Source: Acetoanaerobium noterae (lineage in GTDB: Bacteria; Bacillota; Clostridia; Peptostreptococcales; Filifactoraceae). From it: a DNA stretch of 64,000 nt. Each line of letters starts with the position of its first letter. Within the stretch, counting starts at the first letter, position 1. Below, piece after piece: positions 1 to 64,000 of the stretch. The position numbers were made by a program, and so were the translations under genes. The notes beneath the pieces are model-generated. The model searched no databases and was not told the DNA's origin. It was given only the letters and a program-made list of their open reading frames with translations. Where the stretch lies: positions 124,001 through 188,000 of the forward strand of contig NZ_FUYN01000004.1 in NCBI RefSeq assembly GCF_900168025.1, given 5' to 3'.

Positions 1-2821
1 GGTCAGTAGTAACAGCATCTATTCCACATCCAAAGGAATTGAGCTGAACTAATTCCAAATTTTCTTTTCTAGATACATACTCTGCTGCAGCATATAGTCT
101 CGAATGATAAGCCCACTGATCAACAACCCTAAGAGGTCTACTAGTATCTGCAAGATGGGCTATGCTATCTTCTGTCAATACAGCCATTCCAAGTGAATTA
201 ATCATCTCAGGTATTCCATGATTAATTTGAGGATCAATATGATATGGTCTTCCAGCTAAAACTACAGCTTTAATATTCTGCGCTTCAATAAAGTCAAGCG
301 TGTCTTCAGCTACTTTTCTAATTTCAGCTTTAAAATTATTAAGCTCGACCATCCCTAGCTTTGCAGCTCTAGAGACTTCATCAGCCGATAGCCCTATAGA
401 TGATAATTCAACTATAAGTCTTTTTTCTAGCTTTCTATCAGAGTCAAAAGGAATAAATGGATTCATAAATCTTACATCATTTTCTTTTAAATCATCTAAG
501 TTTTTGCTTATTACCTCAGGATATGAAACAACTATAGGACAGTTAAAGCTATTATTTGCATTTTCATATTCCTTTTTTTCATGAGGTATACTAGGGTAAA
601 ATATAAACTTGACCCCTTTTTCAATCAGATTCTTTATATGCCCATGCACTAGCTTTGCTGGATAGCACACAGATTCTGAAGGTATAGTTTCCATTCCTTT
701 TTCAAATATTTCATTTGAAGAAGGATCTGATAATTCAACTTTATATCCTAGCTCAGTAAAAAAAGTAAACCAGAATGGATAGTGCTCATACATATTTAGA
801 ACTCTTGGTAGTCCTACCATTCCTCTAGGAGCTGATGTAAGTGGTTTATATGAGAATATCTTCTTGTATTTATAATCATATAGGTTAGGCAATACTTTTT
901 GGTTCTCGGAAAATCTATTTCCCTTTTCACATCTATTACCGGATACAAAATATTTATCATTATTGAACTGACTTATTGTTAATAAACAGCTATTCGAACA
1001 GCTTCTGCACCTTGTGCTTTTATTATCAACACTGAAGTTTCTAAGCTCTTCTTTTTTTAGGATTTTGCTTTGTCCAAAAGTATATTTTTCTTTAGCTATA
1101 ATTGCGCAGCCAAAAGCGCCCATAATCCCAGATATGTCTGGTCTTATTACTTCTCTTTCTGATAAAAGCTCAAAGCTTCTAAGCACAGCATCATTATAAA
1201 AAGTTCCACCCTGAACTACTACCTTAGCTCCTAGTTCCTCAGGAGTCTTTAATTTTATTACTTTATATAGTGCATTTTTTATAACAGAGTAACACAGCCC
1301 TGAAGCAATATCTCCAACTGTAGCCCCTTCTTTTTGAGCTTGCTTTACTCTTGAATTCATAAAAACTGTACATCTTGAACCTAAATCAACAGGGTTTGTT
1401 GATTTTATAGAAACATCCACAAAATCTGTAATACTCATCCCAAGTGACTGGGCAAAAGTGTCTAAAAATGAACCACATCCAGAGGAGCAGGCTTCATTCA
1501 ATAAAATAGAATCAATGCTAGAATCCTTTATCTTCAGACATTTCATGTCTTGCCCACCGATATCTAAAATAAAGTTAACGCCTGGGCAAAAAAATTCTGC
1601 TGCCTTGTAATGTGCTATAGTTTCTATTTCTCCTATGTCAATTCCTAATGCTGTTTTTATGAGCCCTTCACCATATCCTGTTACTGCAGTTGAAGCTATA
1701 GTAGCTGAATCTGGAAGCTCAGAGTATAAATCTTCTAAAAACTCTACTGTAGACATAAGTGGGTTCCCTTTGTTGCTTCCATATCTAGAATATAAAAGTT
1801 CTCCTTTATCACTGATGAGCGCAACTTTTGTAGTAGTAGAACCAGCATCAATTCCTAAATAACAGTTTCCTTCATATGATTTAAGTTCTCTAGTTTTTAT
1901 TCTATTTTTATCATGTCTTAATTTAAAATCATTAAATTCACTATCGGACTTGAATAACCTTGGCAACCTACTAGATTCATCCAAAGTACAATCTTGCATG
2001 TTTTTAATATTTTCTAGTAAGGTATTTAATTTATAGGCTCTGCTTTCATCGGCACATAGTGCAGCGCCTAGTGCTACATAGAGCTGAGAATTCTCAGGAA
2101 AAATAACCTGATGTGGCTCAAGGTTAAGAGTATTTATAAATCTATTTCTTAAATGTGACAAAAAGTAAAGAGGTCCTCCTAAAAATGCTACATTTCCTCT
2201 AATTGGTCTTCCACATGAAAGTCCACCTATCGTTTGAATTACAACAGCTTGAAAAATTGAAGCAGCGATATCTTCTTTTTTCGCCCCTTCATTAAGTAAT
2301 GGCTGTACATCTGTTTTGGCAAAAACTCCACAACGTGCTGCTATAGGATATATTCTATTGTGATTACAAGCAAGCTCATTAAGACCACAAGCATCTACTT
2401 TAAGTAGTGATGCCATCTGATCTATAAATGACCCTGTCCCGCCAGCACAAGTTCCGTTCATTTTTTGTTCTAATCCACCTGATAAATATGTAATTTTAGC
2501 ATCTTCTCCACCTAGTTCAATAGCTACATCTGTATGAGGATGATACCTCTTAATAGCTTTTGTAGATGCTATTACTTCCTGCACAAAATCAACACCTAGG
2601 TAATTAGCAAAGCTAATTCCCCCTGAACCAGATACTACTACTGATAAATCAGTATCCTGTAATATAACGTAGGCATCGTTTAGTACGCTGATTAATTTAT
2701 TTTTTATATCAGCATAATGTCTTTCATATCTGCTGAACAGAATTTCTTCTTTGTAATTTAAAACAACTACCTTAATGGTAGTGGATCCTATATCTACGCC
2801 AACACGCAGTAATTTATTCAT
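1..2821 (-). CDS. 2-hydroxyacyl-CoA dehydratase activase-type protein, double BcrAD/BadFG domain (C-terminus beyond left edge)
   Basis: Reading the complement from the ATG at 2819-2821 gives about 940 open codons running off the window. The N-terminal ATPase domain opens with [13 protein letters not shown] second copy starts near residue 310 with [13 protein letters not shown]. Each copy has the two cysteine motifs seen in HgdC-type activators (GTCAGGTG and [19 protein letters not shown] and [11 protein letters not shown]), which in HgdC ligate a [4Fe-4S] cluster between two subunits. A Cys-rich stretch and a DUF2229-like region ([13 protein letters not shown]) follow. Family members use ATP to fire an electron into 2-hydroxyacyl-CoA dehydratases; the large fused forms, about 1,400 aa, mostly lack an assigned substrate. 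No dehydratase subunits are in view. AAGGAGG at 2849-2855 is unusually far (27 nt) from the ATG. Confidence 0.85.
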
Positions 2822-2951
2822 AATGTTCGCAGCAATAAGCTACGTTCGCCTCCTTGATAAGATTCCACATTCAATAATACAATCTAGGATTGCTCATATG
2901 ACTGGGAGCCTTGGTGTAATCATAATAAAATCTAAACTTTATCCTGATAAG

Positions 2952-2979
2952 ATTATAGTCCAAAAAAAATTAAAATCAA
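2952..2979 (-). promoter_or_regulatory. Predicted sigma-A promoter of the activase gene
   Basis: On the complement, TTGATT (2974-2979) and TATAAT (2952-2957) are separated by 16 bases. This would give a leader of about 120 nt before the ATG at 2821. The rest of 2822-3147 holds only this promoter and the divergent one for the TetR gene; no other gene is visible there. Confidence 0.5.
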
Positions 2980-3023
2980 TAAACAAAACTCATCAAAGTG
3001 TTGATTAATTAAAAACATTTTAG

Positions 3024-3053
3024 TTGCTTTATATTGCTTAATTTCATTATAAT
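3024..3053 (+). promoter_or_regulatory. Predicted sigma-A promoter of the TetR-fumarase genes
   Basis: TTGCTT (3024-3029) and a perfect TATAAT (3048-3053) are separated by 18 bases. The site lies about 95 bases before the TetR start codon and is divergent from the activase promoter. Confidence 0.45.
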
Positions 3054-3147
3054 GTTTATATCAATCTATTAAGAAAAAATACCCTATATTTTTATAAAAT
3101 AACAATAGGCTGCAATTATTTTTTTCTTTACAGCCAAGGAGTCTCAT

Positions 3148-3765
3148 ATGCGTAGCTTTTATAACGATGAACGAGTGATTAAAACCAAGAAATTAATCAA
3201 AACTGCTTTATCTGAATTGATACAAGAAAAAGGCTTTGATCATGTATCAATAACAGATTTGACACAAAGAGCTAATATAAATAGAGGAACATTTTATCTA
3301 CATTATCAGGATAAATATGATTTATTGGAAAAATTTGAAAACGAAGTTTTAGATGATATCAATACCAATGCTGAAAATTTTATAAAATCCATAAAAGACA
3401 TTGATTTTTTAGGAGAAGATTTTTCTAATGAAATAAAGCCTTTTATCAATAAAGTTTTTACATATATAAAGGAAAATTACATAATAATGAAAGTAATTTT
3501 AGGCCCGAAATCTGATATGAGATTTCAGAATAAAATAAAGAAAGCTTTAAATATTTTATTGACTGAAAAAGGTTGGGATAATTATTTCGACTCTCAAAAT
3601 ACGTTTGTTTCAAAAAATTATTTTATTTCCTATCTTGTTTCTGCTCATATTGGAGTTATAAGGCAGTGGATAGATAGTGGAATGAATGAATCTGCTGAAA
3701 ATATGGCTGAAATGATTTCTAAGATGTTCTTTTTAGGACCATTTAATTCTATTAAAAACAAATAG
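3148..3765 (+). CDS. TetR/AcrR-family transcriptional regulator
   Basis: The 205-aa protein has a TetR N-terminal helix-turn-helix (residues about 10-55; VSITDLTQRANINRGTFYLHYQDKYDLL). The helical C-terminal half resembles the TetR_C group with a GVIRQWIDSGM-type segment. AAGGAG precedes the ATG by 6 bases. It sits between the divergent activase gene and the fumarase pair, 94 bases upstream of the fumarase start, so it may control either or both. The ligand cannot be read from sequence. TetR proteins bind DNA as dimers and usually release it on ligand binding. Confidence 0.9.
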   Translation: MRSFYNDERVIKTKKLIKTALSELIQEKGFDHVSITDLTQRANINRGTFYLHYQDKYDLLEKFENEVLDDINTNAENFIKSIKDIDFLGEDFSNEIKPFINKVFTYIKENYIIMKVILGPKSDMRFQNKIKKALNILLTEKGWDNYFDSQNTFVSKNYFISYLVSAHIGVIRQWIDSGMNESAENMAEMISKMFFLGPFNSIKNK

Positions 3766-3859
3766 AATTCCAACCATTTGAGTAATTTTGATTGCTAATG
3801 GTTTTAAGAAATATTATTATATTCACAATAAAAAAATATTCATATGCGAGGTAATGAAT

Positions 3860-4702
3860 GTGAGAGAAATTAATGTTAGTCTTATCGAAACTACTATAGA
3901 GAAAATGTGTATAGATGCTAACTATTATCTGAATAAAGATATAAAGGATGCTCTAGTAAAATCATCACTTGTAGAAGCTTCTCCACTAGGAAAAAGCATC
4001 ATAAATGACATACTAGAAAATGCAAAGCTAGCAGAGGAAAAAAGTGTTCCTATGTGCCAAGATACTGGAATGGCAGTTATTTTCATTACCATAGGACAAG
4101 AGGTACATTTTGTTGGAGGAAATTTAACAGAAGCAATAAATAATGGAGTAAGAATGGGATATTCAAAGGGATATCTTAGAAAATCAGTTGTAAAAGATCC
4201 ATTAAATAGAGTTAATACCAATGATAATACTCCAGCTATAATCCACTACGATATAGCTCCAGGTGATAAAGTAAAAATAACTCTTGCGCCTAAAGGCTTT
4301 GGGAGCGAGAATATGTCTAAAACCAAGATGCTGGTTCCTTCTGATGGTATAAATGGAGTAGAAGATTTTATAGTTGAAACAGTATCATTAGCAGGCTCTA
4401 ATCCATGTCCTCCTATAATCGTAGGTGTTGGAATTGGTGGAACTTTAGAAAAAGCAGCAATTTTAGCAAAAAAAGCTTTAACCTTAGATATAGATAAAAC
4501 TAATCCAAATGAATATTATAGAGAGATGGAAACTAGATTGCTTAAGAAGATAAACAACTTAGGAATAGGGCCTCAAGGGCTAGGTGGAAATACTACTGCA
4601 CTTGCTGTAAAAATCCTCACATACCCAACTCATATTGCTGGCCTTCCTGTTGCTGTAAATATTAACTGTCATGCAGCAAGACATATTGAAATTGAATTAT
4701 AG
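3860..4702 (+). CDS. Class I fumarate hydratase, alpha subunit (or tartrate dehydratase alpha)
   Basis: The alpha subunit of the two-gene, oxygen-sensitive [4Fe-4S] hydro-lyases that interconvert fumarate and malate. Three cysteines sit in the family's cluster-ligand contexts: VPMCQDTGMAV (about residue 66), SNPCPPIIVGVGIGG and NINCHAARH. GAGG at 3848-3851 lies 8 bases before GTG 3860, whose product begins (M)REINVS as family members do. This start gives 280 aa, the usual length. ATG 3854 is too close to the Shine-Dalgarno site. The beta subunit follows after 9 bases. Tartrate dehydratase uses the same architecture, so the substrate is inferred. Confidence 0.9.
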   Translation: MREINVSLIETTIEKMCIDANYYLNKDIKDALVKSSLVEASPLGKSIINDILENAKLAEEKSVPMCQDTGMAVIFITIGQEVHFVGGNLTEAINNGVRMGYSKGYLRKSVVKDPLNRVNTNDNTPAIIHYDIAPGDKVKITLAPKGFGSENMSKTKMLVPSDGINGVEDFIVETVSLAGSNPCPPIIVGVGIGGTLEKAAILAKKALTLDIDKTNPNEYYREMETRLLKKINNLGIGPQGLGGNTTALAVKILTYPTHIAGLPVAVNINCHAARHIEIEL

Positions 4703-4711
4703 GAGAAGAAA

Positions 4712-5266
4712 ATGACTAATAAAATACATATTACTACACCACTAACTGACGAAATTATATCAAATTTAAAATCAGGAGATGAAGTCTTAATTTCAGGAAC
4801 TATATATACTGCAAGAGATGCAGCCCATAAAAAACTAGTTGACTCCATTAACTCTGGTGAAAGTCTTCCCTTTGATATAAAAAATGCCATAATATATTAT
4901 GTCGGTCCCTCTCCTAAAAAACCAGGAGATGTAATTGGTTCAGCTGGTCCAACTACCTCATATCGCATGGATGCTTACACTCCTACTCTGCTTGATTTGG
5001 GCTTAAAAGGCATGATAGGAAAAGGAAGCAGAAATAAAAGTGTAGTTGAATCAATCAAAAAAAATCATGCAGTTTATTTCGCTGCAATCGGAGGCGCTGG
5101 TGCACTTATTTCTAGCACCATCAAATCAAGTGAAGTAATAGCATATGAAGAGCTAGGACCTGAAGCAGTTCATAAACTGACTGTTGAAAATTTTCCAGCT
5201 ATAGTAGTATTAGATTCCAGTGGCAATGATTTATATATAATCGAAAGAGAAAAATATAAAAAATAG
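4712..5266 (+). CDS. Class I fumarate hydratase, beta subunit
   Basis: The 184-aa protein matches the C-terminal domain of class I fumarases. It has a GDEVLISGTIYTARDAAHK opening, a GPTTSYRMD motif and GMIGKGSR. It pairs with the upstream alpha subunit to form the active hydro-lyase. AGGAG precedes the ATG by 7 bases and the gap to the alpha gene is only 9 bases, so the two are very probably co-translated. In amino-acid-fermenting clostridia such an enzyme links fumarate and malate in anaerobic carbon flow. Whether it works on fumarate or tartrate is not decided by the sequence. Confidence 0.9.
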   Translation: MTNKIHITTPLTDEIISNLKSGDEVLISGTIYTARDAAHKKLVDSINSGESLPFDIKNAIIYYVGPSPKKPGDVIGSAGPTTSYRMDAYTPTLLDLGLKGMIGKGSRNKSVVESIKKNHAVYFAAIGGAGALISSTIKSSEVIAYEELGPEAVHKLTVENFPAIVVLDSSGNDLYIIEREKYKK

Positions 5267-5291
5267 TATGGGAGATTACTCCCATACTATT
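5262..5291 (-). terminator. Bidirectional hairpin terminator between convergent genes
   Basis: A perfect 13-bp stem (5262-5274 with 5279-5291) closes an ATTA loop. A T-rich tract follows on the complement, so it best serves the minus-strand gene ending at 5276. The plus side has no T-run. The stem overlaps the stop regions of both convergent genes. Confidence 0.7.
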
Positions 5292-5710
5292 ACCCCATCC
5301 TCATCCGTATCGTACTTATCATAATCAACCTCAAAGGATATGCTAAGCTTTTCCTGCAAATCAATTCTCAGATATCTTCTATCCCATGTTTTAGAATAAA
5401 ATATCAAAGATTTTTCAATATTTACATCTCCATTTACATCTTCATACTCATCATCTAAATACTCCATCTCGCTTATCTTGGTTCCATCTAGTGAGAAAAT
5501 TTGGTATTCTTCATCATCAAAATATTTTAATGATATAAAATTATCATCGTCACACTCAAGTAAAACTGACTTTGAGAAGCTTATGTTTGAAGAAACTTTA
5601 TCAAGCTTAACTTTATTATCAATAGTATGTATAATATAGCTATATACTCCCTCTTCATCACAGATAACATCTAGATTAAATTTATCATTTAAAAATTTAC
5701 TTATAGTCAT
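5276..5710 (-). CDS. Hypothetical acidic protein, 144 aa
   Basis: I do not recognise a family. The protein is strongly acidic (many D/E, for example LECDDDNF and YLDDEYEDVNGD), has no signal peptide or membrane segment, and ends in a DEDGVIVWE tail. An AGGAGG-type ribosome site (complement of about 5719-5725) precedes the ATG. It is transcribed convergently with the fumarase genes and shares a terminator hairpin with them. The gene looks intact and is probably a soluble cytoplasmic protein. Confidence 0.65.
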   Translation of the reverse strand: MTISKFLNDKFNLDVICDEEGVYSYIIHTIDNKVKLDKVSSNISFSKSVLLECDDDNFISLKYFDDEEYQIFSLDGTKISEMEYLDDEYEDVNGDVNIEKSLIFYSKTWDRRYLRIDLQEKLSISFEVDYDKYDTDEDGVIVWE

Positions 5711-5940
5711 AGTTTTTCCTCCTAGGATTTACATTTTTATATTTCAGTGACTATTATTACACTATTAATGTTAATATATGCTTACTTATCTATTATAAAT
5801 TATATTTGTCAATATTCCTATAAAATCATGATTCATCTGTATTCGCTATTATACAATCTATTTCTATTAATAAAAGATAATCGATTATTAATTAAAAAAA
5901 TTTTTAATTTTTAGAATTAAGCAAAGGAAGAGTGATATAA

Positions 5941-7206
5941 GTGAAAATTCTCCATGTATATGCTCAAAAACCTGACCACACTGGAAGTGGAGTATATATC
6001 CAAAATCTAATAAAAACTCTACATTGTCAAGGAATAAGTAATTATTTGATTTGTGCTACTTCGGTATTCGATGATATTGACAAAGATTTTTTACAAGCTC
6101 TGGACCATATTGATGTGATAAAATTCGATACTAAAGACTTGCCTTTTCCTGTACCTGGAATGAGTGATGATATGCCCTATAAAAGTTCGATTTACAGTAA
6201 ACTGTCCGAAGAGGAGCTTGCTCTTTGGCAAAATGCATTTTATAACAGTTTAAAAAAAGCAAAAGCATATGAGCCAGATAAAATAATAGTTCATCATTTA
6301 TGGGGACTTGTTCCGATTGTGTTAGATAACTTTGACTCTAATTTAGTAACTGCTATTTGCCATGGTACTGATATGAGACAATTAAAGTTATTTAAGCATT
6401 TAAACAATGCAAATGTTGATTTCATAGAAAATATACTTAGTTCAATTCAAAAGCTAAGCGATATAATAGCTTTAAACGATATTCAAAAGCAAGCAATCAT
6501 AAATAATTATAAAGTAGATTCACATAAAATACGTACAATAGGCTTAGGCTTTAATCCAAACTTTTTTTTTCCTGAAAAACTTCCTAACACTATAAATAAT
6601 GAATTTGAAATATCTTATGTAGGTAAAATAACTCCCCAAAAAGGAGTTGGTGAATTAATCTCAGCATTTAAGCATCTTCAAGCAAAAAATAAATATAATA
6701 TGAGATTATCACTAATCGGATCTGCTGATTCTACAAATCTAGATTACTATAAAAGCTTAAGTAAAACACATGAATCTCATATCCACTTTTTAGGTGCTTT
6801 GAAGCAACATATTATGGCTCCATACTTGAGAAATTCAAAGGTTTTTGTTCTTCCATCATATTATGAGGGAGCCTCAACTGTGACACTTGAAGCCTTAGCT
6901 GCAGGCAACAGAATTGTAGTTAATGATATCCCAACCATTAGGCCTTGGATTCCTCAAAAGGCTATAGAATCAGGTCGTGTACTGTTTGTCAATCTCCCAA
7001 AATTAATTGAAGTAGATAAGCCCTGCCCATCTTGTCTAGAAAACTATATAGAAGAGCTTAAGGATACTATAGATATACAATTAGAAAAAACCATATCAGA
7101 TTTAAAGTTTTCATCTAAAGCCGAAAGAGACAGGCTTGAAATATATGAAATATTAGAATCGAAATATTCTTGGACTTCAATTTCAAATCAAATTATAAAT
7201 ATTTAA
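5941..7206 (+). CDS. GT4-family glycosyltransferase
   Basis: The 421-aa protein has the GT-B layout. The N-terminal acceptor domain opens with MKILHVYAQKPDHTGSGVY, which carries the Gly-rich turn near the start. The C-terminal nucleotide-sugar domain begins around residue 225 with ISYVGKITPQKGVGELI and ends with the EX7E motif in YYEGASTVTLEALAAG. The start codon is GTG with GGAAG 11 bases upstream. Members move a sugar from an activated donor to a glycan, lipid or small molecule. The acceptor is unknown because no polysaccharide cluster surrounds it: it stands alone between two unrelated genes, with its own downstream hairpin. Confidence 0.85.
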   Translation: MKILHVYAQKPDHTGSGVYIQNLIKTLHCQGISNYLICATSVFDDIDKDFLQALDHIDVIKFDTKDLPFPVPGMSDDMPYKSSIYSKLSEEELALWQNAFYNSLKKAKAYEPDKIIVHHLWGLVPIVLDNFDSNLVTAICHGTDMRQLKLFKHLNNANVDFIENILSSIQKLSDIIALNDIQKQAIINNYKVDSHKIRTIGLGFNPNFFFPEKLPNTINNEFEISYVGKITPQKGVGELISAFKHLQAKNKYNMRLSLIGSADSTNLDYYKSLSKTHESHIHFLGALKQHIMAPYLRNSKVFVLPSYYEGASTVTLEALAAGNRIVVNDIPTIRPWIPQKAIESGRVLFVNLPKLIEVDKPCPSCLENYIEELKDTIDIQLEKTISDLKFSSKAERDRLEIYEILESKYSWTSISNQIINI

Positions 7207-7210
7207 TTCA

Positions 7211-7296
7211 AAAGGGACCGTCAAAGAAGTTTAGAAAATATACTGAAATGCTGAAAATCTGTATATCTTACTATTCTTTTATTTGACGGTCCCTTT
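7211..7296. terminator. Long inverted-repeat hairpin between convergent genes
   Basis: A 15-bp perfect inverted repeat (7211-7225 and 7282-7296; core GGGACCGTC/GACGGTCCC) flanks 56 bases. Those contain a second short stem (ATATAC/GTATAT). It lies between the convergent glycosyltransferase and membrane-protein genes, so a shared terminator is the simplest reading, but T-runs on either side are weak. Confidence 0.5.
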
Positions 7297-7303
7297 ATTA
7301 AAA

Positions 7304-7684
7304 TCATGAAAGTAGCCAAGGATTTAAATAGTGAAGTGCAAAGGCTAAAACTATTAAGAGCCCTATAATAATATGAGCTTTTCTAGCCGCTTTATTCCTG
7401 CTTTTCTTGTAATAAAAACCAATTGCTCCATTAATCACAAGCATTAGTAGCAATATACTTCCTGTATGAAGGATTAATTTTCCTCCAAGCATAATATATC
7501 CATGAAATGCTCCTATTGCAATTACAGTAATTCCTATATATGGATGAGCCTTTCTGGCATACTTTAGCATTTTATTATAATTCTTATTTTTTCCTTTTAA
7601 ATATTTTTTGTTTATCTCTAGAAAAATAGGAAAAAGTAATAATAGTGTTAATAGCAGTACATTTAACCAGATAACCCAAAACAT
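7304..7684 (-). CDS. Four-helix membrane protein, possible b-type cytochrome
   Basis: The 126-aa protein has four predicted transmembrane helices. Histidines occur in or near helices 2 to 4 (AHPYIGITVIAIGAFHGY, LILHTG, KAHIIIGLLIVLAFALHY), the pattern of heme-b binding four-helix proteins such as the b561-like group. It starts 9 bases after the stop of a lipoprotein with a cytochrome-b5-like domain, so the two form an operon. I infer a membrane electron-transfer or heme-sensing pair. No heme synthesis genes are in the window and no named family is certain. Confidence 0.65.
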   Translation of the reverse strand: MFWVIWLNVLLLTLLLLFPIFLEINKKYLKGKNKNYNKMLKYARKAHPYIGITVIAIGAFHGYIMLGGKLILHTGSILLLMLVINGAIGFYYKKSRNKAARKAHIIIGLLIVLAFALHYLNPWLLS

Positions 7685-7693
7685 ATAAACCTC

Positions 7694-8074
7694 CTACTCT
7701 ACAAGTTTCCCTACCACTGGAACTCTATCGAGCATCTTTACGCCATGAGGAGAAACATTCTTAATTTCATCAGTTAAATCATTCCCTGCTTCAAATCCAT
7801 TATGATCACCATTTTTCCATTTATCAGAAGCAGAAACATCATACACAATTCCATCAACAGCAACATATGCAGGTTTACCATCTTTTCCGTTATATTGTTT
7901 TAGCTCATCAAGAGTAAATATCTTTTCATCTGAAGCAGTGCTTTCATTTTGCTCACTTGGTTCAGTTACTTCAGGAGTAGTTAAATCTTGAGGCTCGTTT
8001 TGCGCACACCCTGAGATTAAAAAAATTGCTACTGCCATGAAGGCAATCACCATAACTAATTTATTTCTACTCAT
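7694..8074 (-). CDS. Lipoprotein with cytochrome b5-like heme/steroid-binding domain
   Basis: The 126-aa protein starts with a lipoprotein signal (LISGC lipobox, lipidated Cys near residue 23). A Ser/Thr/Glu-rich linker follows, then a cytochrome-b5-like domain (about residues 52-126: FTLDELKQYNGKDGKPAYVAVDGIVYDVS). The conserved AYVAVDGIVYDVS and HNGFEAGNDLT features fit that domain; the region SPHGVKMLDRVPVVGKL closes it. AGGAGG sits 8 bases before ATG 8074, which is preferred over an in-frame TTG six bases upstream. It is co-transcribed with the histidine-rich membrane protein downstream. In this family the His usually coordinates heme or the domain binds other ligands. Confidence 0.8.
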   Translation of the reverse strand: MSRNKLVMVIAFMAVAIFLISGCAQNEPQDLTTPEVTEPSEQNESTASDEKIFTLDELKQYNGKDGKPAYVAVDGIVYDVSASDKWKNGDHNGFEAGNDLTDEIKNVSPHGVKMLDRVPVVGKLVE

Positions 8075-8220
8075 AAACAAAACCTCCTTTCACTTGTATT
8101 AATAATTATTCTCAAATTTTCACAATATAAACAGAGAATTTCTAAGTTATTAATCAAATTGCTTTCTTTGAAAGCTAATTTAAGCCTTATAAAGTAAAAT
8201 TTTCTAGCCATCTTAAAACT

Positions 8221-8252
8221 AAAAAAGCAAGTAGTAAATTAAACTACTTGCT
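8221..8252 (-). terminator. Rho-independent terminator of the feo operon
   Basis: On the complement, a 10-bp perfect stem (8226-8235 with 8243-8252; AGCAAGTAGT) with a 7-base loop is followed by a T-run. It lies about 70 bases beyond the FeoB-associated small gene. Confidence 0.85.
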
Positions 8253-8323
8253 AATCTTAGTATTATATATAAAACATAATTAATATAATATAAATAGATA
8301 TTTAGTTACTTTATGCTTAAAAT

Positions 8324-8467
8324 TTATTTAAAGTTACAATTACAATTGCTTTTTCCACTTGATGGGCATCCAATACATTTAGCACCGTTTTTTTTCTCGA
8401 TAACTATTTTTCGTATAGACGCAGTTACAATTAATGCAATTATGATAAATACAATTAGATTTGCCAT
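8324..8467 (-). CDS. FeoB-associated Cys-rich membrane protein, 47 aa
   Basis: The complement from ATG 8465-8467 encodes 47 residues: a single N-terminal membrane helix (ANLIVFIIIALIVTASI), basic residues, and a Cys-rich tail (KCIGCPSSGKSNCNCNF). This matches the small FeoB-associated family found next to feoB in Firmicutes. GGAGG lies 6 bases before the ATG and the gene begins 10 bases after the feoB stop. It was found by reading the gap after feoB. The cysteines may bind iron or serve in redox control; its precise role in ferrous iron uptake is not established. Confidence 0.88.
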   Translation of the reverse strand: MANLIVFIIIALIVTASIRKIVIEKKNGAKCIGCPSSGKSNCNCNFK

Positions 8468-8477
8468 TATTGACCTC

Positions 8478-10496
8478 CTATGCAACCATAGCTAATTTTT
8501 CTTCTGCCAGTTTGTTTCCTTTTTTCATCAAATATCCTATATAAGAAATCAATAAAGCTACAACTATTAAGCCGTCAACAAATCCAGTGCCGAGACTGCC
8601 AGTAGTTATTAACGTTCCTGCTTGATATGTTATAAATGATACAACATAGCCCATACCAAACTGAAAAGCAAGTGCAGCACCAAGCCACTTCTTGCTACCA
8701 AGCTCAGAGTTCATAGCCCCTATAGCTGCAAAGCATGGTGGAGTAAATAAATTGAACATCAGATATGATAAGGCTGCTACTGAAGTAAGCCCCATTACTT
8801 GAGCCACATCAGATGCTCCTGTAACTAATGCCAATTCCTCTGTGTCAATAAAGTTTGTAATTCCATAAACTACAGCTAGAGTTCCTACGACATTTTCCTT
8901 TGCAATAAAACCAGTAATTGCCGCTGCTGCTAATTGCCAAGCGCCAAAGCCAAGTGGTATTAATAAAAATGCAAATGGGGAAGCAACAGTTGCTAATATA
9001 CTTGTACTTTCAGCTCCTTCTGCCACCATTTGAAACTTCCAGTTAAAGCTTTGCATTATTTGTACAGTTGCATTTGAAAGCAGTATAATAGTTCCAGCCT
9101 TAACAATAAATGCTTTACCACTTGATAACATAGATATTGTAGCTCTTTTAATACTTGGCATTCTATATTCAGGCAGCTCCATAATAAAGAAAGCTCTTGC
9201 ATTCTTCTCTCCTGTTATTCTCACAATAACAAGAGCACCTACAAATATAATAGCTATACCTACAAAATACATTAATGTCCCAACCCAAGCTGCATCGTTA
9301 AAAAATGCTCCTGCGAACAATGCAATAACTGGTAGCTTTGCTCCACAAGGCATGAAGCTAGTTAGCATTGCAGTAGTTCTTCTTTGTCTTTCATTTTTTA
9401 TCGTTCTAGTTGCCATAACTCCTGGAATAGCACAGCCAGTACCTATAACCATAGGAATAATAGACTTTCCAGATAGTCCAACTTTTTTAAAAAATCTATC
9501 CATTACCACAGCTACTCTAGCCATATACCCACAATCCTCAAGCAAGGCTAAAAGGAAAAACAGTACCATGATAAGCGGTAAGAAGCCTACAACAGCACCT
9601 ACTCCTCCTATTATTCCATCGAGTAGAATTGCCGCTAAAAGAGGTGATACCTCATCTCCTAACATGCTCTCAGCAATAGCGTAAACCGAATCAATCCACC
9701 CAACAAGAGTATCAGCAAAAAATGGTCCTACATATGTCTGGGATATTGAAAACACTACCCACATTATAAGTGCAAATATAGGTATGCCTAGCCATTTATG
9801 AGCTATTATTCTATCTAAGGAGTCTTGATTAGTTTTCTTATCACTAGCTATAGACTTAATTTCTACTTTACCAACTATATCCTTTACAAACTCATAGCGT
9901 TTTTTATCTGATTCTCTAACAGAAGACTCATCTGCCAAATTTACACCCTTGCTGTCAAACGGAGCCTTTTGACCAGTTCCTTTAATTTCTACAGCCTTAG
10001 CTATAAGCTTTTCTAACCCATTATCACTGCCTTGGGTAGATATAGTTTCGATTACGGGGCAGCCTAGTAAAGAAGATAATTTACTTATATCAATTTTAGT
10101 TTTTTTCTTTTTTGTTAAATCACTTTTGTTAAGAGCAACTACAACTGGTATATTTAACTCAAGAAGCTGAGTAGTAAAAAACAAGCTCCTGCTTAAGTTA
10201 GTTGCATCTACTATATTAATAATGGCATCTGGATTTTCATTTTTAACAAAGGTACTAGTAACACTTTCTTCTGAAGTAAAAGGAGACATCGAATATGCTC
10301 CTGGTAAATCTACTGCTGTAATATGTAAATTAGACTTATTTAAATTAGGCTTAATATCGCCCTCTTTTTTTTCTATAGTAACTCCTGCCCAGTTACCTAC
10401 TTTCTCAATCTTTCCTGTAATAGCATTAAACAATGTTGTTTTTCCGCTATTTGGATTTCCTGTCAATGCTATTTTAACTATGTCTTGCCTACTCAT
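8478..10496 (-). CDS. feoB: Ferrous iron transport protein B
   Basis: The 672-aa protein has an N-terminal G domain with GNPNSGKTTLFN (G1), DLPGAYS (G3) and NKSD (G4). A GDI-like spacer and a polytopic membrane domain follow, containing the two Gate motifs around VIGTGCAIPGVMATRTI and NLFTPPCFAAIGAM; the cysteines there are typical of FeoB. AGGAGG precedes the ATG. FeoB takes up Fe2+ across the cytoplasmic membrane under anaerobic conditions. It lies between feoA and the small Cys-rich partner in one operon. The length is in the lower normal range. Confidence 0.97.
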   Translation of the reverse strand: MSRQDIVKIALTGNPNSGKTTLFNAITGKIEKVGNWAGVTIEKKEGDIKPNLNKSNLHITAVDLPGAYSMSPFTSEESVTSTFVKNENPDAIINIVDATNLSRSLFFTTQLLELNIPVVVALNKSDLTKKKKTKIDISKLSSLLGCPVIETISTQGSDNGLEKLIAKAVEIKGTGQKAPFDSKGVNLADESSVRESDKKRYEFVKDIVGKVEIKSIASDKKTNQDSLDRIIAHKWLGIPIFALIMWVVFSISQTYVGPFFADTLVGWIDSVYAIAESMLGDEVSPLLAAILLDGIIGGVGAVVGFLPLIMVLFFLLALLEDCGYMARVAVVMDRFFKKVGLSGKSIIPMVIGTGCAIPGVMATRTIKNERQRRTTAMLTSFMPCGAKLPVIALFAGAFFNDAAWVGTLMYFVGIAIIFVGALVIVRITGEKNARAFFIMELPEYRMPSIKRATISMLSSGKAFIVKAGTIILLSNATVQIMQSFNWKFQMVAEGAESTSILATVASPFAFLLIPLGFGAWQLAAAAITGFIAKENVVGTLAVVYGITNFIDTEELALVTGASDVAQVMGLTSVAALSYLMFNLFTPPCFAAIGAMNSELGSKKWLGAALAFQFGMGYVVSFITYQAGTLITTGSLGTGFVDGLIVVALLISYIGYLMKKGNKLAEEKLAMVA

Positions 10497-10545
10497 TAAT
10501 GCATCCCTCCTGTTATAAATTATTAATTATATTTATAGAAATAAG

Positions 10546-10830
10546 CTAAATTAAAATTGCTTCTGCTAAATCCTTATCAATACTGTATCTTGCATCCTTT
10601 ACTGAAATTACATAAATCTCAGCTAACACTGAAACAATAGTAACTGATTCACCTTCATAGCACCCTAAAGTGAATAAAAAGTTCTTAATTTCCTCATCAT
10701 TTGTTTTTATATCTTTTACTATGTAGCTTGTATTTAATTTTGCCTGAGATAAATTCATTGCTTTTCCTTCCAATCTATCTACTCTATTAAAAAAACTTGG
10801 AATTGAAATGTTTCTTAATAAATTCTCCAC
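10546..10830 (-). CDS. feoA: Ferrous iron transport protein A
   Basis: A FeoA SH3-like domain covers residues about 25-94 (MNLSQAKLNTSYIVKDI, then LGCYEGESVTIVSV and YVISVKDARYSIDKDLAEAI). FeoA acts on the cytoplasmic side with FeoB. Two starts are plausible. GTG 10830 follows AAGGAGG closely and adds about 24 residues. ATG 10758 follows AAGG and gives the usual length of about 70 aa. The stronger ribosome site favours GTG. It is the first gene of the feo operon. Confidence 0.85.
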   Translation of the reverse strand: MENLLRNISIPSFFNRVDRLEGKAMNLSQAKLNTSYIVKDIKTNDEEIKNFLFTLGCYEGESVTIVSVLAEIYVISVKDARYSIDKDLAEAILI

Positions 10831-10897
10831 ACTACCCCTCCTTAGAAAATCAGCAATCGCGCTTAATAAACCATACTATTTGCATTGGTTTTTTATT

Positions 10898-10949
10898 CAA
10901 TAACAATTATCATTACTAATAAAATAACATAAATGATTCTATATTTCAA
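10898..10949 (-). promoter_or_regulatory. feo promoter with Fur-like box
   Basis: On the complement, TTGAAA (10944-10949) and TATTTT (10921-10926) are 17 bases apart. Just downstream, 10898-10912 reads TGATAATTGTTATTG, matching 11 of the 14 fixed positions of the 7-1-7 Fur consensus TGATAATNATTATCA. This would place iron repression right at the transcription start. The regulator identity is inferred from the operon's function. Confidence 0.6.
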
Positions 10950-11007
10950 TTGATTTAATTTATTTGTTAATAAAAATTCATAAAAAAGAATTAAGACAAA
11001 ATTAAAA

Positions 11008-11040
11008 GGACTGTCACCTGCTGATTACAGGAAACAGTCC
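11008..11040 (-). terminator. Terminator of the grd-BCCT operon
   Basis: A GGACTGT/ACAGTCC stem (11008-11014 with 11034-11040) encloses a smaller CCTG/CAGG stem. On the complement it is followed by CTTTTAATTTTGTC, fitting the end of the transcript from the transporter gene at 11103. Confidence 0.7.
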
Positions 11041-11102
11041 ACTTGATAATATTTTTAGTTCGTATTTATGGGTTCAGTACAATTTCTTTGTTTTTTGCTT
11101 AA

Positions 11103-12605
11103 TTATGATGCTATTCTCTTACTTGATTCCTCAGCGCTCACTGAGTCTTCTTTTAAAGCCTTTAGTAGAGAGAAGCATGCAAATACCATTACAATTGCAA
11201 ATGGAAAAGCTGCAGCTATAGAAGCTATCTGAAGTACACTTAATCCGCCAGCCATCATTAATGAAAAAGCCATGAGAGACTGAATAGTTCCCCAAATTAT
11301 CTTTTTTTGAGTACTAGGATTTAAGTCTCCGTTTGAAGATAACATTCCAAGTACGAAGGTAGCTGAATCCGCTGATGTAACGAAGAATGTACATAAAAGT
11401 AACACTGCTATCATGGATATCAAATTGCCATATGGCATATGCTTCATTACAACAAAGAATGCTGTTTCAGTTACTTGTATTGCTTCTGATGCAATTTCCG
11501 GTCCAAGATTAATTCCTATTGTGCCAAATATTGCAAACCAAACAAAAGATCCAAGAGCCGGTACCAAAGTAACTCCGATAATAAATTCTCTTATAGTTCT
11601 TCCTTTAGATATCCTAGCAATAAATACTCCAACAAATGGAGCCCAAGCAATCCACCATGCCCAGTAGAATATTCTCCACCCTCCAAACCAGCTATTGTCA
11701 CCAAATGGTTCAAGATTCATACTTTCTTGAATAATATTGCCTAAATACATTCCTAATCCATTGGTAAGAGAGTTTAAAATCATAACTGTCGGTCCGACAA
11801 TTAAAGCTAAAATCATCAATATTGTCGCAAGACCAATATTTGCATTTGAGAGAAACTTAATTCCTTTATCCAAACCACTAACTGCTGAAATCATAAATAA
11901 AACAGTTACTGTTACTATTATAATTATACTGACGGTTGTATTAATAGGTATTCCAAATAAATAATTTAACCCACCATTTATCTGAAGAACTCCAAGTCCA
12001 AGTGAAGTAGCTACTCCTGCAACTGTTGCAAAGATTGCAAGAATATCTATAGTTTTTCCAATAGGCCCTTTAACCTTTTCTTCTCCTAGTAAAGGTATGA
12101 AAATACTACTTATTAAGCCTGGCTTTCCTTTTCTAAATTGCATATAAGCTAGAGCTAAAGCTATAACAGAATAATTTGCCCATGGATGAATCCCCCAGTG
12201 GAAAAACGAAGTATATATAGCAAAATTTGCTGCCTCCGATGTCCCTGCCTCCATATTCATAGGTGCCATGAAATGATTAAGTGGCTCTGCTACGCCCCAA
12301 AATACTAATCCAATTCCCATTCCTGCTGAAAAAAGCATTGCAAACCATGATATATAGCTATATTCTGGTTTTGAATCATCATCTCCGAGTCTAATTTGCC
12401 CGAATTTACTTACTGCAATACCAAACATGAATATAACAAAGAAAAACATTGCCAATAGATAAAACCAACCAAATTTATCTGTTAAAAAAGCAAATAATCC
12501 ATTTGCTACTTGACCAAATCCTTCAGGTGCTAGTATTCCCCATAATGATATCGAAAAAACTACTATAAGCGAAATTAAAAATACAGAATTATCTTTTCCC
12601 TTCAT
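11103..12605 (-). CDS. BCCT-family glycine betaine transporter
   Basis: The 500-aa protein has 12 predicted membrane helices. The family's glycine-rich site is present (SAGMGIGLVFWGVAEP), and the conserved tryptophan segment is WWIAWAPFVGVFIARIS. BCCT carriers couple uptake of betaine, carnitine or choline-like quaternary amines to Na+ or H+, or exchange them. The GMGIGL form is that of betaine/Na+-type carriers. The gene begins 26 bases after grdH in the same direction, so it most likely supplies the substrate for the reductase. This neighbour is the main reason to favour betaine over sarcosine for the operon. Confidence 0.93.
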   Translation of the reverse strand: MKGKDNSVFLISLIVVFSISLWGILAPEGFGQVANGLFAFLTDKFGWFYLLAMFFFVIFMFGIAVSKFGQIRLGDDDSKPEYSYISWFAMLFSAGMGIGLVFWGVAEPLNHFMAPMNMEAGTSEAANFAIYTSFFHWGIHPWANYSVIALALAYMQFRKGKPGLISSIFIPLLGEEKVKGPIGKTIDILAIFATVAGVATSLGLGVLQINGGLNYLFGIPINTTVSIIIIVTVTVLFMISAVSGLDKGIKFLSNANIGLATILMILALIVGPTVMILNSLTNGLGMYLGNIIQESMNLEPFGDNSWFGGWRIFYWAWWIAWAPFVGVFIARISKGRTIREFIIGVTLVPALGSFVWFAIFGTIGINLGPEIASEAIQVTETAFFVVMKHMPYGNLISMIAVLLLCTFFVTSADSATFVLGMLSSNGDLNPSTQKKIIWGTIQSLMAFSLMMAGGLSVLQIASIAAAFPFAIVMVFACFSLLKALKEDSVSAEESSKRIAS

Positions 12606-12631
12606 ATTCTTTCACTCCCCTTGGATTTGTC

Positions 12632-13954
12632 TTATATTTTAACTTTAAATACCGTTTGCTCCTTTATATCTGTCGATAAAGCGTCAAGAGCTACACCAAC
12701 TCTGTGATATCTCAGTTTGAACTGCTCTTTTGAAGTTGTTGCAGGATCTCCAAGAGGGTATGGTATAGATATTGTTGGTACAATCCTATTTGAACCTACT
12801 GTAAGTGCAACTGGAACTAAATTTGCCATTTGAACTATTGTTATTCCAGCTTTTTCTATTTCTTTTGTCATCGTTGCTCCGCAACGAGTACAAGTACCTC
12901 ATGTAGATGTGAGAATTACAGCTTTTACTCCTGCTGCAAGCAATTCATCAGCAATTTCTCTTCCCATTCTAGATGCTTCAGCTTGAGTTGTTCCTGTTCC
13001 AACTGTAGAATAAATGTATTTGTATACACCCTTAATTCTACCTTCATTTTGATATTCTCTTAACGCATCTAACGGAACGATTACATCTGGGTCAGCATTT
13101 GCTGCTGCAGGGTCAAAGCCTGCATGAATTGTCATATACTCACCTGGTAACAGATCATTTAGCTCAGATACATCATATTTTCCCCATTTTGTTGCTGATG
13201 CTGATTGTATTCTATCAGGATTGCCAACTGGAACTATACCGCCTGAGGTAACTATAGCAACTTCCATATTTTTCAGTTCATCAATAGATATAGCTGGTGC
13301 TATAGGTACGAATTCTGAAGGTGGTATTGGAAGCTCTGTTTTAAACTCCTCATTATTAATTTTCTTTAGAAGCATATCAATTACTCTATCTGTTGCCTTG
13401 ATTGGAGGATTCGTCCATACTTGTCTTCTTATGCCTCTACCAAAATATCCTTCTTCCTCTGCTGAAAAAACCTCTTCATTACGGAGTAATTTAAGAGCAT
13501 AGCTAGCCATAGCTTTGATATCAGCTCTCATAGAAGCAGCACTAGCTCCTCCTTTAAAAATGATTAGCTCCTTTTTAAACATTTCAACACCTGGATTTTC
13601 ATCATTCATTGATGTTAATACAGGAATATTAAATGATTTATTTACAGCTTTACAAATATTACCACATGCCGAGCCATATCTACCTGCCCTAAAAGCTGGT
13701 CCTGCAAAGAATATATCTACTTCTTTATCTTTAATGAATTCTAATATTCTTTTAATAGCTTCATCTTGATTAGAACCCATAAAGTTGTCTCCACATATTA
13801 TAGTATGTGTAATTTCAACTTCATCTCCTAGCTGCTTATTTAGTTCTAAAGCTGGTCCTACGAGTCCTTCTCTGATTTCAGGTTCATATCCAGCCATCTC
13901 TTCTCCACCAATTTGACCAAAAAATTGATTTATATAAAGAATTCCTTTTTTCAT
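12632..13954 (-). CDS. grdH: Betaine (or sarcosine) reductase component B subunit beta, selenoprotein with in-frame UGA
   Basis: Two frames separated by one TGA at 12899-12901 form a single 440-aa protein, with selenocysteine at residue 352. The context is STST-U-GTCTRCGATM, the conserved UxxCxxC site of GrdB/GrdF/GrdH, and both flanks match the family without a gap (before: ADELLAAGVKAVILTST; after: KEIEKAGITIVQMANLVPVALTVG). The start is ATG 13954, 5 bases after GAGGAGGA; earlier in-frame codons overlap the preceding gene. Component B binds the substrate and passes the carboxymethyl group to selenoprotein A, finally yielding acetyl phosphate. The beta and alpha genes are 13 bases apart. GrdF (sarcosine) cannot be excluded; the BCCT neighbour favours betaine. 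Confidence 0.9.
12871..12901 (-). promoter_or_regulatory. Selenocysteine UGA codon and candidate bacterial SECIS hairpin
   Basis: Eleven bases after the UGA (12899-12901), the transcript folds into a perfect 7-bp stem UCGUUGC/GCAACGA with a GGA loop (complement of 12871-12887). Position and size fit a bacterial SECIS element read by SelB. It lies inside the coding sequence and encodes part of the conserved CTRCGATM segment. Confidence 0.75.
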
Positions 13955-13967
13955 TTTATCTCCTCCT

Positions 13968-15293
13968 CTAGAATTCAACCATTGTTTTAGTAGACCATCC
14001 AGATACCCTATCTCCACAGAACATAGCATTGTTTTCCATAATAATCGATCCGTCTTCTCTTACAGATGATCCAAGAATTTCATCATTTCCCCAGCCACCT
14101 GATAATCCATCTCTTGCTAAAGACTCAAGATCTCCTATAACTGTTTCCATAGGTGGAAGAATTATTAACTCGGAAACATTTCCACACGAAACTATCGCAT
14201 CAGCTTTTTGATCAAGTGTAACTAATGGCTGTGACGCTCCATCTCTTCCTGTACACTCATTTGTTACTCCTACAGTTTTTATTCCTGCATTTTCTAATGC
14301 AACTATGCAAGCTATAAAATCTGCATCTGGATTTCCATAGCCTTCTTCTGCAACTACAGCTGCATCAACCCCTAATGATTTTGCTATTTGTGCTACGAAT
14401 AAAGCCGCTCTTTCTTTTTGCTCTAAGGCAACATTTAAGTTAGACATTATTACGCCTACAAAATTAATAGTTTTTCCATGTTCTTCATAAAGTCTTTTTA
14501 TCATTGGATAATTTTGAAAATCATAAGTCGACCATTTTGATGAACAAGGCATAAATGAGCCTGAAATAACTGCTCCATCTAATATTTCATTTGGATGCAT
14601 AAATGTAGGAAGCATATGGTTTGCATCCCAGCCATAAACCAAGTCATTATATCCCATTTCTTCCATTTGGGACTGTGGTTGCATCACAAAGGCTACATTT
14701 GGAAGCATATTTTCTTTTTCAGTTCTTTTTGTAAGTGGGTTTAGCTCATAAACTTCTATATCTTCTGGCTCTAAATTAGCAACCGTTTTCCCTAAGTATT
14801 CAGAAAGTCTCATCCCAGCCCATCTTAATGCTTTGTTTTTCTTTTGTTGCTCATTTTTTTCAAAATCCTCATTCGTGTCTGCAACAAGACAAATATTTAG
14901 CAGCTCTGAAAATAATGTATATTTTGCTCCTTCTCCGCTCATATCAATTAGACCATCTTGGAATCCACCCCACTTTTTTCCTACTACAAGCACGCTTGAA
15001 TTCTTAAGTGCATATGTAGTGCCGTTACCAGTTTGCATAAGCTCGCCTGTTACTCCTGGAAAAACCGGTCCTCCTTCAACTCTATATCTAGGCTCAATCG
15101 CTTCCTTAACAGGTACTATTCTCACCTTATCTCCTGGTTTAGCTATTATCAAATCAGCATCAGTGATATTTTCATCTTCATATACTACTCTCAGAGCCTC
15201 TTCCTTATTTATTTGTAATATACCTTGCTCAAACTTTGTTGTTTCACCAAAAATAATGTCTTTAACATAAAAATTGCCTATTTTCAGTTTCAT
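13968..15293 (-). CDS. grdI: Betaine (or sarcosine) reductase component B subunit alpha proprotein
   Basis: The 441-aa protein belongs to the GrdE/GrdG/GrdI group. The opening is KLKIGNFYVKDIIFGETTKF; ECTGRDGASQPLV and SCGNVSELIILPPMETVIGDLE are other family-like segments. Related GrdE is cleaved at an internal cysteine (Cys242) to make a pyruvoyl-bearing fragment. Here Cys250 in SGSFMPCSSKW lies at a similar place and is my candidate, not proven. AAGGAGG precedes ATG 15293. It is the first gene of the operon, downstream of a strong promoter/operator, and the selenoprotein subunit follows after 13 bases. Substrate choice (betaine or sarcosine) is inferred from the BCCT gene. Confidence 0.9.
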   Translation of the reverse strand: MKLKIGNFYVKDIIFGETTKFEQGILQINKEEALRVVYEDENITDADLIIAKPGDKVRIVPVKEAIEPRYRVEGGPVFPGVTGELMQTGNGTTYALKNSSVLVVGKKWGGFQDGLIDMSGEGAKYTLFSELLNICLVADTNEDFEKNEQQKKNKALRWAGMRLSEYLGKTVANLEPEDIEVYELNPLTKRTEKENMLPNVAFVMQPQSQMEEMGYNDLVYGWDANHMLPTFMHPNEILDGAVISGSFMPCSSKWSTYDFQNYPMIKRLYEEHGKTINFVGVIMSNLNVALEQKERAALFVAQIAKSLGVDAAVVAEEGYGNPDADFIACIVALENAGIKTVGVTNECTGRDGASQPLVTLDQKADAIVSCGNVSELIILPPMETVIGDLESLARDGLSGGWGNDEILGSSVREDGSIIMENNAMFCGDRVSGWSTKTMVEF

Positions 15294-15340
15294 GCATTTT
15301 CCTCCTTTGATAGAAAAACTTTATAAGGCTAATAACATTT

Positions 15341-15394
15341 CGTTATAAATATAACGTTGTTAAAATAATACTATTATTTAGATTATTCTGTCAA
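15341..15394 (-). promoter_or_regulatory. grd operon promoter with palindromic operator
   Basis: On the complement, a perfect TTGACA (15389-15394) and TATTAT (15365-15370) are 18 bases apart. The predicted start falls beside the 16-bp inverted repeat CGTTATAAATATAACG (15341-15356; 7-bp arms around AA). This is the expected place for a repressor site and the divergent TetR gene is the obvious candidate to bind it. Confidence 0.7.
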
Positions 15395-15445
15395 CATAAT
15401 TATAAAATAATCATGATTAAATAATGATAAATAATTTATTTTCTT

Positions 15446-15473
15446 TTAACATAATCTTTATATGGATTATAAT
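15446..15473 (+). promoter_or_regulatory. Predicted promoter of the divergent TetR gene
   Basis: TTAACA (15446-15451) and perfect TATAAT (15468-15473) are 16 bases apart, about 55 bases before the TetR ATG. A 12-bp palindrome TAATCATGATTA (15408-15419) lies between the two divergent promoters. Confidence 0.5.
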
Positions 15474-15526
15474 AAAAGTATGTCTCCTGCTTATATTGAC
15501 TAAATATTAAAATTGAGAGGTTTATT

Positions 15527-16201
15527 ATGACAGAAATAATAGATAAAAAATTAATACAACGAAGAAGAATAATGAAGTACTATATCGAAGCTACATATAA
15601 AATAATGGAAGAAGAGGGAATTGATATGGTAACTATTAGAAAGATATCCGATATCGCAGGATATAATAGTGCCACCCTATATAATTATTTTGAAAATTTA
15701 GACCATCTGATTGCTTTTGCATCACTAAAATATTTAAAATCCTATGCTGATAATTTAATAAACTATACGAAAAAATCAAAAAACTCATATGATAAATATT
15801 TGAGAATATGGGAATGTTTTTGTTATTATTCTTTTCAAAATCCCGTTTTATATCATAAGATTTTCTTTGAAGAGTTTGGCAATAATTTGAATGTTGCCCT
15901 TAGAGAATACTATGCTATTTTTCCTGACGAACTTACTCCAGATGACGATATAGATTTAAAAAATATGCTACTTCAATACAATATTTACGATAGAACCGCT
16001 CAATCTCTTGAAAAATGTGTAAAAGATGGTTATCTAAATCAAAATGACATAGATAAAGTAAGTGAGCTTTCACTTCTTATTTACGAAGGAATGTTAGACA
16101 GAATAATATCTAAAATGTGGAAAGGTACTTTAGAAGAAGCCACGGAAAGAACAATATTTTATATTTCCAAGTCCATTGAAGCATATAAAATAAATGATTA
16201 G
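15527..16201 (+). CDS. TetR-family regulator divergent from the grd operon
   Basis: The 224-aa protein has a TetR-type N-terminal HTH (about residues 15-60; VTIRKISDIAGYNSATLYNYFENLDHLI) and a long helical ligand-binding half with aromatic residues (WECFCYYSFQNPVLYHKIFFEEF). GAGAGG lies 7 bases before the ATG. Divergent placement with a palindrome over the grd start region suggests it regulates betaine reductase and transport. The inducer is unknown; betaine or a breakdown product is a reasonable guess only. Confidence 0.85.
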   Translation: MTEIIDKKLIQRRRIMKYYIEATYKIMEEEGIDMVTIRKISDIAGYNSATLYNYFENLDHLIAFASLKYLKSYADNLINYTKKSKNSYDKYLRIWECFCYYSFQNPVLYHKIFFEEFGNNLNVALREYYAIFPDELTPDDDIDLKNMLLQYNIYDRTAQSLEKCVKDGYLNQNDIDKVSELSLLIYEGMLDRIISKMWKGTLEEATERTIFYISKSIEAYKIND

Positions 16202-16219
16202 CGTTGTATTCACAATAAA

Positions 16220-16260
16220 AAACGTATACAGTTTTTAAAATTAAAAACCTGTATACGTTT
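16220..16260. terminator. Bidirectional terminator
   Basis: A 12-bp stem AAACGTATACAG/CTGTATACGTTT (16220-16231 with 16249-16260) extends inward through TTTTT/AAAAA with one bulged base. On the complement it ends in TTTTTTATTG, suiting the minus-strand editing gene; it also closes the TetR gene. Confidence 0.75.
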
Positions 16261-16337
16261 ATATTGTAAAATCAACTAAGTTTTCATTAAATATGGACTA
16301 TTTATATTTGTTTAATGGGTCTGGTTCTTATTTAAAT

Positions 16338-16877
16338 TTATAATGATATTATTGTGGGCTTATGATTAATATAGGGAAGAAATTTATCAATTAAATCATT
16401 AGTTTTAATCTTTAGGTGGCTAGTATTAACTCCTGGATTACATCCAAACCAGTCATTTTTTGCTACTTCATCGTCAATTACAAGTTGAACCCTATTATCC
16501 TTATCGTTAATAAGACTCATTACACTTGCATTCCCAGGGAGAACACTTAAATATTCTTCCATAAGCTCTCCAGATGCGAATGATAGCCTTGGCACATTTA
16601 AGGCTGCAGAAAATACTTTTGTATCAAAAGTTTTTTTTGCTGGCATAACAAGCAAAAAGAACATAGTTTTTTGTCTATTACACAAAAAAATACTTTTTCT
16701 TATCTCTACTCCTAGCTTTTCTGATATTTCAGCACACTCTTCCATAGATGAAACTTCGTCATTGTCCACCCATTCATATTCCACACAAAGTTCATTTAAA
16801 ATTTCATGGCTTTTTAATTCAATATTAGTTCTTTTTCCTTTTGGTAAATCTGATTTTATTTCGCTTATGTTTATCAT
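16338..16877 (-). CDS. Prolyl-tRNA editing protein of the YbaK/ProXp-ala type
   Basis: The 179-aa protein matches the free-standing aminoacyl-tRNA deacylase family related to the insertion domain of prolyl-tRNA synthetase. It has EISEKLGVEIRKSIFLCNRQKTMFFL, then LSFASGELMEEYLSVLPGNASVMSLIND and a FGCNPGVNTSHLKI closing motif. ProXp-ala and PrdX-like members hydrolyse Ala-tRNAPro mischarged by ProRS. AGGAGGG precedes the ATG by about 8 bases. The gene is single, flanked by hairpins on both sides. In clostridia a copy also occurs in D-proline reductase clusters; none is seen here. Confidence 0.85.
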   Translation of the reverse strand: MINISEIKSDLPKGKRTNIELKSHEILNELCVEYEWVDNDEVSSMEECAEISEKLGVEIRKSIFLCNRQKTMFFLLVMPAKKTFDTKVFSAALNVPRLSFASGELMEEYLSVLPGNASVMSLINDKDNRVQLVIDDEVAKNDWFGCNPGVNTSHLKIKTNDLIDKFLPYINHKPTIISL

Positions 16878-16952
16878 CCTTAATCCCTCCTAAGAATTAC
16901 ATTCATAAATGAAATTGAACATTGATTTTGATTAAATATAAATTTATACACA

Positions 16953-16996
16953 AAAATAAGGTATAGTTATTATATGAGAATATTATACCTTATTTT
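16953..16996 (-). terminator. Terminator of the vWA gene
   Basis: A 13-bp perfect stem (16953-16965 with 16984-16996; AAAATAAGGTATA) with an 18-base loop is followed on the complement by a T-rich tail. It lies 16 bases after the vWA stop codon. Confidence 0.75.
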
Positions 16997-17012
16997 AATA
17001 GTTATGAAATTA

Positions 17013-17660
17013 TTATTTAGCTCTTGAAATATAGTCCTCTTCTATACGTTTCTTCCACTCTTTAGTCATTTTCTTATTTGATCTAAAACAAGTTAGCGCT
17101 TCGCTTACAACTTCATAATTTAATGAGACTCCTTGGCTATCAGCCTTAAAATTAGTAGCCATATCCTTATTTATTCCAAACCTCTCCGCAGTATTAATAG
17201 CATCTATATTTGCACCTAAGAATATAAATTCCCACCCATACTTTTCTTTTTGATATTCTATCATTTTCTTTATTTTTTTATAGCTATACTCTACGCTCGC
17301 ATTTTCCATTCCATCAGTTGTTATCACAAAAATTACTTTTTTAGACTTTGCTTCCTTATTGACAGTTTTTGAAATAGATATCATAAGGCTTAAAGTTTTC
17401 CCTATTGCATCTAGCAGTGCCGTAGTTCCTCTCACAAAATATTGCTTTTCAGTGATTGGCTCTACCTTTTCAATATCTAATCTCTCATGAATTAGTTCAT
17501 ATTCATCATCGAATAAAACTGTAGTGACTTTAGCACTTCCACTTTGATTTTTCTGTTTTGAAAGCATAGCATTGTAACCGCCTATTGTGTCACTTTCAAG
17601 TCCTCCCATAGAGCCACTTCTATCTAGAATAAACACAAGTTCAGTTAAATTATCTTTCAT
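17013..17660 (-). CDS. von Willebrand factor A domain protein
   Basis: A single vWA domain fills most of the 215 residues. The MIDAS motif is intact: DRSGSM near the start, a threonine in VRGTTALLDAIG, and TTDGMENAS. There is no signal peptide or membrane helix, so it is cytoplasmic. GGAGG lies 7 bases before ATG 17660; an upstream in-frame start at 17678 overlaps the ribosome site and is unlikely. It directly follows the macro-domain gene on the same strand. Cytoplasmic vWA proteins of this type often act in protein-complex or stress systems; the partner is unknown. Confidence 0.85.
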   Translation of the reverse strand: MKDNLTELVFILDRSGSMGGLESDTIGGYNAMLSKQKNQSGSAKVTTVLFDDEYELIHERLDIEKVEPITEKQYFVRGTTALLDAIGKTLSLMISISKTVNKEAKSKKVIFVITTDGMENASVEYSYKKIKKMIEYQKEKYGWEFIFLGANIDAINTAERFGINKDMATNFKADSQGVSLNYEVVSEALTCFRSNKKMTKEWKKRIEEDYISRAK

Positions 17661-17741
17661 AAAAAAACCTCCAATCATTTGGTATGATTAGAGGATATCA
17701 TTTTTTATATAATGAATGGTCGCATAGTAAGCGACAAATCA

Positions 17742-18755
17742 TCATCCTCCGAGGAGATTTTGATCAAATGCAAATAGCGCTTCATTTATTTCAAATATAT
17801 CATAATTTTTATTTTGAATAAAATATTCTATAATCAAATCAAACTTATTGCTATGAGATAATGCATACCCTGCTCTAAGAAGTAAATCTTTAGTTTCATC
17901 TAAATTAAGCTCTAGGGCAATAGCAAAAGCAATAGCTGTAGGTTTACTAGGTCTGTAATAAATATCATTTCTAATTTTAGAAAAAAGCTTTCTGTCTATG
18001 TTAGCTCTTTTATAGGTCATCACATCAGTCAGTTTTTTCTCATCAATAAGACCGAGCAATCTTTGTGAAAAAGTATCATCTAACTGATTTACAACCCCAG
18101 CTAAATTTCTTTTATGTTCTTTTTCTACTGATTCTTGATATGACTTCTTTACAGTTTCTTCATATACTTTATTTAAATAAAATATTCCAGCTTCTCTATT
18201 TATGTCTCTGCTTTCATAAGGTCTATCTTCAAGATACCTATCATCTATATATTCTTCTATAGATGAAAAAAGCTTTTCAGATATGGAAAATGCTGCCTTA
18301 TCATAAACAACCAATATAATTTTCATATCATTTTCCAAAAGAAAATCACTAATTGCTGATATAGCAATTTTCAAAGCTCTTCCCTTGGGATAACCAAATG
18401 CTCCAGATGAAATAAGTGGAAAAGCAATGCTTTCAAGGCTAAAGTTCAAAGCTAGAGTTAAAGAATTTTTGTAGCAATCATATAAAAACTCATCCTCATG
18501 AAGTCCTCCACCTTGCCATACAGGTCCAACAGTATGAATGACATATCTTGACGGCAGGTCATACCCTTTTGTTATCTTTGCTTCGCCTACCTTGCATCCA
18601 CCAAGTCCTCTGCATTCTTCTAAAAGTTTATATCCTGCAGCTCTATGGATTGCACCATCAACCCCTCCACCTCCAAACAGAGAAGAGTTCGCAGCATTTA
18701 CAATGGCATCTACGTCAACCTTCGTTATATCGTCTCTTATAATTTCAAACGGCAT
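17742..18755 (-). CDS. Macro-domain (ADP-ribose-binding) protein with C-terminal HTH-like domain
   Basis: Residues about 1-165 form a macro domain of the YmdB/MacroD type. It has [22 protein letters not shown] and a [10 protein letters not shown] loop, consistent with ADP-ribose or O-acetyl-ADP-ribose hydrolysis. A linker rich in charged residues follows. The last 110 residues ([16 protein letters not shown]..., [44 protein letters not shown]) resemble the XRE-like helix-turn-helix tail attached to some Firmicute macro and conflict-system proteins. AGGGGG precedes the ATG. It lies between a vWA gene and an HD-GYP gene on the same strand. The role of the tail is inferred from pattern only. Confidence 0.88.
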
Positions 18756-18790
18756 TATAATCCCCCTAGCTCATGTATGGAAAATATAAG

Positions 18791-20476
18791 CTAATCAACT
18801 AAAAGTTTTGTTTTCCACTTCCTATTTTCCATTTGCTTTCTAAATAGTAATCTTAATATCAAATCCTTCTGACCTGACTGGATATTTAAATATCTGCATA
18901 TAAAAGTATACCCATATCCTAAATAATATTTTACTATTTTAATATTTAAGGTAGTATCTAATTCTATTTCATCAATACTTTCCTTGATATGAATTTGAAA
19001 CTCTCCTTTAATATTATCCAACAATTCCCGAGCTAAGTCACTATTTTTATCAACAGTAAATATCACTGCATCTCCGCCAAGCTTTATAATATCAACTCTA
19101 TTCTTTTTATTCAGTTCTTTATTATATAAAATGGCACTATTATTCCATACCATAGAAAAGGTTGTATCTGTTGGCAAAAATCTAATATTATCTAGATAAA
19201 GTCTGCCATCTTCAATTTTCTTAACTAGTACCTTGTATTCAAATATTTCACCATTTTTAAAAAAACTAATTGTACTGTTTAGCATCGCATTAATTGAATA
19301 AATCTTATTATCGTAATCATGGATAACAAAGGTTCCTGAATTACCTCTTAAAATCAAGTTGCCTGTTAAAGATTTTATATTAGTTTTTTCCATATAGGAA
19401 AAGCTAAATGAGCACTGAGGAATATAAATGGTATTTCCTGTATTTTCTTCTATAAGATTCTCATTTTCAGTTACTAATATCTTAATCATAGCTTTTGCTA
19501 AAGCTGGGTCGTAAACTTTTCCACTATTTATTTTAAGCTCCTTTATTATGCTATCTACTACTCCTCTTGTTTTGTATGCATTTTTTGAAGAAATTTTATC
19601 TACTGCGTCTGCAACTTTTAGAACCCTACTCAAATATGGTATACCTTCTCCACTTAGTCCATCTGGATATCCTGAACCATCGTAATTTTCATGATGGTGT
19701 CTCACTATTTTTGGTATATCCTCAAACAAAGTCATACCATGAAGTATAGTTTTTAACATTTCTTCACTTTTTCGTGCATGTATTTTAAATATATTTAGCT
19801 CATCATCTGTCAATTCCTCTTCTTTATTTATTATTGCCTCAGGAATAAAAAGCTTACCTATATCATGCAGTAGCGCTGAAAAGTAAAGTAAGGTTTGGTC
19901 TATAGGTTCTAGCCCTAAAAATATGGAGAGCTCTATACAATTGTTTGCAACTCCTGTCATATGGTAAGGCATAATAGTATCTTTAGATGCCATAACCTCA
20001 GTAAAAGTATCAACAATATAGTAAATTTTCTCATAGTTTGATAGGACAGTCTCAATGTGATAAACAATTTGCAAAAAATACGGTAAATTAAATACACTAT
20101 TTTCACAGGAATATGAAGGTGGTATATCTGAGCATACAATTAAAGAACCTAGTATATCTGTACGATTACTTGCAGGATTAATGGCATTAATCATATAAAC
20201 ATTTTTCCCGCATTCAAAAGGAGGATTATTACACTTTCTAATTTCACTTATATGGTTTTTTTCGACTATCTCTGAATCAGATATCATACTCTTTATTAAA
20301 GAAGCAGTCAAAACATCACTGAAGTTATATTTATATTTATAGTTTATCCTAGTTGTATTGTCATTAAAAATTGCAAAATAAGCACTAGCAACATTAGTAA
20401 AATATGAATTTCTTTTTATAAACTCTTTAAAATGAACTTCAAAATCAAAAAATTGAGATAGTGTTGTATTTTCCAT
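18791..20476 (-). CDS. HD-GYP domain protein, probable c-di-GMP phosphodiesterase
   Basis: The 561-aa protein has an N-terminal GAF-like region, a central HD-GYP domain (about residues 165-305) and a C-terminal PilZ/YcgR-like half. The HD-GYP core carries HDIGKLFIP, HARKSEEML, HHHENYDGSGYPDGL and a ADAVDKISS segment, so the metal-binding histidines and the GYP motif are intact. The last 60 residues (CRYLNIQSGQKDLILRLLFRKQMENR) look like the end of a PilZ domain, but the RxxxR motif is not evident. It should hydrolyse c-di-GMP to pGpG or GMP in the cytoplasm. AGGAGG lies 7 bases before the ATG. A GGDEF protein is encoded at 40.3 kb. Confidence 0.9.
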   Translation of the reverse strand: MENTTLSQFFDFEVHFKEFIKRNSYFTNVASAYFAIFNDNTTRINYKYKYNFSDVLTASLIKSMISDSEIVEKNHISEIRKCNNPPFECGKNVYMINAINPASNRTDILGSLIVCSDIPPSYSCENSVFNLPYFLQIVYHIETVLSNYEKIYYIVDTFTEVMASKDTIMPYHMTGVANNCIELSIFLGLEPIDQTLLYFSALLHDIGKLFIPEAIINKEEELTDDELNIFKIHARKSEEMLKTILHGMTLFEDIPKIVRHHHENYDGSGYPDGLSGEGIPYLSRVLKVADAVDKISSKNAYKTRGVVDSIIKELKINSGKVYDPALAKAMIKILVTENENLIEENTGNTIYIPQCSFSFSYMEKTNIKSLTGNLILRGNSGTFVIHDYDNKIYSINAMLNSTISFFKNGEIFEYKVLVKKIEDGRLYLDNIRFLPTDTTFSMVWNNSAILYNKELNKKNRVDIIKLGGDAVIFTVDKNSDLARELLDNIKGEFQIHIKESIDEIELDTTLNIKIVKYYLGYGYTFICRYLNIQSGQKDLILRLLFRKQMENRKWKTKLLVD

Positions 20477-20605
20477 ATAATCCTCCTAGAAAAAACTCAA
20501 GTTTAGTAAATATTATTTACCCTATAATAAGTAAATTATATCATATATGATTCCATAGTTCTATATTATTAATCAAAAAGTTGTAATAGATAGAATTTTA
20601 TTTTA

Positions 20606-20727
20606 ATTATCTAAGATATTAATAAAAATAAGATTTTTTTATAATCAATTTACTTGACTTAGATATTTATCTAATTTAATATATAAATATCTAAATAATA
20701 ATTATTTTATAGGTAAATATCTTATAG
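20606..20727 (+). promoter_or_regulatory. MFS-ArsR promoter with repeated ATATCTAA-type operators
   Basis: TTGACT (20654-20659) and TAATAT (20677-20682) are 17 bases apart. The spacer is filled by the inverted repeat TTAGATATTTATCTAA (20659-20674). Related half-sites occur at about 20603 (TATCTAAGATA), 20686 (AATATCTAAA) and 20717 (AATATCTTA). Winged-helix ArsR proteins bind such repeats, and the second gene of the unit encodes one, so autoregulation is likely. Confidence 0.6.
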
Positions 20728-20737
20728 AGGTTTTGAG

Positions 20738-22030
20738 ATGAATATTTTAAAAGAAAAAAACTTTAGAAATTTAATGATTGGAAAATTCAGTTCTCTATTA
20801 GGAAGTAATATGCAACAGTTTGCTTTATCCCTGTATGTATTATCCATCACAGGCTCTGCTCTTATATTTTCAAGTATGCTTGCAATTTCAATAATTCCTA
20901 GAATATTATTATCACCTGTAGGTGGAGTTTTTGGAGATTGGTTTGATCGGAAAAAAACTATAATAAGATTAGATTTAATTAACGGTTTTCTAATCGGAGG
21001 ATTTGCTTTATACTTTTATATAAACGGTGGCATGAGTTTGATAAGTATCTATATTTTAGTTTTTTTATTAGAGATAGTTGAAATATTTTTTGACAGTGCC
21101 ATGGGAGCAGTTATCCCTAGTATTATGCCAAAAGAAAGATTACTTGAAGCCAATAGTATTAAATCGATGATTGATAGTATTTCAAATATAGCATCTCCAC
21201 TAATAGCATCTTCACTTTATGCTTTCTTCGGGATGCAGCTTCTATTGATAATTAATTCTATAAGCTTTATACTATCTGCAATTTTAGAAATGACTATAGA
21301 AATTCCAAAATATAATAAGGAGCCTGAAAAAGTAGATTTTAATAATTTTAAAAAGGATTTTATTTCAGGAATTACGGTTTTAAAAAAACATAAAATTTTA
21401 GTAAATATAATAGCCTTTGGTGTGTTTTTAAATTTTTCAATCGGTCCTCTTCTAAGTGTAGGATTGATATTTCTGTTCTTTAAAGTCTTGCATAGCACTG
21501 AGATTCAATATGGAGTACTCACTACCTGTATCGGAATATCCATGCTACTAGCTCCTGTAATAGTTGGAAAAAAAGCAAAGTCTATGGATATTGGCAAACT
21601 AGCAATTCAAACTTTTTTCGCCATAAGTATTATTATTTTACTAATTGCATTCTTTTCTAGTAATATTTTTATTAATTACTTTGATACAACGCTAGTCCCA
21701 ATGTTAGCTATAGGCATCATGGTATGTATAGTAACCTTGCTTTCGACAATCGTAAATATTTCTTTAGGAACTCTTTTGCAGACTATAGTTCCTAGAGATT
21801 TTATAAGCAGAGTCGGATCAGTAATGAATTTAGGTCTACTTGCTTCAATCCCTTTGGGGCAGATTTTATTTGGATTATTAGTAGAAAAAGTATCTATTTC
21901 ATTAACAATTATTTTTGTTGGGATTATAGTCCTGCTTGCCACTATATATTTTAAGAAGCCATTTATAACTAATGAACAAGAGGAGGAGTCATGCAATATA
22001 AATTTTTCGCCACTGAAAGCAAAATCATAG
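20738..22030 (+). CDS. Major facilitator superfamily transporter, multidrug-efflux-like
   Basis: The 430-aa protein has 12 predicted helices. The loop between helices 2 and 3 carries GDWFDRKKTI, the MFS signature motif A variant. The overall form (FRNLMIGKFSSLLGSNMQQFALSLYVLSITGS) matches the MdtG/enterobactin-exporter-like MFS_3 group. It probably exports a small hydrophobic compound using the proton gradient. AGAGG lies 8 bases before the ATG. The last 40 bases overlap the start of an ArsR-type regulator gene, indicating coupled translation. The substrate is not predictable. Confidence 0.9.
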   Translation: MNILKEKNFRNLMIGKFSSLLGSNMQQFALSLYVLSITGSALIFSSMLAISIIPRILLSPVGGVFGDWFDRKKTIIRLDLINGFLIGGFALYFYINGGMSLISIYILVFLLEIVEIFFDSAMGAVIPSIMPKERLLEANSIKSMIDSISNIASPLIASSLYAFFGMQLLLIINSISFILSAILEMTIEIPKYNKEPEKVDFNNFKKDFISGITVLKKHKILVNIIAFGVFLNFSIGPLLSVGLIFLFFKVLHSTEIQYGVLTTCIGISMLLAPVIVGKKAKSMDIGKLAIQTFFAISIIILLIAFFSSNIFINYFDTTLVPMLAIGIMVCIVTLLSTIVNISLGTLLQTIVPRDFISRVGSVMNLGLLASIPLGQILFGLLVEKVSISLTIIFVGIIVLLATIYFKKPFITNEQEEESCNINFSPLKAKS

Positions 22031-23088
22031 ACTTAATTACTTTTCCAGAATGCTTAAGATTTTCAGAAAAAAAATCTAGAGATTTAGATATTGATTATTA
22101 CAATGACTATATTTTAGAGGATACATTTGAGTACTATGAAGCCCTTGCAACTAAGCTGAAGCCTTTTGAAAAAGAAATTAACAGATTTTATTTTTCGAAT
22201 TTATCTATGCCTGTTATGCTCACAAAGCTACATTCCTTTTTTGGCTATGATTCTGTTGATTCTTATCTTAACAAACTAAAAAGTCTTACTGAAGACGAGC
22301 TATTAAGAAGCTTTCTGTCAAAGATATACGCTAGCATTACTGAAAATGATAAGATTCTTCATGCAGAGGATATATACGATGAAGTTACTAAGTATATGAA
22401 TGATAAAAATAAACAAATTGATTTACTAGAACAGCTTGATGCCAACGATGAAGAAAAATGGAAAATTTCTTCACTTCTTAGGCAGCCAAAAACCATGACC
22501 AATGAGTGGATTTCATTAATTGAAACTCTTATTCCATTATTTGAAAACGAATATAGACTTAAAGAATCTAAGATAATTGAATTTGGAAAATTTGTAGAAA
22601 AAAAGCTCAATGATTCAAATGGAGATGCTTTACCTACTATGACAGATAATTTACTCAATAAAAAGCTTCTTCCTAGTGGTAACATTCTCATATCCTTTAT
22701 AAATTCATATGCTTTGGAAATTAATACTAGTGATAAAACGCCTTATCTAAGGTGGGGAATTGATGTTGAAGATTTTCTGGAGCTGATACAAAACGCAAAA
22801 GAAAACGAACTAAAGGATCGTGTGCTTTTATTCAAAAACCTAGGTGATAAAACTAGATATGAAGTTATAAAGCTCATAGCTCAAGGAGCTACATCCGCAA
22901 AAGAAATAGCAACTACGCTCAATGTCTCTCAAGCTACTATTTCTTACCATTTAAACAACCTTATTTCTTCAAAACTACTTATTTTAGAAAGAGATAACTC
23001 AAAGTATAGCCATAAAATAAATTTTGATATTTTAGAATCTGCCTACAAATCAATGATATCTGACTTTACTCCTAATCAAAACAAATAA
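21991..23088 (+). CDS. ArsR-like winged-helix regulator with long N-terminal domain
   Basis: Of 365 residues, only the last 95 form the winged helix (FKNLGDKTRYEVIKLIAQG, SAKEIATTLNVSQATISYH). The first 265 residues are helical, charged and of no family I recognise; they may sense the ligand of the adjacent exporter. GAGGAGG precedes the ATG at 21991. It overlaps the transporter gene by 40 bases. Typical ArsR repressors are about 100 aa, so this is an unusually long form, though HTH_20 proteins with large N-terminal domains occur in Firmicutes. No metal-binding cysteine pair is present in the HTH part. Confidence 0.85.
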   Translation: MQYKFFATESKIIDLITFPECLRFSEKKSRDLDIDYYNDYILEDTFEYYEALATKLKPFEKEINRFYFSNLSMPVMLTKLHSFFGYDSVDSYLNKLKSLTEDELLRSFLSKIYASITENDKILHAEDIYDEVTKYMNDKNKQIDLLEQLDANDEEKWKISSLLRQPKTMTNEWISLIETLIPLFENEYRLKESKIIEFGKFVEKKLNDSNGDALPTMTDNLLNKKLLPSGNILISFINSYALEINTSDKTPYLRWGIDVEDFLELIQNAKENELKDRVLLFKNLGDKTRYEVIKLIAQGATSAKEIATTLNVSQATISYHLNNLISSKLLILERDNSKYSHKINFDILESAYKSMISDFTPNQNK

Positions 23089-23147
23089 AGCTCTATTCTA
23101 TAAGATGAATGAAAAACTTTTATAGTCACAAAAAGCTACTTAAAAAA

Positions 23148-26100
23148 TTAAATATTTACCACTTTGTTAGATGACCTTAAAATATTCATAGGCATTTTGT
23201 TTTCAAGCTTATATATGATACTAATTGGAGCTGAACCTTCATGTGAAACATAAGACGCAAGACCTAGACATTTAAAAGTCTCTGTCACTCCATATGAATC
23301 AGATTTTTCTTCTCTAACTAATAATAATACTCTACTTTTATTCTCATTCATATTTATGTATCTTCTTCCAGTTGCACTGTTTACAGTAGTTCTACTTTGT
23401 GATTGCCAGTGAAAAAGCTCTTCATTAATAGCATAATCTTCATACATAGTAGATTCTTTGAACAATTTATCAGATTTATTTAAAGTTATAAAAAATACAT
23501 CGAGATTTAGCTCCTCTACATATTTAACTCCCTCTCTAAAAGGAGCTTTTTTGTCAGATGTATGAACGCCTAGGGCTGATAAAACTTGGTCTGTAGAATA
23601 AGAAGCATGTAACTCAAGTGGAACATCATCTGATATATTAATTATCTTTGGTAGATGGTCAATTTTACTTAAATTGTATTTTACTAAATCCTTTAATTCC
23701 TCATACAAAACCTTGTTTTGCTTCATACTTTGAAATACTTCTACAATATCTAGCTCTGGTTCATCTTGAAATATAGTATAATAAAGCATCAACAGTCTTC
23801 TCTTGTCTTTTTCAAGTAGAATTTTATCTGGACTAGCTAAAAATTCATCTAAAAAACTCAACCATCCATAATCATTAATCTTACTTACTTTCATAAAGGA
23901 AGATTTCAAAACCTTAATAATATCAAAAATAGATGAACTAGCTTCATATGAAGATGATAACTCTGATAGAGTCGATGCTTTATAAAGCATCTGAGGAGTT
24001 AAATTATAATGCTCTAGAAAATTAATAAGATTAAATGGCAAACTGCAAACCAAAGGAAAAGCATTTACCATTTGTTTTAATTTATTTTTGTTACAATATG
24101 AGCTAGATATATTATCAAGTATTATATCTCTTGCAACCTTTTCAAGCTGAATAAAGCAAGTTTTAGGCAAAGTTGGGAAATCCTGATTTATCTCTTTGTC
24201 AATTGAATGATGTAATCTCCCAATCATAGATTGAAACTTAACTTGATAATTATATTCCTTTCTGCCTTGTCCTATAAAATCAAGTACTGTAAGTACATCT
24301 TTGCTCTCATGTAACCTAAGCCCTCTCCCTAACTGCTGTATAAATACTGTTGCTGACTCTGTAGGTCTAAGAAATAAAACTGTATTAATCTGTGGTATAT
24401 CTACGCCTTCATTATATAAATCCACAACAAAAATAAACTTTATATCACCAGATATAAGCTTATCCTTTGCTCCTCTTCTCACTTCATCACTAGAATCAGA
24501 ATCTAACGAAATAGAAGAAATACCTTTTTCATTAAAACTTTTAGCCATATACCTAGCATGTTCTTTGCTCACACAAAAACCAAGACCTTTAATAGAATCT
24601 CTAGATGTAACATATCTATCAATAGCAGAAACAATGCCTATATCTCTAGCTAGATTTCCTATGTACTTATCACTCAATTCTAGAGTATCATATCTCCCAT
24701 TTTGCCACTTAACACTACTCAAATCTACAGTCTCAGACACTCCAAAATAATGAAAAGGGCAAAGCAAATTTCGCTCTATCGCTTCTCTTAGTCTTATTTC
24801 ATATGCGATTCTATGATTGAAAAATTCTAAAATATCCTCTCCATCAAGTCTTTCAGGTGTAGCTGTCAGCCCTAGCATAATCTTAGGTTCAAAATGACTT
24901 AGTATTTTCCTATATGAACTTGCAGTAGTGTGATGACTTTCATCTAGAACTATATAATCAAAATAATCACAAGCAAAGACCCTGTACTGCTCATTACTAT
25001 TTAATGTCTGTATAGAAGCAAAAACATGATTAAAAATAGATGGTCTGTGGTTACCTACCCATAGCTCACCAAAATTTGCATCCTTTAACACCCCTCTAAA
25101 TGCCATTAAACTCTGTGATAAAATCTCTTCTCTATGAGCTAGAAATAGAAGCTTTGCTGATGGATTATCTTTATAAAAATTCTTAAAATCAAAAGCAGAA
25201 ACCATGGTTTTCCCTGTTCCTGTAGCTGCTACTATAAGATTATAATAAGAATTGTAAACCTCTCTTTCAATTTCCAATCTATCTAAAATTTCCTGCTGAT
25301 ATGCATAAGGAACTAAATCAAAGAAATATTCATTCGATTTCTCTTCGTGTTTTTCATTAGATAATGCATGTTTTAATTTCTGTACATCAAGTAAATTATC
25401 TGGATTGAAAACTTGAAATTCATTTAAATTCCAATAAGTTTCAAATGTAACCCTATACTTATTAATAATTTCTGCAGAAGTATATTCAGAGACTTTCATA
25501 TTCCACTCTGTACCCTCACTTAGAGCAGCTTGAGATAAATTAGATGAGCCTATGTATGCAGTACTAAATCCAGTATTTCTATGGAAATAATATGCTTTTG
25601 CATGTAATCTAGTCCTATTAGTATCATAAGATACCTTAACTTCAGTATTTTGAAGCTTTGCGAGTTCTTGGATAGCTTTTAAATCTGATGCTCCCATATA
25701 GCTAGTAGTGATCACTCTTAATTTCTTTGATTTGGTATGCTCTTTCAAGTCATCATAAATCAGTCTAAGACCACTGAACTTTATAAACGATACTAACAAG
25801 TCAATACGGTCAGCCGAAGCTATTTCTCTCTTTAATTCAGCATATACTGGTGGCTCATGTATTGCTCCAGTAAATAAACTACTACTTGCTACAGATGTCT
25901 GTGGTAACCACTGCTTTATGTTGTCTTTAGCTGCAAGTTTATCCCCTATAGCCTTTAGCATATACTCTTCTGTTAATGAATATTTTTCTAGCTCAGATTC
26001 TTCGACTAATACACTTAAATTTTCAATTATTTTATTTGTAATCTCAATTTGCTTAGATAAATCATCATTATCGGACTTATAATGCCTCAGTCCCTTCTCT

Positions 26101-26252
26101 ACAATCATCTTGATATATGACGCAATAATAGAGCCTGATGTACCAGGCTCTAATTTTTCTTTATAAATTGAATTTGAGTTAGCCTTTTGATTTAGCTCGT
26201 TTGATAGAATTTTATTAATCAAAGACTCATAAACCTCTATATTTTTCCCCAT
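23148..26252 (-). CDS. PLD-like nuclease domain, SF2 helicase and DUF3427 fusion protein
   Basis: The 1034-aa protein has three parts. First is a phospholipase-D-like domain (about residues 130-285) with one HxK motif (HAKAYYFHRNTGFSTAYIGSSNLS). Second is a superfamily II helicase core with Walker A AATGTGKT, Walker B DESHH, and a QQLGRGLR motif VI. Third is a C-terminal DUF3427-type region ending around SATGRRYINM. Proteins of this build are widespread in Firmicutes and are suspected in DNA repair or defence; some resemble restriction-type ResIII translocases. It is not next to a methylase. It follows a 12-bp palindrome in its promoter region. Confidence 0.88.
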   Translation of the reverse strand: MGKNIEVYESLINKILSNELNQKANSNSIYKEKLEPGTSGSIIASYIKMIVEKGLRHYKSDNDDLSKQIEITNKIIENLSVLVEESELEKYSLTEEYMLKAIGDKLAAKDNIKQWLPQTSVASSSLFTGAIHEPPVYAELKREIASADRIDLLVSFIKFSGLRLIYDDLKEHTKSKKLRVITTSYMGASDLKAIQELAKLQNTEVKVSYDTNRTRLHAKAYYFHRNTGFSTAYIGSSNLSQAALSEGTEWNMKVSEYTSAEIINKYRVTFETYWNLNEFQVFNPDNLLDVQKLKHALSNEKHEEKSNEYFFDLVPYAYQQEILDRLEIEREVYNSYYNLIVAATGTGKTMVSAFDFKNFYKDNPSAKLLFLAHREEILSQSLMAFRGVLKDANFGELWVGNHRPSIFNHVFASIQTLNSNEQYRVFACDYFDYIVLDESHHTTASSYRKILSHFEPKIMLGLTATPERLDGEDILEFFNHRIAYEIRLREAIERNLLCPFHYFGVSETVDLSSVKWQNGRYDTLELSDKYIGNLARDIGIVSAIDRYVTSRDSIKGLGFCVSKEHARYMAKSFNEKGISSISLDSDSSDEVRRGAKDKLISGDIKFIFVVDLYNEGVDIPQINTVLFLRPTESATVFIQQLGRGLRLHESKDVLTVLDFIGQGRKEYNYQVKFQSMIGRLHHSIDKEINQDFPTLPKTCFIQLEKVARDIILDNISSSYCNKNKLKQMVNAFPLVCSLPFNLINFLEHYNLTPQMLYKASTLSELSSSYEASSSIFDIIKVLKSSFMKVSKINDYGWLSFLDEFLASPDKILLEKDKRRLLMLYYTIFQDEPELDIVEVFQSMKQNKVLYEELKDLVKYNLSKIDHLPKIINISDDVPLELHASYSTDQVLSALGVHTSDKKAPFREGVKYVEELNLDVFFITLNKSDKLFKESTMYEDYAINEELFHWQSQSRTTVNSATGRRYINMNENKSRVLLLVREEKSDSYGVTETFKCLGLASYVSHEGSAPISIIYKLENKMPMNILRSSNKVVNI

Positions 26253-26286
26253 AATTATGCCCCTTTATATAAAGTTAGTGATTATT

Positions 26287-26305
26287 ATTATATGTTAGTA
26301 CTAAC
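26287..26305 (-). promoter_or_regulatory. Candidate operator/promoter of the PLD-helicase gene
   Basis: A perfect 12-bp palindrome GTTAGTACTAAC (26294-26305) directly precedes a TATAAT on the complement (26287-26292), about 35 bases before the helicase ATG. No good -35 is visible, which would fit activator or repressor control at the palindrome. Confidence 0.4.
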
Positions 26306-26324
26306 CTAGCACTATTTAATTAGG

Positions 26325-26855
26325 TCAAGAACCTCCAGGCATATAAACTTTTTCCATTAAAAAGTTTTCAAAAGTTTGCAGATTTACTGAGTATCCATAC
26401 AAGTTATCTATATGGCTGTCTTGTATCTCTTTTCTATCGTAATGATGGACTTCAGGCTCTGCGTTACCATCTTTGGTCAATACAAAATCAATATAATCTA
26501 CGTTTTCTATCAAGGAAAAAATAATTAGAGCATTATTGTAAAATTGATTTTTTAAATCTGAAATATTTACAGCTGAATCATCAATATTATATATAGCCTT
26601 TAGTCCGTATGGTTTATCAGATGTTGACAGCTCTATGCTAGTCTTATACTCAGAATATGGAAGTAGATTTAGTAATCCTGATATATTACTGCTGTCTCCT
26701 ATATACTCAGATTTATGAGCATATAGCTTATCTGCATTAGTTTCTTCACTTGTATCAGTTTGTTTAGTTTTATCCATAATAAATATAAAGGTCATACTGA
26801 TAATTAATATAATCAGCGCTACGATAATAGTCTTATTTGATTTATTTTGGTCCAC
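26325..26855 (-). CDS. Membrane-anchored DUF4825-like protein
   Basis: The 176-aa protein starts with a basic stretch and one hydrophobic helix (KTIIVALIILIISMTFIFIMD), then an extracytoplasmic domain resembling DUF4825 (YIGDSSNISGLLNLLPYSEYKTSIELST). GTG 26855 lies 10 bases after AGGAG and is preferred. The longer frame to 26888 would begin inside the spacer of the upstream metallo-hydrolase gene without a good ribosome site. It follows that gene in the same direction. The function is unknown; no lipobox is present, so the helix serves as a signal anchor. Confidence 0.75.
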   Translation of the reverse strand: MDQNKSNKTIIVALIILIISMTFIFIMDKTKQTDTSEETNADKLYAHKSEYIGDSSNISGLLNLLPYSEYKTSIELSTSDKPYGLKAIYNIDDSAVNISDLKNQFYNNALIIFSLIENVDYIDFVLTKDGNAEPEVHHYDRKEIQDSHIDNLYGYSVNLQTFENFLMEKVYMPGGS

Positions 26856-26891
26856 AATTCTCACTCTCCTAATATGCAGAATTTCCAAAAT

Positions 26892-27518
26892 CTACTTAAG
26901 ATACATTATGCCTCTTCTTCTCAATTCTTTCATGCTAACTGAATTCCCATGCCCAGGATAAATAGTAATATCATCCTCCCATAGAGAAATTTTATTTGAG
27001 ACTGATTTTTTCATAAGGTCTTCATTTCCACCTTCTAAATCAGTTCTTCCTAATCCATCTTCAAATAAAGTATCCCCAGTGAATGCTAGCTTTTGTAGCT
27101 TTGAATAAAGGCAAATCCCTCCTGGTGTATGTCCTGGAGTATGAATAGTCTCTAGATATATATCATCTGTTATATTTATTTTCGAACCTTCACTTAGTAA
27201 AACATCAGGAGTTATAGATATAGCTTTTCTTCCTAAAGTTTCAGTATGATTTATCTTTGGGTCCTGTAGACCTTTTAGCTCTTTTTTATGAGCATAAATA
27301 GGACAGTCAAAAGCCTTCTTTAACTCTAAAGCTGCTTCTATATGATCACAGTGATAATGCGTAAGTGCGATTGCTACAATCGATAAATTATTTCTTTGAA
27401 CTTGCTTAATAATTCTACTGCTTTCACCACCTGGGTCAATTATTAGAGCCTTATTATCCTCACTTACAATATAGCAATTTGATTCATGCATTCCTATTAC
27501 TAGCTTTTGTATTTGCAT
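26892..27518 (-). CDS. MBL-fold metallo-hydrolase, glyoxalase II-like
   Basis: The 208-aa protein has the metallo-beta-lactamase fold motifs: THYHCDHIEAA (HxHxDH), HTPGHTPGG, FTGDTLFEDGLGRTDL and a final YPGHGN. These supply the two-metal site seen in hydroxyacylglutathione hydrolases and YcbL-type enzymes. It probably hydrolyses a thioester or similar bond in the cytoplasm, though the substrate is not fixed by sequence. AGGAGG precedes the ATG by 7 bases. It is the middle of a minus-strand run of small genes (ASCH, MBL, DUF4825). Confidence 0.9.
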   Translation of the reverse strand: MQIQKLVIGMHESNCYIVSEDNKALIIDPGGESSRIIKQVQRNNLSIVAIALTHYHCDHIEAALELKKAFDCPIYAHKKELKGLQDPKINHTETLGRKAISITPDVLLSEGSKINITDDIYLETIHTPGHTPGGICLYSKLQKLAFTGDTLFEDGLGRTDLEGGNEDLMKKSVSNKISLWEDDITIYPGHGNSVSMKELRRRGIMYLK

Positions 27519-27556
27519 TTAATCCTCCTCGGTCAATTTAAACTTATGATAAAATA

Positions 27557-28012
27557 TTAGTCTACTGGATATACTATTTGGAAAGTTTCAAAAATAACCT
27601 CTAACTCTTCATTAAATTCTATTCCTAGCTCTTTTGTTTCTTCTGTGAAGAAGTTAATATGACCTCTTCTCCAGTATTCTAGAGATTTATCTCCCTCTCC
27701 TTCTATCTGAGCATGTTCCTTTGTAATATCTTTAAATGGCAATATCTCAACTTTCTTAATCTCGATAATACATACCGCTTCAGAATCCCAATTTGTTATT
27801 ACTATCAAATCTCCAATTTTAGGAATAGGCTCATTTTCAGCTTCAAATGATTTATAAAGTGATGCTGTTGCTCTTTTTATCCCTGATAGCGTAAGTTTTG
27901 CTAGTTCATTGGCATCAGCTTCATTGTTGCAAAAATGCCATGATTCGTAGGGTGTATTAATTGATTTTCCTGATATACTGATATAATTATCCCACATTTC
28001 TTTTACAGTCAT
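27557..28012 (-). CDS. ASCH-domain protein
   Basis: The 151-aa protein matches the stand-alone ASCH group. It has SGIKRATASLYKSFEAENEPIPKIGD, then VITNWDSEAVCIIEIKKVEILPF and a EGEGDKSLEYWRRGHINFF segment. The fold is related to PUA domains and binds RNA; some ASCH proteins hydrolyse N4-acetylcytidine. GAGTGAG precedes the ATG. It is a single gene in a minus-strand series, downstream of an XRE-type regulator. Whether it is an amidohydrolase or a binding protein is not resolved. Confidence 0.85.
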   Translation of the reverse strand: MTVKEMWDNYISISGKSINTPYESWHFCNNEADANELAKLTLSGIKRATASLYKSFEAENEPIPKIGDLIVITNWDSEAVCIIEIKKVEILPFKDITKEHAQIEGEGDKSLEYWRRGHINFFTEETKELGIEFNEELEVIFETFQIVYPVD

Positions 28013-28062
28013 TTTCTCACTCCCAATATAATTTAATATTATAAATTAATGAATATAGATTA

Positions 28063-29049
28063 TCATTTCTTACTTTTTATAACTAAATTCGCAATAGCTG
28101 CAACAGCTCCAAATAATACCCCAGCTACTGGCCATATCATCCAGCTCTTATCCCATGCTCCATAGTAGAAGCTAATAAATAAATATAAAGCTGTAGTAAG
28201 GAGCCAGTATATTCCTGCAATGCTTCCAACTACTTTTGATTTTGCCTTTCCCTCTACAGAATACTCTCCTTCTTGAAGAAGCACATTAAAGCTGGACCAT
28301 ATAGTTCCTACTGTAACTAGCATGAAAACTCCAACAGCTACCATAAATAGTGTTCCTATGACCCCTATTCCATCTGTTAAATCTTTATCTGCAAATGATG
28401 ATAATATTACTGGAAGCACTGAAAGTATACATAAAGTTACTCCTATAATATTGTACTTACTATATGTTTCTTTATATGCTTTCATTTTGGATTTAACCAT
28501 ACCTGATACACCATATTCAGTTTCTATAGGTTCCGTTTTTAGGTATTCAAAATCCTTGAATTTCATTCCAATACTTATAAATATAACAACTGCACTTGCT
28601 ATTGTTATAAAAAATAATGTCAATGCAATTGCTTGTGATTGATTTTCAGAAAACGAAAATTGTTCAAACAAGTATAAATTTGATAGAGTTATAATTATAG
28701 CTGGTGACATTATACACATAGCAACTCCAAGAGCCATTTTATGAGCTATATTTTGAGTCAAATCCAAATATGAATTAGCCTCTTCCATTGATACATATCT
28801 CACACTCGACTCTTCGCTTTTGGATTCTTGCTCTACATATTCTTCTAGCTCTATACTATCCTTTAATAAATAATCTGTACTTACACCAAAAATTTCGCTT
28901 AGCTGAAGTATTTTATCCATACCAGGAACTGATTGAGCGCCTTCCCATTTTGATATAGATTGTCTAGATACATTCAATTTTTCTGCTAGGTCTTCTTGTG
29001 ACCATCCACTTTTCTTTCTTAATAAAATAATTTTGTCCGCCAATATCAT
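28063..29049 (-). CDS. XRE-family regulator with C-terminal membrane domain
   Basis: Residues 1-65 form a Cro/C1-type HTH (KSGWSQEDLAEKLNVSRQSISKWEGAQS). The remaining 260 residues contain about six hydrophobic helices, so the protein is a membrane-tethered regulator. This arrangement is common in Firmicutes, where the membrane part may sense envelope signals. GGAGG lies 10 bases before the ATG. A 300-base stretch upstream holds only a hairpin and the next gene. No target is evident beyond possible autoregulation. Confidence 0.85.
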   Translation of the reverse strand: MILADKIILLRKKSGWSQEDLAEKLNVSRQSISKWEGAQSVPGMDKILQLSEIFGVSTDYLLKDSIELEEYVEQESKSEESSVRYVSMEEANSYLDLTQNIAHKMALGVAMCIMSPAIIITLSNLYLFEQFSFSENQSQAIALTLFFITIASAVVIFISIGMKFKDFEYLKTEPIETEYGVSGMVKSKMKAYKETYSKYNIIGVTLCILSVLPVILSSFADKDLTDGIGVIGTLFMVAVGVFMLVTVGTIWSSFNVLLQEGEYSVEGKAKSKVVGSIAGIYWLLTTALYLFISFYYGAWDKSWMIWPVAGVLFGAVAAIANLVIKSKK

Positions 29050-29119
29050 TATCCTTACCTCCTATATTGTTACATATCAAAATAATGTTTTCTTAGTTTA
29101 ATAATAATATTTTGGGCAG

Positions 29120-29167
29120 TTGCACTCTACCAATTAGACTTTGTAATTTGTCAACTGGTAGTTGCAA
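29120..29167 (-). terminator. Hairpin downstream of the HD-domain gene
   Basis: TTGCA-CT-CTACCA pairs with TGGTAG-T-TGCAA around a 23-base loop, starting about 18 bases after the HD gene's stop. There is no T-run, so termination is plausible but weakly supported. Part of it resembles a tRNA D-arm by chance (see rejected list). Confidence 0.4.
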
Positions 29168-29184
29168 GTAAGTAAAATAGCGGA

Positions 29185-29748
29185 TTATAATTCAAGTACA
29201 GTATCAATTTCACACATTGCATTTAAAGCAAGCTCAGCAAATTCTTCAAATGAAATATCGAGAAGCTCTATTGATTTCATTGCCTCTCTATTTGCTCCAG
29301 CTGCAAATCTAGTTTCTTTCATGCGCTTTATTATAGATTTAACCTTTACACTTTTTATCTTTTTATCTGGGTATACTAGTGCGATAGCATTGATAAATCC
29401 AGTTATGGGATCAGCTGCGTACATTGCTCTTTCAAATGTACTTTCTATCTTACTTCCATTTGCTGGATTATGTGCCAAAATAGCTCTATACATCTGTTCA
29501 TTTCCTATACCCTCTACCTTCATTACTTCCACAGTTTTCGGGCCATGAACTGACATATCACTTTCCCAGTCCACCAAATCATTGTCTAAATCATGTAATA
29601 GTCCAGCTATCCCCCAGTCATCAATTTTCTCTGGCTCTAGTTTCTCAGCTAACTTTCTCATTACAGCCTCCACTGCATAGCAATGTCTGATGATATGAGG
29701 GGTGGTAACATGTTTTTCTAATAGCTCTATAGCTTTTTCTCTTTGCAT
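29185..29748 (-). CDS. HD-domain (HDIG-type) phosphohydrolase
   Basis: The 187-aa protein carries an HD domain: HIIRHCYAVEAVM supplies the first His, GLLHDLDND the HD pair, and AILAHNP and YAADPITGF the later metal-binding positions. Such proteins act on nucleotides or other phosphate esters; many of this short form are annotated as predicted hydrolases without substrate. It ends with a hairpin and is preceded by the divergent hisS leader. There is no signal sequence, so it is cytoplasmic. Confidence 0.85.
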   Translation of the reverse strand: MQREKAIELLEKHVTTPHIIRHCYAVEAVMRKLAEKLEPEKIDDWGIAGLLHDLDNDLVDWESDMSVHGPKTVEVMKVEGIGNEQMYRAILAHNPANGSKIESTFERAMYAADPITGFINAIALVYPDKKIKSVKVKSIIKRMKETRFAAGANREAMKSIELLDISFEEFAELALNAMCEIDTVLEL

Positions 29749-29851
29749 TTTCTATCCTGCTCCCTTAAATTTATTTTAAAAATTTATCTTCAATCCTAAT
29801 AAGCTTTATTGACTTTGCCTCTAATTGACTAACTCCTTTAAATAATTTTTA

Positions 29852-29880
29852 TTGATTTTTGGTTCCTATTGTTATATTAT
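29852..29880 (+). promoter_or_regulatory. Predicted hisS leader promoter
   Basis: TTGATT (29852-29857) and TATTAT (29875-29880) are 17 bases apart. Transcription from here would give a leader of about 260 nt before hisS, containing a short reading frame and a terminator. Confidence 0.55.
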
Positions 29881-29948
29881 ATAATAAATTTAGTAGAAAT
29901 TATTCAAATAGTGTGATAAATTCATAAAACATTGAATGGAGAATTCAA

Positions 29949-29999
29949 ATGACAAAGCAAATCCTATCACAATTAAATAAATTGCATCATCATCGCTAG
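29949..29999 (+). CDS. Histidine-rich leader peptide of hisS
   Basis: A 16-codon frame reads MTKQILSQLNKLHHHR and stops at TAG 29997-29999. TGGAGA lies about 7 bases before the ATG, so it is probably translated. Three consecutive His codons (29985-29993) upstream of a transcription terminator are the signature of ribosome-mediated attenuation, as in the his operon leader of enteric bacteria. Here the downstream gene is histidyl-tRNA synthetase. The peptide itself is not expected to have a function; the speed of its translation would report on charged tRNA-His. Confidence 0.7.
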   Translation: MTKQILSQLNKLHHHR

Positions 30000-30007
30000 A
30001 GGCTTGG

Positions 30008-30122
30008 TCTACTTCTGTAGATACAGGTCTATATCTGTTTGGACCTATATCTCCAGTGATGATAATAAATTAAGTTAGTTTATTATAAGCTATGTGAGAT
30101 ATACACTCACATAGCTTTTTTT
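30008..30122 (+). promoter_or_regulatory. Candidate transcription attenuator of hisS
   Basis: The terminator stem AAGCTATGTGAG/CTCACATAGCTT (30087-30098 with 30106-30117) is followed by seven Ts (30116-30122), 25 bases before the hisS ATG. Upstream, 30019-30029 pairs with 30042-30052 (one mismatch), while 30046-30053 (TATATCTC) is complementary to 30096-30103 inside the terminator. TCTAC/GTAGA (30008-30012 with 30017-30021) can compete with the first stem. Alternative pairings therefore exist, but I could not settle which state is the read-through one. No T-box core (GGTGGNACCGCG) is present. Confidence 0.65.
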
Positions 30123-30146
30123 AATATAAAAAAGGGGGAAATTTAC

Positions 30147-31439
30147 ATGAGTAAAAACTTTATTAAGCCGTCTATACTACCAGGATTTATGGAACTGCTT
30201 CCAAACGAGCAGAGAATATTTGATGATATCGCTACAAAAATATTGAAGGTATATGAAAAAAATGGCTGCTATCCTATTGATACACCAGTAATAGAAAAAG
30301 CTGATGTACTATTAGTAAAATCTGGAGGCGAGACAGAAAAGCAAGTTTATGCATTTCAAAAAGGAAAAAACGACCTTGCTCTTAGATTTGATTTAACTGT
30401 TCCATTTGCCAGATATGTAGCACAGCACATAAACGAATTAGAATTTCCATTCAAAAGATATCAGCTAGGGAAAGTCTATCGTGGCGAAAGAAATCAAAGA
30501 GGAAGATATAGAGAATTTTATCAGCTAGATATAGATGTAATCAATAAAGATAAGCTAAGTGTAGACAATGATGCTTGGGTGATTAGCTTAGCATCTCAAG
30601 CTTTCAAAGAAATAAAGCTTCCTAACTACAAATTCCAAATCAGCAATAGAAAAATACTCAGTGGAATATTTGAATATCTACAAATAGAAAATACATTTGA
30701 AACTATGAACTTAATTGATAAATACGATAAGATGCCAACAAATGAATTTCAAGCCGAATTAGAAAAGCTAATAGGAGAAGAAAAAAGCAATTTTATAAAT
30801 AAAATTATGAGCATAAATGGTAGTTCAGCTCAAATTATAAATCAGCTTAAAGGTTTTGATATAAATGAAACCTATGCTGAGGGTGTAAATGAAATCGCTA
30901 GAGTAGTAAAAATGCTAGAAATTTTAAAAGTTGAGGAAAAAGAATATGATATAAACCTAAAAATCATTAGAGGCTTAGATTATTACACTGGTACAGTATT
31001 TGAAACAAAGCTCATAGGAAATGAAAGCTATGGCTCTATATGTTCTGGAGGAAGATATGACAACCTAGCTGAAAACTATACTGATACTGTTCTTCCTGGG
31101 GTTGGAATATCAATTGGATTAACTAGATTATTTTTCGTACTTCAAGAAATAGGCTTCATAGAAATCTATAATCTAAATAGAAGCGATGACTTCATTATAC
31201 TTCCTCTAGGCGATACTATGGATTACTGCTCTATCATACTTGATAAGCTACTAGCTAACGGTTCTAGAGCTTCGATATATTTTGATGATGCTTCACTTAA
31301 GAAAAAACTTAAATACGCAAACAACTTAAAAATCCAAAATGTAATTATAGTAGGCGAGGAAGAAGTAAAAAATAAAATAGTGAAAATTAAAGATATGGTA
31401 TCTGGAGAAGAAAAAATAATAAAAATTGATGACTTATAA
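30147..31439 (+). CDS. hisS: Histidyl-tRNA synthetase
   Basis: The 430-aa class II synthetase has motif 2 (GKVYRGERNQRGRYREFYQ), the histidine-specific IRGLDYYTGTVFE segment, motif 3 (GVGISIGLTRLF) and a C-terminal anticodon-binding domain (VIIVGEEEVKNKIVKIKDM). The HisRS-specific motifs are complete, so it is the synthetase rather than the HisZ regulatory paralogue. A GGGGG ribosome site lies 8 bases before ATG 30147. Expression probably depends on the attenuator just upstream. The gene is monocistronic, closed by a long hairpin. Confidence 0.95.
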   Translation: MSKNFIKPSILPGFMELLPNEQRIFDDIATKILKVYEKNGCYPIDTPVIEKADVLLVKSGGETEKQVYAFQKGKNDLALRFDLTVPFARYVAQHINELEFPFKRYQLGKVYRGERNQRGRYREFYQLDIDVINKDKLSVDNDAWVISLASQAFKEIKLPNYKFQISNRKILSGIFEYLQIENTFETMNLIDKYDKMPTNEFQAELEKLIGEEKSNFINKIMSINGSSAQIINQLKGFDINETYAEGVNEIARVVKMLEILKVEEKEYDINLKIIRGLDYYTGTVFETKLIGNESYGSICSGGRYDNLAENYTDTVLPGVGISIGLTRLFFVLQEIGFIEIYNLNRSDDFIILPLGDTMDYCSIILDKLLANGSRASIYFDDASLKKKLKYANNLKIQNVIIVGEEEVKNKIVKIKDMVSGEEKIIKIDDL

Positions 31440-31513
31440 AAAGTCTACATTAATAACATTCAAAATTCCTTATTAATTTTTTTAATTTTAACCTAATTCA
31501 AAAAAACTAAAAA

Positions 31514-31574
31514 AGTGCATTTAGAGAATCTACAATTTTAAACTATCTAAAATTAGTAATTCGCTAAATGCACT
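31514..31574. terminator. Bidirectional long hairpin terminator
   Basis: An 11-bp stem AGTGCATTTAG/CTAAATGCACT (31514-31524 with 31564-31574) encloses an inner ATTTTA/TAAAAT stem. On the complement it ends in CACTTTTTTAG plus a second T-run, so it terminates the minus-strand gene at 31617; it also closes hisS. Confidence 0.75.
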
Positions 31575-31616
31575 ATATTGTAAACTAACTATATAAAACC
31601 AGGATAGTCGCTTAAC

Positions 31617-32708
31617 TTATTTAGTCAGATTGGTATTTAATTTTTCCAAGAAATCTTGGACATTTGTAACCATCGTAACAACCTCTAGGCTACCTCTATC
31701 CTTTAATTTATTTACTGCAAACTCAGAAATATCAATAGTGTAAAAATTAACTGGTCTTATTTTATCTTTCTCAACTCTATATGATGGTGTCATATTCCCT
31801 ATCGCTATAGTATGAAGTTGAGTAGCTAAGCATATCACAGTAGTAGCTTTATTTACATGCTTTCTCATCTCATCTTGAAATTCATATACATCAGCTATAA
31901 CAATTGGAAGAGGTCCATCATCTCTTATAGATCCCCCTAAAACAAGAGGAACATCGTTTTTTACACATGAATATATTATTCCTTCATTAATATTCTCTTG
32001 CTTTATCAATTCCTCAATAGAACCAGCTTTACTTGCTTTGTTTAGTACATCCAGATGATTATAGTGACCATCTTTTACAGACTCCTGAGTATATATATGC
32101 TGTCCTAGAGCTGTCTGAAATAATGCACCTTCTAAATCATGAGTTGCTATAGCATTTCCTCCTATGAGAACATTAGCATAGCCGTTGTCAATCAAGCTGG
32201 ACATAGCTTCTCTAGCTCCCTTAGAAAAAACAGCAGCCGGTCCTAAAACCCAAACAATATATCCATTTTCTTTCTCATATTTCAATAGCTCATACAGTTC
32301 TTCATAATCTTTAGTATAAGATGTTTCTCTAGATCTACCTGCCCTAAAACAAAATGCATCATTAGTACATGGGTTATTGTCTTCAAAACATTCAAAATGT
32401 ACATAAATTCCCTCACTAGCATCTTCAGTTCTTCCAACAATCACCTTGTCCTCAGTTTTTAATCTTCTGAACTCAACGATATCAATTGAGTTATCTTCTC
32501 TTAGTACTGGTACACAGTCCATTCTGCTTTCTTCTGCCAAAATCCACTTACCATCTATTTTAAAATATTCGGGATATATCGACATCGCATGATAGTTATC
32601 GGGCGCTACTCTGTCCTTTTCTACTAGTTCATACTTAGCATTTTGCGCATTTTTGAATAAATCATCATTAAAATCTACTTCCTTATACTTCCTTAACTCG
32701 TAACTCAT
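31617..32708 (-). CDS. LOR/SDH-type (archaeal-type) ornithine cyclodeaminase
   Basis: The 363-aa protein matches the TIGR00300 family. The N-terminal part is ESRMDCVPVLREDNSIDIVEF; the NAD-binding core includes VWVLGPAAVFSKGAREAMSSL and VLIGGNAIATHDLEGALF; LGGSIRDDGPLPIVIADVYEFQ and MTPSYRVE come later. In archaea and cyanobacterial ArgZ/AgrE proteins this domain converts ornithine to proline and ammonia. ATG 32708 follows GGAGG by 7 bases; the longer frame has no ribosome site. In Stickland fermenters the reaction feeds proline to D-proline reductase, which is not in the window. Confidence 0.85.
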   Translation of the reverse strand: MSYELRKYKEVDFNDDLFKNAQNAKYELVEKDRVAPDNYHAMSIYPEYFKIDGKWILAEESRMDCVPVLREDNSIDIVEFRRLKTEDKVIVGRTEDASEGIYVHFECFEDNNPCTNDAFCFRAGRSRETSYTKDYEELYELLKYEKENGYIVWVLGPAAVFSKGAREAMSSLIDNGYANVLIGGNAIATHDLEGALFQTALGQHIYTQESVKDGHYNHLDVLNKASKAGSIEELIKQENINEGIIYSCVKNDVPLVLGGSIRDDGPLPIVIADVYEFQDEMRKHVNKATTVICLATQLHTIAIGNMTPSYRVEKDKIRPVNFYTIDISEFAVNKLKDRGSLEVVTMVTNVQDFLEKLNTNLTK

Positions 32709-32848
32709 CTGAAAACCTCCATTAAACTGTTTGAATACTAGTTTAACACCAACACAAAAAGGTTTCAAATTTATATATATAATTTTTTTTATATATAAGA
32801 ATGCTCATTACAACTGCTATTAGTTTTTATAAATAAAAAGACAAATCA

Positions 32849-33862
32849 TTAATTACTACTCTTATTAAGCAGTTCATTTGCTAATCTAAGTAATACATCC
32901 TTTAACTCTACACTTTCCATCCACTTCATAGGGATTTTGCCAAGCCCTAAATAAGCTCCCAAGATGTTTCTTGTAATAGACCCTGTACTATCACTATCAC
33001 CATCGTGGTTCACTGAAGCTATAAGACCTTTTTCAAAATCATTGCTATATTTAAGTGAAAAATATACTGAAATTCCTAAAGCTTCTTCTCCTACCCATCC
33101 TTCACCTAGCTCTGAAATGGCTTCTTCATCACTTACATTAGATTTTGCTAATTCAAGTGCTTTTACTAATATATCCGAGCATTCCTTATGGTTATCGTAA
33201 TTTATTAGCTCAGCTATAGTCTCATTTATTGCTAGTTCAATTTCATTTCCTTCAATTAATGAAGCTATTAAAAAAGCAAAAGCTCCTGCTGAAAGATATC
33301 CAGATGGATGACCATGTGTAATCGCTGCAAACTCAGCTCCCATAACAAAAGCCTTTTCTTTTTCATAATAAAGCCCAACTGGAGCAACCCTCATAATCCC
33401 TCCGCAGCCTTTGCTGTTATTAATTGGATTATTAATAGAGCCTTGTTTTTTACTAGAGAGTGCTGATAGACATGTGTTTCCTGGAGCTCTTCTAGCATTT
33501 AGCTCTACTTTATTCAATAACCACCCATCATATATATGCTCATACTCTTTAACCTTGGTATATCCCTGTGTGATAAGCCATCTCTGATATGAGTAATAAA
33601 CTGATAAAGCTTCATCACAGATTTGTTGATTATTAAGAACACTATCAGCTCTTAATATCCCCTCTGCTGTAAATATAGTCATCTGAGTATCATCTGTAAT
33701 TTCAGCTTTTCCTGATGAAGATATTACTAAATCATGAATCCCTTCTTTACCATATTTACCTTTAATCTGACTATATCTCATAAATTCAACTGGCCATCCT
33801 AGAGCATCTCCTATAGCTCCACCTATTAAGCATCCTTGAAAATATTCGCTTTTTCTTTTCAT
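32849..33862 (-). CDS. ADP-ribosylglycohydrolase-family protein
   Basis: The 337-aa protein has the ARH fold with both metal-binding segments: an early GCLIGGAIGDALGWPVEF, TDDTQMT, and the late NHDGDSDSTGSITRNILGA. These supply the acidic residues that hold the two Mg ions used to remove ADP-ribose from proteins or nitrogenase reductase. The substrate here is unknown; no mono-ADP-ribosyltransferase is adjacent. A macro-domain gene at 18 kb is a second ADP-ribose-related enzyme in this region. The gene is separate from its neighbours. Confidence 0.9.
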   Translation of the reverse strand: MKRKSEYFQGCLIGGAIGDALGWPVEFMRYSQIKGKYGKEGIHDLVISSSGKAEITDDTQMTIFTAEGILRADSVLNNQQICDEALSVYYSYQRWLITQGYTKVKEYEHIYDGWLLNKVELNARRAPGNTCLSALSSKKQGSINNPINNSKGCGGIMRVAPVGLYYEKEKAFVMGAEFAAITHGHPSGYLSAGAFAFLIASLIEGNEIELAINETIAELINYDNHKECSDILVKALELAKSNVSDEEAISELGEGWVGEEALGISVYFSLKYSNDFEKGLIASVNHDGDSDSTGSITRNILGAYLGLGKIPMKWMESVELKDVLLRLANELLNKSSN

Positions 33863-33950
33863 AGCTGAATACTCCTTTAGCTAATGATTTATTTAATCAT
33901 AATGTAATTTCTTTCCTTGGTAGTTATATTCTATATAATATTGAATAAAA

Positions 33951-33993
33951 AATAAACATCAACAAATATTACTTGTACTTGATGATGTTTATT
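33951..33993 (-). terminator. Terminator of the leucine-rich-repeat gene
   Basis: A 10-bp stem AATAAACATC/GATGTTTATT (33951-33960 with 33984-33993) with an inner CAA/TTG extension is followed on the complement by TTTTTTATTC. It starts 28 bases beyond the stop of the gene at 34022. Confidence 0.75.
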
Positions 33994-34021
33994 TATCTCA
34001 ATATAATTTTAGCATAAATTT

Positions 34022-36241
34022 TTATAATCTATCTCCTATAGGTGGTTCTAGTTGAGGATCTAGATAATCCATTGGCGGCTCTGGTTGTGGATCTAGTTTG
34101 TCAACTGCTCTTGGATATTTTAATTTAACTTGATTGCTCTCTGCTATCCACTCTACATCACAGCCTAGCTGCTCAGCTATAAACCTAAGCGGTAACATAG
34201 TTCTTCCTGGAGGAATAACTACTGGTTTTACATCAGGATTTTTTTCATCTATCATTTGTGACTTTCCATTTACCATAGCTATATTTTTCCCTATCCATAG
34301 CTCTAATACTACTTTATCATTTGTAATAGTAACTTTCTGTTCATCCTTATTCCAACTTACTGTAGCTCCAAGAGGCTCAGCTATATATTTCACTGGCAGC
34401 ATAATTCTGCCATTCATATTAATTGGACTAGCATCAATCTTAATTGAAGTTTGATTTACTAAATAATCTGTCTTTCCTACATTAATCAAAATGTCAACAT
34501 TTCCACCAAGATTTGGTGTAATTACATTTGGGATAGACGGACTGATTGCTCCAGGTATTTCAGGCTTAACTGTAGGTAGTATTTGCTTTGGCAATAAATC
34601 TATAGGTTCAGGCTTTACCTGTTCCAATAATTCATTCCAGTCTACTTTTTCATTGACACCAGGTATACTATCTTTTGAAATAGGAATAGAATTTACTTTC
34701 ATAATAGGTATAATTGGTAAATCAACAAAACTATCAACCCCTACAGATAAATATGCATTCCATGTAGGCGATGACCAATTAAGCTTACTATTTAAATAAT
34801 ATATTTTAAATTCAGGTGAGACATTTGCAAATAATTCTTTCCCTATTTGTGGCGCATCACCATAAAATCTTGCTTGTTTAAGATTAGTACAAAATTTAAA
34901 TGCGTATTTCCCCATTTGAGTAATAGTAGATGGTAGGCTTATGCTTGTAAGACTAGTACATTTTTCAAATGCTGAATTACCTATGGAAACAACTCCCTCA
35001 GGGATTGTAATATCAGTGAGATTAGTGCAAGACTTAAATGCATAAGCTCCTATCGTATCAACACTTGATGGCAAATTTATTTGGTTCAAATTATAACAAA
35101 GTGAAAATGCAGAGTCATCAATAGCCGTAATAGTAGAAGGTAAAGCAATAGTCTTTAAAGCATTACAATTGCTAAAAGCGTTATTTTCTATTTTATCAAG
35201 TTTTGATGGTAGCTTAACATTAGCTAAACTAATACAATCTTTAAATGCCCATTTATCAATTTTTGTATATTCTCCTTTAAATTCTATGTCTGTGATAGAT
35301 GTACAAGCACTAAATGCCCCTATTCCTATTTTTTCTACAGAAGCTGGTATCACTACTTTTTTTAAATTACTACAATATAAAAAAGCAGAACCATTAATAA
35401 ATTTTACTGAACTAGGAATTGAAATCTCAGTTAAATTTTTATTTGAACGGAATGCACTACTTCCTATCTCTCTAGTTCCTGCTGGAATTTCTGTAATTTT
35501 TTTAGTAGTAGGGCAAGCAAATAATATATCATTATCTTTATATAATATTCCTTCTCTACTTGAAAATACTTGATTTCCAGGGTTAACAATAAAGTTTTGA
35601 AGATTTTTGCAACCGTCAAATGCTATACTACTTATCGTTTTAACTTTAGAAGGTATTATTATTTGGTTTAATCCACTATTTAAAAATGCAAATTCCCCGA
35701 TTTCTTCAAGACTATCTGGAAGCGTTATTTCTGTTAGACTTTTTGAATTAACAAATGAATCCTCTCCAATAACTTTTAAAGTACTTGGTAGAGTTACACT
35801 TTTAAGATTTTCGTTAAAGCTAAACGATCCAGTTTGTAGTTCTATAACTCCTTCAGGTATAACTACGCTAGTCAAGTTTGAATAGTAAAAAGCATTTGGT
35901 CCGATTGCAACTACTGGATATGCACCCATTTGTGACGGAATAACAACATCTTGGTCATTTCCGACATACTTAGTTATAGTAGCTAATCCATTTGCTGTTG
36001 TATATTGAAAGTCAGGATTTACTATTTTGTCAATTAATCCTGGGTCAAGAGGTTTTGCTACAATAGGTGGATTTGTAACTATTGGCGGCGTCACTGGGGT
36101 TATGGGTATCACAGGTGTTATAGATATTACTGGAGTAATAGATGTCATAGGCTGAGATGTCATTGATAATGCTGAATCTGTACCTAAAAATAATATGACA
36201 CTTAAAGCAAGTACAAATGAAATGCATTTGAAACTTTTCAT
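34022..36241 (-). CDS. Secreted BspA-like leucine-rich-repeat protein with copper-amine-oxidase N-like domain
   Basis: The 739-aa protein starts with a signal peptide (SFKCISFVLALSVILFLGTDSALS), a Pro-rich tract of TPVI-type repeats and about 15 BspA-type LRR_5 repeats (residues about 95-440; for example LTEITLPDSLEEIGEFAF). A linker follows, then a Cu_amine_oxidN1-like domain with PVKYIAEPLGATVSWNKDEQ and LPLRFIAEQLGCDVEW. The tail carries two near-identical PQPEPPMDYLDPQLEPP units. GGGGAGGG lies 7 bases before ATG 36241. It is exported; binding to host or matrix proteins is known for some BspA proteins. No sortase motif is seen, so attachment is unclear. Confidence 0.88.
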   Translation of the reverse strand: MKSFKCISFVLALSVILFLGTDSALSMTSQPMTSITPVISITPVIPITPVTPPIVTNPPIVAKPLDPGLIDKIVNPDFQYTTANGLATITKYVGNDQDVVIPSQMGAYPVVAIGPNAFYYSNLTSVVIPEGVIELQTGSFSFNENLKSVTLPSTLKVIGEDSFVNSKSLTEITLPDSLEEIGEFAFLNSGLNQIIIPSKVKTISSIAFDGCKNLQNFIVNPGNQVFSSREGILYKDNDILFACPTTKKITEIPAGTREIGSSAFRSNKNLTEISIPSSVKFINGSAFLYCSNLKKVVIPASVEKIGIGAFSACTSITDIEFKGEYTKIDKWAFKDCISLANVKLPSKLDKIENNAFSNCNALKTIALPSTITAIDDSAFSLCYNLNQINLPSSVDTIGAYAFKSCTNLTDITIPEGVVSIGNSAFEKCTSLTSISLPSTITQMGKYAFKFCTNLKQARFYGDAPQIGKELFANVSPEFKIYYLNSKLNWSSPTWNAYLSVGVDSFVDLPIIPIMKVNSIPISKDSIPGVNEKVDWNELLEQVKPEPIDLLPKQILPTVKPEIPGAISPSIPNVITPNLGGNVDILINVGKTDYLVNQTSIKIDASPINMNGRIMLPVKYIAEPLGATVSWNKDEQKVTITNDKVVLELWIGKNIAMVNGKSQMIDEKNPDVKPVVIPPGRTMLPLRFIAEQLGCDVEWIAESNQVKLKYPRAVDKLDPQPEPPMDYLDPQLEPPIGDRL

Positions 36242-36321
36242 TAATAAGCCCTCCCCATATAACAAAATTAATAACACTGTATTTATACCCATATTTACAT
36301 AAAATTATTTTTTTAAATTTA

Positions 36322-36568
36322 TCACTCTACCCATAGTGGCTTAACTACTGCCTCTTGAGGTGTGTTATAAAATATGATGTTAAATGTTCCAATCAGCTCT
36401 GATGGGACTGTTGCCATATATACTGCTGAGGTGTGGGAAGGAGGATTTTTTTGCCGTACTATCTAGGCAGACTTGCAATATGTTTGCTAGTTCTTATTCC
36501 TTAAATATACTTACACTGATGCTGATATCTCCCAGTACTGCTAGAAGTTGAATAAACCAAGGTTTATA
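36322..36568 (-). pseudogene. Decayed gene fragment
   Basis: On the complement, a coherent sequence without a start can be followed across one in-frame TAA and one frameshift. It runs from YKPWFIQLLAVLGDISISV through IFKE-stop-ELANILQVCLDSTA to KNPPSHTSAVYMATV and EAVVKPLWVE at TGA 36322-36324. The shift falls at a run of seven As (36446-36452 on the plus strand reads as Ts). I do not recognise the family. This fills most of the 435-base gap 36242-36676; the rest shows only a weak GGGATG/CATCCC hairpin at 36638-36661. Confidence 0.6.
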
Positions 36569-36676
36569 ATTTGATTAAGTTAATTTTTAAATTCAAATAA
36601 CAATTTCATAAAACCAACATTTACAATAAATTTAATAGGGATGCACATTATCGCACATCCCGACTAATAGCTATTA

Positions 36677-37702
36677 TTAAATTACACTATTCATGACTTG
36701 TATTGAGTCATTTTTTATAATATTGATTCCAGATTTATTTATTGTGTTCATTTCATTTTCGTTTGCAGCCTTATTTACTAAATTTAATTTACACATTTTA
36801 TAAAGCAATCCTACCAACATAACAGTATTTTTCACTACCAATTTATCTTGTTCTGAAAATTCGTTCCAATCTACTTTGTGCAATTTATTTACAACGTATG
36901 AAATATAGTTATAACTTTCTAAATATTTATTTCTTACTATATTAATAGAGTGAGTATAATCTTCAGCAGTTTTTTCAAGTTCATATAAATAGCTACAAAT
37001 TTTATTTATACTACTTTCTGCTTTTTTCATTTGTGAATATGCTTCGTCAGCTTTATCAGATAGTTTTCCTCCAGTTACATTAAAAATAATTCCTCCTACT
37101 AATAGCCCGACTCCTAAAGTAGTAGCTCCTAATATTGTTGTTCCTAGTGCTATTCCACCACCTCCAGCTGCAATGGCTCCTCCTCCTAAAGCTGCTAGAG
37201 TAGCATTTGTAGCTGCAACGCCACTTAAAGACGCTATGGCAGTCCCTGTTGACGCTGTTCCTAATGCCATTACTGCAGATGTAGTTGCTCCAGCAGCCGC
37301 AAAACCACCAAATGTACCAGCTGCTGCTCCTCCTACCCCTCCTAAAAGCACCCCTGCTCCTACGGAAACTGTCTTTAATTCTTCCTTATCATATGTCGGA
37401 AGACTCACTCCATCTTTATTATATTGTTCAAATTTAGGTCTATTTTGAATTTTTTCTATAACGTTCGAAAAATCTTCAAAGCCTTTTAAAACTTTTAACT
37501 CTAATTTACCTAATTCATCCATTTTTTCATTAGTAAGTTTATTTTGGTTTTCAAATTTTTCAATATTTCTTCTATGCTGACTTTCAGTTGCTTTCATTGT
37601 ATCATTTGCATCTTTCATTTTTTTTGCTCCATGTGCAGCTGTCCCTACTCCAGCAACTCCAGCTATTGCAGCTCCAACTCCTAAAATCAGTGGTATTGGC
37701 AT
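36677..37702 (-). CDS. Unrecognised glycine-zipper membrane protein, third gene of cassette
   Basis: The 341-aa protein begins with a hydrophobic Gly/Ala segment (PIPLILGVGAAIAGVAGVG), then a charged helical region. Residues about 110-215 are an exceptionally Gly/Ala-rich stretch with GxxxG-type zippers (LLGGVGGAAAGTFGGFAAAG, GGGAIAAGGGGIALG). A helical C-terminal part follows. Such zippers pack into membranes and can form pores. It starts 4 bases after a YkgJ-like gene and is the last of a three-gene operon. I know no named family; a membrane-acting effector is only a hypothesis. Similar Gly-zipper proteins occur in phage, toxin and stress settings. Confidence 0.7.
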   Translation of the reverse strand: MPIPLILGVGAAIAGVAGVGTAAHGAKKMKDANDTMKATESQHRRNIEKFENQNKLTNEKMDELGKLELKVLKGFEDFSNVIEKIQNRPKFEQYNKDGVSLPTYDKEELKTVSVGAGVLLGGVGGAAAGTFGGFAAAGATTSAVMALGTASTGTAIASLSGVAATNATLAALGGGAIAAGGGGIALGTTILGATTLGVGLLVGGIIFNVTGGKLSDKADEAYSQMKKAESSINKICSYLYELEKTAEDYTHSINIVRNKYLESYNYISYVVNKLHKVDWNEFSEQDKLVVKNTVMLVGLLYKMCKLNLVNKAANENEMNTINKSGINIIKNDSIQVMNSVI

Positions 37703-37706
37703 AATA

Positions 37707-37961
37707 TCATTCCTCCATTTTTTTTAATTTTTCACATTCAATTTTGTTTAAATTGTAATACATTTCTATATCCATTAATTTGTAGAATATTTGATTATAT
37801 GTTTCATCTATCCTACATAATAAAGGTCGATTATTATAAATTGAACACAAGTTTCCAACTAAATACTTACATACTCCATGTCCATTATCTAAATCTTTAT
37901 ATATTTCTGAATTTCCTATATGCCTACAACAACAACCACACATATCACATTTATACATCAT
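37707..37961 (-). CDS. YkgJ-like cysteine-cluster protein, second gene of cassette
   Basis: The 84-aa protein is rich in cysteines placed as CDMCGCCCRH near the start, then a VCKYLVGNLCSIYNNRPLLCR segment. This matches the YkgJ/UPF0153 family, which likely binds a metal or iron-sulfur cluster. Its start overlaps the stop of the upstream gene (ATGA at 37958-37961), and the following gene begins 4 bases after its stop, so all three are co-translated. The family has no fixed biochemical role. Confidence 0.8.
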   Translation of the reverse strand: MMYKCDMCGCCCRHIGNSEIYKDLDNGHGVCKYLVGNLCSIYNNRPLLCRIDETYNQIFYKLMDIEMYYNLNKIECEKLKKMEE

Positions 37962-39277
37962 TCAAACACCAATGTTCCTTCCTTATTGGACATATGTTCA
38001 TCAAAATCTCCTTCCCAAGCTTTTTTAATTCCTAATTTTTCGAATGTGTCTAATAATAATATATTTAATTCTTCATCAGATTTTGCATTTAAATATGTTT
38101 TTACTAATTTATTGTATTCTTGTGTTTCCTTTTTAAATAAATCAATATCTATTTTTTCAATATCACTTAAATAAATTAACAAAACTTCATTGATTTTTTT
38201 GTAAGATTCAATATTGATAAGTAATGAGTCATTTATTCCTAATCTTATACACATTTCTTTTAGAACTAATGTTATGAATCGAAACCATGCTATCAAGTTT
38301 AATCTCATAAAAAATAATAAGAAATTTCCTCCAGATCTAACTCCAGCATCTATGCCATCCATTACACATAATGTTCCATTTCCAAATAAGAGCATTACTC
38401 TTAAATCAGCATGTTTTTTACTTGGAATACATTCATTTAAAGGCTTTCCATATTGAAAATATCTTCTTAGAGACCAAATTAATCTAATAGATAAATCTGT
38501 AATAACTACTGGAATTGCTAATGAGATACCAAACCTAAAATCATATCCTTCTTGAAATGCTCTTGTTGCTATGGTAGCTAAATCTTGTTTATCTTTACCT
38601 ACATTAAATTTTCCAAATTTACAAAATCCAAATAATTCATAAAAAGGTATCACTATACCAGAACCTCTACCGTTGTTACCTCTACTTCCTGATGAACCAG
38701 ATATATCTGACATCAAGTGTCCAAACCAGTTTGCTATTCCACAAAACAATTTTGAAATAAAGTTATTCCCTCTCAACTCAAATTGATTATCTGTAGATAT
38801 GGTTATAAGCTTTCCATCTGCTATGAATGATGATGTTGATGTAAATTGATTTAGTATTGAGAAAAATAAGCCAACTATATCTGGTGAGTGGCTTAATGAC
38901 ATCATATGATGATTTTTTGTTGACATATTAAATAGATTATTAACATCACCACTATGCCTCTGATCATAATTAACGTTAAATTTTTTCTCTAAAAATCCAA
39001 TAGCACTTGCAACATTGCTCTCGTTACCTTCTCTAGGAGACCATCCAACCATTTTTGCAAACCCTTTTACGCTATTATCGACTTGTTCATCAGTCCACTT
39101 TGTTAAAACACTATCTTTTGGTGAACCTACTAAAAAAATGTCTACCATTCCACCAATAGCTCCACAAGCTACTGCTATCAAATAGTCATATTTATCACAT
39201 TTATCTTTAGATAATATTAATTTTTTATTATCTTCTGTGTTTATTTCTAAATCATAATTTACTTTATTTTCGTACAT
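37958..39277 (-). CDS. Unrecognised multi-pass membrane protein, first gene of cassette
   Basis: The 439-aa protein has a charged N-terminus, a first hydrophobic segment (YDYLIAVACGAIGGMVDIFLVG) and several later ones (LAIPVVITDLSIRLIW, FLLFFMRLNLIAWFRFITLVL). Between them lies NHHMMSLSHSPDIVGLFFSIL and a Ser/Gly-rich linker GSSGSRGNNGRGSG. ATG 39277 follows AAAGGA at about 11 bases; the longer frame opens with TTG 39319 inside a palindrome and is unlikely. I recall similar unnamed proteins in gut Firmicutes but cannot name a family. It leads the cassette downstream of a WYL regulator. A membrane sensor or scaffold is a guess. Confidence 0.72.
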   Translation of the reverse strand: MYENKVNYDLEINTEDNKKLILSKDKCDKYDYLIAVACGAIGGMVDIFLVGSPKDSVLTKWTDEQVDNSVKGFAKMVGWSPREGNESNVASAIGFLEKKFNVNYDQRHSGDVNNLFNMSTKNHHMMSLSHSPDIVGLFFSILNQFTSTSSFIADGKLITISTDNQFELRGNNFISKLFCGIANWFGHLMSDISGSSGSRGNNGRGSGIVIPFYELFGFCKFGKFNVGKDKQDLATIATRAFQEGYDFRFGISLAIPVVITDLSIRLIWSLRRYFQYGKPLNECIPSKKHADLRVMLLFGNGTLCVMDGIDAGVRSGGNFLLFFMRLNLIAWFRFITLVLKEMCIRLGINDSLLINIESYKKINEVLLIYLSDIEKIDIDLFKKETQEYNKLVKTYLNAKSDEELNILLLDTFEKLGIKKAWEGDFDEHMSNKEGTLVFE

Positions 39278-39313
39278 TTGGTCGCATTTCCTTTCAACCC
39301 TCAAATTTAAATT

Positions 39314-39343
39314 TATCAAATATCATTAAAATGATATTTGATA
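39314..39343. promoter_or_regulatory. Perfect 13-bp-arm palindrome before the cassette
   Basis: Arms 39314-39326 and 39331-39343 (TATCAAATATCAT and its complement) surround TAAA. The site lies 37 bases before the cassette's first ATG and just after the WYL gene's stop. No T-run follows on the minus strand, so an operator is at least as likely as a terminator. Confidence 0.5.
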
Positions 39344-39359
39344 ATGAATATTTTAATTT

Positions 39360-40286
39360 TTATTCCTTTGGTAATATTTTGACCTTATCCCCCTGAGCCC
39401 CTAGCCACATGTATATCCCATCACCATATGACTCGGCTTTTATTGTGTATTTATTTCCTTCTTGGCTGATGATTTCTGCTGTAGGGAGTCTATCTAGTAT
39501 GGCTTCTACTGATGAGCCAGTGAATTCAAATTCTACTCTAGTTAGTTCTCCTGAGTACATGAATTGTACTCTTTTTCTAAATTCTCCTTCTTGAAATTTT
39601 TTACCATGTGGGACTTCGAATTTTTCATGAAGGTTTTTGTAGCTATTTATTCTATCTATTCTATAGACTATAGGAATTTCTTTATCAGTATCTTCGTTAT
39701 ATGCTATAAGGTAGAAATAAAATTCTGAGAACATTATGGATACTGGTTTTACTATCCTTTCTCTTCTGTTGTTGTCTTGTCTTGTGTAGTCTATACTTAT
39801 TTTTTCATTTTTGTTTATAGCTTCTGAAAGCTCCCATATTACAGATATTAGTTTTTTATTGTGTTGCAATGGAATATAATTAAATTGTTCGTTTTTTATA
39901 ATTTTATTTATATGAGTTGTATGTTCTGGTAGGCTTTGTTCTAGAAGTTTTTTTATTATTAGGTCTAGCTCATCTTTACAAAATGCTCTACTTTCTAAGA
40001 TTATCTTACATACAGCCATTATTTCTTCGTTTGTCAGCCATTCTCTTTGGAATTTTATGAGTTTGTAGCCTTTTAATTCTCTATCGTACTTTATCGTGCT
40101 GTCTTTTTCTTCGTAGTGTTTTTCTTGGATGTAGCACCTTAGGTCTTCTATGTCTCTTTGTATGGTTTTTTGATTAACATCATATTCTAATGAAAGTCGG
40201 TCTTTGGATAAAATCTCTCCTTTATTTAGCCTTTCGAATATATTTAGCATTCTAAAAGTTTTAGAACTGTCATGTATTTTTCCCAT
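39360..40286 (-). CDS. WYL-domain transcriptional regulator
   Basis: The 308-aa protein has an N-terminal DeoR-like HTH (about residues 10-55; SKDRLSLEYDVNQKTIQRDIEDLR), a WYL domain (about 150-225) and a WCX-like C-terminus. The WYL signature is present in altered form: FYFYLIAYNEDTDKEIPIVYRIDRI. WYL regulators such as BrxR and CapW repress phage-defence operons and may respond to nucleic acids. This gene precedes the three-gene membrane cassette on the same strand, with a 30-base palindrome between. It may regulate that operon and possibly itself. Confidence 0.9.
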   Translation of the reverse strand: MGKIHDSSKTFRMLNIFERLNKGEILSKDRLSLEYDVNQKTIQRDIEDLRCYIQEKHYEEKDSTIKYDRELKGYKLIKFQREWLTNEEIMAVCKIILESRAFCKDELDLIIKKLLEQSLPEHTTHINKIIKNEQFNYIPLQHNKKLISVIWELSEAINKNEKISIDYTRQDNNRRERIVKPVSIMFSEFYFYLIAYNEDTDKEIPIVYRIDRINSYKNLHEKFEVPHGKKFQEGEFRKRVQFMYSGELTRVEFEFTGSSVEAILDRLPTAEIISQEGNKYTIKAESYGDGIYMWLGAQGDKVKILPKE

Positions 40287-40313
40287 GTCATCACCTACCT
40301 CATATATTTTTTA

Positions 40314-40958
40314 TTAATTTAGAACTAGATTTTTTTCTTGATTCATATTTGCTTTGTTCAAATTTTTATTTTGATACATGGCTATATCTGCATTTTTTAT
40401 AAATTCATTTATTTTTATTTTAGTTTTTCCATTATATTCTGAGATTCCATAGCTGATACTGATATAAAATGGAAGTTTTTCTTTTTGATTTATAGCTGAA
40501 ATACTTTCTTGTATTCTTTTTATAATTTTGGTTGCCTGCTCTTTGTCTGCATTAGGAAATACAATTACAAACTCGTCTCCCCCGAATCTAAATACAAAAT
40601 CATCCTTTCTAATGCTTGATGTTATTACACTTCCTAGGCTAACTAAAAGTTTGTCTCCTGAGCAGTGTCCAAATGTGTCATTTATTGCTTTCATGTTATC
40701 TACATCTATAAAAGCTATAGTTGTTGGAGCATTTTGAGTAATTGTTCTATTTAATTCAAGCTGTAACCTTCTTATTCCATTAGATTTATTAAAAGTATTT
40801 GTTAAGTTATCTTTTGAGTAGTATTTCTTAAGTTTAGATATTTCCTTTTTTAGATCTGCTATTTTCTTATTTTTTCTCTGAAGTATATTCCTTTTTACTA
40901 TAGTTCTTGTTTTAGTAATTTTATTTTTTGCTTTATTTTTTCTTGTATTTTTTCCCAT
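40314..40958 (-). CDS. GGDEF-domain diguanylate cyclase
   Basis: The 214-aa protein has a basic coiled N-terminus (many K/R) and one GGDEF domain (about residues 50-200). The active site is RFGGDEFVIVFP. An RxxD inhibitory-site motif (RKDD) lies exactly five residues before it, so c-di-GMP feedback inhibition is likely. There is no membrane helix or sensory domain. It should make c-di-GMP from two GTP. It ends 27 bases before the WYL gene on the same strand. The HD-GYP protein at 19 kb would act in the opposite sense. Confidence 0.9.
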   Translation of the reverse strand: MGKNTRKNKAKNKITKTRTIVKRNILQRKNKKIADLKKEISKLKKYYSKDNLTNTFNKSNGIRRLQLELNRTITQNAPTTIAFIDVDNMKAINDTFGHCSGDKLLVSLGSVITSSIRKDDFVFRFGGDEFVIVFPNADKEQATKIIKRIQESISAINQKEKLPFYISISYGISEYNGKTKIKINEFIKNADIAMYQNKNLNKANMNQEKNLVLN

Positions 40959-41269
40959 AGTCTCACCCCAGTTTATTAGTGTATATTCTCATTTTACACA
41001 TAGGGATGGACAGTATTAGTCCTTAAGAAATATTTTTTTATATTTTTTCACAGTTTTGTTAATTTTTTAATAAGTATATATACCTAGATTATACATCTCT
41101 TAATGTATAAGATAAACATATTTATTCATATTATTTACTTATATCAAATTTTATATTCCCTTCTATATATTTTTACTAGTTTTTTACAGTATGTATGTTG
41201 AGGTTTGATTATCTTGGGTATATTATTAGAGTTAATATACATATATCACATATGAGGAGGTATGATTTT
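40959..41269. other. Intergenic region between divergent genes
   Basis: These 311 AT-rich bases separate the minus-strand diguanylate cyclase from the plus-strand AIM24-like gene. A good promoter for the latter is present at 41198-41226. A short GGAC/GTCC hairpin lies near 41009-41021. I see no other gene or RNA here. Confidence 0.5.
41198..41226 (+). promoter_or_regulatory. Predicted promoter of the AIM24-glgB-yczE run
   Basis: TTGAGG (41198-41203) and TATTAT (41221-41226) are 17 bases apart and lie about 45 bases before the ATG at 41270. Confidence 0.5.
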
Positions 41270-42079
41270 ATGAAAAGAGCACATGAGGTAGATTTTAAGG
41301 TTCATGGAGATGATATGCAGTTTGTAGAAATCCAGCTAGATCAAAACGAAACTATCATAGCTGAAGCAGGAGCTATGATGTATATGGACCAAAATATCCG
41401 TATGGAAACTATTTTTGGCGATGGTTCTGGCAGTGATGAAGGCAAAGGTCTCATGGGTAAAGTTCTAGGAGCTGGGAAAAGGGTTCTTACTGGTGAGAGT
41501 TTATTTATGACTAGCTTTACAAATACTGCTCCAGATAGAAAGTCTGTTGCATTTGCTGCTCCGTATCCAGGTAGAATCGTTCCTTTAGATTTAACTGAAT
41601 ACTCTGGAGAGATTATATGCCAAAGAGATGCATTTTTGTGCGCTGCAAAAGGTATAAGAGTTGAGATAGCTTTTCAGAAAAAAGTTGGCGCAGGATTATT
41701 TGGTGGTGAAGGCTTTATAATGCAAAGACTTCTTGGCGATGGTCTTAGCTTCCTGCATGCAGGTGGAACTATCATACAAAAAGAATTGGCACCTGGAGAA
41801 GTATTGAAGCTTGATACAGGTTGCCTAGTAGCTATGACTAATACTATAAACTACGATGTTGAGATGGCTGGAAATGTTAAGAGTGCTTTATTTGGTGGCG
41901 AGGGATTATTCTTGGCTACACTAAGAGGCCCAGGTCATGTATGGCTCCAATCTCTACCATTTAGTAGACTTGCTAATAGAATTTATGCTGCTAGTGGTGG
42001 CATGGGTGGCGGAAAATCTAAAGACGAAGGCAGTTTACTTGGAAATATAGGTATAGGAGATTTATTTGGAAGAGATTAA
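41270..42079 (+). CDS. TIGR00266/AIM24-family protein
   Basis: The 269-aa protein matches the AIM24 (TIGR00266) family: MQFVEIQLDQNETIIAEAGAM, LTGESLFMTSFTN, and late QRLLGDGLSFLHAGG and GPGHVWLQSLPFSRLA. The fold is a beta-barrel related to TRAP-like proteins; the bacterial role is unknown. ATG 41270 lies 9 bases after AGGAGG; the longer frame from 41195 has no ribosome site and begins in the promoter. It starts an apparent plus-strand run with glgB. Confidence 0.9.
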   Translation: MKRAHEVDFKVHGDDMQFVEIQLDQNETIIAEAGAMMYMDQNIRMETIFGDGSGSDEGKGLMGKVLGAGKRVLTGESLFMTSFTNTAPDRKSVAFAAPYPGRIVPLDLTEYSGEIICQRDAFLCAAKGIRVEIAFQKKVGAGLFGGEGFIMQRLLGDGLSFLHAGGTIIQKELAPGEVLKLDTGCLVAMTNTINYDVEMAGNVKSALFGGEGLFLATLRGPGHVWLQSLPFSRLANRIYAASGGMGGGKSKDEGSLLGNIGIGDLFGRD

Positions 42080-42100
42080 AGTTTAGAATGGAGTATTGCT

Positions 42101-44122
42101 ATGAAAACTAAGGAAAAGGAGAAGTCTAAAATCAAGTTAGTAGAATTTGATTCATGGCTAGAGCCTTATGAAGACCATATAAAAACTAGGATTTCTAAAT
42201 ACAAAAAAGATAGAAAAAAGCTACTATCGGATGCCGATGATTTTACTGATTTTGCAAATGGTCATCTTTATTTTGGATTTCATAGGTCAAATAAAGGATG
42301 GTACTATAGAGAATGGGCTCCTGGAGCCGATTCTCTACATCTTATAGGTGAGTTTAATAACTGGAATCCAAGTTCTCATCCTCTTACCCATTTAGGTAAT
42401 GGTTACTGGGAGATTTTCATTGATGGAAAAAAGTCTCTATGGCACGAGTGCCTAGTAAAGGTAAGGGTTACTAAAGATAATGTAAGTCATGATAAGATTC
42501 CACTATATATTAAACGTGTAATCCAAGACCTAAATACGCATAGTTTTTCAGGGCAAATCTACTGTCCCGAAAAGGATTATAAATGGATGACTCCTTCTTT
42601 TAAAATCCCTAAAAAGCAAGATTTACTTATTTATGAAGCCCATGTAGGTATGGCTCAGGAAAAGGAAGCTATAGGGAGCTTTTCTGAATTTACAAATATT
42701 GTTTTACCTAAGATAAAGGAAAAAGGCTATAATGCAGTTCAGCTTATGGCTGTGATGCAGCATCCATACTATGCATCCTTTGGCTATCATGTTTCTAATT
42801 TTTTTGCTGTTTCGTCGTGGTTTGGTACTCCAGATGAACTTAAAATTCTAATCGATACCGCTCACAGTATGGATATAGCTGTGCTTATGGATATCGTTCA
42901 CTCTCATGCTGTAAAAAATACAGCTGACGGAATAAATGAGTTTGATGGAACTAGCTATCAATTTTTTCATGAAGGAGCTAGAGGAAATCACCCTGCTTGG
43001 GATTCTAAGCTTTTTGATTACTCAAAGCCTGAAGTGATTCATTTTTTACTTTCAAATATCAAATACTGGATGGATGAATATCATTTTGACGGATTTAGAT
43101 TTGATGGTATTACTTCTATGCTTTATCTAGACCATGGATTGGGCAAGAGTTTCACTAGTTATGACCAGTATTTCTCTGACAATACTGATTTGGATGCTGT
43201 AACTTATCTTCAGTTTGCAAATGCTCTTATTAAAAAAATTAAACCCACTGCAATAACTATAGCTGAGGATATGAGTGGTATGCCTGGAATGTGTCTTCCT
43301 ATTTCATATGGTGGATTGGGATTTGATTATAGGCTTGCTATGGGACTTCCTGATTTTTGGATAAGGATGCTAGAGCAAAGAGATGAAACTTGGAATATGT
43401 ATACTCTCTGGTATGAAGCCGGTTCAAAAAGGCCCCATGAAAAACGTATAGGCTACTGTGAATCTCATGACCAAGCTATGGTTGGAGACAAAACGATTAT
43501 GTTTAGACTATGCGATGAGGTTATGTATTGGCATATGCATAAATCTGACAACCACTACGTAATAGATAGAGCTATAGCTCTTCATAAGCTAATTAGATTT
43601 TTTACCTTGACGGCTGCCAGTGAAGCTTATCTGAATTTTATGGGCAATGAGTTTGGACATCCTGAGTGGATAGACTTTCCAAGAGAAGGAAATGGCTGGA
43701 GCTACAAGTACGCTCTAAGAAAATGGAGCTTAGAAGAGAATTCGGAGCTTAAGTATACTTATTTGAGTACTTTTGATAGATTTATGGTGTATTTTGCTCA
43801 AAATCATGATATTCTAAAGAAAAGCGAGTTTATTCAGGACTTATTTATCGATGATACAAGGAAGCTAATCGTATTTAAAGAACAGGATTTAATTTTCATT
43901 TTTAACTTCCATCCTACAGATTCATATTCTGATTTATGCTTCCCTACTAAAGATTCTAATTCATACAAGGCTGTTTTCGATTCTGATTTGGATATCTTTG
44001 GAGGCTATAACAGAGTCAGCCGAGACATAGTGTATCATAGTATAAATAATCTTAAGTTCAATGAAAACTGTATTACAATTTACAGTCCTAGCCGAACTTG
44101 CATAGTCCTAGAAAAGCTTTAA
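42101..44122 (+). CDS. glgB: 1,4-alpha-glucan branching enzyme
   Basis: The 673-aa GH13 enzyme has an N-terminal CBM48 (WAPGADSLHLIGEFNNWNP), the (beta/alpha)8 barrel and a C-terminal beta domain. Catalytic motifs are FDGFRFDGI (nucleophile Asp), ITIAEDMSG (Glu) and YCESHDQAMVG (transition-state Asp). It forms alpha-1,6 branches in glycogen. AUG 42101 follows GGAG. It lies 21 bases after the AIM24-like gene and 12 before a YczE-like gene. No glgA, glgC or glgP is in the window, so the rest of glycogen metabolism must be elsewhere. The form, with no GlgB N-terminal extension, resembles eukaryote-type branching enzymes more than E. coli GlgB. Confidence 0.92.
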   Translation: MKTKEKEKSKIKLVEFDSWLEPYEDHIKTRISKYKKDRKKLLSDADDFTDFANGHLYFGFHRSNKGWYYREWAPGADSLHLIGEFNNWNPSSHPLTHLGNGYWEIFIDGKKSLWHECLVKVRVTKDNVSHDKIPLYIKRVIQDLNTHSFSGQIYCPEKDYKWMTPSFKIPKKQDLLIYEAHVGMAQEKEAIGSFSEFTNIVLPKIKEKGYNAVQLMAVMQHPYYASFGYHVSNFFAVSSWFGTPDELKILIDTAHSMDIAVLMDIVHSHAVKNTADGINEFDGTSYQFFHEGARGNHPAWDSKLFDYSKPEVIHFLLSNIKYWMDEYHFDGFRFDGITSMLYLDHGLGKSFTSYDQYFSDNTDLDAVTYLQFANALIKKIKPTAITIAEDMSGMPGMCLPISYGGLGFDYRLAMGLPDFWIRMLEQRDETWNMYTLWYEAGSKRPHEKRIGYCESHDQAMVGDKTIMFRLCDEVMYWHMHKSDNHYVIDRAIALHKLIRFFTLTAASEAYLNFMGNEFGHPEWIDFPREGNGWSYKYALRKWSLEENSELKYTYLSTFDRFMVYFAQNHDILKKSEFIQDLFIDDTRKLIVFKEQDLIFIFNFHPTDSYSDLCFPTKDSNSYKAVFDSDLDIFGGYNRVSRDIVYHSINNLKFNENCITIYSPSRTCIVLEKL

Positions 44123-44134
44123 GGAGATGGTGTT

Positions 44135-44803
44135 TTGAGTAGTGCTTCACCTATTTATAAATTTATAAGATTATTTTTTGGTCTATTTTTATATTCTGTT
44201 GGCATAGTTATGACAATAAATGCAAATCTTGGGCTTGCACCATGGGATGTATTTCATAAAGGTCTAAGTACTACTTTTGGAATCACTATGGGACAAGCTA
44301 GTATTGCGGTAGGTTTTATGATTGTTATTATTGCCTTTTTTTTAGGAGAGCGCATAGGCTGGGGTACCGTGTTTAATATGTACTTCATAGGTTATTTTAT
44401 CGATATCCTAATGCTTAACAATTTAATTCCTATTTTTGATTCCTTTATTCCTAGTCTAATTATGATGCTAGGTGGAATGTTTGTGATAGGATGTGCCACT
44501 GTAGCTTATATAGGCGCTGAGCTAGGCTCAGGCCCTAGAGATGGTCTTATGATTGCTCTTACTAAAAGAACTAATAAATCCGTGAGATTTATTAGAAATA
44601 CTATCGAAATTTGTGCTTTATCAATAGGTTATCTTTTAGGTGGAACCTTAGGTATTGGTACTGTTATTATGTCGTTATGTATAGGATATTTTGTGCAATT
44701 TGCCTTTAAACTTCTGAGGTTTGATGTTACAAAAATCCATCATAGATATATAGATGAAGATATTATTTTTTTAAAGAAAAGATTTGCTACTAGTGAAAAA
44801 TAA
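44135..44803 (+). CDS. YczE/YyaS-like integral membrane protein
   Basis: The 222-aa protein has about five predicted helices. LGLAPWDVFHKGLS and GAELGSGPRDGLMIAL are recurring features of the YczE/YitT-like family. The start is TTG 44135 after AAGGAGATGG, which gives good spacing; no ATG lies near. The function is unknown; family members have been linked to small-molecule production. It is last in the run behind glgB and ends at a long hairpin shared with the convergent amidohydrolase gene. Confidence 0.85.
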   Translation: MSSASPIYKFIRLFFGLFLYSVGIVMTINANLGLAPWDVFHKGLSTTFGITMGQASIAVGFMIVIIAFFLGERIGWGTVFNMYFIGYFIDILMLNNLIPIFDSFIPSLIMMLGGMFVIGCATVAYIGAELGSGPRDGLMIALTKRTNKSVRFIRNTIEICALSIGYLLGGTLGIGTVIMSLCIGYFVQFAFKLLRFDVTKIHHRYIDEDIIFLKKRFATSEK

Positions 44804-44807
44804 AAAA

Positions 44808-44882
44808 AGAGTCAAGAGGATATTTGTGTTATATTATCCCCAAAATATAGATTTTTGGGATAAGCACAGTCCTTTTGGCTCT
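44808..44882. terminator. Long bidirectional terminator hairpin
   Basis: A 13-bp stem with two G-U pairs (44808-44820 with 44870-44882) stacks on an inner TTATCCC/GGGATAA stem and a TGTG/CACA pair. T-rich bases follow on the plus strand (ATTTTATTTTTTGG). It serves convergent genes ending at 44803 and 44881. Confidence 0.75.
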
Positions 44883-45771
44883 ATTTTATTTTTTGGATTT
44901 GTTTTATCATTAGCTCTTTTATAGTTTTATGAGATATTCCAGCTTCTTTCATGAGATTTATTTCATCAATTATTCCATTTGGGTGCTCTACCATATAGGC
45001 TCCAGCATCGCTTCCAAGTCCAACCTCTATGTTGTTTTCAAGAGCAAATTTTAAATTTTCTATCTGAAGCTGATATATTTTATTAACTGTATCCAGCTGA
45101 TTTATTATAGCTTTTGGCTTATATTTCAGTATATTTCCAAGAGGTGCAAGTGTAGGTACCCATGTTGTACTTGAGCCTATGAACTCTTTTAGGGTTTGTT
45201 TATCTAGTAGATAGCCATGCTCTATAGTATCAGCATCTGCATCAATAGCCATCTTTACTGCTTCATTTCCATTTGCATGAACCATGACCTTAAGGTTTTC
45301 TTTCTTCGCCCTTGATATCATATGATTTAGCTCTAGTGGTGTAAACTGAGTTTTTTCGTAATATCCAAAGTTATCAAAATCCATAATACCAGTTACTATA
45401 AGCTTTACGTGGTCTATATCTAGGCTAAGAAGCTGCTCAAATAATCTATCAAAATCCCCCATAGTTTTTATGCTTTTTCCTAGGAAGTCTCCATAGCTAC
45501 CTTCTTTATATATGGCAAATCCAGGCGTTTTATACTTTATTCCATTCTTGTCTGCTAGTTTTTTTGCATAAAGGGAGACGCCATATGCATCTCCCCCATC
45601 TTTTAGATAGATTATATTATTTTTCTTATATTTTTCTAAAATAGAAGAAATCCAAGCTGTTTTTTGGTTATCATCTGCCATGTTCCACTGCTTTATTGTA
45701 AATCCTGATTTAAGTGAAAGATGTATATGGCAATCTGATAAGCCATTTCCTATTCCCATATCTATGTTCAT
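44881..45771 (-). CDS. Amidohydrolase-superfamily protein
   Basis: The 296-aa protein has the metal-site motifs of the amidohydrolase fold: DCHIHLS near the start, MVHANGN, EHGYLLDK and GLGSDAGAYMVEHPNG. A lysine-bearing VKLIVTGIMD segment replaces the carboxylated-Lys region. Such enzymes hydrolyse amide, ester or C-N bonds, and this form resembles the imidazolonepropionase/prolidase-like branch. The substrate is unknown. It begins 12 bases after the DUF362 gene on the same strand. Confidence 0.85.
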   Translation of the reverse strand: MNIDMGIGNGLSDCHIHLSLKSGFTIKQWNMADDNQKTAWISSILEKYKKNNIIYLKDGGDAYGVSLYAKKLADKNGIKYKTPGFAIYKEGSYGDFLGKSIKTMGDFDRLFEQLLSLDIDHVKLIVTGIMDFDNFGYYEKTQFTPLELNHMISRAKKENLKVMVHANGNEAVKMAIDADADTIEHGYLLDKQTLKEFIGSSTTWVPTLAPLGNILKYKPKAIINQLDTVNKIYQLQIENLKFALENNIEVGLGSDAGAYMVEHPNGIIDEINLMKEAGISHKTIKELMIKQIQKIK

Positions 45772-45783
45772 TTTTTAATCATC

Positions 45784-46806
45784 CTATTGTAGTTCAATTA
45801 GTTCATAGTCTTTAGAGCCAAAACCAATTTTCACAGCGTGCTCTATAGATTCTCTTCCATCGTCAAATAGCTTATCTTCACTTTGATTTTGAAGCATATC
45901 TATACAGGCAGCGTCTATTGCTACAGGATCCTTTGAAATAAATACTCCAATATCTGATGCAACTTCGTCCATATGCTGACCCATGCAGTCACATTCTTTA
46001 GTTATATTAATCAAATAAGTGATGTATACATTATCCTTGTCTTTTTGAGCTGCATACGCATATTCTGCGAGCTTTTCTTTAAAGTTTACTTCTGACCAAT
46101 CATTTACTATAGCTCCTACTGGACATACTGCTATACAGCCTGCACATCCTACGCATTTTTCAGAGTGAATAAATGCTTTTTCTTTCATTTCTATTGCTTC
46201 TACATCGCATTTTTTTACACAAAGGCCACAGGATATACATTTTTTCTCTATTACCTTTGGGCTTATTCCAGAGTGCTGTGCTAGTTTTCCTCCTCTAGCT
46301 GCAAAACCCATAGCAAGCTGTTTCATAGCTCCGCCAAATCCAGCTGACCCATGACCCTTGAAATGTGCCATAACTAGAAATTGATTGTATTTTGAAAACT
46401 CTGTCCCTATTTTACAAGTTGAGAAGTATTCTTTATCTATCTTTATTTCGTCATAAGCTTCCCCATGGTCCCCATCTGCTATGATTATTGGAAGCTGAGT
46501 GAAACCGTGCTCTTTTGCAAGCTCTATATGACTATCTCTAGTAGTTCTTGAGCCTCTGTAGAGTACATTTGTCTCTATGTAGGCGCTTTCTATTTGATTT
46601 TCTCCCATATATTCTATTACATCCTTGTAACAGGCTGGTTTTATATATGTAGTGTTGCCTTTTTCACCGAAATGCACTTTCATGGGAACTGTTTTTTCCC
46701 AGATATGATTTTCATTTTTTACTAAAACTTCAAGTAACTCTCTAGCCGCTTTGCTTAGTTTTTCTTCAGATTTATCAGTAACTTTTTTAAAATAGACTTT
46801 TGACAT
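45784..46806 (-). CDS. DUF362 protein with two 4Fe-4S clusters
   Basis: The 340-aa protein has a DUF362 domain containing a two-cluster ferredoxin insert: KCISCGLCVKKCDVEAIEM and KCVGCAGCIAVCPVGAI. Segments GHGSAGFGGAMKQLAMGFA and SKDPVAIDAACIDML are typical of the family. ATG 46806 lies 8 bases after GGAGG; a longer frame from 46821 has no ribosome site. Its role is probably electron transfer or metal-cofactor-related, unproven. It is followed by an amidohydrolase gene in the same operon. It is cytoplasmic and likely oxygen-sensitive. Confidence 0.9.
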   Translation of the reverse strand: MSKVYFKKVTDKSEEKLSKAARELLEVLVKNENHIWEKTVPMKVHFGEKGNTTYIKPACYKDVIEYMGENQIESAYIETNVLYRGSRTTRDSHIELAKEHGFTQLPIIIADGDHGEAYDEIKIDKEYFSTCKIGTEFSKYNQFLVMAHFKGHGSAGFGGAMKQLAMGFAARGGKLAQHSGISPKVIEKKCISCGLCVKKCDVEAIEMKEKAFIHSEKCVGCAGCIAVCPVGAIVNDWSEVNFKEKLAEYAYAAQKDKDNVYITYLINITKECDCMGQHMDEVASDIGVFISKDPVAIDAACIDMLQNQSEDKLFDDGRESIEHAVKIGFGSKDYELIELQ

Positions 46807-47025
46807 AAGTAATACCTCCATCTTTATATTATTCTTCTTTGAAATATTTTTAAATGAATGGCTATTTTATAGCTTTCTAATTATATTTTATCATATTTAT
46901 TATTTTTTAGCCTCATTGGATTATATTATAAAAATAAAGTTATTTTATTTTGTTTATTGTATACTTATTTGTGTGTTACAATATTTTTGTATGTTTATTA
47001 ATTTTGATAAGTGCAGGTGATGGCT

Positions 47026-47487
47026 ATGATTTTATCTACTCACTGCTATATAGAGCGTGACGATCAGATATTGATGATGCATAGGATAAAAAAGAAAAAC
47101 GACATTCATATGAATAGATGGGTAGGACTAGGGGGTAAGATGAATCCTGGCGAAACCCCTGAACAGTGCATCATAAGAGAAATATATGAGGAGAGTAATC
47201 TAAAAGCTAATAGTGTAAAGCTTCGTGGTTTTATAACCTTTCCTGACTTTATGGGAGATAACGACTGGTATATGTTTTTGTTTTCTTGTGATGATTTTTC
47301 TGGAGATGTAATTGAGAATGAAGAAGGAAAACTAAAATGGATTCCAAAATCAGATATCAATCAGCTTGATATGCTTGAAGGTGACAAGATTTTTATGGAG
47401 TGGATGAATAAGTACAATTTTTTTACTGCTAGGTTCACTTATAAAGACGATGAGCTTATAGACTACAGTCTTGATACAATTATTTAA
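47026..47487 (+). CDS. Nudix hydrolase, MutT/8-oxo-dGTP diphosphatase-like
   Basis: The 153-aa protein has a full Nudix box: GGKMNPGETPEQCIIREIYE followed by ES. It probably hydrolyses oxidised or modified nucleoside diphosphate compounds with Mg2+. The start is chosen at ATG 47026 because AGGTGAT (47015-47021) lies about 6 bases upstream; GTG 47011 and ATG 47020 are in frame but have no upstream site. It is followed by a B3/4-domain gene after 34 bases. Confidence 0.9.
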   Translation: MILSTHCYIERDDQILMMHRIKKKNDIHMNRWVGLGGKMNPGETPEQCIIREIYEESNLKANSVKLRGFITFPDFMGDNDWYMFLFSCDDFSGDVIENEEGKLKWIPKSDINQLDMLEGDKIFMEWMNKYNFFTARFTYKDDELIDYSLDTII

Positions 47488-47521
47488 TTTTTTCATAATA
47501 TATTATTTTGGAGGTTACACT

Positions 47522-48181
47522 ATGAATGTTAGAATTGATGAACAAGTAAAAGAAATACTACCTAATCTACAGCTAGGTATAATTGAAGCAAATGTTGTGG
47601 TTTCGCCTAGCGATGATGAACTATGGGGCATGATTGACTCTGTTTATAAGCATCTTCAGGAAACTCTTACTTTAGAGGATGTACTTAAAATAGAAAGTAT
47701 TCAAGCTGCTAGAAGATCATATAAAAAATTGGGCAAAGACCCTAGCAGATATAGAGTTTCTTCAGATTCACTTATTCGCCGTATTCCTAAAGGAATGGAT
47801 TTATATAAGGTAAATAATATAGTTGATATAAACAATCTTATTTCGCTAGAGACTGGCCATAGTCTTGGGTGTGTAGATTTAGCTAAAGTTAAAGGCGATG
47901 TAGTATTCACAAAGGGAAATGCGGGAGACTATTATGAGGGTATAGGAAGAGGTCAAATCAACCTTGAAAATATGCCTGTTTTTAAGGATGATGAGGGTTA
48001 CTTTGCTTCTACAACTTCTGATTCTGTTCGAACTCAGGTAACTGAAGAAAGTAAGCATATTATGATGATGGTGATATGTTTTGAAGGTGATTCAAAGCTC
48101 AATGAGTATATAGAAAAAATAAACAGCCTGATGACAAAATATGCCGAGGCGAAAATTCTGGAGTCTAAAATTGTAGGTTAA
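47522..48181 (+). CDS. B3/B4 tRNA-binding domain protein
   Basis: The 219-aa protein matches the stand-alone B3/B4 domain of phenylalanyl-tRNA synthetase beta. It has IQAARRSYKKLGKDPSRYRVSS, LIRRIPKG and NNLISLETGHSLGCVDLAK. Stand-alone proteins of this type may edit or bind aminoacyl-tRNA. GGAGG lies 8 bases before ATG 47522; the longer frame overlapping the Nudix gene is unlikely. The hairpin at 48203 terminates transcription. Confidence 0.85.
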   Translation: MNVRIDEQVKEILPNLQLGIIEANVVVSPSDDELWGMIDSVYKHLQETLTLEDVLKIESIQAARRSYKKLGKDPSRYRVSSDSLIRRIPKGMDLYKVNNIVDINNLISLETGHSLGCVDLAKVKGDVVFTKGNAGDYYEGIGRGQINLENMPVFKDDEGYFASTTSDSVRTQVTEESKHIMMMVICFEGDSKLNEYIEKINSLMTKYAEAKILESKIVG

Positions 48182-48202
48182 AATAGAGATAATTCATAGG
48201 CT

Positions 48203-48241
48203 AAAAAAGTACAAGCCCAGATTTTGAGCTTGTACTTTTTT
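48203..48241. terminator. Bidirectional terminator
   Basis: A 14-bp perfect stem AAAAAAGTACAAGC/GCTTGTACTTTTTT (48203-48216 with 48228-48241) with an 11-base loop provides a T-run on both strands. It separates the B3/B4 gene from the convergent activase gene. Confidence 0.9.
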
Positions 48242-49028
48242 AATATTTTACAACATCAATTCCATAAGACATTGCAAGCTTTTTTAGCTCACTAATATAA
48301 ATAGATGATGGTGCTTTGAGATTTTTAGATGCAGCTTTTATTCCAAGCTGTTCATATTTTTTTTCAGCATAAAAATGATGTGGTAAGAATTCTAATTTAG
48401 GATTATTTATATAGGATTTCATAAATTCAACTGTATTAATTATGTTTTCTTTATCTGAATTTATACTTTCAATCAAAGGTATTCTGATTATTAGTGGTAA
48501 ATCCTTTTCTCCCATTTTCTTTATATTATCTAAAATAAGCTTATTATCTTTACTTGTCAGCTTAATATGCTTTGATGAATCCATATGTTTAATATCCACA
48601 AAAATAGTTGACATTTTATCTAAAACTGCTTCTACTTTTATAAAATCAAAATAGCCACATGTTTCAATTGCCATATCGATTGCTTTATCATAGAAAATTT
48701 CAGAAAGTGATTTTAACATTTCTAATTGAAGAGTAGGCTCTCCTCCAGAAAATGTAACTCCACCTCCAGAATATCTATAGAAGGTTTTGTATTTTATAAC
48801 CTCATCTACAATTTCATTTATGTTGTATTCCTTAATAAACTCGCTATAAACTTGACTATTATTACATAGCTCAATCTGACTTTCTGGATTTGAGCACCAG
48901 ATGCATCGAAGCGGACAGCCTGCAAGAAATATAAGCGTTCTAATTCCTTCACCATCATTTACTGAAAAATGTTGAGGCTTCATAAAATAACCTTTAAGAG
49001 CCTTTTTCGATATATTAAAATTCATCAT
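48240..49028 (-). CDS. Glycyl-radical enzyme activating enzyme (radical SAM)
   Basis: The 262-aa protein has the radical SAM motif CPLRCIWC, then VTFSGGEPTLQ and IETCGYFD. It generates the 5'-deoxyadenosyl radical that installs a glycyl radical on its partner. The segment between CIWC and the GGE motif is short and has only one extra Cys, so the ferredoxin-like double-cluster insert of many non-PFL activases is missing; it resembles PflA in this. ATG 49028 follows AGGA by 6 bases and overlaps the end of the partner gene by 14 bases, showing translational coupling. Confidence 0.92.
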   Translation of the reverse strand: MMNFNISKKALKGYFMKPQHFSVNDGEGIRTLIFLAGCPLRCIWCSNPESQIELCNNSQVYSEFIKEYNINEIVDEVIKYKTFYRYSGGGVTFSGGEPTLQLEMLKSLSEIFYDKAIDMAIETCGYFDFIKVEAVLDKMSTIFVDIKHMDSSKHIKLTSKDNKLILDNIKKMGEKDLPLIIRIPLIESINSDKENIINTVEFMKSYINNPKLEFLPHHFYAEKKYEQLGIKAASKNLKAPSSIYISELKKLAMSYGIDVVKY

Positions 49029-51384
49029 GAGAAGTCCTTGCAATTATGGCATCCTGCATTGATTTCGAAAGATTGACAAACTGAGTGCTATAACCTGCTA
49101 CACGTACTAATAAATCCTTATATTCTTCTGGCGTTTGTTGAGCTTTTTTTAATATTTCACTTGATATAGTATTAAACTGAACATGAAAAGCTCCAAGTGC
49201 AAAGAAGGATTGAATCATTGCTCCTAAATTACTTTGCCCTCTTTTAGTATTTACGAGGTTTTCATTTAGTCTTAAATTTAGCAATGTTCCTCCTGAATGT
49301 ACATCTTGATTTAATTTTGCGGCTGATTTCATAGCTGCCAGAGGTGTAGTTTTATCACTGCCCACAAAAGGTGATACTCCTTCCGATAGTGGTTCTTTTG
49401 ATTTTCTTCCACAAGGGGTAGCTCCTATAACCTTTCCAGTAGGCAAATAATTTGAAATTCCCATAAACGCTGTATTAAAAGGTTTTCCATTTATGTCCTT
49501 GTATGAATGTCCTACTTTATAGTAATGATTTGCTATATCACGGGCTATATTATCAACATAGTCATCATCATTGCCATATTTCGGCACTTCTATTGCCATA
49601 TTTCTTAGCTCTTCAAAGCCCTCCCAATTTGCATTCATAGCTTCAATAATATCTTTCATTTCAATTAGCTTATCTTCGAATACTAATTTTTTTATAACAG
49701 CTAATGAATTTGCAACTACTGCTAATCCAATTCCTGTAAGAACTGGACCTAAATTATATTTAGCTCCTGCATCAACCAAATCTACACCTTTATCTAAGCA
49801 TGATTCTATACATGAACTCAAAAAAGGTCTCGGAACCATTTCTTTGTGAAGCTTTTGTGCTACAAGTGTAGATATAACTGAATGCTCTATTAATTTATCA
49901 AATTCATCATAGAAAGCTTTTTCTACTTCATCAAATGATTTAAAATGAACTGCTGATTTATCTGTGATTCCAAGCTTCTCGTTATATATTCTACTTATAC
50001 CATTATTAAGTGCAAATTCTAGCGCTGCAGCAAAGTTTATATTTACAGCAGAGGTCCACTCGCCTGTTTTTCTAAAATGAGGTACAACACATCCGCAATT
50101 ATTCCAATCTCTAGCATCCTCAGGCTCATATCCAGCGTTTATGAGCATTTGATATCCTGCACTATCATTATGTATAGCTGGGAATCCTGTTCCAATGCTT
50201 ACTAAATCAGTTACTGCCTCAAGAAATTCTGTAGGGCAGTCTTGATGAATTCTAACGCTTAAGCCTGGCTGATGGGTTTTAATATTTTTAGTAGCTTTAA
50301 GACACATATATGAAAGCTCATTTGTTGCATCTTTCCCATCTCTTGTTTTACCACCTACAGTTAGATTTTGAAATTGATTATAGCCCGCAAAGAATTCTGC
50401 TGTGTTGGCAGAAATAGTCCATACCCACTCCGATATTTTAATCCAAAAAGCTTCGATTAGTTCTTGAATATCATCCTTGCTTGATTCTTCACTTTCTATA
50501 TCCGATTTATAATAAGGGTACATGAACTGATCGAATCTACCTATGTTTAATGCCAGTGGATTTTCAGATAATATTCCCCCTAGTTGAGTAAACCAAACGA
50601 ACTGAATTGCTTCATGAAATGTAGTTGGTGGATTTTCTGGAACTGTTTTACATATTTGGGCAATTTTTATAAGCTCATTTTTTCTATTTGAATTTATTTC
50701 TATTGATGCTAGGTTTTCAGCTTCTTTTGAATATCTTTTCGCAAGAGTTATTATCCCTTCTGAAGTGTGGATAACTGATTCATAAAAATCTATTTTCCCG
50801 ATATCCTCTGGAATATAAAGGGATAAAGTTTCTAGCTTAGCTTTAGCATCTTTTATTATTCCGCTAAACCCTTTTTTAAATAATACATCCTGATAATCTG
50901 GAGTGATTTCTCCTACTGCTTGTCTCCATTTCGAATCATTGTCAATTATTCCAGTATCTACGGCTATTTTAGCAGTTTTTTCAGGTAGACGTGATAAGAA
51001 TGCCTCTTCTAAAGACTTTCCTTCCCAGTACGGGAATATAGCCTCTCTAACGTAGCTCTTTTGTTCATCTGTTATTTCATAAGGGTCTTGAACTCTATTG
51101 CTAAAATTATCCATTTCTTTGTCTACCCATGTCCACGAAAATTCAGGTGTAAGAATCCCGCACTTTCTAAATTCTCCTATTGCTCCTACTATAAGCTCAT
51201 TATCAAAAATTTTAACATCTAGATTCTCACAGGTGAATTTAAAAGCTTTTGCTCTTCGTTGGCTTATGCTTTGTCCCTCAGTTTCTTTATGAGACTGAGT
51301 CCACAGCTTGGCTCTTTGGTATGATATAGCTGGTTTTGAATTGATATAATTTAGCCTAGCGCTTTCATTTCTAGCAGTAGTCAT
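49015..51384 (-). CDS. Glycyl radical enzyme of unassigned substrate
   Basis: The 789-aa protein is a PFL-like glycyl radical enzyme. The radical Gly is in VRVAGYSTQFVNLS near the C-terminus. The thiyl-loop reads NNCGCVVPHFRKTGEW: the likely active Cys is followed by V-V-P, so the Glu at +2 found in GCVEP-type dehydratases (CutC, HypD, propanediol dehydratase) is absent. That argues against simple assignment to those. Linked hydroxyproline C-N lyases, decarboxylases or other types are possible. Its own promoter precedes it, after the XRE-cupin gene's terminator, and its activase is coupled. Requires strict anaerobiosis. Confidence 0.92.
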   Translation of the reverse strand: MTTARNESARLNYINSKPAISYQRAKLWTQSHKETEGQSISQRRAKAFKFTCENLDVKIFDNELIVGAIGEFRKCGILTPEFSWTWVDKEMDNFSNRVQDPYEITDEQKSYVREAIFPYWEGKSLEEAFLSRLPEKTAKIAVDTGIIDNDSKWRQAVGEITPDYQDVLFKKGFSGIIKDAKAKLETLSLYIPEDIGKIDFYESVIHTSEGIITLAKRYSKEAENLASIEINSNRKNELIKIAQICKTVPENPPTTFHEAIQFVWFTQLGGILSENPLALNIGRFDQFMYPYYKSDIESEESSKDDIQELIEAFWIKISEWVWTISANTAEFFAGYNQFQNLTVGGKTRDGKDATNELSYMCLKATKNIKTHQPGLSVRIHQDCPTEFLEAVTDLVSIGTGFPAIHNDSAGYQMLINAGYEPEDARDWNNCGCVVPHFRKTGEWTSAVNINFAAALEFALNNGISRIYNEKLGITDKSAVHFKSFDEVEKAFYDEFDKLIEHSVISTLVAQKLHKEMVPRPFLSSCIESCLDKGVDLVDAGAKYNLGPVLTGIGLAVVANSLAVIKKLVFEDKLIEMKDIIEAMNANWEGFEELRNMAIEVPKYGNDDDYVDNIARDIANHYYKVGHSYKDINGKPFNTAFMGISNYLPTGKVIGATPCGRKSKEPLSEGVSPFVGSDKTTPLAAMKSAAKLNQDVHSGGTLLNLRLNENLVNTKRGQSNLGAMIQSFFALGAFHVQFNTISSEILKKAQQTPEEYKDLLVRVAGYSTQFVNLSKSMQDAIIARTSHDEF

Positions 51385-51427
51385 TGTATACCTCCTACTT
51401 AACCCAAAATTTATATTATTATGCTAT

Positions 51428-51457
51428 ATTATACATTGTGCGTTATAACATATTCAA
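51428..51457 (-). promoter_or_regulatory. Promoter of the glycyl radical enzyme operon
   Basis: On the complement, TTGAAT (51452-51457) and perfect TATAAT (51428-51433) are 18 bases apart. The spacer holds the palindrome GTTATAAC (51442-51449), a possible site for the XRE-cupin regulator encoded just upstream. Confidence 0.6.
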
Positions 51458-51470
51458 GTACAAAAAAATA

Positions 51471-51491
51471 AACGAAGAAATTATCTTCGTT
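51471..51491 (-). terminator. Terminator of the XRE-cupin gene
   Basis: An 8-bp stem AACGAAGA/TCTTCGTT (51471-51478 with 51484-51491) with a 5-base loop is followed on the complement by TTATTTTTTTG. It separates the regulator gene from the glycyl radical enzyme promoter. Confidence 0.8.
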
Positions 51492-51492
51492 C

Positions 51493-52041
51493 TTAGTATT
51501 TTATTATATTTTGAAATATGACCTCTTCTTCATAAGGGTTAGAATATATGTGGACTTTATCACCTCTAAAGGAAATTGCTGAAGGTGCTTTTAGTATATA
51601 TTGATTTTCGTCAACAATAAGCTTTAAAACTCCTTTTGTAACAGTAATATACTCTTCACAAGAACTATTGTGAGGTGAAGCTTGATGATACGCTCCAGGA
51701 AGAAGCTTTATATAAAAATATTCAAATCCCAGAAATGGGTTAAATGGAAAAACATTATATAATATCATTTTACCATCCGATTCAAACATAGCTTCTAAAG
51801 CATTTATATCAATTACTTCTGAGTCTTGTTTTTTACTACTTAGAAATTCAGAAAATGATAATTTTAGCCCAGTAGATATTTTCCATAAAGTTGATATCGT
51901 AGGAACGGATTCTCCTCTTTCAATTTGTCCTAGCATTGCCTTGCTCACACCCGTTAACTTTGAAGCTTCATCAAGAGTTAATCCCCTTTTAAATCTTATC
52001 TCTTTAAGAACTAATCCTATATTTTGTGATGGATCCTTCAT
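51493..52041 (-). CDS. XRE-cupin family regulator
   Basis: The 182-aa protein has a Cro/C1-type HTH (about residues 10-65; LTLDEASKLTGVSKAMLGQIERGES) and a C-terminal cupin domain (SCEEYITVTKGVLKLIVDENQ). This layout is that of PuuR-like regulators, which respond to small metabolites. Unlike many, it lies directly upstream of a glycyl radical enzyme gene and likely controls it. It follows the sirtuin gene by 9 bases on the same strand. The ligand is not known. Confidence 0.88.
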   Translation of the reverse strand: MKDPSQNIGLVLKEIRFKRGLTLDEASKLTGVSKAMLGQIERGESVPTISTLWKISTGLKLSFSEFLSSKKQDSEVIDINALEAMFESDGKMILYNVFPFNPFLGFEYFYIKLLPGAYHQASPHNSSCEEYITVTKGVLKLIVDENQYILKAPSAISFRGDKVHIYSNPYEEEVIFQNIIKY

Positions 52042-52050
52042 TTTGTCTCC

Positions 52051-52785
52051 TTATTTGATAGCCAGTTCAAGTACTTCGCCTATGCTATCTCTAAATACTA
52101 GTCTTGCTTTGCTTTTTTTATAAACTTCGCCCTTATTTATAAGTATCAGATTATCTCCTCTATAGTAATCAATAAGGCCTGCCGCAGGGTACACACTTAA
52201 GGAAGTTCCCCCTATTATTAAGGTATCTGCATTTTGAATTGCCGATACTGATTTTTCTATCACTTCGTAATCAAGACCCTCTTCATATAAAACTACATCT
52301 GGTTTTATTATATCAGAGCATACATCACATAGAGGAACATCCTCTGAGATTAATACATAGTCAAGGTCAAAAAACTTATGACAGCCCATACAGTAATTTC
52401 TATGAACACTTCCATGAAGCTCTAGTACATTATTTGAGCCAGCTGCTTGATGAAGTCCATCTATATTTTGAGTTATTACTGCCTTTAGCTTTCCCATTTG
52501 CTCAAGCTTTGCAAGTGTATGATGTGCTAGATTTGGTTTTGCATTTGGAAATATCATCGAGGTCTTATAAAAGTCATAAAAAAGCGAAGTTTGATTCATA
52601 AAAAAGCTATGACTGAGCATGGTTTCTGGAGGGAAATTGTATTTTGATTTTATGTTGTATATGCCTTCCTCTGAGCGAAAATCTGGGATATTGCTCTCAG
52701 TTGACACTCCTGCTCCACCAAAAAACACTATGTTTTCACTAGCTTGGATGATTTTTGATAGTTCATAGATAGCTGTCTCATCCAT
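52051..52785 (-). CDS. cobB: NAD-dependent protein deacylase, sirtuin
   Basis: The 244-aa protein has the sirtuin core: FFGGAGVSTESNIPDFRSEEG, TQNIDGLHQAAG (catalytic His in LELHGSVH) and the zinc motif CMGC with CDVC. It removes acyl groups from lysines using NAD. ATG 52785 follows GGAGG by 7 bases; the longer frame from 52821 has no good site. It is the first gene of a unit continuing into the XRE-cupin regulator. Confidence 0.93.
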   Translation of the reverse strand: MDETAIYELSKIIQASENIVFFGGAGVSTESNIPDFRSEEGIYNIKSKYNFPPETMLSHSFFMNQTSLFYDFYKTSMIFPNAKPNLAHHTLAKLEQMGKLKAVITQNIDGLHQAAGSNNVLELHGSVHRNYCMGCHKFFDLDYVLISEDVPLCDVCSDIIKPDVVLYEEGLDYEVIEKSVSAIQNADTLIIGGTSLSVYPAAGLIDYYRGDNLILINKGEVYKKSKARLVFRDSIGEVLELAIK

Positions 52786-52831
52786 AAAATTCCCTCCAGT
52801 CCCTGCTTTAAAAAATTTCAAATTCTTTAGA

Positions 52832-53086
52832 TTATTTTTTTAGTATATCCTTAGCATCCATTATACTTAGTATCGCTAGCTCTAAGTCTTTTTCATTTTT
52901 CCTAATTATATAGGTTCTTGATTTATTCTCTTCAACTAACATATAGTCTTGATTACTATTCATTCCTATTATTACGTCTTCTATACTTTTTAAATAACCC
53001 AGAACTTCATCTAGCTCTATTCCATCTAGTAATACCTCTGCTATTTTTACTGTCCAGTCTTTTTTGCCAAGTGTAATTTTATTCAT
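52832..53086 (-). CDS. Hypothetical protein, 84 aa
   Basis: A small soluble protein (KKDWTVKIAEVLLDGIELDEVLGYL) with no recognised domain. It begins after the DHH-family gene and before the sirtuin in a minus-strand series. A ribosome site is weak. It appears intact and I infer a real gene from its coding-like composition, but the product is unknown. Confidence 0.6.
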   Translation of the reverse strand: MNKITLGKKDWTVKIAEVLLDGIELDEVLGYLKSIEDVIIGMNSNQDYMLVEENKSRTYIIRKNEKDLELAILSIMDAKDILKK

Positions 53087-53138
53087 TAAATCTTACCTTC
53101 CATTTCTATTAATATTTGATTTATTATATTATAAGAGC

Positions 53139-54056
53139 TTACTTGTCCATAAGATAATCAGTTATTTCATTTATAACGTCATTGGCTGAGTCATATGGAA
53201 CCTGACAAGTACCAACCATCTTATGACCTCCACCGCCATGTTTTAGCATTAGCTTTCCTATATCTGCAGTGCATGTTCTATTTAATATGCTATAACCAAC
53301 AGCAATGCTAACATTTTGTTTTTGCTTTCCATCTACTATCCACATAGAAACATTTTGCTCAGGATATAAGCTATATATCATAAATCTATTTCCTGTGTAT
53401 ATAGTATCAACATCTCTAAGGTCTGTTATTATTACATTATTTTTAATTGCTGTATGTTTTTCTACCATACTTTTAAATTTTTCTGTTTGATCAAAATACA
53501 TATCAACTCGTTCTTTTACATCAGGTAACTCAAGAATTTCTTCTATTTTCATATTTCTAAAAAGATTAATCAGCTCTTCCATAAGCTGGTAATTGCTAAT
53601 TCTAAAATCTCTGAATCTTCCTAAGCCTGTTCTTGGGTCAGATATAAAACCAAGCAGTATCCACCCATTTGGATTTAAAATTTCTTCTCTTGAAATTTGA
53701 CCAGAATCAACTTTATCAACTGCTTCAATCATTTCTTTATAGTTCGGAAATTTTGATTCCCCGCCATAGTATTCATATATGATTCTTGCTGCAGAAGGTG
53801 CGAGTCTACTTTCTCCTTTGACATCTTGATTCCATCCTAAACGATCATTTTCAGATGTATGATGGTCAAACCACATTCCACACCCTTTAACATAAGGAAC
53901 ATTGGCAAGTACATCATTTTCCGTAGGCTGAAATAAGCCATCTTGTAAATCTTTTGGGTGTACGAATGTCCAGCTATCTATAATATCAGCTTCCTTCAAT
54001 AGCATTCCACAAATTAATCCATCAAAATCCGAACGAGTAACAAGCCTCATATTCAT
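53139..54056 (-). CDS. DHH-family phosphoesterase
   Basis: The 305-aa protein has the DHH motif set: VTRSDFDGLICGML with an early Asp, WFDHHTSEND, and the C-terminal DHHA1-type GGGGHKMVGTCQVP. Related proteins hydrolyse oligoribonucleotides (NrnA), c-di-AMP or polyphosphate. The substrate here is not defined. An AGGAGG-like site precedes the ATG. It lies downstream of a two-component system in the same direction. Confidence 0.88.
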   Translation of the reverse strand: MNMRLVTRSDFDGLICGMLLKEADIIDSWTFVHPKDLQDGLFQPTENDVLANVPYVKGCGMWFDHHTSENDRLGWNQDVKGESRLAPSAARIIYEYYGGESKFPNYKEMIEAVDKVDSGQISREEILNPNGWILLGFISDPRTGLGRFRDFRISNYQLMEELINLFRNMKIEEILELPDVKERVDMYFDQTEKFKSMVEKHTAIKNNVIITDLRDVDTIYTGNRFMIYSLYPEQNVSMWIVDGKQKQNVSIAVGYSILNRTCTADIGKLMLKHGGGGHKMVGTCQVPYDSANDVINEITDYLMDK

Positions 54057-54106
54057 TCCTCCTGCAATTTGAATTTAGTTTATTTTACCACTTGGTATTA
54101 CTTCTC

Positions 54107-55486
54107 TCAACAATGTTTTAATGGAATCTCTAGCTTTACTGTAAGCCCTTTGCTTTCATTTATATAAGCAGAAGCACTCCCACCTAAAAGTACCATGTTT
54201 GTGCTTACGATATAAAGTCCTAACCCATCTCCTTGAGTTTCTTTATGCTCATTGCTTCTATAGTAGGCAGTAAATATTTTATCTAACTCTTCTTGCTTTA
54301 CTCCCATTCCACTATCAGCTACCTCAATTGTAACAGAATTATCTAGTTTTTTTACTGAAATATCTACTTTACCACCATATGGAGTAAATTTATAGGCATT
54401 TGTGAGTAAATTATACACTGATTGATTTATTTTATTTTTATCTGAATGTATTACTAGTTCGTTTGAAAGACTCGATGTAAGCGCAATATTTTTCTTAGAG
54501 TATTGTAAGCTAAGGCTTTTTATAATGTTTTTTATTTCTTTTGTTAAGTCAAGTTCAGATAATTCTACAGATGTATCATCACTATCATCCGTTATTATAT
54601 CTGAAATATTTGTCATCATTTCAGACAAAGTATCTATCTGTTCTAGGCATAGATTTAGATTTTGCTCATCTAATACTATCACTTCATCTATAGCTGCTTC
54701 TATATTTGATTTTAAAATAGTTAGAGGTGTTCTAGTTTCGTGAGAAAGCTTGTCAGCTTTTTCTTTTCTTATTTTGGTCTTAAGTTTTAATCTAGATGCA
54801 AGGTTTAGTAAGGTTAACTGAATTTGTTTGATTTCTACTGTTTCTGAAAGTGCTATATCGACCTGATCATCTTGCTCTATTTTACTTGCATAATAGGCAG
54901 TGTCTATGAGCTGCTTTGAAAACTTAGCACTTACTATCCAAATAATTAATCCCGCAATAATAGCAACTGATATAAAAGCAATAGCTGCTCCACTATATAG
55001 TGCTTTATTAAAAAGCACTGAGGTTTGCCAGTTTTTTACATCTTTATTTCTAATTATTTCAAGATTTCCTATTTTTTGATTTTCATCATTTGAAACATCA
55101 AATATATCTGCCTCAAGCTCCAAACTATCCTCTTGGTTATTTCCAGAGTTCATATGTCCCTGACCCATCGCTCCACTCGAGGTGAAAAGTAGTCTGCCTT
55201 GATTCGAATATATATTTATCTCTACTATAGGGTCACTCATATACGACGATAAAGTCCTTCTATATGCCATCTGTGACATCATCGGTCTTGAACTACTTGA
55301 GCTTTCTTTATCCGCTATTATCTCTTGAGCTATTAGTGATATCCTAGCTATATTTTGATTATACTCCTGCATTATATAGCTATTAAAGTAGTTATCTATA
55401 TATTTACTCGCAATAAAAGACTGTATTAAAACCCCTACGGAAAGTATTGCTATTATAATAATAATGAGTTGATTTTTAATCTTCAT
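54107..55486 (-). CDS. Sensor histidine kinase
   Basis: The 459-aa protein has two membrane helices (about residues 6-26 and 163-185) around an extracytoplasmic sensor domain. A HAMP-like linker, a HisKA domain with H-box LSHETRTPLTIL, and a HATPase domain (N box, GMGVKQEELDKIF, GDGLGLYIV) follow. The phosphate-accepting His is in SHETRTP. ATG 55486 lies 5 bases after GGAGG and overlaps the response regulator gene by 11 bases; the longer frame is not needed. It phosphorylates the OmpR-type partner. The signal is unknown. Confidence 0.92.
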   Translation of the reverse strand: MKIKNQLIIIIIAILSVGVLIQSFIASKYIDNYFNSYIMQEYNQNIARISLIAQEIIADKESSSSSRPMMSQMAYRRTLSSYMSDPIVEINIYSNQGRLLFTSSGAMGQGHMNSGNNQEDSLELEADIFDVSNDENQKIGNLEIIRNKDVKNWQTSVLFNKALYSGAAIAFISVAIIAGLIIWIVSAKFSKQLIDTAYYASKIEQDDQVDIALSETVEIKQIQLTLLNLASRLKLKTKIRKEKADKLSHETRTPLTILKSNIEAAIDEVIVLDEQNLNLCLEQIDTLSEMMTNISDIITDDSDDTSVELSELDLTKEIKNIIKSLSLQYSKKNIALTSSLSNELVIHSDKNKINQSVYNLLTNAYKFTPYGGKVDISVKKLDNSVTIEVADSGMGVKQEELDKIFTAYYRSNEHKETQGDGLGLYIVSTNMVLLGGSASAYINESKGLTVKLEIPLKHC

Positions 55487-56168
55487 CTGAGCCTCCAAAT
55501 ATATATCCAGCTCCATATTTTGTTTTTAAATATTTAGGGTTTTTAGTATCCTCTTCAATCTTGTGACGTATTTTTTTAATATGAGCATCTATAGTTCTAT
55601 CAAAACCATCAAAATCATTGCTAAATGCAAGCTCTATAAGCTGCTCTCTAGATAATATCTGCCTAGGATTTTTAAAAAAAGCATATATTATTTGAAATTC
55701 CTTTGATGTTATATCAATTTCATCTTCATTTTTATATAGCTTTTGTTTATTCAAGTCGAGCTTTAATTCGCCCTCTATTAACACTTGTTTATCTTCTATT
55801 GCTTTATAGGTTCGTTTTAGCATAACCATTACTCTTCTAACTAATTCTTTGGGACTAAAAGGCTTTGTAACATAATCATCTGCTCCATTTTCAAAGCCTT
55901 TTAGTCTATCTACTTCCTCTTGCTTTGCCGTGAGCATAATAACTGGTACGTCTGATATAAGTCTTATTTCTCTTAGTACTTCAAATCCATCGATTGTAGG
56001 CATCATAACATCGGATATGACTAAATCAGGATTTGAATCTCTAAATAAGGCAAGACCTTCTATCCCATCGTTTGCAATTAGGGTAGTATAGCCTTCTTTT
56101 TCCAAATATTTTGCTACTATTTCACTGATATTTTTCTCATCTTCTATTATTAATATTTTAAATGGCAT
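55476..56168 (-). CDS. OmpR/PhoB-family response regulator
   Basis: The 230-aa protein has a receiver domain (about residues 4-117; acidic pair EDEK, phosphoacceptor Asp in LVISDVMMPTIDG, Lys in VTKPFSP) and a winged-helix effector (DITSKEFQIIYAFFKNPRQ, TIDAHIKKIRHKI). It is translationally coupled to the histidine kinase by an 11-base overlap. A lipoprotein gene precedes it on the same strand by 33 bases and may belong to the same unit. Targets cannot be read from sequence. Confidence 0.93.
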   Translation of the reverse strand: MPFKILIIEDEKNISEIVAKYLEKEGYTTLIANDGIEGLALFRDSNPDLVISDVMMPTIDGFEVLREIRLISDVPVIMLTAKQEEVDRLKGFENGADDYVTKPFSPKELVRRVMVMLKRTYKAIEDKQVLIEGELKLDLNKQKLYKNEDEIDITSKEFQIIYAFFKNPRQILSREQLIELAFSNDFDGFDRTIDAHIKKIRHKIEEDTKNPKYLKTKYGAGYIFGGSDED

Positions 56169-56201
56169 TGTAATTTTTCTCCTGTCAAAATCATATATTT
56201 A

Positions 56202-56891
56202 CTATATAGTCCATTCATCGTGTATGATTCCTATGATATAAAGCTGAGAGTTATATTCCTCCATCACTATTCTTAAGCTAGTCCAGTCCATACCCGTATA
56301 CTGTGGATCAAATCCTGTAAAATGAAACTCCACAAACTGAGCATTTGGATATACCTCTTCAATATTATTTATAGTGTTTCCTGTTTGAACTATTTGATTA
56401 TTTCCTACAATATGAGGGTTTGCAAAATCCTGATTATATACGAATCTATCATAGTAATCTGAAAAAATAAGGTCTATTGGTTCTCCTGAGCCGTCATAGC
56501 TTCCCCAAGTATAAATGTCAGAAGAATTCATGTAGGGCTCTAGGTCATTGGCAGTTACTATTATATCATTTGTTTCATCTATATATGCATATGGTGAAAA
56601 TCTTATTCCTTTTTGAGGATGTGCATAGTTTTTAAGTTCATTCATATCTCTTGCTTTTAATATGTTTACTACCTTAGTAGCTAGAGATAAAGATGTCATT
56701 GCACCAGCCTCATTATTTGCGTCCTCATTTAATTGCTCTTCTAAGCTACTAATCTTTTCTTGCAAAATTTTATTCTCATCTTTTAGTGAATCGAGCTCTT
56801 TAGACAAATCCTCTGTATTTTGGGGAGTACAAGCACTAAATATCAGCATGAATATTAAGCCTAAAGCTAAAATAATATTGTTTTTATACAT
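56202..56891 (-). CDS. Lipoprotein with coiled-coil region
   Basis: The 229-aa protein starts with a lipoprotein signal (ILALGLIFMLIFSAC; lipobox FSAC). A coiled coil (about residues 25-60; LSKELDSLKDENKILQEKI) follows, then a globular domain (RFSPYAYIDETND, FHFTGFDPQYTGMDW). It is anchored on the outer face of the membrane and sits directly upstream of the two-component genes, so it may report to the kinase. AGGAGG precedes the ATG but falls inside a hairpin that also ends in six Ts. I do not recognise a named family. Confidence 0.8.
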   Translation of the reverse strand: MYKNNIILALGLIFMLIFSACTPQNTEDLSKELDSLKDENKILQEKISSLEEQLNEDANNEAGAMTSLSLATKVVNILKARDMNELKNYAHPQKGIRFSPYAYIDETNDIIVTANDLEPYMNSSDIYTWGSYDGSGEPIDLIFSDYYDRFVYNQDFANPHIVGNNQIVQTGNTINNIEEVYPNAQFVEFHFTGFDPQYTGMDWTSLRIVMEEYNSQLYIIGIIHDEWTI

Positions 56892-56894
56892 AAA

Positions 56895-56960
56895 AAACCA
56901 ACCTCCTTTTTAGATAATTTACCCTAAAATCATAAATTCATCCAAAATTTAGGTTGGTTT
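56895..56960 (-). promoter_or_regulatory. Hairpin covering the ribosome site of the lipoprotein gene
   Basis: On the complement, AAACCAACCT (56951-56960) pairs with AGGTTGGTTT (56895-56904) around a 46-base loop containing an inner TTTTAG/CTAAAA stem. The 3' arm overlaps the GGAGG ribosome site and leads into six Ts just before the ATG at 56891. It could terminate the GNAT transcript or hold the ribosome site closed. Confidence 0.5.
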
Positions 56961-56976
56961 AAAATTAACTACTTGT

Positions 56977-57831
56977 TTATTTTTTTAGATAATAGAAATA
57001 GTCCATTTTCCAATCTGACCAAGTAATATATCCATTTGCCTTTAAATTTTCTAATAGCTGAGGTTTTTTTAGATTTACAGTAGTATATGGTGTAAATCCA
57101 GTTTTATTTTTTTGATATAGATAATCGCTAAATATCTCTATAGTATCTATATCTTCATCTATAGCCACAAAGCAGGTTTCCACTTTATAGTAGATAATGC
57201 CTTTCTTTCCGTTTATTTCCCAAAAAGCATCTTTTTTTATAAGTATATCGTACAATTCTTCTGTTACATCCATAAAAGTGAAGTCACAGTGAAATACCAT
57301 ATCTCTTGATTTAAAATAATCTAAGTTCATAAACTCCTCTAGTGTAGGCTTCCACCTAGTAACTACAAAAGACTTAGTCGTTATCACTGCATTATTCTCT
57401 TCATACGGCTTCATAACTATCATATGCTGCTGCTCTAATTCAAAGCCTGAGGATTCAAGCATCTTTCGACTAGCTGCATTATTAAGATGAGTACAGGCTC
57501 CTAATTTATTTACTTTCCCTTCTTCAAGATATTTATTTGCCAATTCACTCATATATTCTTGAATTCTTCTTGCTAATTTTTGACCTCTATATTCCTCATG
57601 TACCCTAAGTCCCTCAAGCCATCCCATATGCTCTGGAAGTATAGAAAACTTTGAAATTCCAGCTATTTTATTTTTAGCTTTGTCTATTATACAGAAAAAT
57701 TCTCCTTTTTCATCATCAACCCAGTTATGAAAAACCAATGGCATATAATCAGTTCCATCCCATATGTCTTTGCACATTTCTTTTACTTCCTCGTAATCGT
57801 CATGGGTTAATAGCCTAAATTCGTACTCCAT
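56977..57831 (-). CDS. GNAT-family acetyltransferase
   Basis: The 284-aa protein has an N-terminal GNAT domain (about residues 1-145) with the acetyl-CoA motif LEGLRVHEEYRGQKLARRI and a NNAASRKMLESSGFE end motif. The remaining 140 residues form a second domain with no recognised function (FTFMDVTEELYDILIKK). It would transfer an acetyl group to an amine, with substrate unknown. It ends near a hairpin just ahead of a lipoprotein gene. Confidence 0.85.
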   Translation of the reverse strand: MEYEFRLLTHDDYEEVKEMCKDIWDGTDYMPLVFHNWVDDEKGEFFCIIDKAKNKIAGISKFSILPEHMGWLEGLRVHEEYRGQKLARRIQEYMSELANKYLEEGKVNKLGACTHLNNAASRKMLESSGFELEQQHMIVMKPYEENNAVITTKSFVVTRWKPTLEEFMNLDYFKSRDMVFHCDFTFMDVTEELYDILIKKDAFWEINGKKGIIYYKVETCFVAIDEDIDTIEIFSDYLYQKNKTGFTPYTTVNLKKPQLLENLKANGYITWSDWKMDYFYYLKK

Positions 57832-57999
57832 ATTATGCTCCCCTTTTTCTATGTATAGTTTTGCTTATATAAAATGTTATTTTTGTACGAATTATATTAT
57901 ACCATTATAAAAGTTTTTAGAATATTCAATTTTGATTTTTCTTAGGGACAAAAATACGACATAATGATATAATATTTCGTTGAAAGATGAGGTGTAAAA

Positions 58000-58872
58000 A
58001 TGTCAGAACTAGCAGGAAATGGTTGTGAAGTTTTGGTGCCTTTTAATGAAAGAAGGCCCTTAGATGTAATTGAAAGAAGTATAATAAAAACCTATAGAAA
58101 AGGTATATGGTCAAAATTTTTAAAGGCATTAAATGACTACGAAATGATTCAGCCAGGCGATAGAATTGCTGTAGCTATATCAGGCGGCAAGGACAGCATG
58201 CTTATGGCTAAATTATTTCAAGAGCTTCAAAAATTCAGCAAGATTCCTTTTGAGGTTGAATATATAGCTATGGATCCAGGTTATCATCCAAGCATAAGAG
58301 AGCTTATGATGGATAATTTTAACTATCTTAATATACCAATTAAGGTATTTGAAACTGATATATTTAAAATTGCCGATAAAATAGCCCAAGACTATCCTTG
58401 CTATATGTGCGCAAAAATGAGGAGAGGCGCTCTATATAACAAAACTAAGGAGCTAGGCTGTAATAAGCTTGCTCTAGGACATCACTTTAACGATGTCATA
58501 GAAACAACTATGCTAAATATGCTCTATACAGGAGCATTTAAAACCATGCTACCTAGACTCAAGTCTACAAATTTTGAAGGTTTAGAGCTCATTAGACCTC
58601 TTTACTATGTGGAAGAGGTATTTATTGAGAGATTCACTCAAACAAATGGAATCTGGCCCCTTAACTGTGCCTGTATGGTAGCTGCTAAGAAGACTGGCAG
58701 TAAACGTAAAGAAATGAAAGAGCTTATTGCTAATCTAAAAAAGAATTTTAATAATGTAGATAAATCTATTTTTAAAGCTGCCGAAAATGTGAATTTAGAC
58801 TGCGTTCTAGGCTGGCAACAACACGGTGAAAGCTTTTCCTTTTTAGATGAATTTGATTCAACAGATGAGTAA
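58000..58872 (+). CDS. TtcA-family tRNA thiolation-like ATPase
   Basis: The 290-aa protein has the PP-loop motif VAISGGKDSMLMAK, a CxxC pair in PCYMCAKMRRG and a later NCACMVA. These match the TtcA/TtuA group, which make 2-thiocytidine or 2-thiouridine in tRNA using an iron-sulfur cluster. A weak GATGAGG site lies about 8 bases before the ATG. The gene begins after a 168-base gap and is followed 30 bases later by a DMT transporter. The precise tRNA position modified is not clear. Confidence 0.88.
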   Translation: MSELAGNGCEVLVPFNERRPLDVIERSIIKTYRKGIWSKFLKALNDYEMIQPGDRIAVAISGGKDSMLMAKLFQELQKFSKIPFEVEYIAMDPGYHPSIRELMMDNFNYLNIPIKVFETDIFKIADKIAQDYPCYMCAKMRRGALYNKTKELGCNKLALGHHFNDVIETTMLNMLYTGAFKTMLPRLKSTNFEGLELIRPLYYVEEVFIERFTQTNGIWPLNCACMVAAKKTGSKRKEMKELIANLKKNFNNVDKSIFKAAENVNLDCVLGWQQHGESFSFLDEFDSTDE

Positions 58873-58902
58873 AGATTAAAAAATGAATATTGGGAGGTTT
58901 TT

Positions 58903-59808
58903 ATGAAAAAGAAGGATTTAGTAATGGCTTTAATGGTTGTCATCATATGGGGAGTCAACTTTACTGTTATTAGATTGGGGTTAAACGGTGTGCCTTCTAT
59001 GCTATTGGCAGCACTTAGATATACCTTTGTACTACCTGCTCTCTTTTTTGTTAAGCGTCCTAAGATAGACATGAAATACGCCATCGCCTACGGATTATCT
59101 GTAGGTGTTGGTCAATTTTCATGTCTTTTTTATGCAATGCAAATAGGTATGCCTGCAGGATTATCTTCAATAACTCTACAATCAGCAGCATTTATGACTC
59201 CACTACTTGCTTTTTTATTTCTACATGAATCCATAAAGCCAAAACAAATAATAGGGCTTTTTATAGCTGCTATTGGACTAGCTTTTATTGCAAGCAATGT
59301 TGGCAGTATCACTACTGTTCCTCTTCCTGCACTTTTACTTACATTATCGGCTGCATTTTTCTGGGCTCTATCAAATATTGTGCTTAAATTCGCTTCAAAC
59401 AAAGCTGAAGCATTAGGTGAGAAAATCGATATGCTTGGTGTTGTAGTATGGACTAGCTTAGTCCCTCCTATCCCTCTTTATATTTTTTCATTTATACTAG
59501 ATGGCCCAGATGTTATGCTAAAAACAGTAACTTCTCTTAGCGCAATTTCTATTTTCTCTATTTTCTATTTGGCATTTGGAGCTACTATTTTTGGTTATGG
59601 AACTTGGAGCGTACTTCTTGGAAAATATCCAGCTTCAAAAATAGCTCCTCTTTCACTTATGGTTCCTGTAACTGGACTTCTTAGCTCCCAGATTATTTTA
59701 AAGGAACAGCTATCAACCTCTCAGTGGACTGGAGGCTTCATTATCCTGCTTGGACTTATATTCTCTACTTTAGATATAAAATCATTAATTAAATTTAATA
59801 AGGTATAA
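58903..59808 (+). CDS. EamA/DMT-family transporter
   Basis: The 301-aa protein has about ten predicted helices arranged as two EamA repeats (IIWGVNFTVIRLGLNGVPSML; LSAAFFWALSNIVLKFAS). It resembles YdcZ/RhaT-type drug/metabolite exporters; the carried compound is unknown. GGGAGG lies 6 bases before the ATG. It follows the TtcA gene and precedes an ArsB/NhaD-type carrier with a 110-base gap. Confidence 0.9.
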   Translation: MKKKDLVMALMVVIIWGVNFTVIRLGLNGVPSMLLAALRYTFVLPALFFVKRPKIDMKYAIAYGLSVGVGQFSCLFYAMQIGMPAGLSSITLQSAAFMTPLLAFLFLHESIKPKQIIGLFIAAIGLAFIASNVGSITTVPLPALLLTLSAAFFWALSNIVLKFASNKAEALGEKIDMLGVVVWTSLVPPIPLYIFSFILDGPDVMLKTVTSLSAISIFSIFYLAFGATIFGYGTWSVLLGKYPASKIAPLSLMVPVTGLLSSQIILKEQLSTSQWTGGFIILLGLIFSTLDIKSLIKFNKV

Positions 59809-59918
59809 GAAGTATAGGCTACTTCATACTTTGAGAGATGTTATTTTTTTATCTAATTTGACACTTCACATTTTTGAAGGTATCATCATATTTGAAATTT
59901 GACAGATAAGGATGTGAT

Positions 59919-61196
59919 GTGTTGTTTGCAAGTGCAACTGCAATACCAATTACTATTTTTTTAGTTATTTACGGTATTATTATCTCGGAAAAAATCAATC
60001 GTACGGCTATCTCACTCTTTGGGGCTATTGTTATGATTATCCTAGGTATCTTAAATCAGGAACAGGCAATAGAGCACATTGATTTTAATACCATAGGTCT
60101 TTTAGTAGGTATGATGATTATTGTTAATATTTTAAAACGAACAGGTGTATTTGAGTACTTAGCAATAAGAGCCGCAAAAAAAGCTAAAGGCGACCCATGG
60201 AAAATACTTGTTTTATTTGCAATTATAACTGCTTTTTCTTCAGCATTTCTGGATAATGTTACTACAATTTTATTAATTGTACCAGTGACCTTAGTTATCA
60301 CTGATACACTTGACACGAACCCTATTCCATTTATGTTTACTGAGATACTAATAGCTAATATTGGAGGAACTGCTACTCTTATAGGTGACCCTCCAAATAT
60401 AATGATAGGGAGTGCAACTGGTCTTGGCTTTGTGGACTTTATCGTCAATCTAGCCCCAGTGGTTATCGTTATTTCAGTAGCAACTTTATTTTTACTTAAG
60501 CTAATTTATAAGGATTTTTTAAAGGCAAAGGATGAAAACAAGCAAAAAATAATGAAAATGGACGAAACAATAACTATAAAGGATACACTACTTTTAAAAA
60601 AGAGCTTAATAGTATTATTTATCACCATTCTAGGATTTATGGTTCATTCTCAGTTTCATTTAGAATCAGCAACTATTGCTCTTGGAGGGGCTGCACTGCT
60701 ACTGGTTATAAGTAAAATAGATCCCGAGGAAATATTGTTCGAAGTAGAATGGACAACAATTTTCTTCTTCATGGGATTATTTATTCTAGTTGGCAGTCTA
60801 GTCGAGGTCGGAGTTATAGATAATCTTGCAAAAAAAATGCTAGAGCTTACAAAAGGTAATTTGTTTGTAACTACTCTTACTATTTTGTGGGTATCAGCAA
60901 TTGCCTCCGCATTTTTAGACAATATTCCTTTCGTAGCAACTATGATACCTCTTATTAAAGCAATGACAGCTTCTGGACAATTAGATGCAAATCCTTTATG
61001 GTGGGCACTTGCACTAGGAGCGTGTTTGGGTGGAAATGGTACTATAATCGGAGCCTCTGCAAATGTTATTGTTACGGGTATAATGGCAAGAGAAGGACGT
61101 CCTGTAAGTTTTATGAGTTTTATGAGAATTGGTTTCCCTATGATGATTGTTTCGATTATAATTTCTACTATTTACCTAATACTTTTTTATGTATAA
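59919..61196 (+). CDS. ArsB/NhaD-superfamily (SLC13-like) anion or Na+/H+ transporter
   Basis: The 425-aa protein has about twelve helices in the ArsB/NhaD layout with two repeats. Repeat signatures are SAFLDNVTTILLIVPVT and SAFLDNIPFVATMIPLI, and GTATLIGDPPNIMIGSA and GGNGTIIGASANVIVTGI. Family members move arsenite, citrate or Na+ against H+. The start is GTG 59919, 6 bases after AAGGA. No ars genes are nearby, so the ion is not decided. It is a single gene. Confidence 0.88.
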   Translation: MLFASATAIPITIFLVIYGIIISEKINRTAISLFGAIVMIILGILNQEQAIEHIDFNTIGLLVGMMIIVNILKRTGVFEYLAIRAAKKAKGDPWKILVLFAIITAFSSAFLDNVTTILLIVPVTLVITDTLDTNPIPFMFTEILIANIGGTATLIGDPPNIMIGSATGLGFVDFIVNLAPVVIVISVATLFLLKLIYKDFLKAKDENKQKIMKMDETITIKDTLLLKKSLIVLFITILGFMVHSQFHLESATIALGGAALLLVISKIDPEEILFEVEWTTIFFFMGLFILVGSLVEVGVIDNLAKKMLELTKGNLFVTTLTILWVSAIASAFLDNIPFVATMIPLIKAMTASGQLDANPLWWALALGACLGGNGTIIGASANVIVTGIMAREGRPVSFMSFMRIGFPMMIVSIIISTIYLILFYV

Positions 61197-61291
61197 AATA
61201 TATATAAATGAATTTTTACACAAAATTTTTTGTAAGATAAAACTTATGCTCTTATATATATTGTAAATAGTATCTAGAAGGGAGACTTAAT

Positions 61292-61777
61292 ATGAAAAAA
61301 TACATAATTAGCACAGAAGCTGCTCAGCATGCAATGAAGTTAACTCAAATGGGTGCGAATGTAAAACAGGTAAGTGGCAAATTATGCTACGTATCGTTTG
61401 ATTTAGGTTATATGACACTAGAATATGTATATAACATAAATGCTAAAGGCAAGTATTTCTTAGAAAGAATAAAACCCTACCCACTTCCTATCAAAGCTTA
61501 TGATAATGAGGATGACGTAATTGATATAATAGAAATAGATGTAGAGCAGTTTAGAAATGCCGCTAACTCATCTCATGTAAGTGAGTTCATTACAATAAGC
61601 AACAAACTACATGAAACTATTAAGAAATTTGAAGATTTGTTTCTATATTATAATGTACCAGCAGAACAAATTAGCCTTTTATTAAAAGAGGTTGATGAAA
61701 TGAACGATACTATAATGGAAACAAAAGCAAACAGTAAACGAGTTTACACAAAAAAAGAGCCAGAGACTCTAAAGTAA
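61292..61777 (+). CDS. Hypothetical protein, 161 aa
   Basis: A soluble protein without a recognised domain. An N-terminal region (AAQHAMKLTQMGANVKQVSG) is followed by a mixed strand/helix part and a C-terminal basic tail (SKRVYTKKEPETLK). A GAAGGGAG site lies 8 bases before the ATG. It follows the ArsB/NhaD-like carrier gene by 95 bases and ends before a long hairpin. It is likely an intact gene; function unknown. Confidence 0.65.
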   Translation: MKKYIISTEAAQHAMKLTQMGANVKQVSGKLCYVSFDLGYMTLEYVYNINAKGKYFLERIKPYPLPIKAYDNEDDVIDIIEIDVEQFRNAANSSHVSEFITISNKLHETIKKFEDLFLYYNVPAEQISLLLKEVDEMNDTIMETKANSKRVYTKKEPETLK

Positions 61778-61815
61778 ATTGTTATATGCTCGACACATTA
61801 TTATGTGTAAAAATT

Positions 61816-61904
61816 AAAGCAGCCTATTGTTAGCTCCTGTGTTACTAAAATAGAGTTAATCTATTTTTTAGTAATACAGGAGCTTTATACAATAAAACTG
61901 CTTT
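61816..61904. terminator. Long imperfect inverted repeat between convergent genes
   Basis: AAAGCAG (61816) to CTGCTTT (61904) encloses TATTGT/ACAATA and a near-perfect stem AGCTCCTGT-TTACTAAAATAGA. Together these make arms of about 40 bases with small bulges. It lies between a plus-strand hypothetical gene and the minus-strand antiporter. A bidirectional terminator is the simplest reading; T-runs are modest. Confidence 0.6.
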
Positions 61905-61919
61905 ATTTATTTTATAATA

Positions 61920-63194
61920 TTAGCCTAATAATGGCTTTAGTTTCTTTTCTCTTTCAAAATCTTCATTTGGCTCCAATAAGCCTAGTTTGTCTGCAAACAT
62001 TTTTGTAGTGCTCGCTTGTATTAGAAGCGTTACAAGTATTGTCATAAATACTGCAGATGAAATGATATCACTATATGGCATTTTCATAGCTACGATTATT
62101 GATGATAAAGCAGCTGGTATAACGCCTGTCTCTCTCACCCACATTATAAACATAAGCTCTTTTGATGACCATTTTACTTTTCTATCAGGTAAAGTACATA
62201 TTAATACTGATATAGGTCTAGCTACAAGCATAAGAAGTAATACAAATACAAGTGACTGCTGCCAGTATTTCGCAAGGCTTACAAAATCAACATGTGTTCC
62301 AAGAAGTACAAATATTGACATTCTCATTAAAAGTGCCACTGTTTCTCTAAAATGCATTTGGGAAACGAAATCAGTTTCTGGAACCCAAAGCTTAAATACT
62401 TTTTTATTTCCGCAAATAAGCCCCGTAACAAATGTAGCCATGTAGCCACTTCCTCCTAGCTCTTCAGCTAGTACAAATGATGTCGCTACTGTAACTAGTG
62501 AAAGTATAGGTGCAAAATCATGGAAGTATCCATATTTTGTGTCTGAAATTAAAATTGAGAATAAAACTCCTACAGCTACTCCTACAGCTATTCCTCCAAA
62601 AATCATAACTCCTAGTGTCTTTAGGTTAGCTGTTAGGCTAAATGTTCCTGAGTTTATTACTGCAAGTATAGCTACAACTAAGATTGCACCTACTGCATCA
62701 TTAAATGCTGACTCACTTATAACTGTTTGCTTTACTCTTTCTTTTATTTTTATCTTCTTAAATACAGGAACTAAGGTTGCCGGATCAGTTGAAGCTACTA
62801 CAGCACCAAGTAAAAGTCCATATATCATTGGAATTTTAAAAATATATATTGCTGCAAAACCTACTACTGCCGCTGAAATAACCACTCCTAGTGTAGACAG
62901 CAGGGAAACTGAAGTTTTTATATCATTTAATACTCTTAGCTTAACCTCTCTTCCCCCTTCATACAAAATGAAAGCTGAACCAAAGGTTAAAATCAACTGA
63001 TTTCCAAGTGGATAATGGTCTATACTTACAAGATTTAATACTGATGGTCCTATGATAATTCCAGCCAATAAATAAAGCACCACATCTGGTACTTTTATTA
63101 CTTCACTTATTCTGGCAAATAGCATAGCAGTAATTACTAAGATTACAAACATAACTAAAATTTCACTAGTCATAATCATTGCTTGAGTCTGCAT
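61920..63194 (-). CDS. CPA-family cation:proton antiporter
   Basis: The 424-aa protein has about twelve helices and CPA1-type motifs: GAVVASTDPATLVPVF (the DP of the ion site) and SESAFNDAVGAILVV (the ND pair). It exchanges Na+ or K+ for H+ across the membrane. GGAGG lies 8 bases before ATG 63194. There is no C-terminal TrkA domain, so it is a short form. Its promoter shares a symmetric -10 with a divergent small-RNA candidate. Confidence 0.9.
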   Translation of the reverse strand: MQTQAMIMTSEILVMFVILVITAMLFARISEVIKVPDVVLYLLAGIIIGPSVLNLVSIDHYPLGNQLILTFGSAFILYEGGREVKLRVLNDIKTSVSLLSTLGVVISAAVVGFAAIYIFKIPMIYGLLLGAVVASTDPATLVPVFKKIKIKERVKQTVISESAFNDAVGAILVVAILAVINSGTFSLTANLKTLGVMIFGGIAVGVAVGVLFSILISDTKYGYFHDFAPILSLVTVATSFVLAEELGGSGYMATFVTGLICGNKKVFKLWVPETDFVSQMHFRETVALLMRMSIFVLLGTHVDFVSLAKYWQQSLVFVLLLMLVARPISVLICTLPDRKVKWSSKELMFIMWVRETGVIPAALSSIIVAMKMPYSDIISSAVFMTILVTLLIQASTTKMFADKLGLLEPNEDFEREKKLKPLLG

Positions 63195-63215
63195 TTAAGA
63201 TACCTCCATTTATAA

Positions 63216-63264
63216 TTGCTTTATGAACAAATGAAAGTATACTCTCATGCAAGTTAAATAGCAA
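63216..63264. promoter_or_regulatory. Divergent promoter pair sharing a symmetric -10
   Basis: AGTATACT (63236-63243) is self-complementary and acts as a -10 for both directions. On the minus strand TTGCTA (63259-63264) lies 17 bases away; on the plus strand TTGCTT (63216-63221) lies 16 bases away. The minus side serves the antiporter, the plus side would start an RNA near 63250. Confidence 0.5.
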
Positions 63265-63356
63265 AATCGATTAAAGCTTGGATTAGACTAATATATACTG
63301 AAAATGTTAAAGGATATCGATTTCCTCCCATTGGTTCTAATCCAAGCTCTTTTTTT
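63250..63356 (+). ncRNA. Candidate small RNA ending at an intrinsic terminator
   Basis: A strong terminator, 13-bp stem AGCTTGGATTAGA/TCTAATCCAAGCT (63275-63287 with 63336-63348), is followed by seven Ts (63350-63356) on the plus strand. No plus-strand gene lies upstream to need it. A promoter-like pair starts about 25 bases before the stem, giving a predicted RNA of about 107 nt. No family is recognised. Confidence 0.4.
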
Positions 63357-63395
63357 CTTTGATTATCTCTGTTTTTCTATTATTTTTCATATATA

Positions 63396-64000
63396 TTATT
63401 TAAATTTAATAAACTTTAATGTAAAATCCATAAATTCCTCTATGCTATCTATATATCCTGGCTTGGTTTTCCCTCTATGTTCTTTTGTCTGCCACATATA
63501 CAAAACTTCAAATCTTTTTATGCATATATCTAAATCTTCTTTTCCTAAAATTATATAATTTGATTCTAAATCTAATTCTAGCTCAGGATATTTTGAAATA
63601 ATTCTATATAATAAGCACACCCCATGATACATAACTTCTGCATCAAATACTTCTCTTATCTTTGAAGTAATAATAGGTATAGATTCTTTAACTAATTCTA
63701 TATCATTTGGAATTGCAACTGTAGATTTAAAAATTGTTTGAGTCTGTATGTTGTTACACTTGCCAGATAGTATTTTAATTACTTCTGAATAAAATTCAGG
63801 TGAAGCAAACTTCTCAATCATTTTAAAGCATATTGTTTGTTTAGAAGTATTTTGATTTACAGCTGTAAAAAATATTTCAAGAAAGTCTTCTACTTTTTCT
63901 GGATTTCCAATCATTTTGTTAAAAGATAAAAGAGGAATTCTATCAACTTGATTTGCATTAGAAATCAGATTGCTCATTGGTTTAATAATATAATCTCTAT
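63396..64000 (-). CDS. Unrecognised protein, probably extending past right edge
   Basis: From ATG 63977 the frame gives 193 aa, but no ribosome site lies upstream, and the frame stays open (RDYIIKP) to the window end. The true start is probably outside. The protein is soluble and helical, with QTICFKMIEKFASPEFYSEVI and VFDAEVMYHGVCLLYRII, of no family I know. Only the C-terminal part can be judged. It ends 40 bases after the candidate small RNA. Confidence 0.6.
   Translation of the reverse strand, partial: RDYIIKPMSNLISNANQVDRIPLLSFNKMIGNPEKVEDFLEIFFTAVNQNTSKQTICFKMIEKFASPEFYSEVIKILSGKCNNIQTQTIFKSTVAIPNDIELVKESIPIITSKIREVFDAEVMYHGVCLLYRIISKYPELELDLESNYIILGKEDLDICIKRFEVLYMWQTKEHRGKTKPGYIDSIEEFMDFTLKFIKFK

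Follow-up and report, generated by a model that had tools for sequence, protein, structure and literature searches.

The glycyl radical enzyme (GRE) encoded on the reverse strand at positions 49015-51384 of the window, the 64,000 nucleotide stretch of the Acetoanaerobium noterae genome analysed here, belongs to what is, judged from its sequences, a real GRE subfamily with a fixed trait: a valine replaces the glutamate two residues after the thiyl cysteine. We refer to this subfamily as VVPH, a label coined here. The +2 glutamate is the base of CutC according to PMC12451663, and a conserved glutamate is needed for deprotonating the substrate hydroxyl in IseG according to PMC6453916. Since this glutamate base of described eliminases is uniformly replaced, the VVPH enzymes should either catalyse another chemistry or have their mechanism rewired. 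The GRE fold itself is known and the VVPH active-site variant is newly described; the reaction that we propose for it is conjectured from sequence. No description of the subfamily was found in the titles and opening lines of abstracts of the literature searched, and published GRE trees or networks may show the clade unlabelled.

Conservation and placement of the VVPH family

The window GRE is an intact open reading frame of 789 amino acids with the Pfam PFL-like (717.5 bits) and Gly_radical domains. Its thiyl loop, NNCGCVVPHF (residues 428-437; 50074-50103, reverse strand), contains the thiyl Cys432, a further cysteine at -2 (Cys430) and Val434 in place of Glu, and its glycyl radical motif, RVAGYS (residues 761-766; 49087-49104, reverse strand), contains Gly764. 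Both domains, the thiyl cysteine, the RVxG motif and an adjoining activase gene place the protein in the PFL-like GRE superfamily. It is one of two GREs in the host genome (E <= 0.001), the other being a PFL above its own cut-off (L002).

Six peptide patterns yielded 223 candidate family members, of which the top 80 (62-79% identity) were kept. One of the patterns, DWNNCGCV, covers part of the thiyl loop and could bias the loop in these 80 loci; 25 further non-duplicate family loci came from whole-protein searches that used no loop pattern, and all 25 contained CGCVVPH, in agreement with the 80 pattern-gathered loci. The window protein and the 105 loci made an alignment of 106 rows, in all of which Cys430, Cys432, Val434, His436 and Thr444 were present, so that the loop lacking Glu, as described in the initial annotation, is a property of the whole family. 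Ser151, Lys152, Trp153, Arg154, Glu159, Leu277, Phe332, Phe338, Met641, Ile643 and Gly764 were each found in 105 rows, with a gap in the remaining row (L071 at 151 and L025 at 764; in both loci the gene is split).

Most of the 83 non-family GRE rows used for comparison were taken from a set of 149 genomes belonging to the phylum; 70 matches (66 long non-PFL frames and four PFLs) and 10 from genus and family relatives had been fetched for this comparison. Position 434 was Glu in 74 of the 83, Ser in seven (six PFL rows and L153), Asp in one and Tyr in one, figures that are not a census since the rows were hand-picked and few PFLs were taken. A tree of 83 GREs, produced by a quick search with SH-aLRT supports only and with L003_1 as a non-family row, put the 19 family rows into one clade (SH-aLRT 100); this placement, which the initial annotation had proposed as a check, thus gives the window family a clade of its own. 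The VVPH clade joined a group made up of CutC (9 rows) and a lineage with the loop WNPCGCVE (4 rows) with a support of 98. The latter is the lineage of PDB 8id1 and 8iof, whose entry titles name N-methyl-cis-4-hydroxy-L-proline and -D-proline dehydratase. The window protein falls within the single VVPH clade and carries its Ser151, Lys152, Glu159, Cys430, Val434 and His436.

None of the NCBIfam equivalog cut-offs was reached by the window protein. It scored 726.2 bits against a cut-off of 1050 for CutC (TIGR04394), 559 against 1100 for HypD, 637.2 (NF048011) and 488.4 (NF048009) against 1000 each for HpsG / HpfG ((2S)-3-sulfopropanediol dehydratase), and 139.1 against 994.2 for PFL (TIGR01255), whose adjacent Cys-Cys pair it lacks. 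It is set apart from the N-methyl-4-hydroxyproline dehydratase lineage (8id1/8iof) by its separate clade and by CGCVV in place of CGCVE. Four of the nine rows labelled CutC were scanned and all were above the CutC cut-off, as were all three scanned HypD-like rows for HypD and one HpsG row (L139) for HpsG; the glycerol-dehydratase label was assigned here by loop likeness. An AlphaFold model of the window GRE (pLDDT 83.8, pTM 0.89) had CutC structures as its best fold matches, with low-confidence segments at 323-325, 333-336 and 643-650 that touch the pocket. NCBIfam, a PDB sequence search and a fold search yielded no isofunctional assignment, and these together with the tree revealed no assigned subfamily having the VVP loop, the finding that would have refuted the initial annotation.

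At E <= 1e-220, and with the genome of the window included, a VVPH GRE was found in 51 of 345 genomes of the order and in 5 of 398 genomes of the phylum. The distribution is patchy, since no VVPH GRE at 60% identity or more was found in 10 genus and family relatives.

The activase and its ferredoxin-type insert

When its first TTG is taken as the start, the activase gene (48240-49043, reverse strand) overlaps with the 3' end of the GRE gene; it encodes a radical SAM protein with a CPLRCIWC motif that scored above the cut-off for PFLE/PFLC-type activases (TIGR02494; 226 versus 174.35 bits). The two-cluster, ferredoxin-type insert is absent from it, as had been noticed earlier. An activase adjoins the GRE at 104 of the 105 family loci, and a count of the cysteines behind the radical SAM motif found the insert present in 60 of these 104 activases and absent in 44, a few being fragments. 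Beside other GREs, 39 of 62 activase-like genes were long, two were short and 21 were undetermined by a cruder test; the insert is therefore likely to be ancestral.

On a tree rooted with CutC and the N-methyl-hydroxyproline dehydratases, with no regain allowed, nine losses of the insert were counted (102 rows), or 10 once the window was added (103 rows). The loss in the window could be common with that in L020 and L176, where support ranges from 68 to 93. Strongly supported branches force five changes on the GRE tree (fewest overall, nine) and four on the activase tree (11 overall). These trees indicate that the insert has been lost repeatedly within the VVPH family, with at least four to five changes forced, and some short activases retain an apparent remnant of it, such as NPEVCPTGARK in L082. 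The missing insert had at first been taken as a clue to the type of reaction. That argument fails, because the insert varies within one GRE subfamily by repeated loss and is thus uninformative on the reaction of the GRE. The PFL activase (PFL-AE) is likewise not known to carry the insert.

According to PMC11528403, the additional [4Fe-4S] clusters that most GRE activases carry have no known function. Since one GRE subfamily has both types of activase, separated by repeated loss, the role of the auxiliary clusters could be tested with matched activase pairs, and the losses amount to a natural experiment on these clusters.

The regulator, its putative operator and the neighbouring genes

Upstream of the GRE gene lies a gene for an XRE-cupin transcription regulator of 182 amino acids (51493-52041, reverse strand; HTH_3 and Cupin_2 domains), already recognised in the initial annotation and very probably part of the operon. 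An intrinsic terminator-like hairpin follows it, between regulator and GRE (51470-51492, reverse strand; mean 0.0 in shuffles). Downstream of the hairpin is a sigma-70-like promoter, TTGAAT-18-TATAAT (10 of 12; 51428-51457, reverse strand), whose spacer, between -35 and -10, holds a putative operator, ATATGTTATAACGCAC (51438-51453, reverse strand; family consensus GTGCGTTATAACGCAC). Promoter-like matches in the stretch were no more numerous than chance would give (2 found, 1.2 expected); a match to the last 12 bases of the operator, allowing one mismatch, turned up a single time in the window against an expectation of 0.15.

An XRE-cupin homologue was present within 3.5 kb at 56 of the 105 family loci (47 of 80 in the smaller set), a GntR-FCD regulator at 13, 11 of them without XRE-cupin, and neither regulator at 38. 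The corresponding figure for other GREs, 1 of 83, is no like-for-like control because those stretches mostly spanned only about 1.5 kb. In most cases the consensus palindrome GTGCGTTATAACGCAC begins 41-69 nt ahead of the start codon of the GRE. The octamer GTTATAAC was found at 21 of the 56 XRE loci versus 1 of the 49 other loci (two of which were without upstream sequence), and a palindrome score of at least 12 of 16 at 26 of 56 versus 2 of 49, and in 15 of 2120 single-base shuffles, an enrichment that is partly circular because the consensus was derived from the same loci as were counted.

With at most one mismatch, the operator pattern occurred in 13 of 14 genomes, at 18 sites, 14 of them at the GRE promoter by position, and a control pattern read backward gave seven sites in the same genomes. 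The four remaining sites (inside a coding region in L223, behind a gene in L224, 5' of a YbaK-like gene in L209, and one in L221) therefore lie within background, and a second regulon target was rejected. The genome of the window has a single such site, that at the GRE promoter. In a second set of genomes the pattern matched in 15 of 27, with 23 sites versus 11 for the backward pattern; since 12 had no match, the consensus does not fit all of the regulators. The XRE-cupin regulator probably serves the GRE operon alone, from an operator that is putative, and because it seems to have one target its ligand offers an experimental handle on the substrate.

At the family loci nothing beyond the activase and the regulators was widely conserved, and no catabolic partner gene proved to be conserved. 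The neighbour set held 188 same-strand neighbours, with 14 duplicate loci and L189 left out; 116 adjacent proteins were scanned (the nearest upstream and two nearest downstream, at least 150 amino acids), and 108 genes lying farther away at these loci served as controls (116 drawn, eight dropped, mostly end-cut, one by length). Among the 25 commonest families, those commoner beside the GRE were GntR (9), FCD (9), metallophosphatase (7), MatE (4), M20 (4), Fer4_17 (5 versus 2 in controls), aldo-keto reductase (4 versus 2), PP-loop ATPase (3) and rhodanese (3). A few related loci account for part of this list: L028, L037 and L039 have one common gene run (clusters c31, c30 and c11), whose L037 genes are annotated as aldo-keto reductase, PP-loop/rhodanese and MatE, and homologous metallophosphatase genes adjoin L047 and L050, and L004 and L009. 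Lineage-specific or unrelated genes (MatE, metallophosphatase, MTHFR) make up most of the adjacent set, and no function could be assigned by neighbourhood. Genes of amino-acid type, each in single lineages, are a suggestive hint to function: M20 peptidases at L014, L057, L060, L078 and L082, a D-serine ammonia-lyase above its cut-off at L014, a diaminopropionate ammonia-lyase at L053 and an aminotransferase at L066. L057 also has two MenC-like enzymes and a CoA-transferase beside its M20 peptidase.

The active-site pocket, candidate reactions and known enzymes

In order to compare pockets, the 13 CutC active-site residues named in PMC12451663 were mapped by alignment, the CutC rows carrying the named residue at all 13 positions. 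Of these, Phe389, Phe395, Cys489, Thr502 and Ile700 are kept in the VVPH family (5/13), and each of the other eight has a single replacement throughout a set of 80 rows: Tyr208 to Ser, His209 to Lys, Asp216 to Glu, Thr334 to Leu, Met487 to Cys, Glu491 to Val, Leu698 to Met and Tyr506 (position 448) to Asn, the last being Asn in 100 and Ser in six of the 106 rows of the larger set. Several of these changes fall in the segment SKWRQAVGE (residues 151-159; 50908-50934, reverse strand), which supplies Ser151, Lys152, Trp153, Arg154 and Glu159. Position 159 is Glu in VVPH, Asp (Asp216) in CutC, His in the HypD rows and Arg in the PFL rows, and outside the family Lys152 and Glu159 were found only in four N-methyl-hydroxyproline-dehydratase-like rows of the 83. 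Trp427 was present in eight of these 83 rows, and Cys430 also in eight, of dehydratase type and PFL. Since such rows also carry it, Cys430 is no pointer to new chemistry, and a redox pair of Cys430 and Cys432 as the hallmark of a reductase was dropped.

From this pocket we infer that the VVPH substrate may be zwitterionic, and we tentatively propose, at rather less than an even chance, that the enzyme is a Glu-independent radical lyase acting on a small zwitterionic amine, either an amino acid or an N-methylated amino acid. This model is favoured because both of the nearest lineages, CutC and, by their entry titles, 8id1 and 8iof, act on N-methylated amines, and because Lys152 and Glu159 are common to the N-methyl-hydroxyproline-dehydratase-like rows; the sharing of these two residues could reflect ancestry, not substrate. 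A lyase without a Glu base is favoured because the glutamate described in PMC6453916 as required in IseG is absent here. The regulator would repress the operon from the operator within the promoter spacer, and the substrate or a relative would bind the cupin and release the repression. The activase would then place the radical on Gly764, giving a thiyl radical at Cys432 that could take a hydrogen from the small zwitterionic amine, with Lys152 and Arg154 perhaps holding the carboxylate and Glu159 the ammonium, roles that are guesses. The substrate radical might lose its amine or another leaving group, C-N cleavage being again a guess, and the lyase step would proceed without the usual Glu deprotonating a substrate hydroxyl; a base, if needed, could be Glu159 or the substrate. 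The amino-acid breakdown suggested in the initial annotation is weakly favoured by the Lys152 and Glu159 common to the N-methyl-hydroxyproline dehydratases and by some amino-acid neighbours, and the conserved pathway partner that would go with it was not found at the family loci.

The enzyme might instead be an ordinary dehydratase whose base has been relocated, with Glu159, His436 or water in that role, which would dehydrate a hydroxylated amino acid or N-methyl-amino acid, for example one of the 4-hydroxyproline isomers. The nearest lineages with assigned reactions are CutC and the N-methyl-hydroxyproline dehydratases, and Thr444 and Glu159 are retained, but the +2 Glu is kept in all of the CutC, HypD-like, HpsG, glycerol-dehydratase-like and N-methyl-hydroxyproline-dehydratase-like rows compared, even in the lineage that also has Glu159, and no proline-pathway gene was among the 25 commonest neighbour families. 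We rate this only slightly below the Glu-independent lyase. Carbon-carbon bond chemistry, that is, decarboxylation or fumarate addition as in the arylacetate decarboxylases and X-succinate synthases, is improbable: the 276-279 segment is hydrophobic where other groups have more polar residues, and one locus has a CoA-transferase gene, but TutD/BssA and MasD were ranks 49 and 50 among the 50 fold matches listed and were low in the PDB sequence search too. A PFL-like acyl transferase acting on another 2-oxoacid, suggested by the PFL superfamily annotation and the activase without insert, is highly improbable, as the enzyme has neither the adjacent Cys-Cys pair nor the Arg that the PFL rows carry at 159, a branch of length 2.94 separates the family from PFL, and the activase insert varies inside the family. 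Equally far-fetched is a non-catalytic homologue that has lost the canonical Glu, given that the family still has Cys432 and Gly764, that 257 of its 789 positions show a conservation of 97.5% or more (82 rows) and that nearly every locus keeps its activase.

For the Glu-independent lyase, a wider reading is that the VVPH enzymes represent a new GRE reaction class, the radical cleavage of a common or N-methyl amino acid by a stand-alone, substrate-induced GRE-activase pair in anaerobes; we hold this to be conceivable, not far short of an even prospect.

Compared with known systems, the window enzyme resembles CutC in fold, with TM values of 0.93-0.94 and identities of 36-38% against the best-ranked chains that have choline or an inhibitor bound, and the family retains the thiyl cysteine, the radical glycine, Phe332 and Phe338, Thr444 and Ile643. 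HypD is alike in its GRE fold (TM 0.94 to 6vxc), whereas the HypD-like rows differ in the pocket, where 159 is His, 434 is Glu and further residues are also unlike. From PFLE/PFLC-type activases (TIGR02494) the window activase differs in having no two-cluster insert, which is variably absent across the VVPH family. The N-methyl-cis-4-hydroxyproline dehydratases 8id1 and 8iof share with the window enzyme the W-x-x-C-G-C-V loop, Lys152, Glu159 and Cys430 (TM 0.93-0.95), but they retain the +2 Glu (CGCVET) and form a clade separate from VVPH.

Genes beyond the activase in the window

On the plus strand of the window, positions 47471-48181 encode a stand-alone B3/4-domain protein (PF03483 match) that also matches the PheRS beta chain weakly, and this gene and the radical SAM activase gene adjoining the family glycyl radical enzyme (GRE) are convergently oriented. 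Among the open reading frames of the 105 loci that carry the family GRE, one homologue of the B3/4-domain protein was found (L072, 13791-14468). A few genes past the activase, at 45784-46821 on the minus strand, domain matches identified a DUF362 protein that also carries a 4Fe-4S dicluster domain; its gene is outside the conserved GRE unit.

Possible insert remnants in activases, and interrupted GRE genes

The activases of L082 and L014 possibly retain leftover pieces of a deleted ferredoxin insert, with which recent deletions of the insert would be consistent. The family GRE gene is split between two frames or contains an internal stop in L071, L025 and contig G715:C11, and these copies may be pseudogenes or assembly errors; L071 and G641:C203 are apparently one contig.

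An operator-pattern site in Clostridium sp. OS1-26

In the Clostridium sp. OS1-26 genome (L209, 1501-1516), a site directly 5' of a gene whose product is probably YbaK/ProX-like agrees over all 16 bp with the pattern of the putative operator, the palindrome found 5' of many family GRE genes. Judging by the background obtained with the pattern read in reverse, single sites such as this can be of chance origin.

Other glycyl radical enzymes

Two GREs without the +2 Glu, with loops CVYMDI (L150, 1027-3441) and CVSILP (L153, 1453-3801), occur in genome G109; both form long branches in the GRE tree, and an equivalog search with them gave no match at the cut-off. The stretches L020 and L003 each carry an additional GRE of about 900 aa with the loop AIGGCLE, in L020 encoded immediately after the family activase gene, and these enzymes belong to a clade other than the VVPH family.
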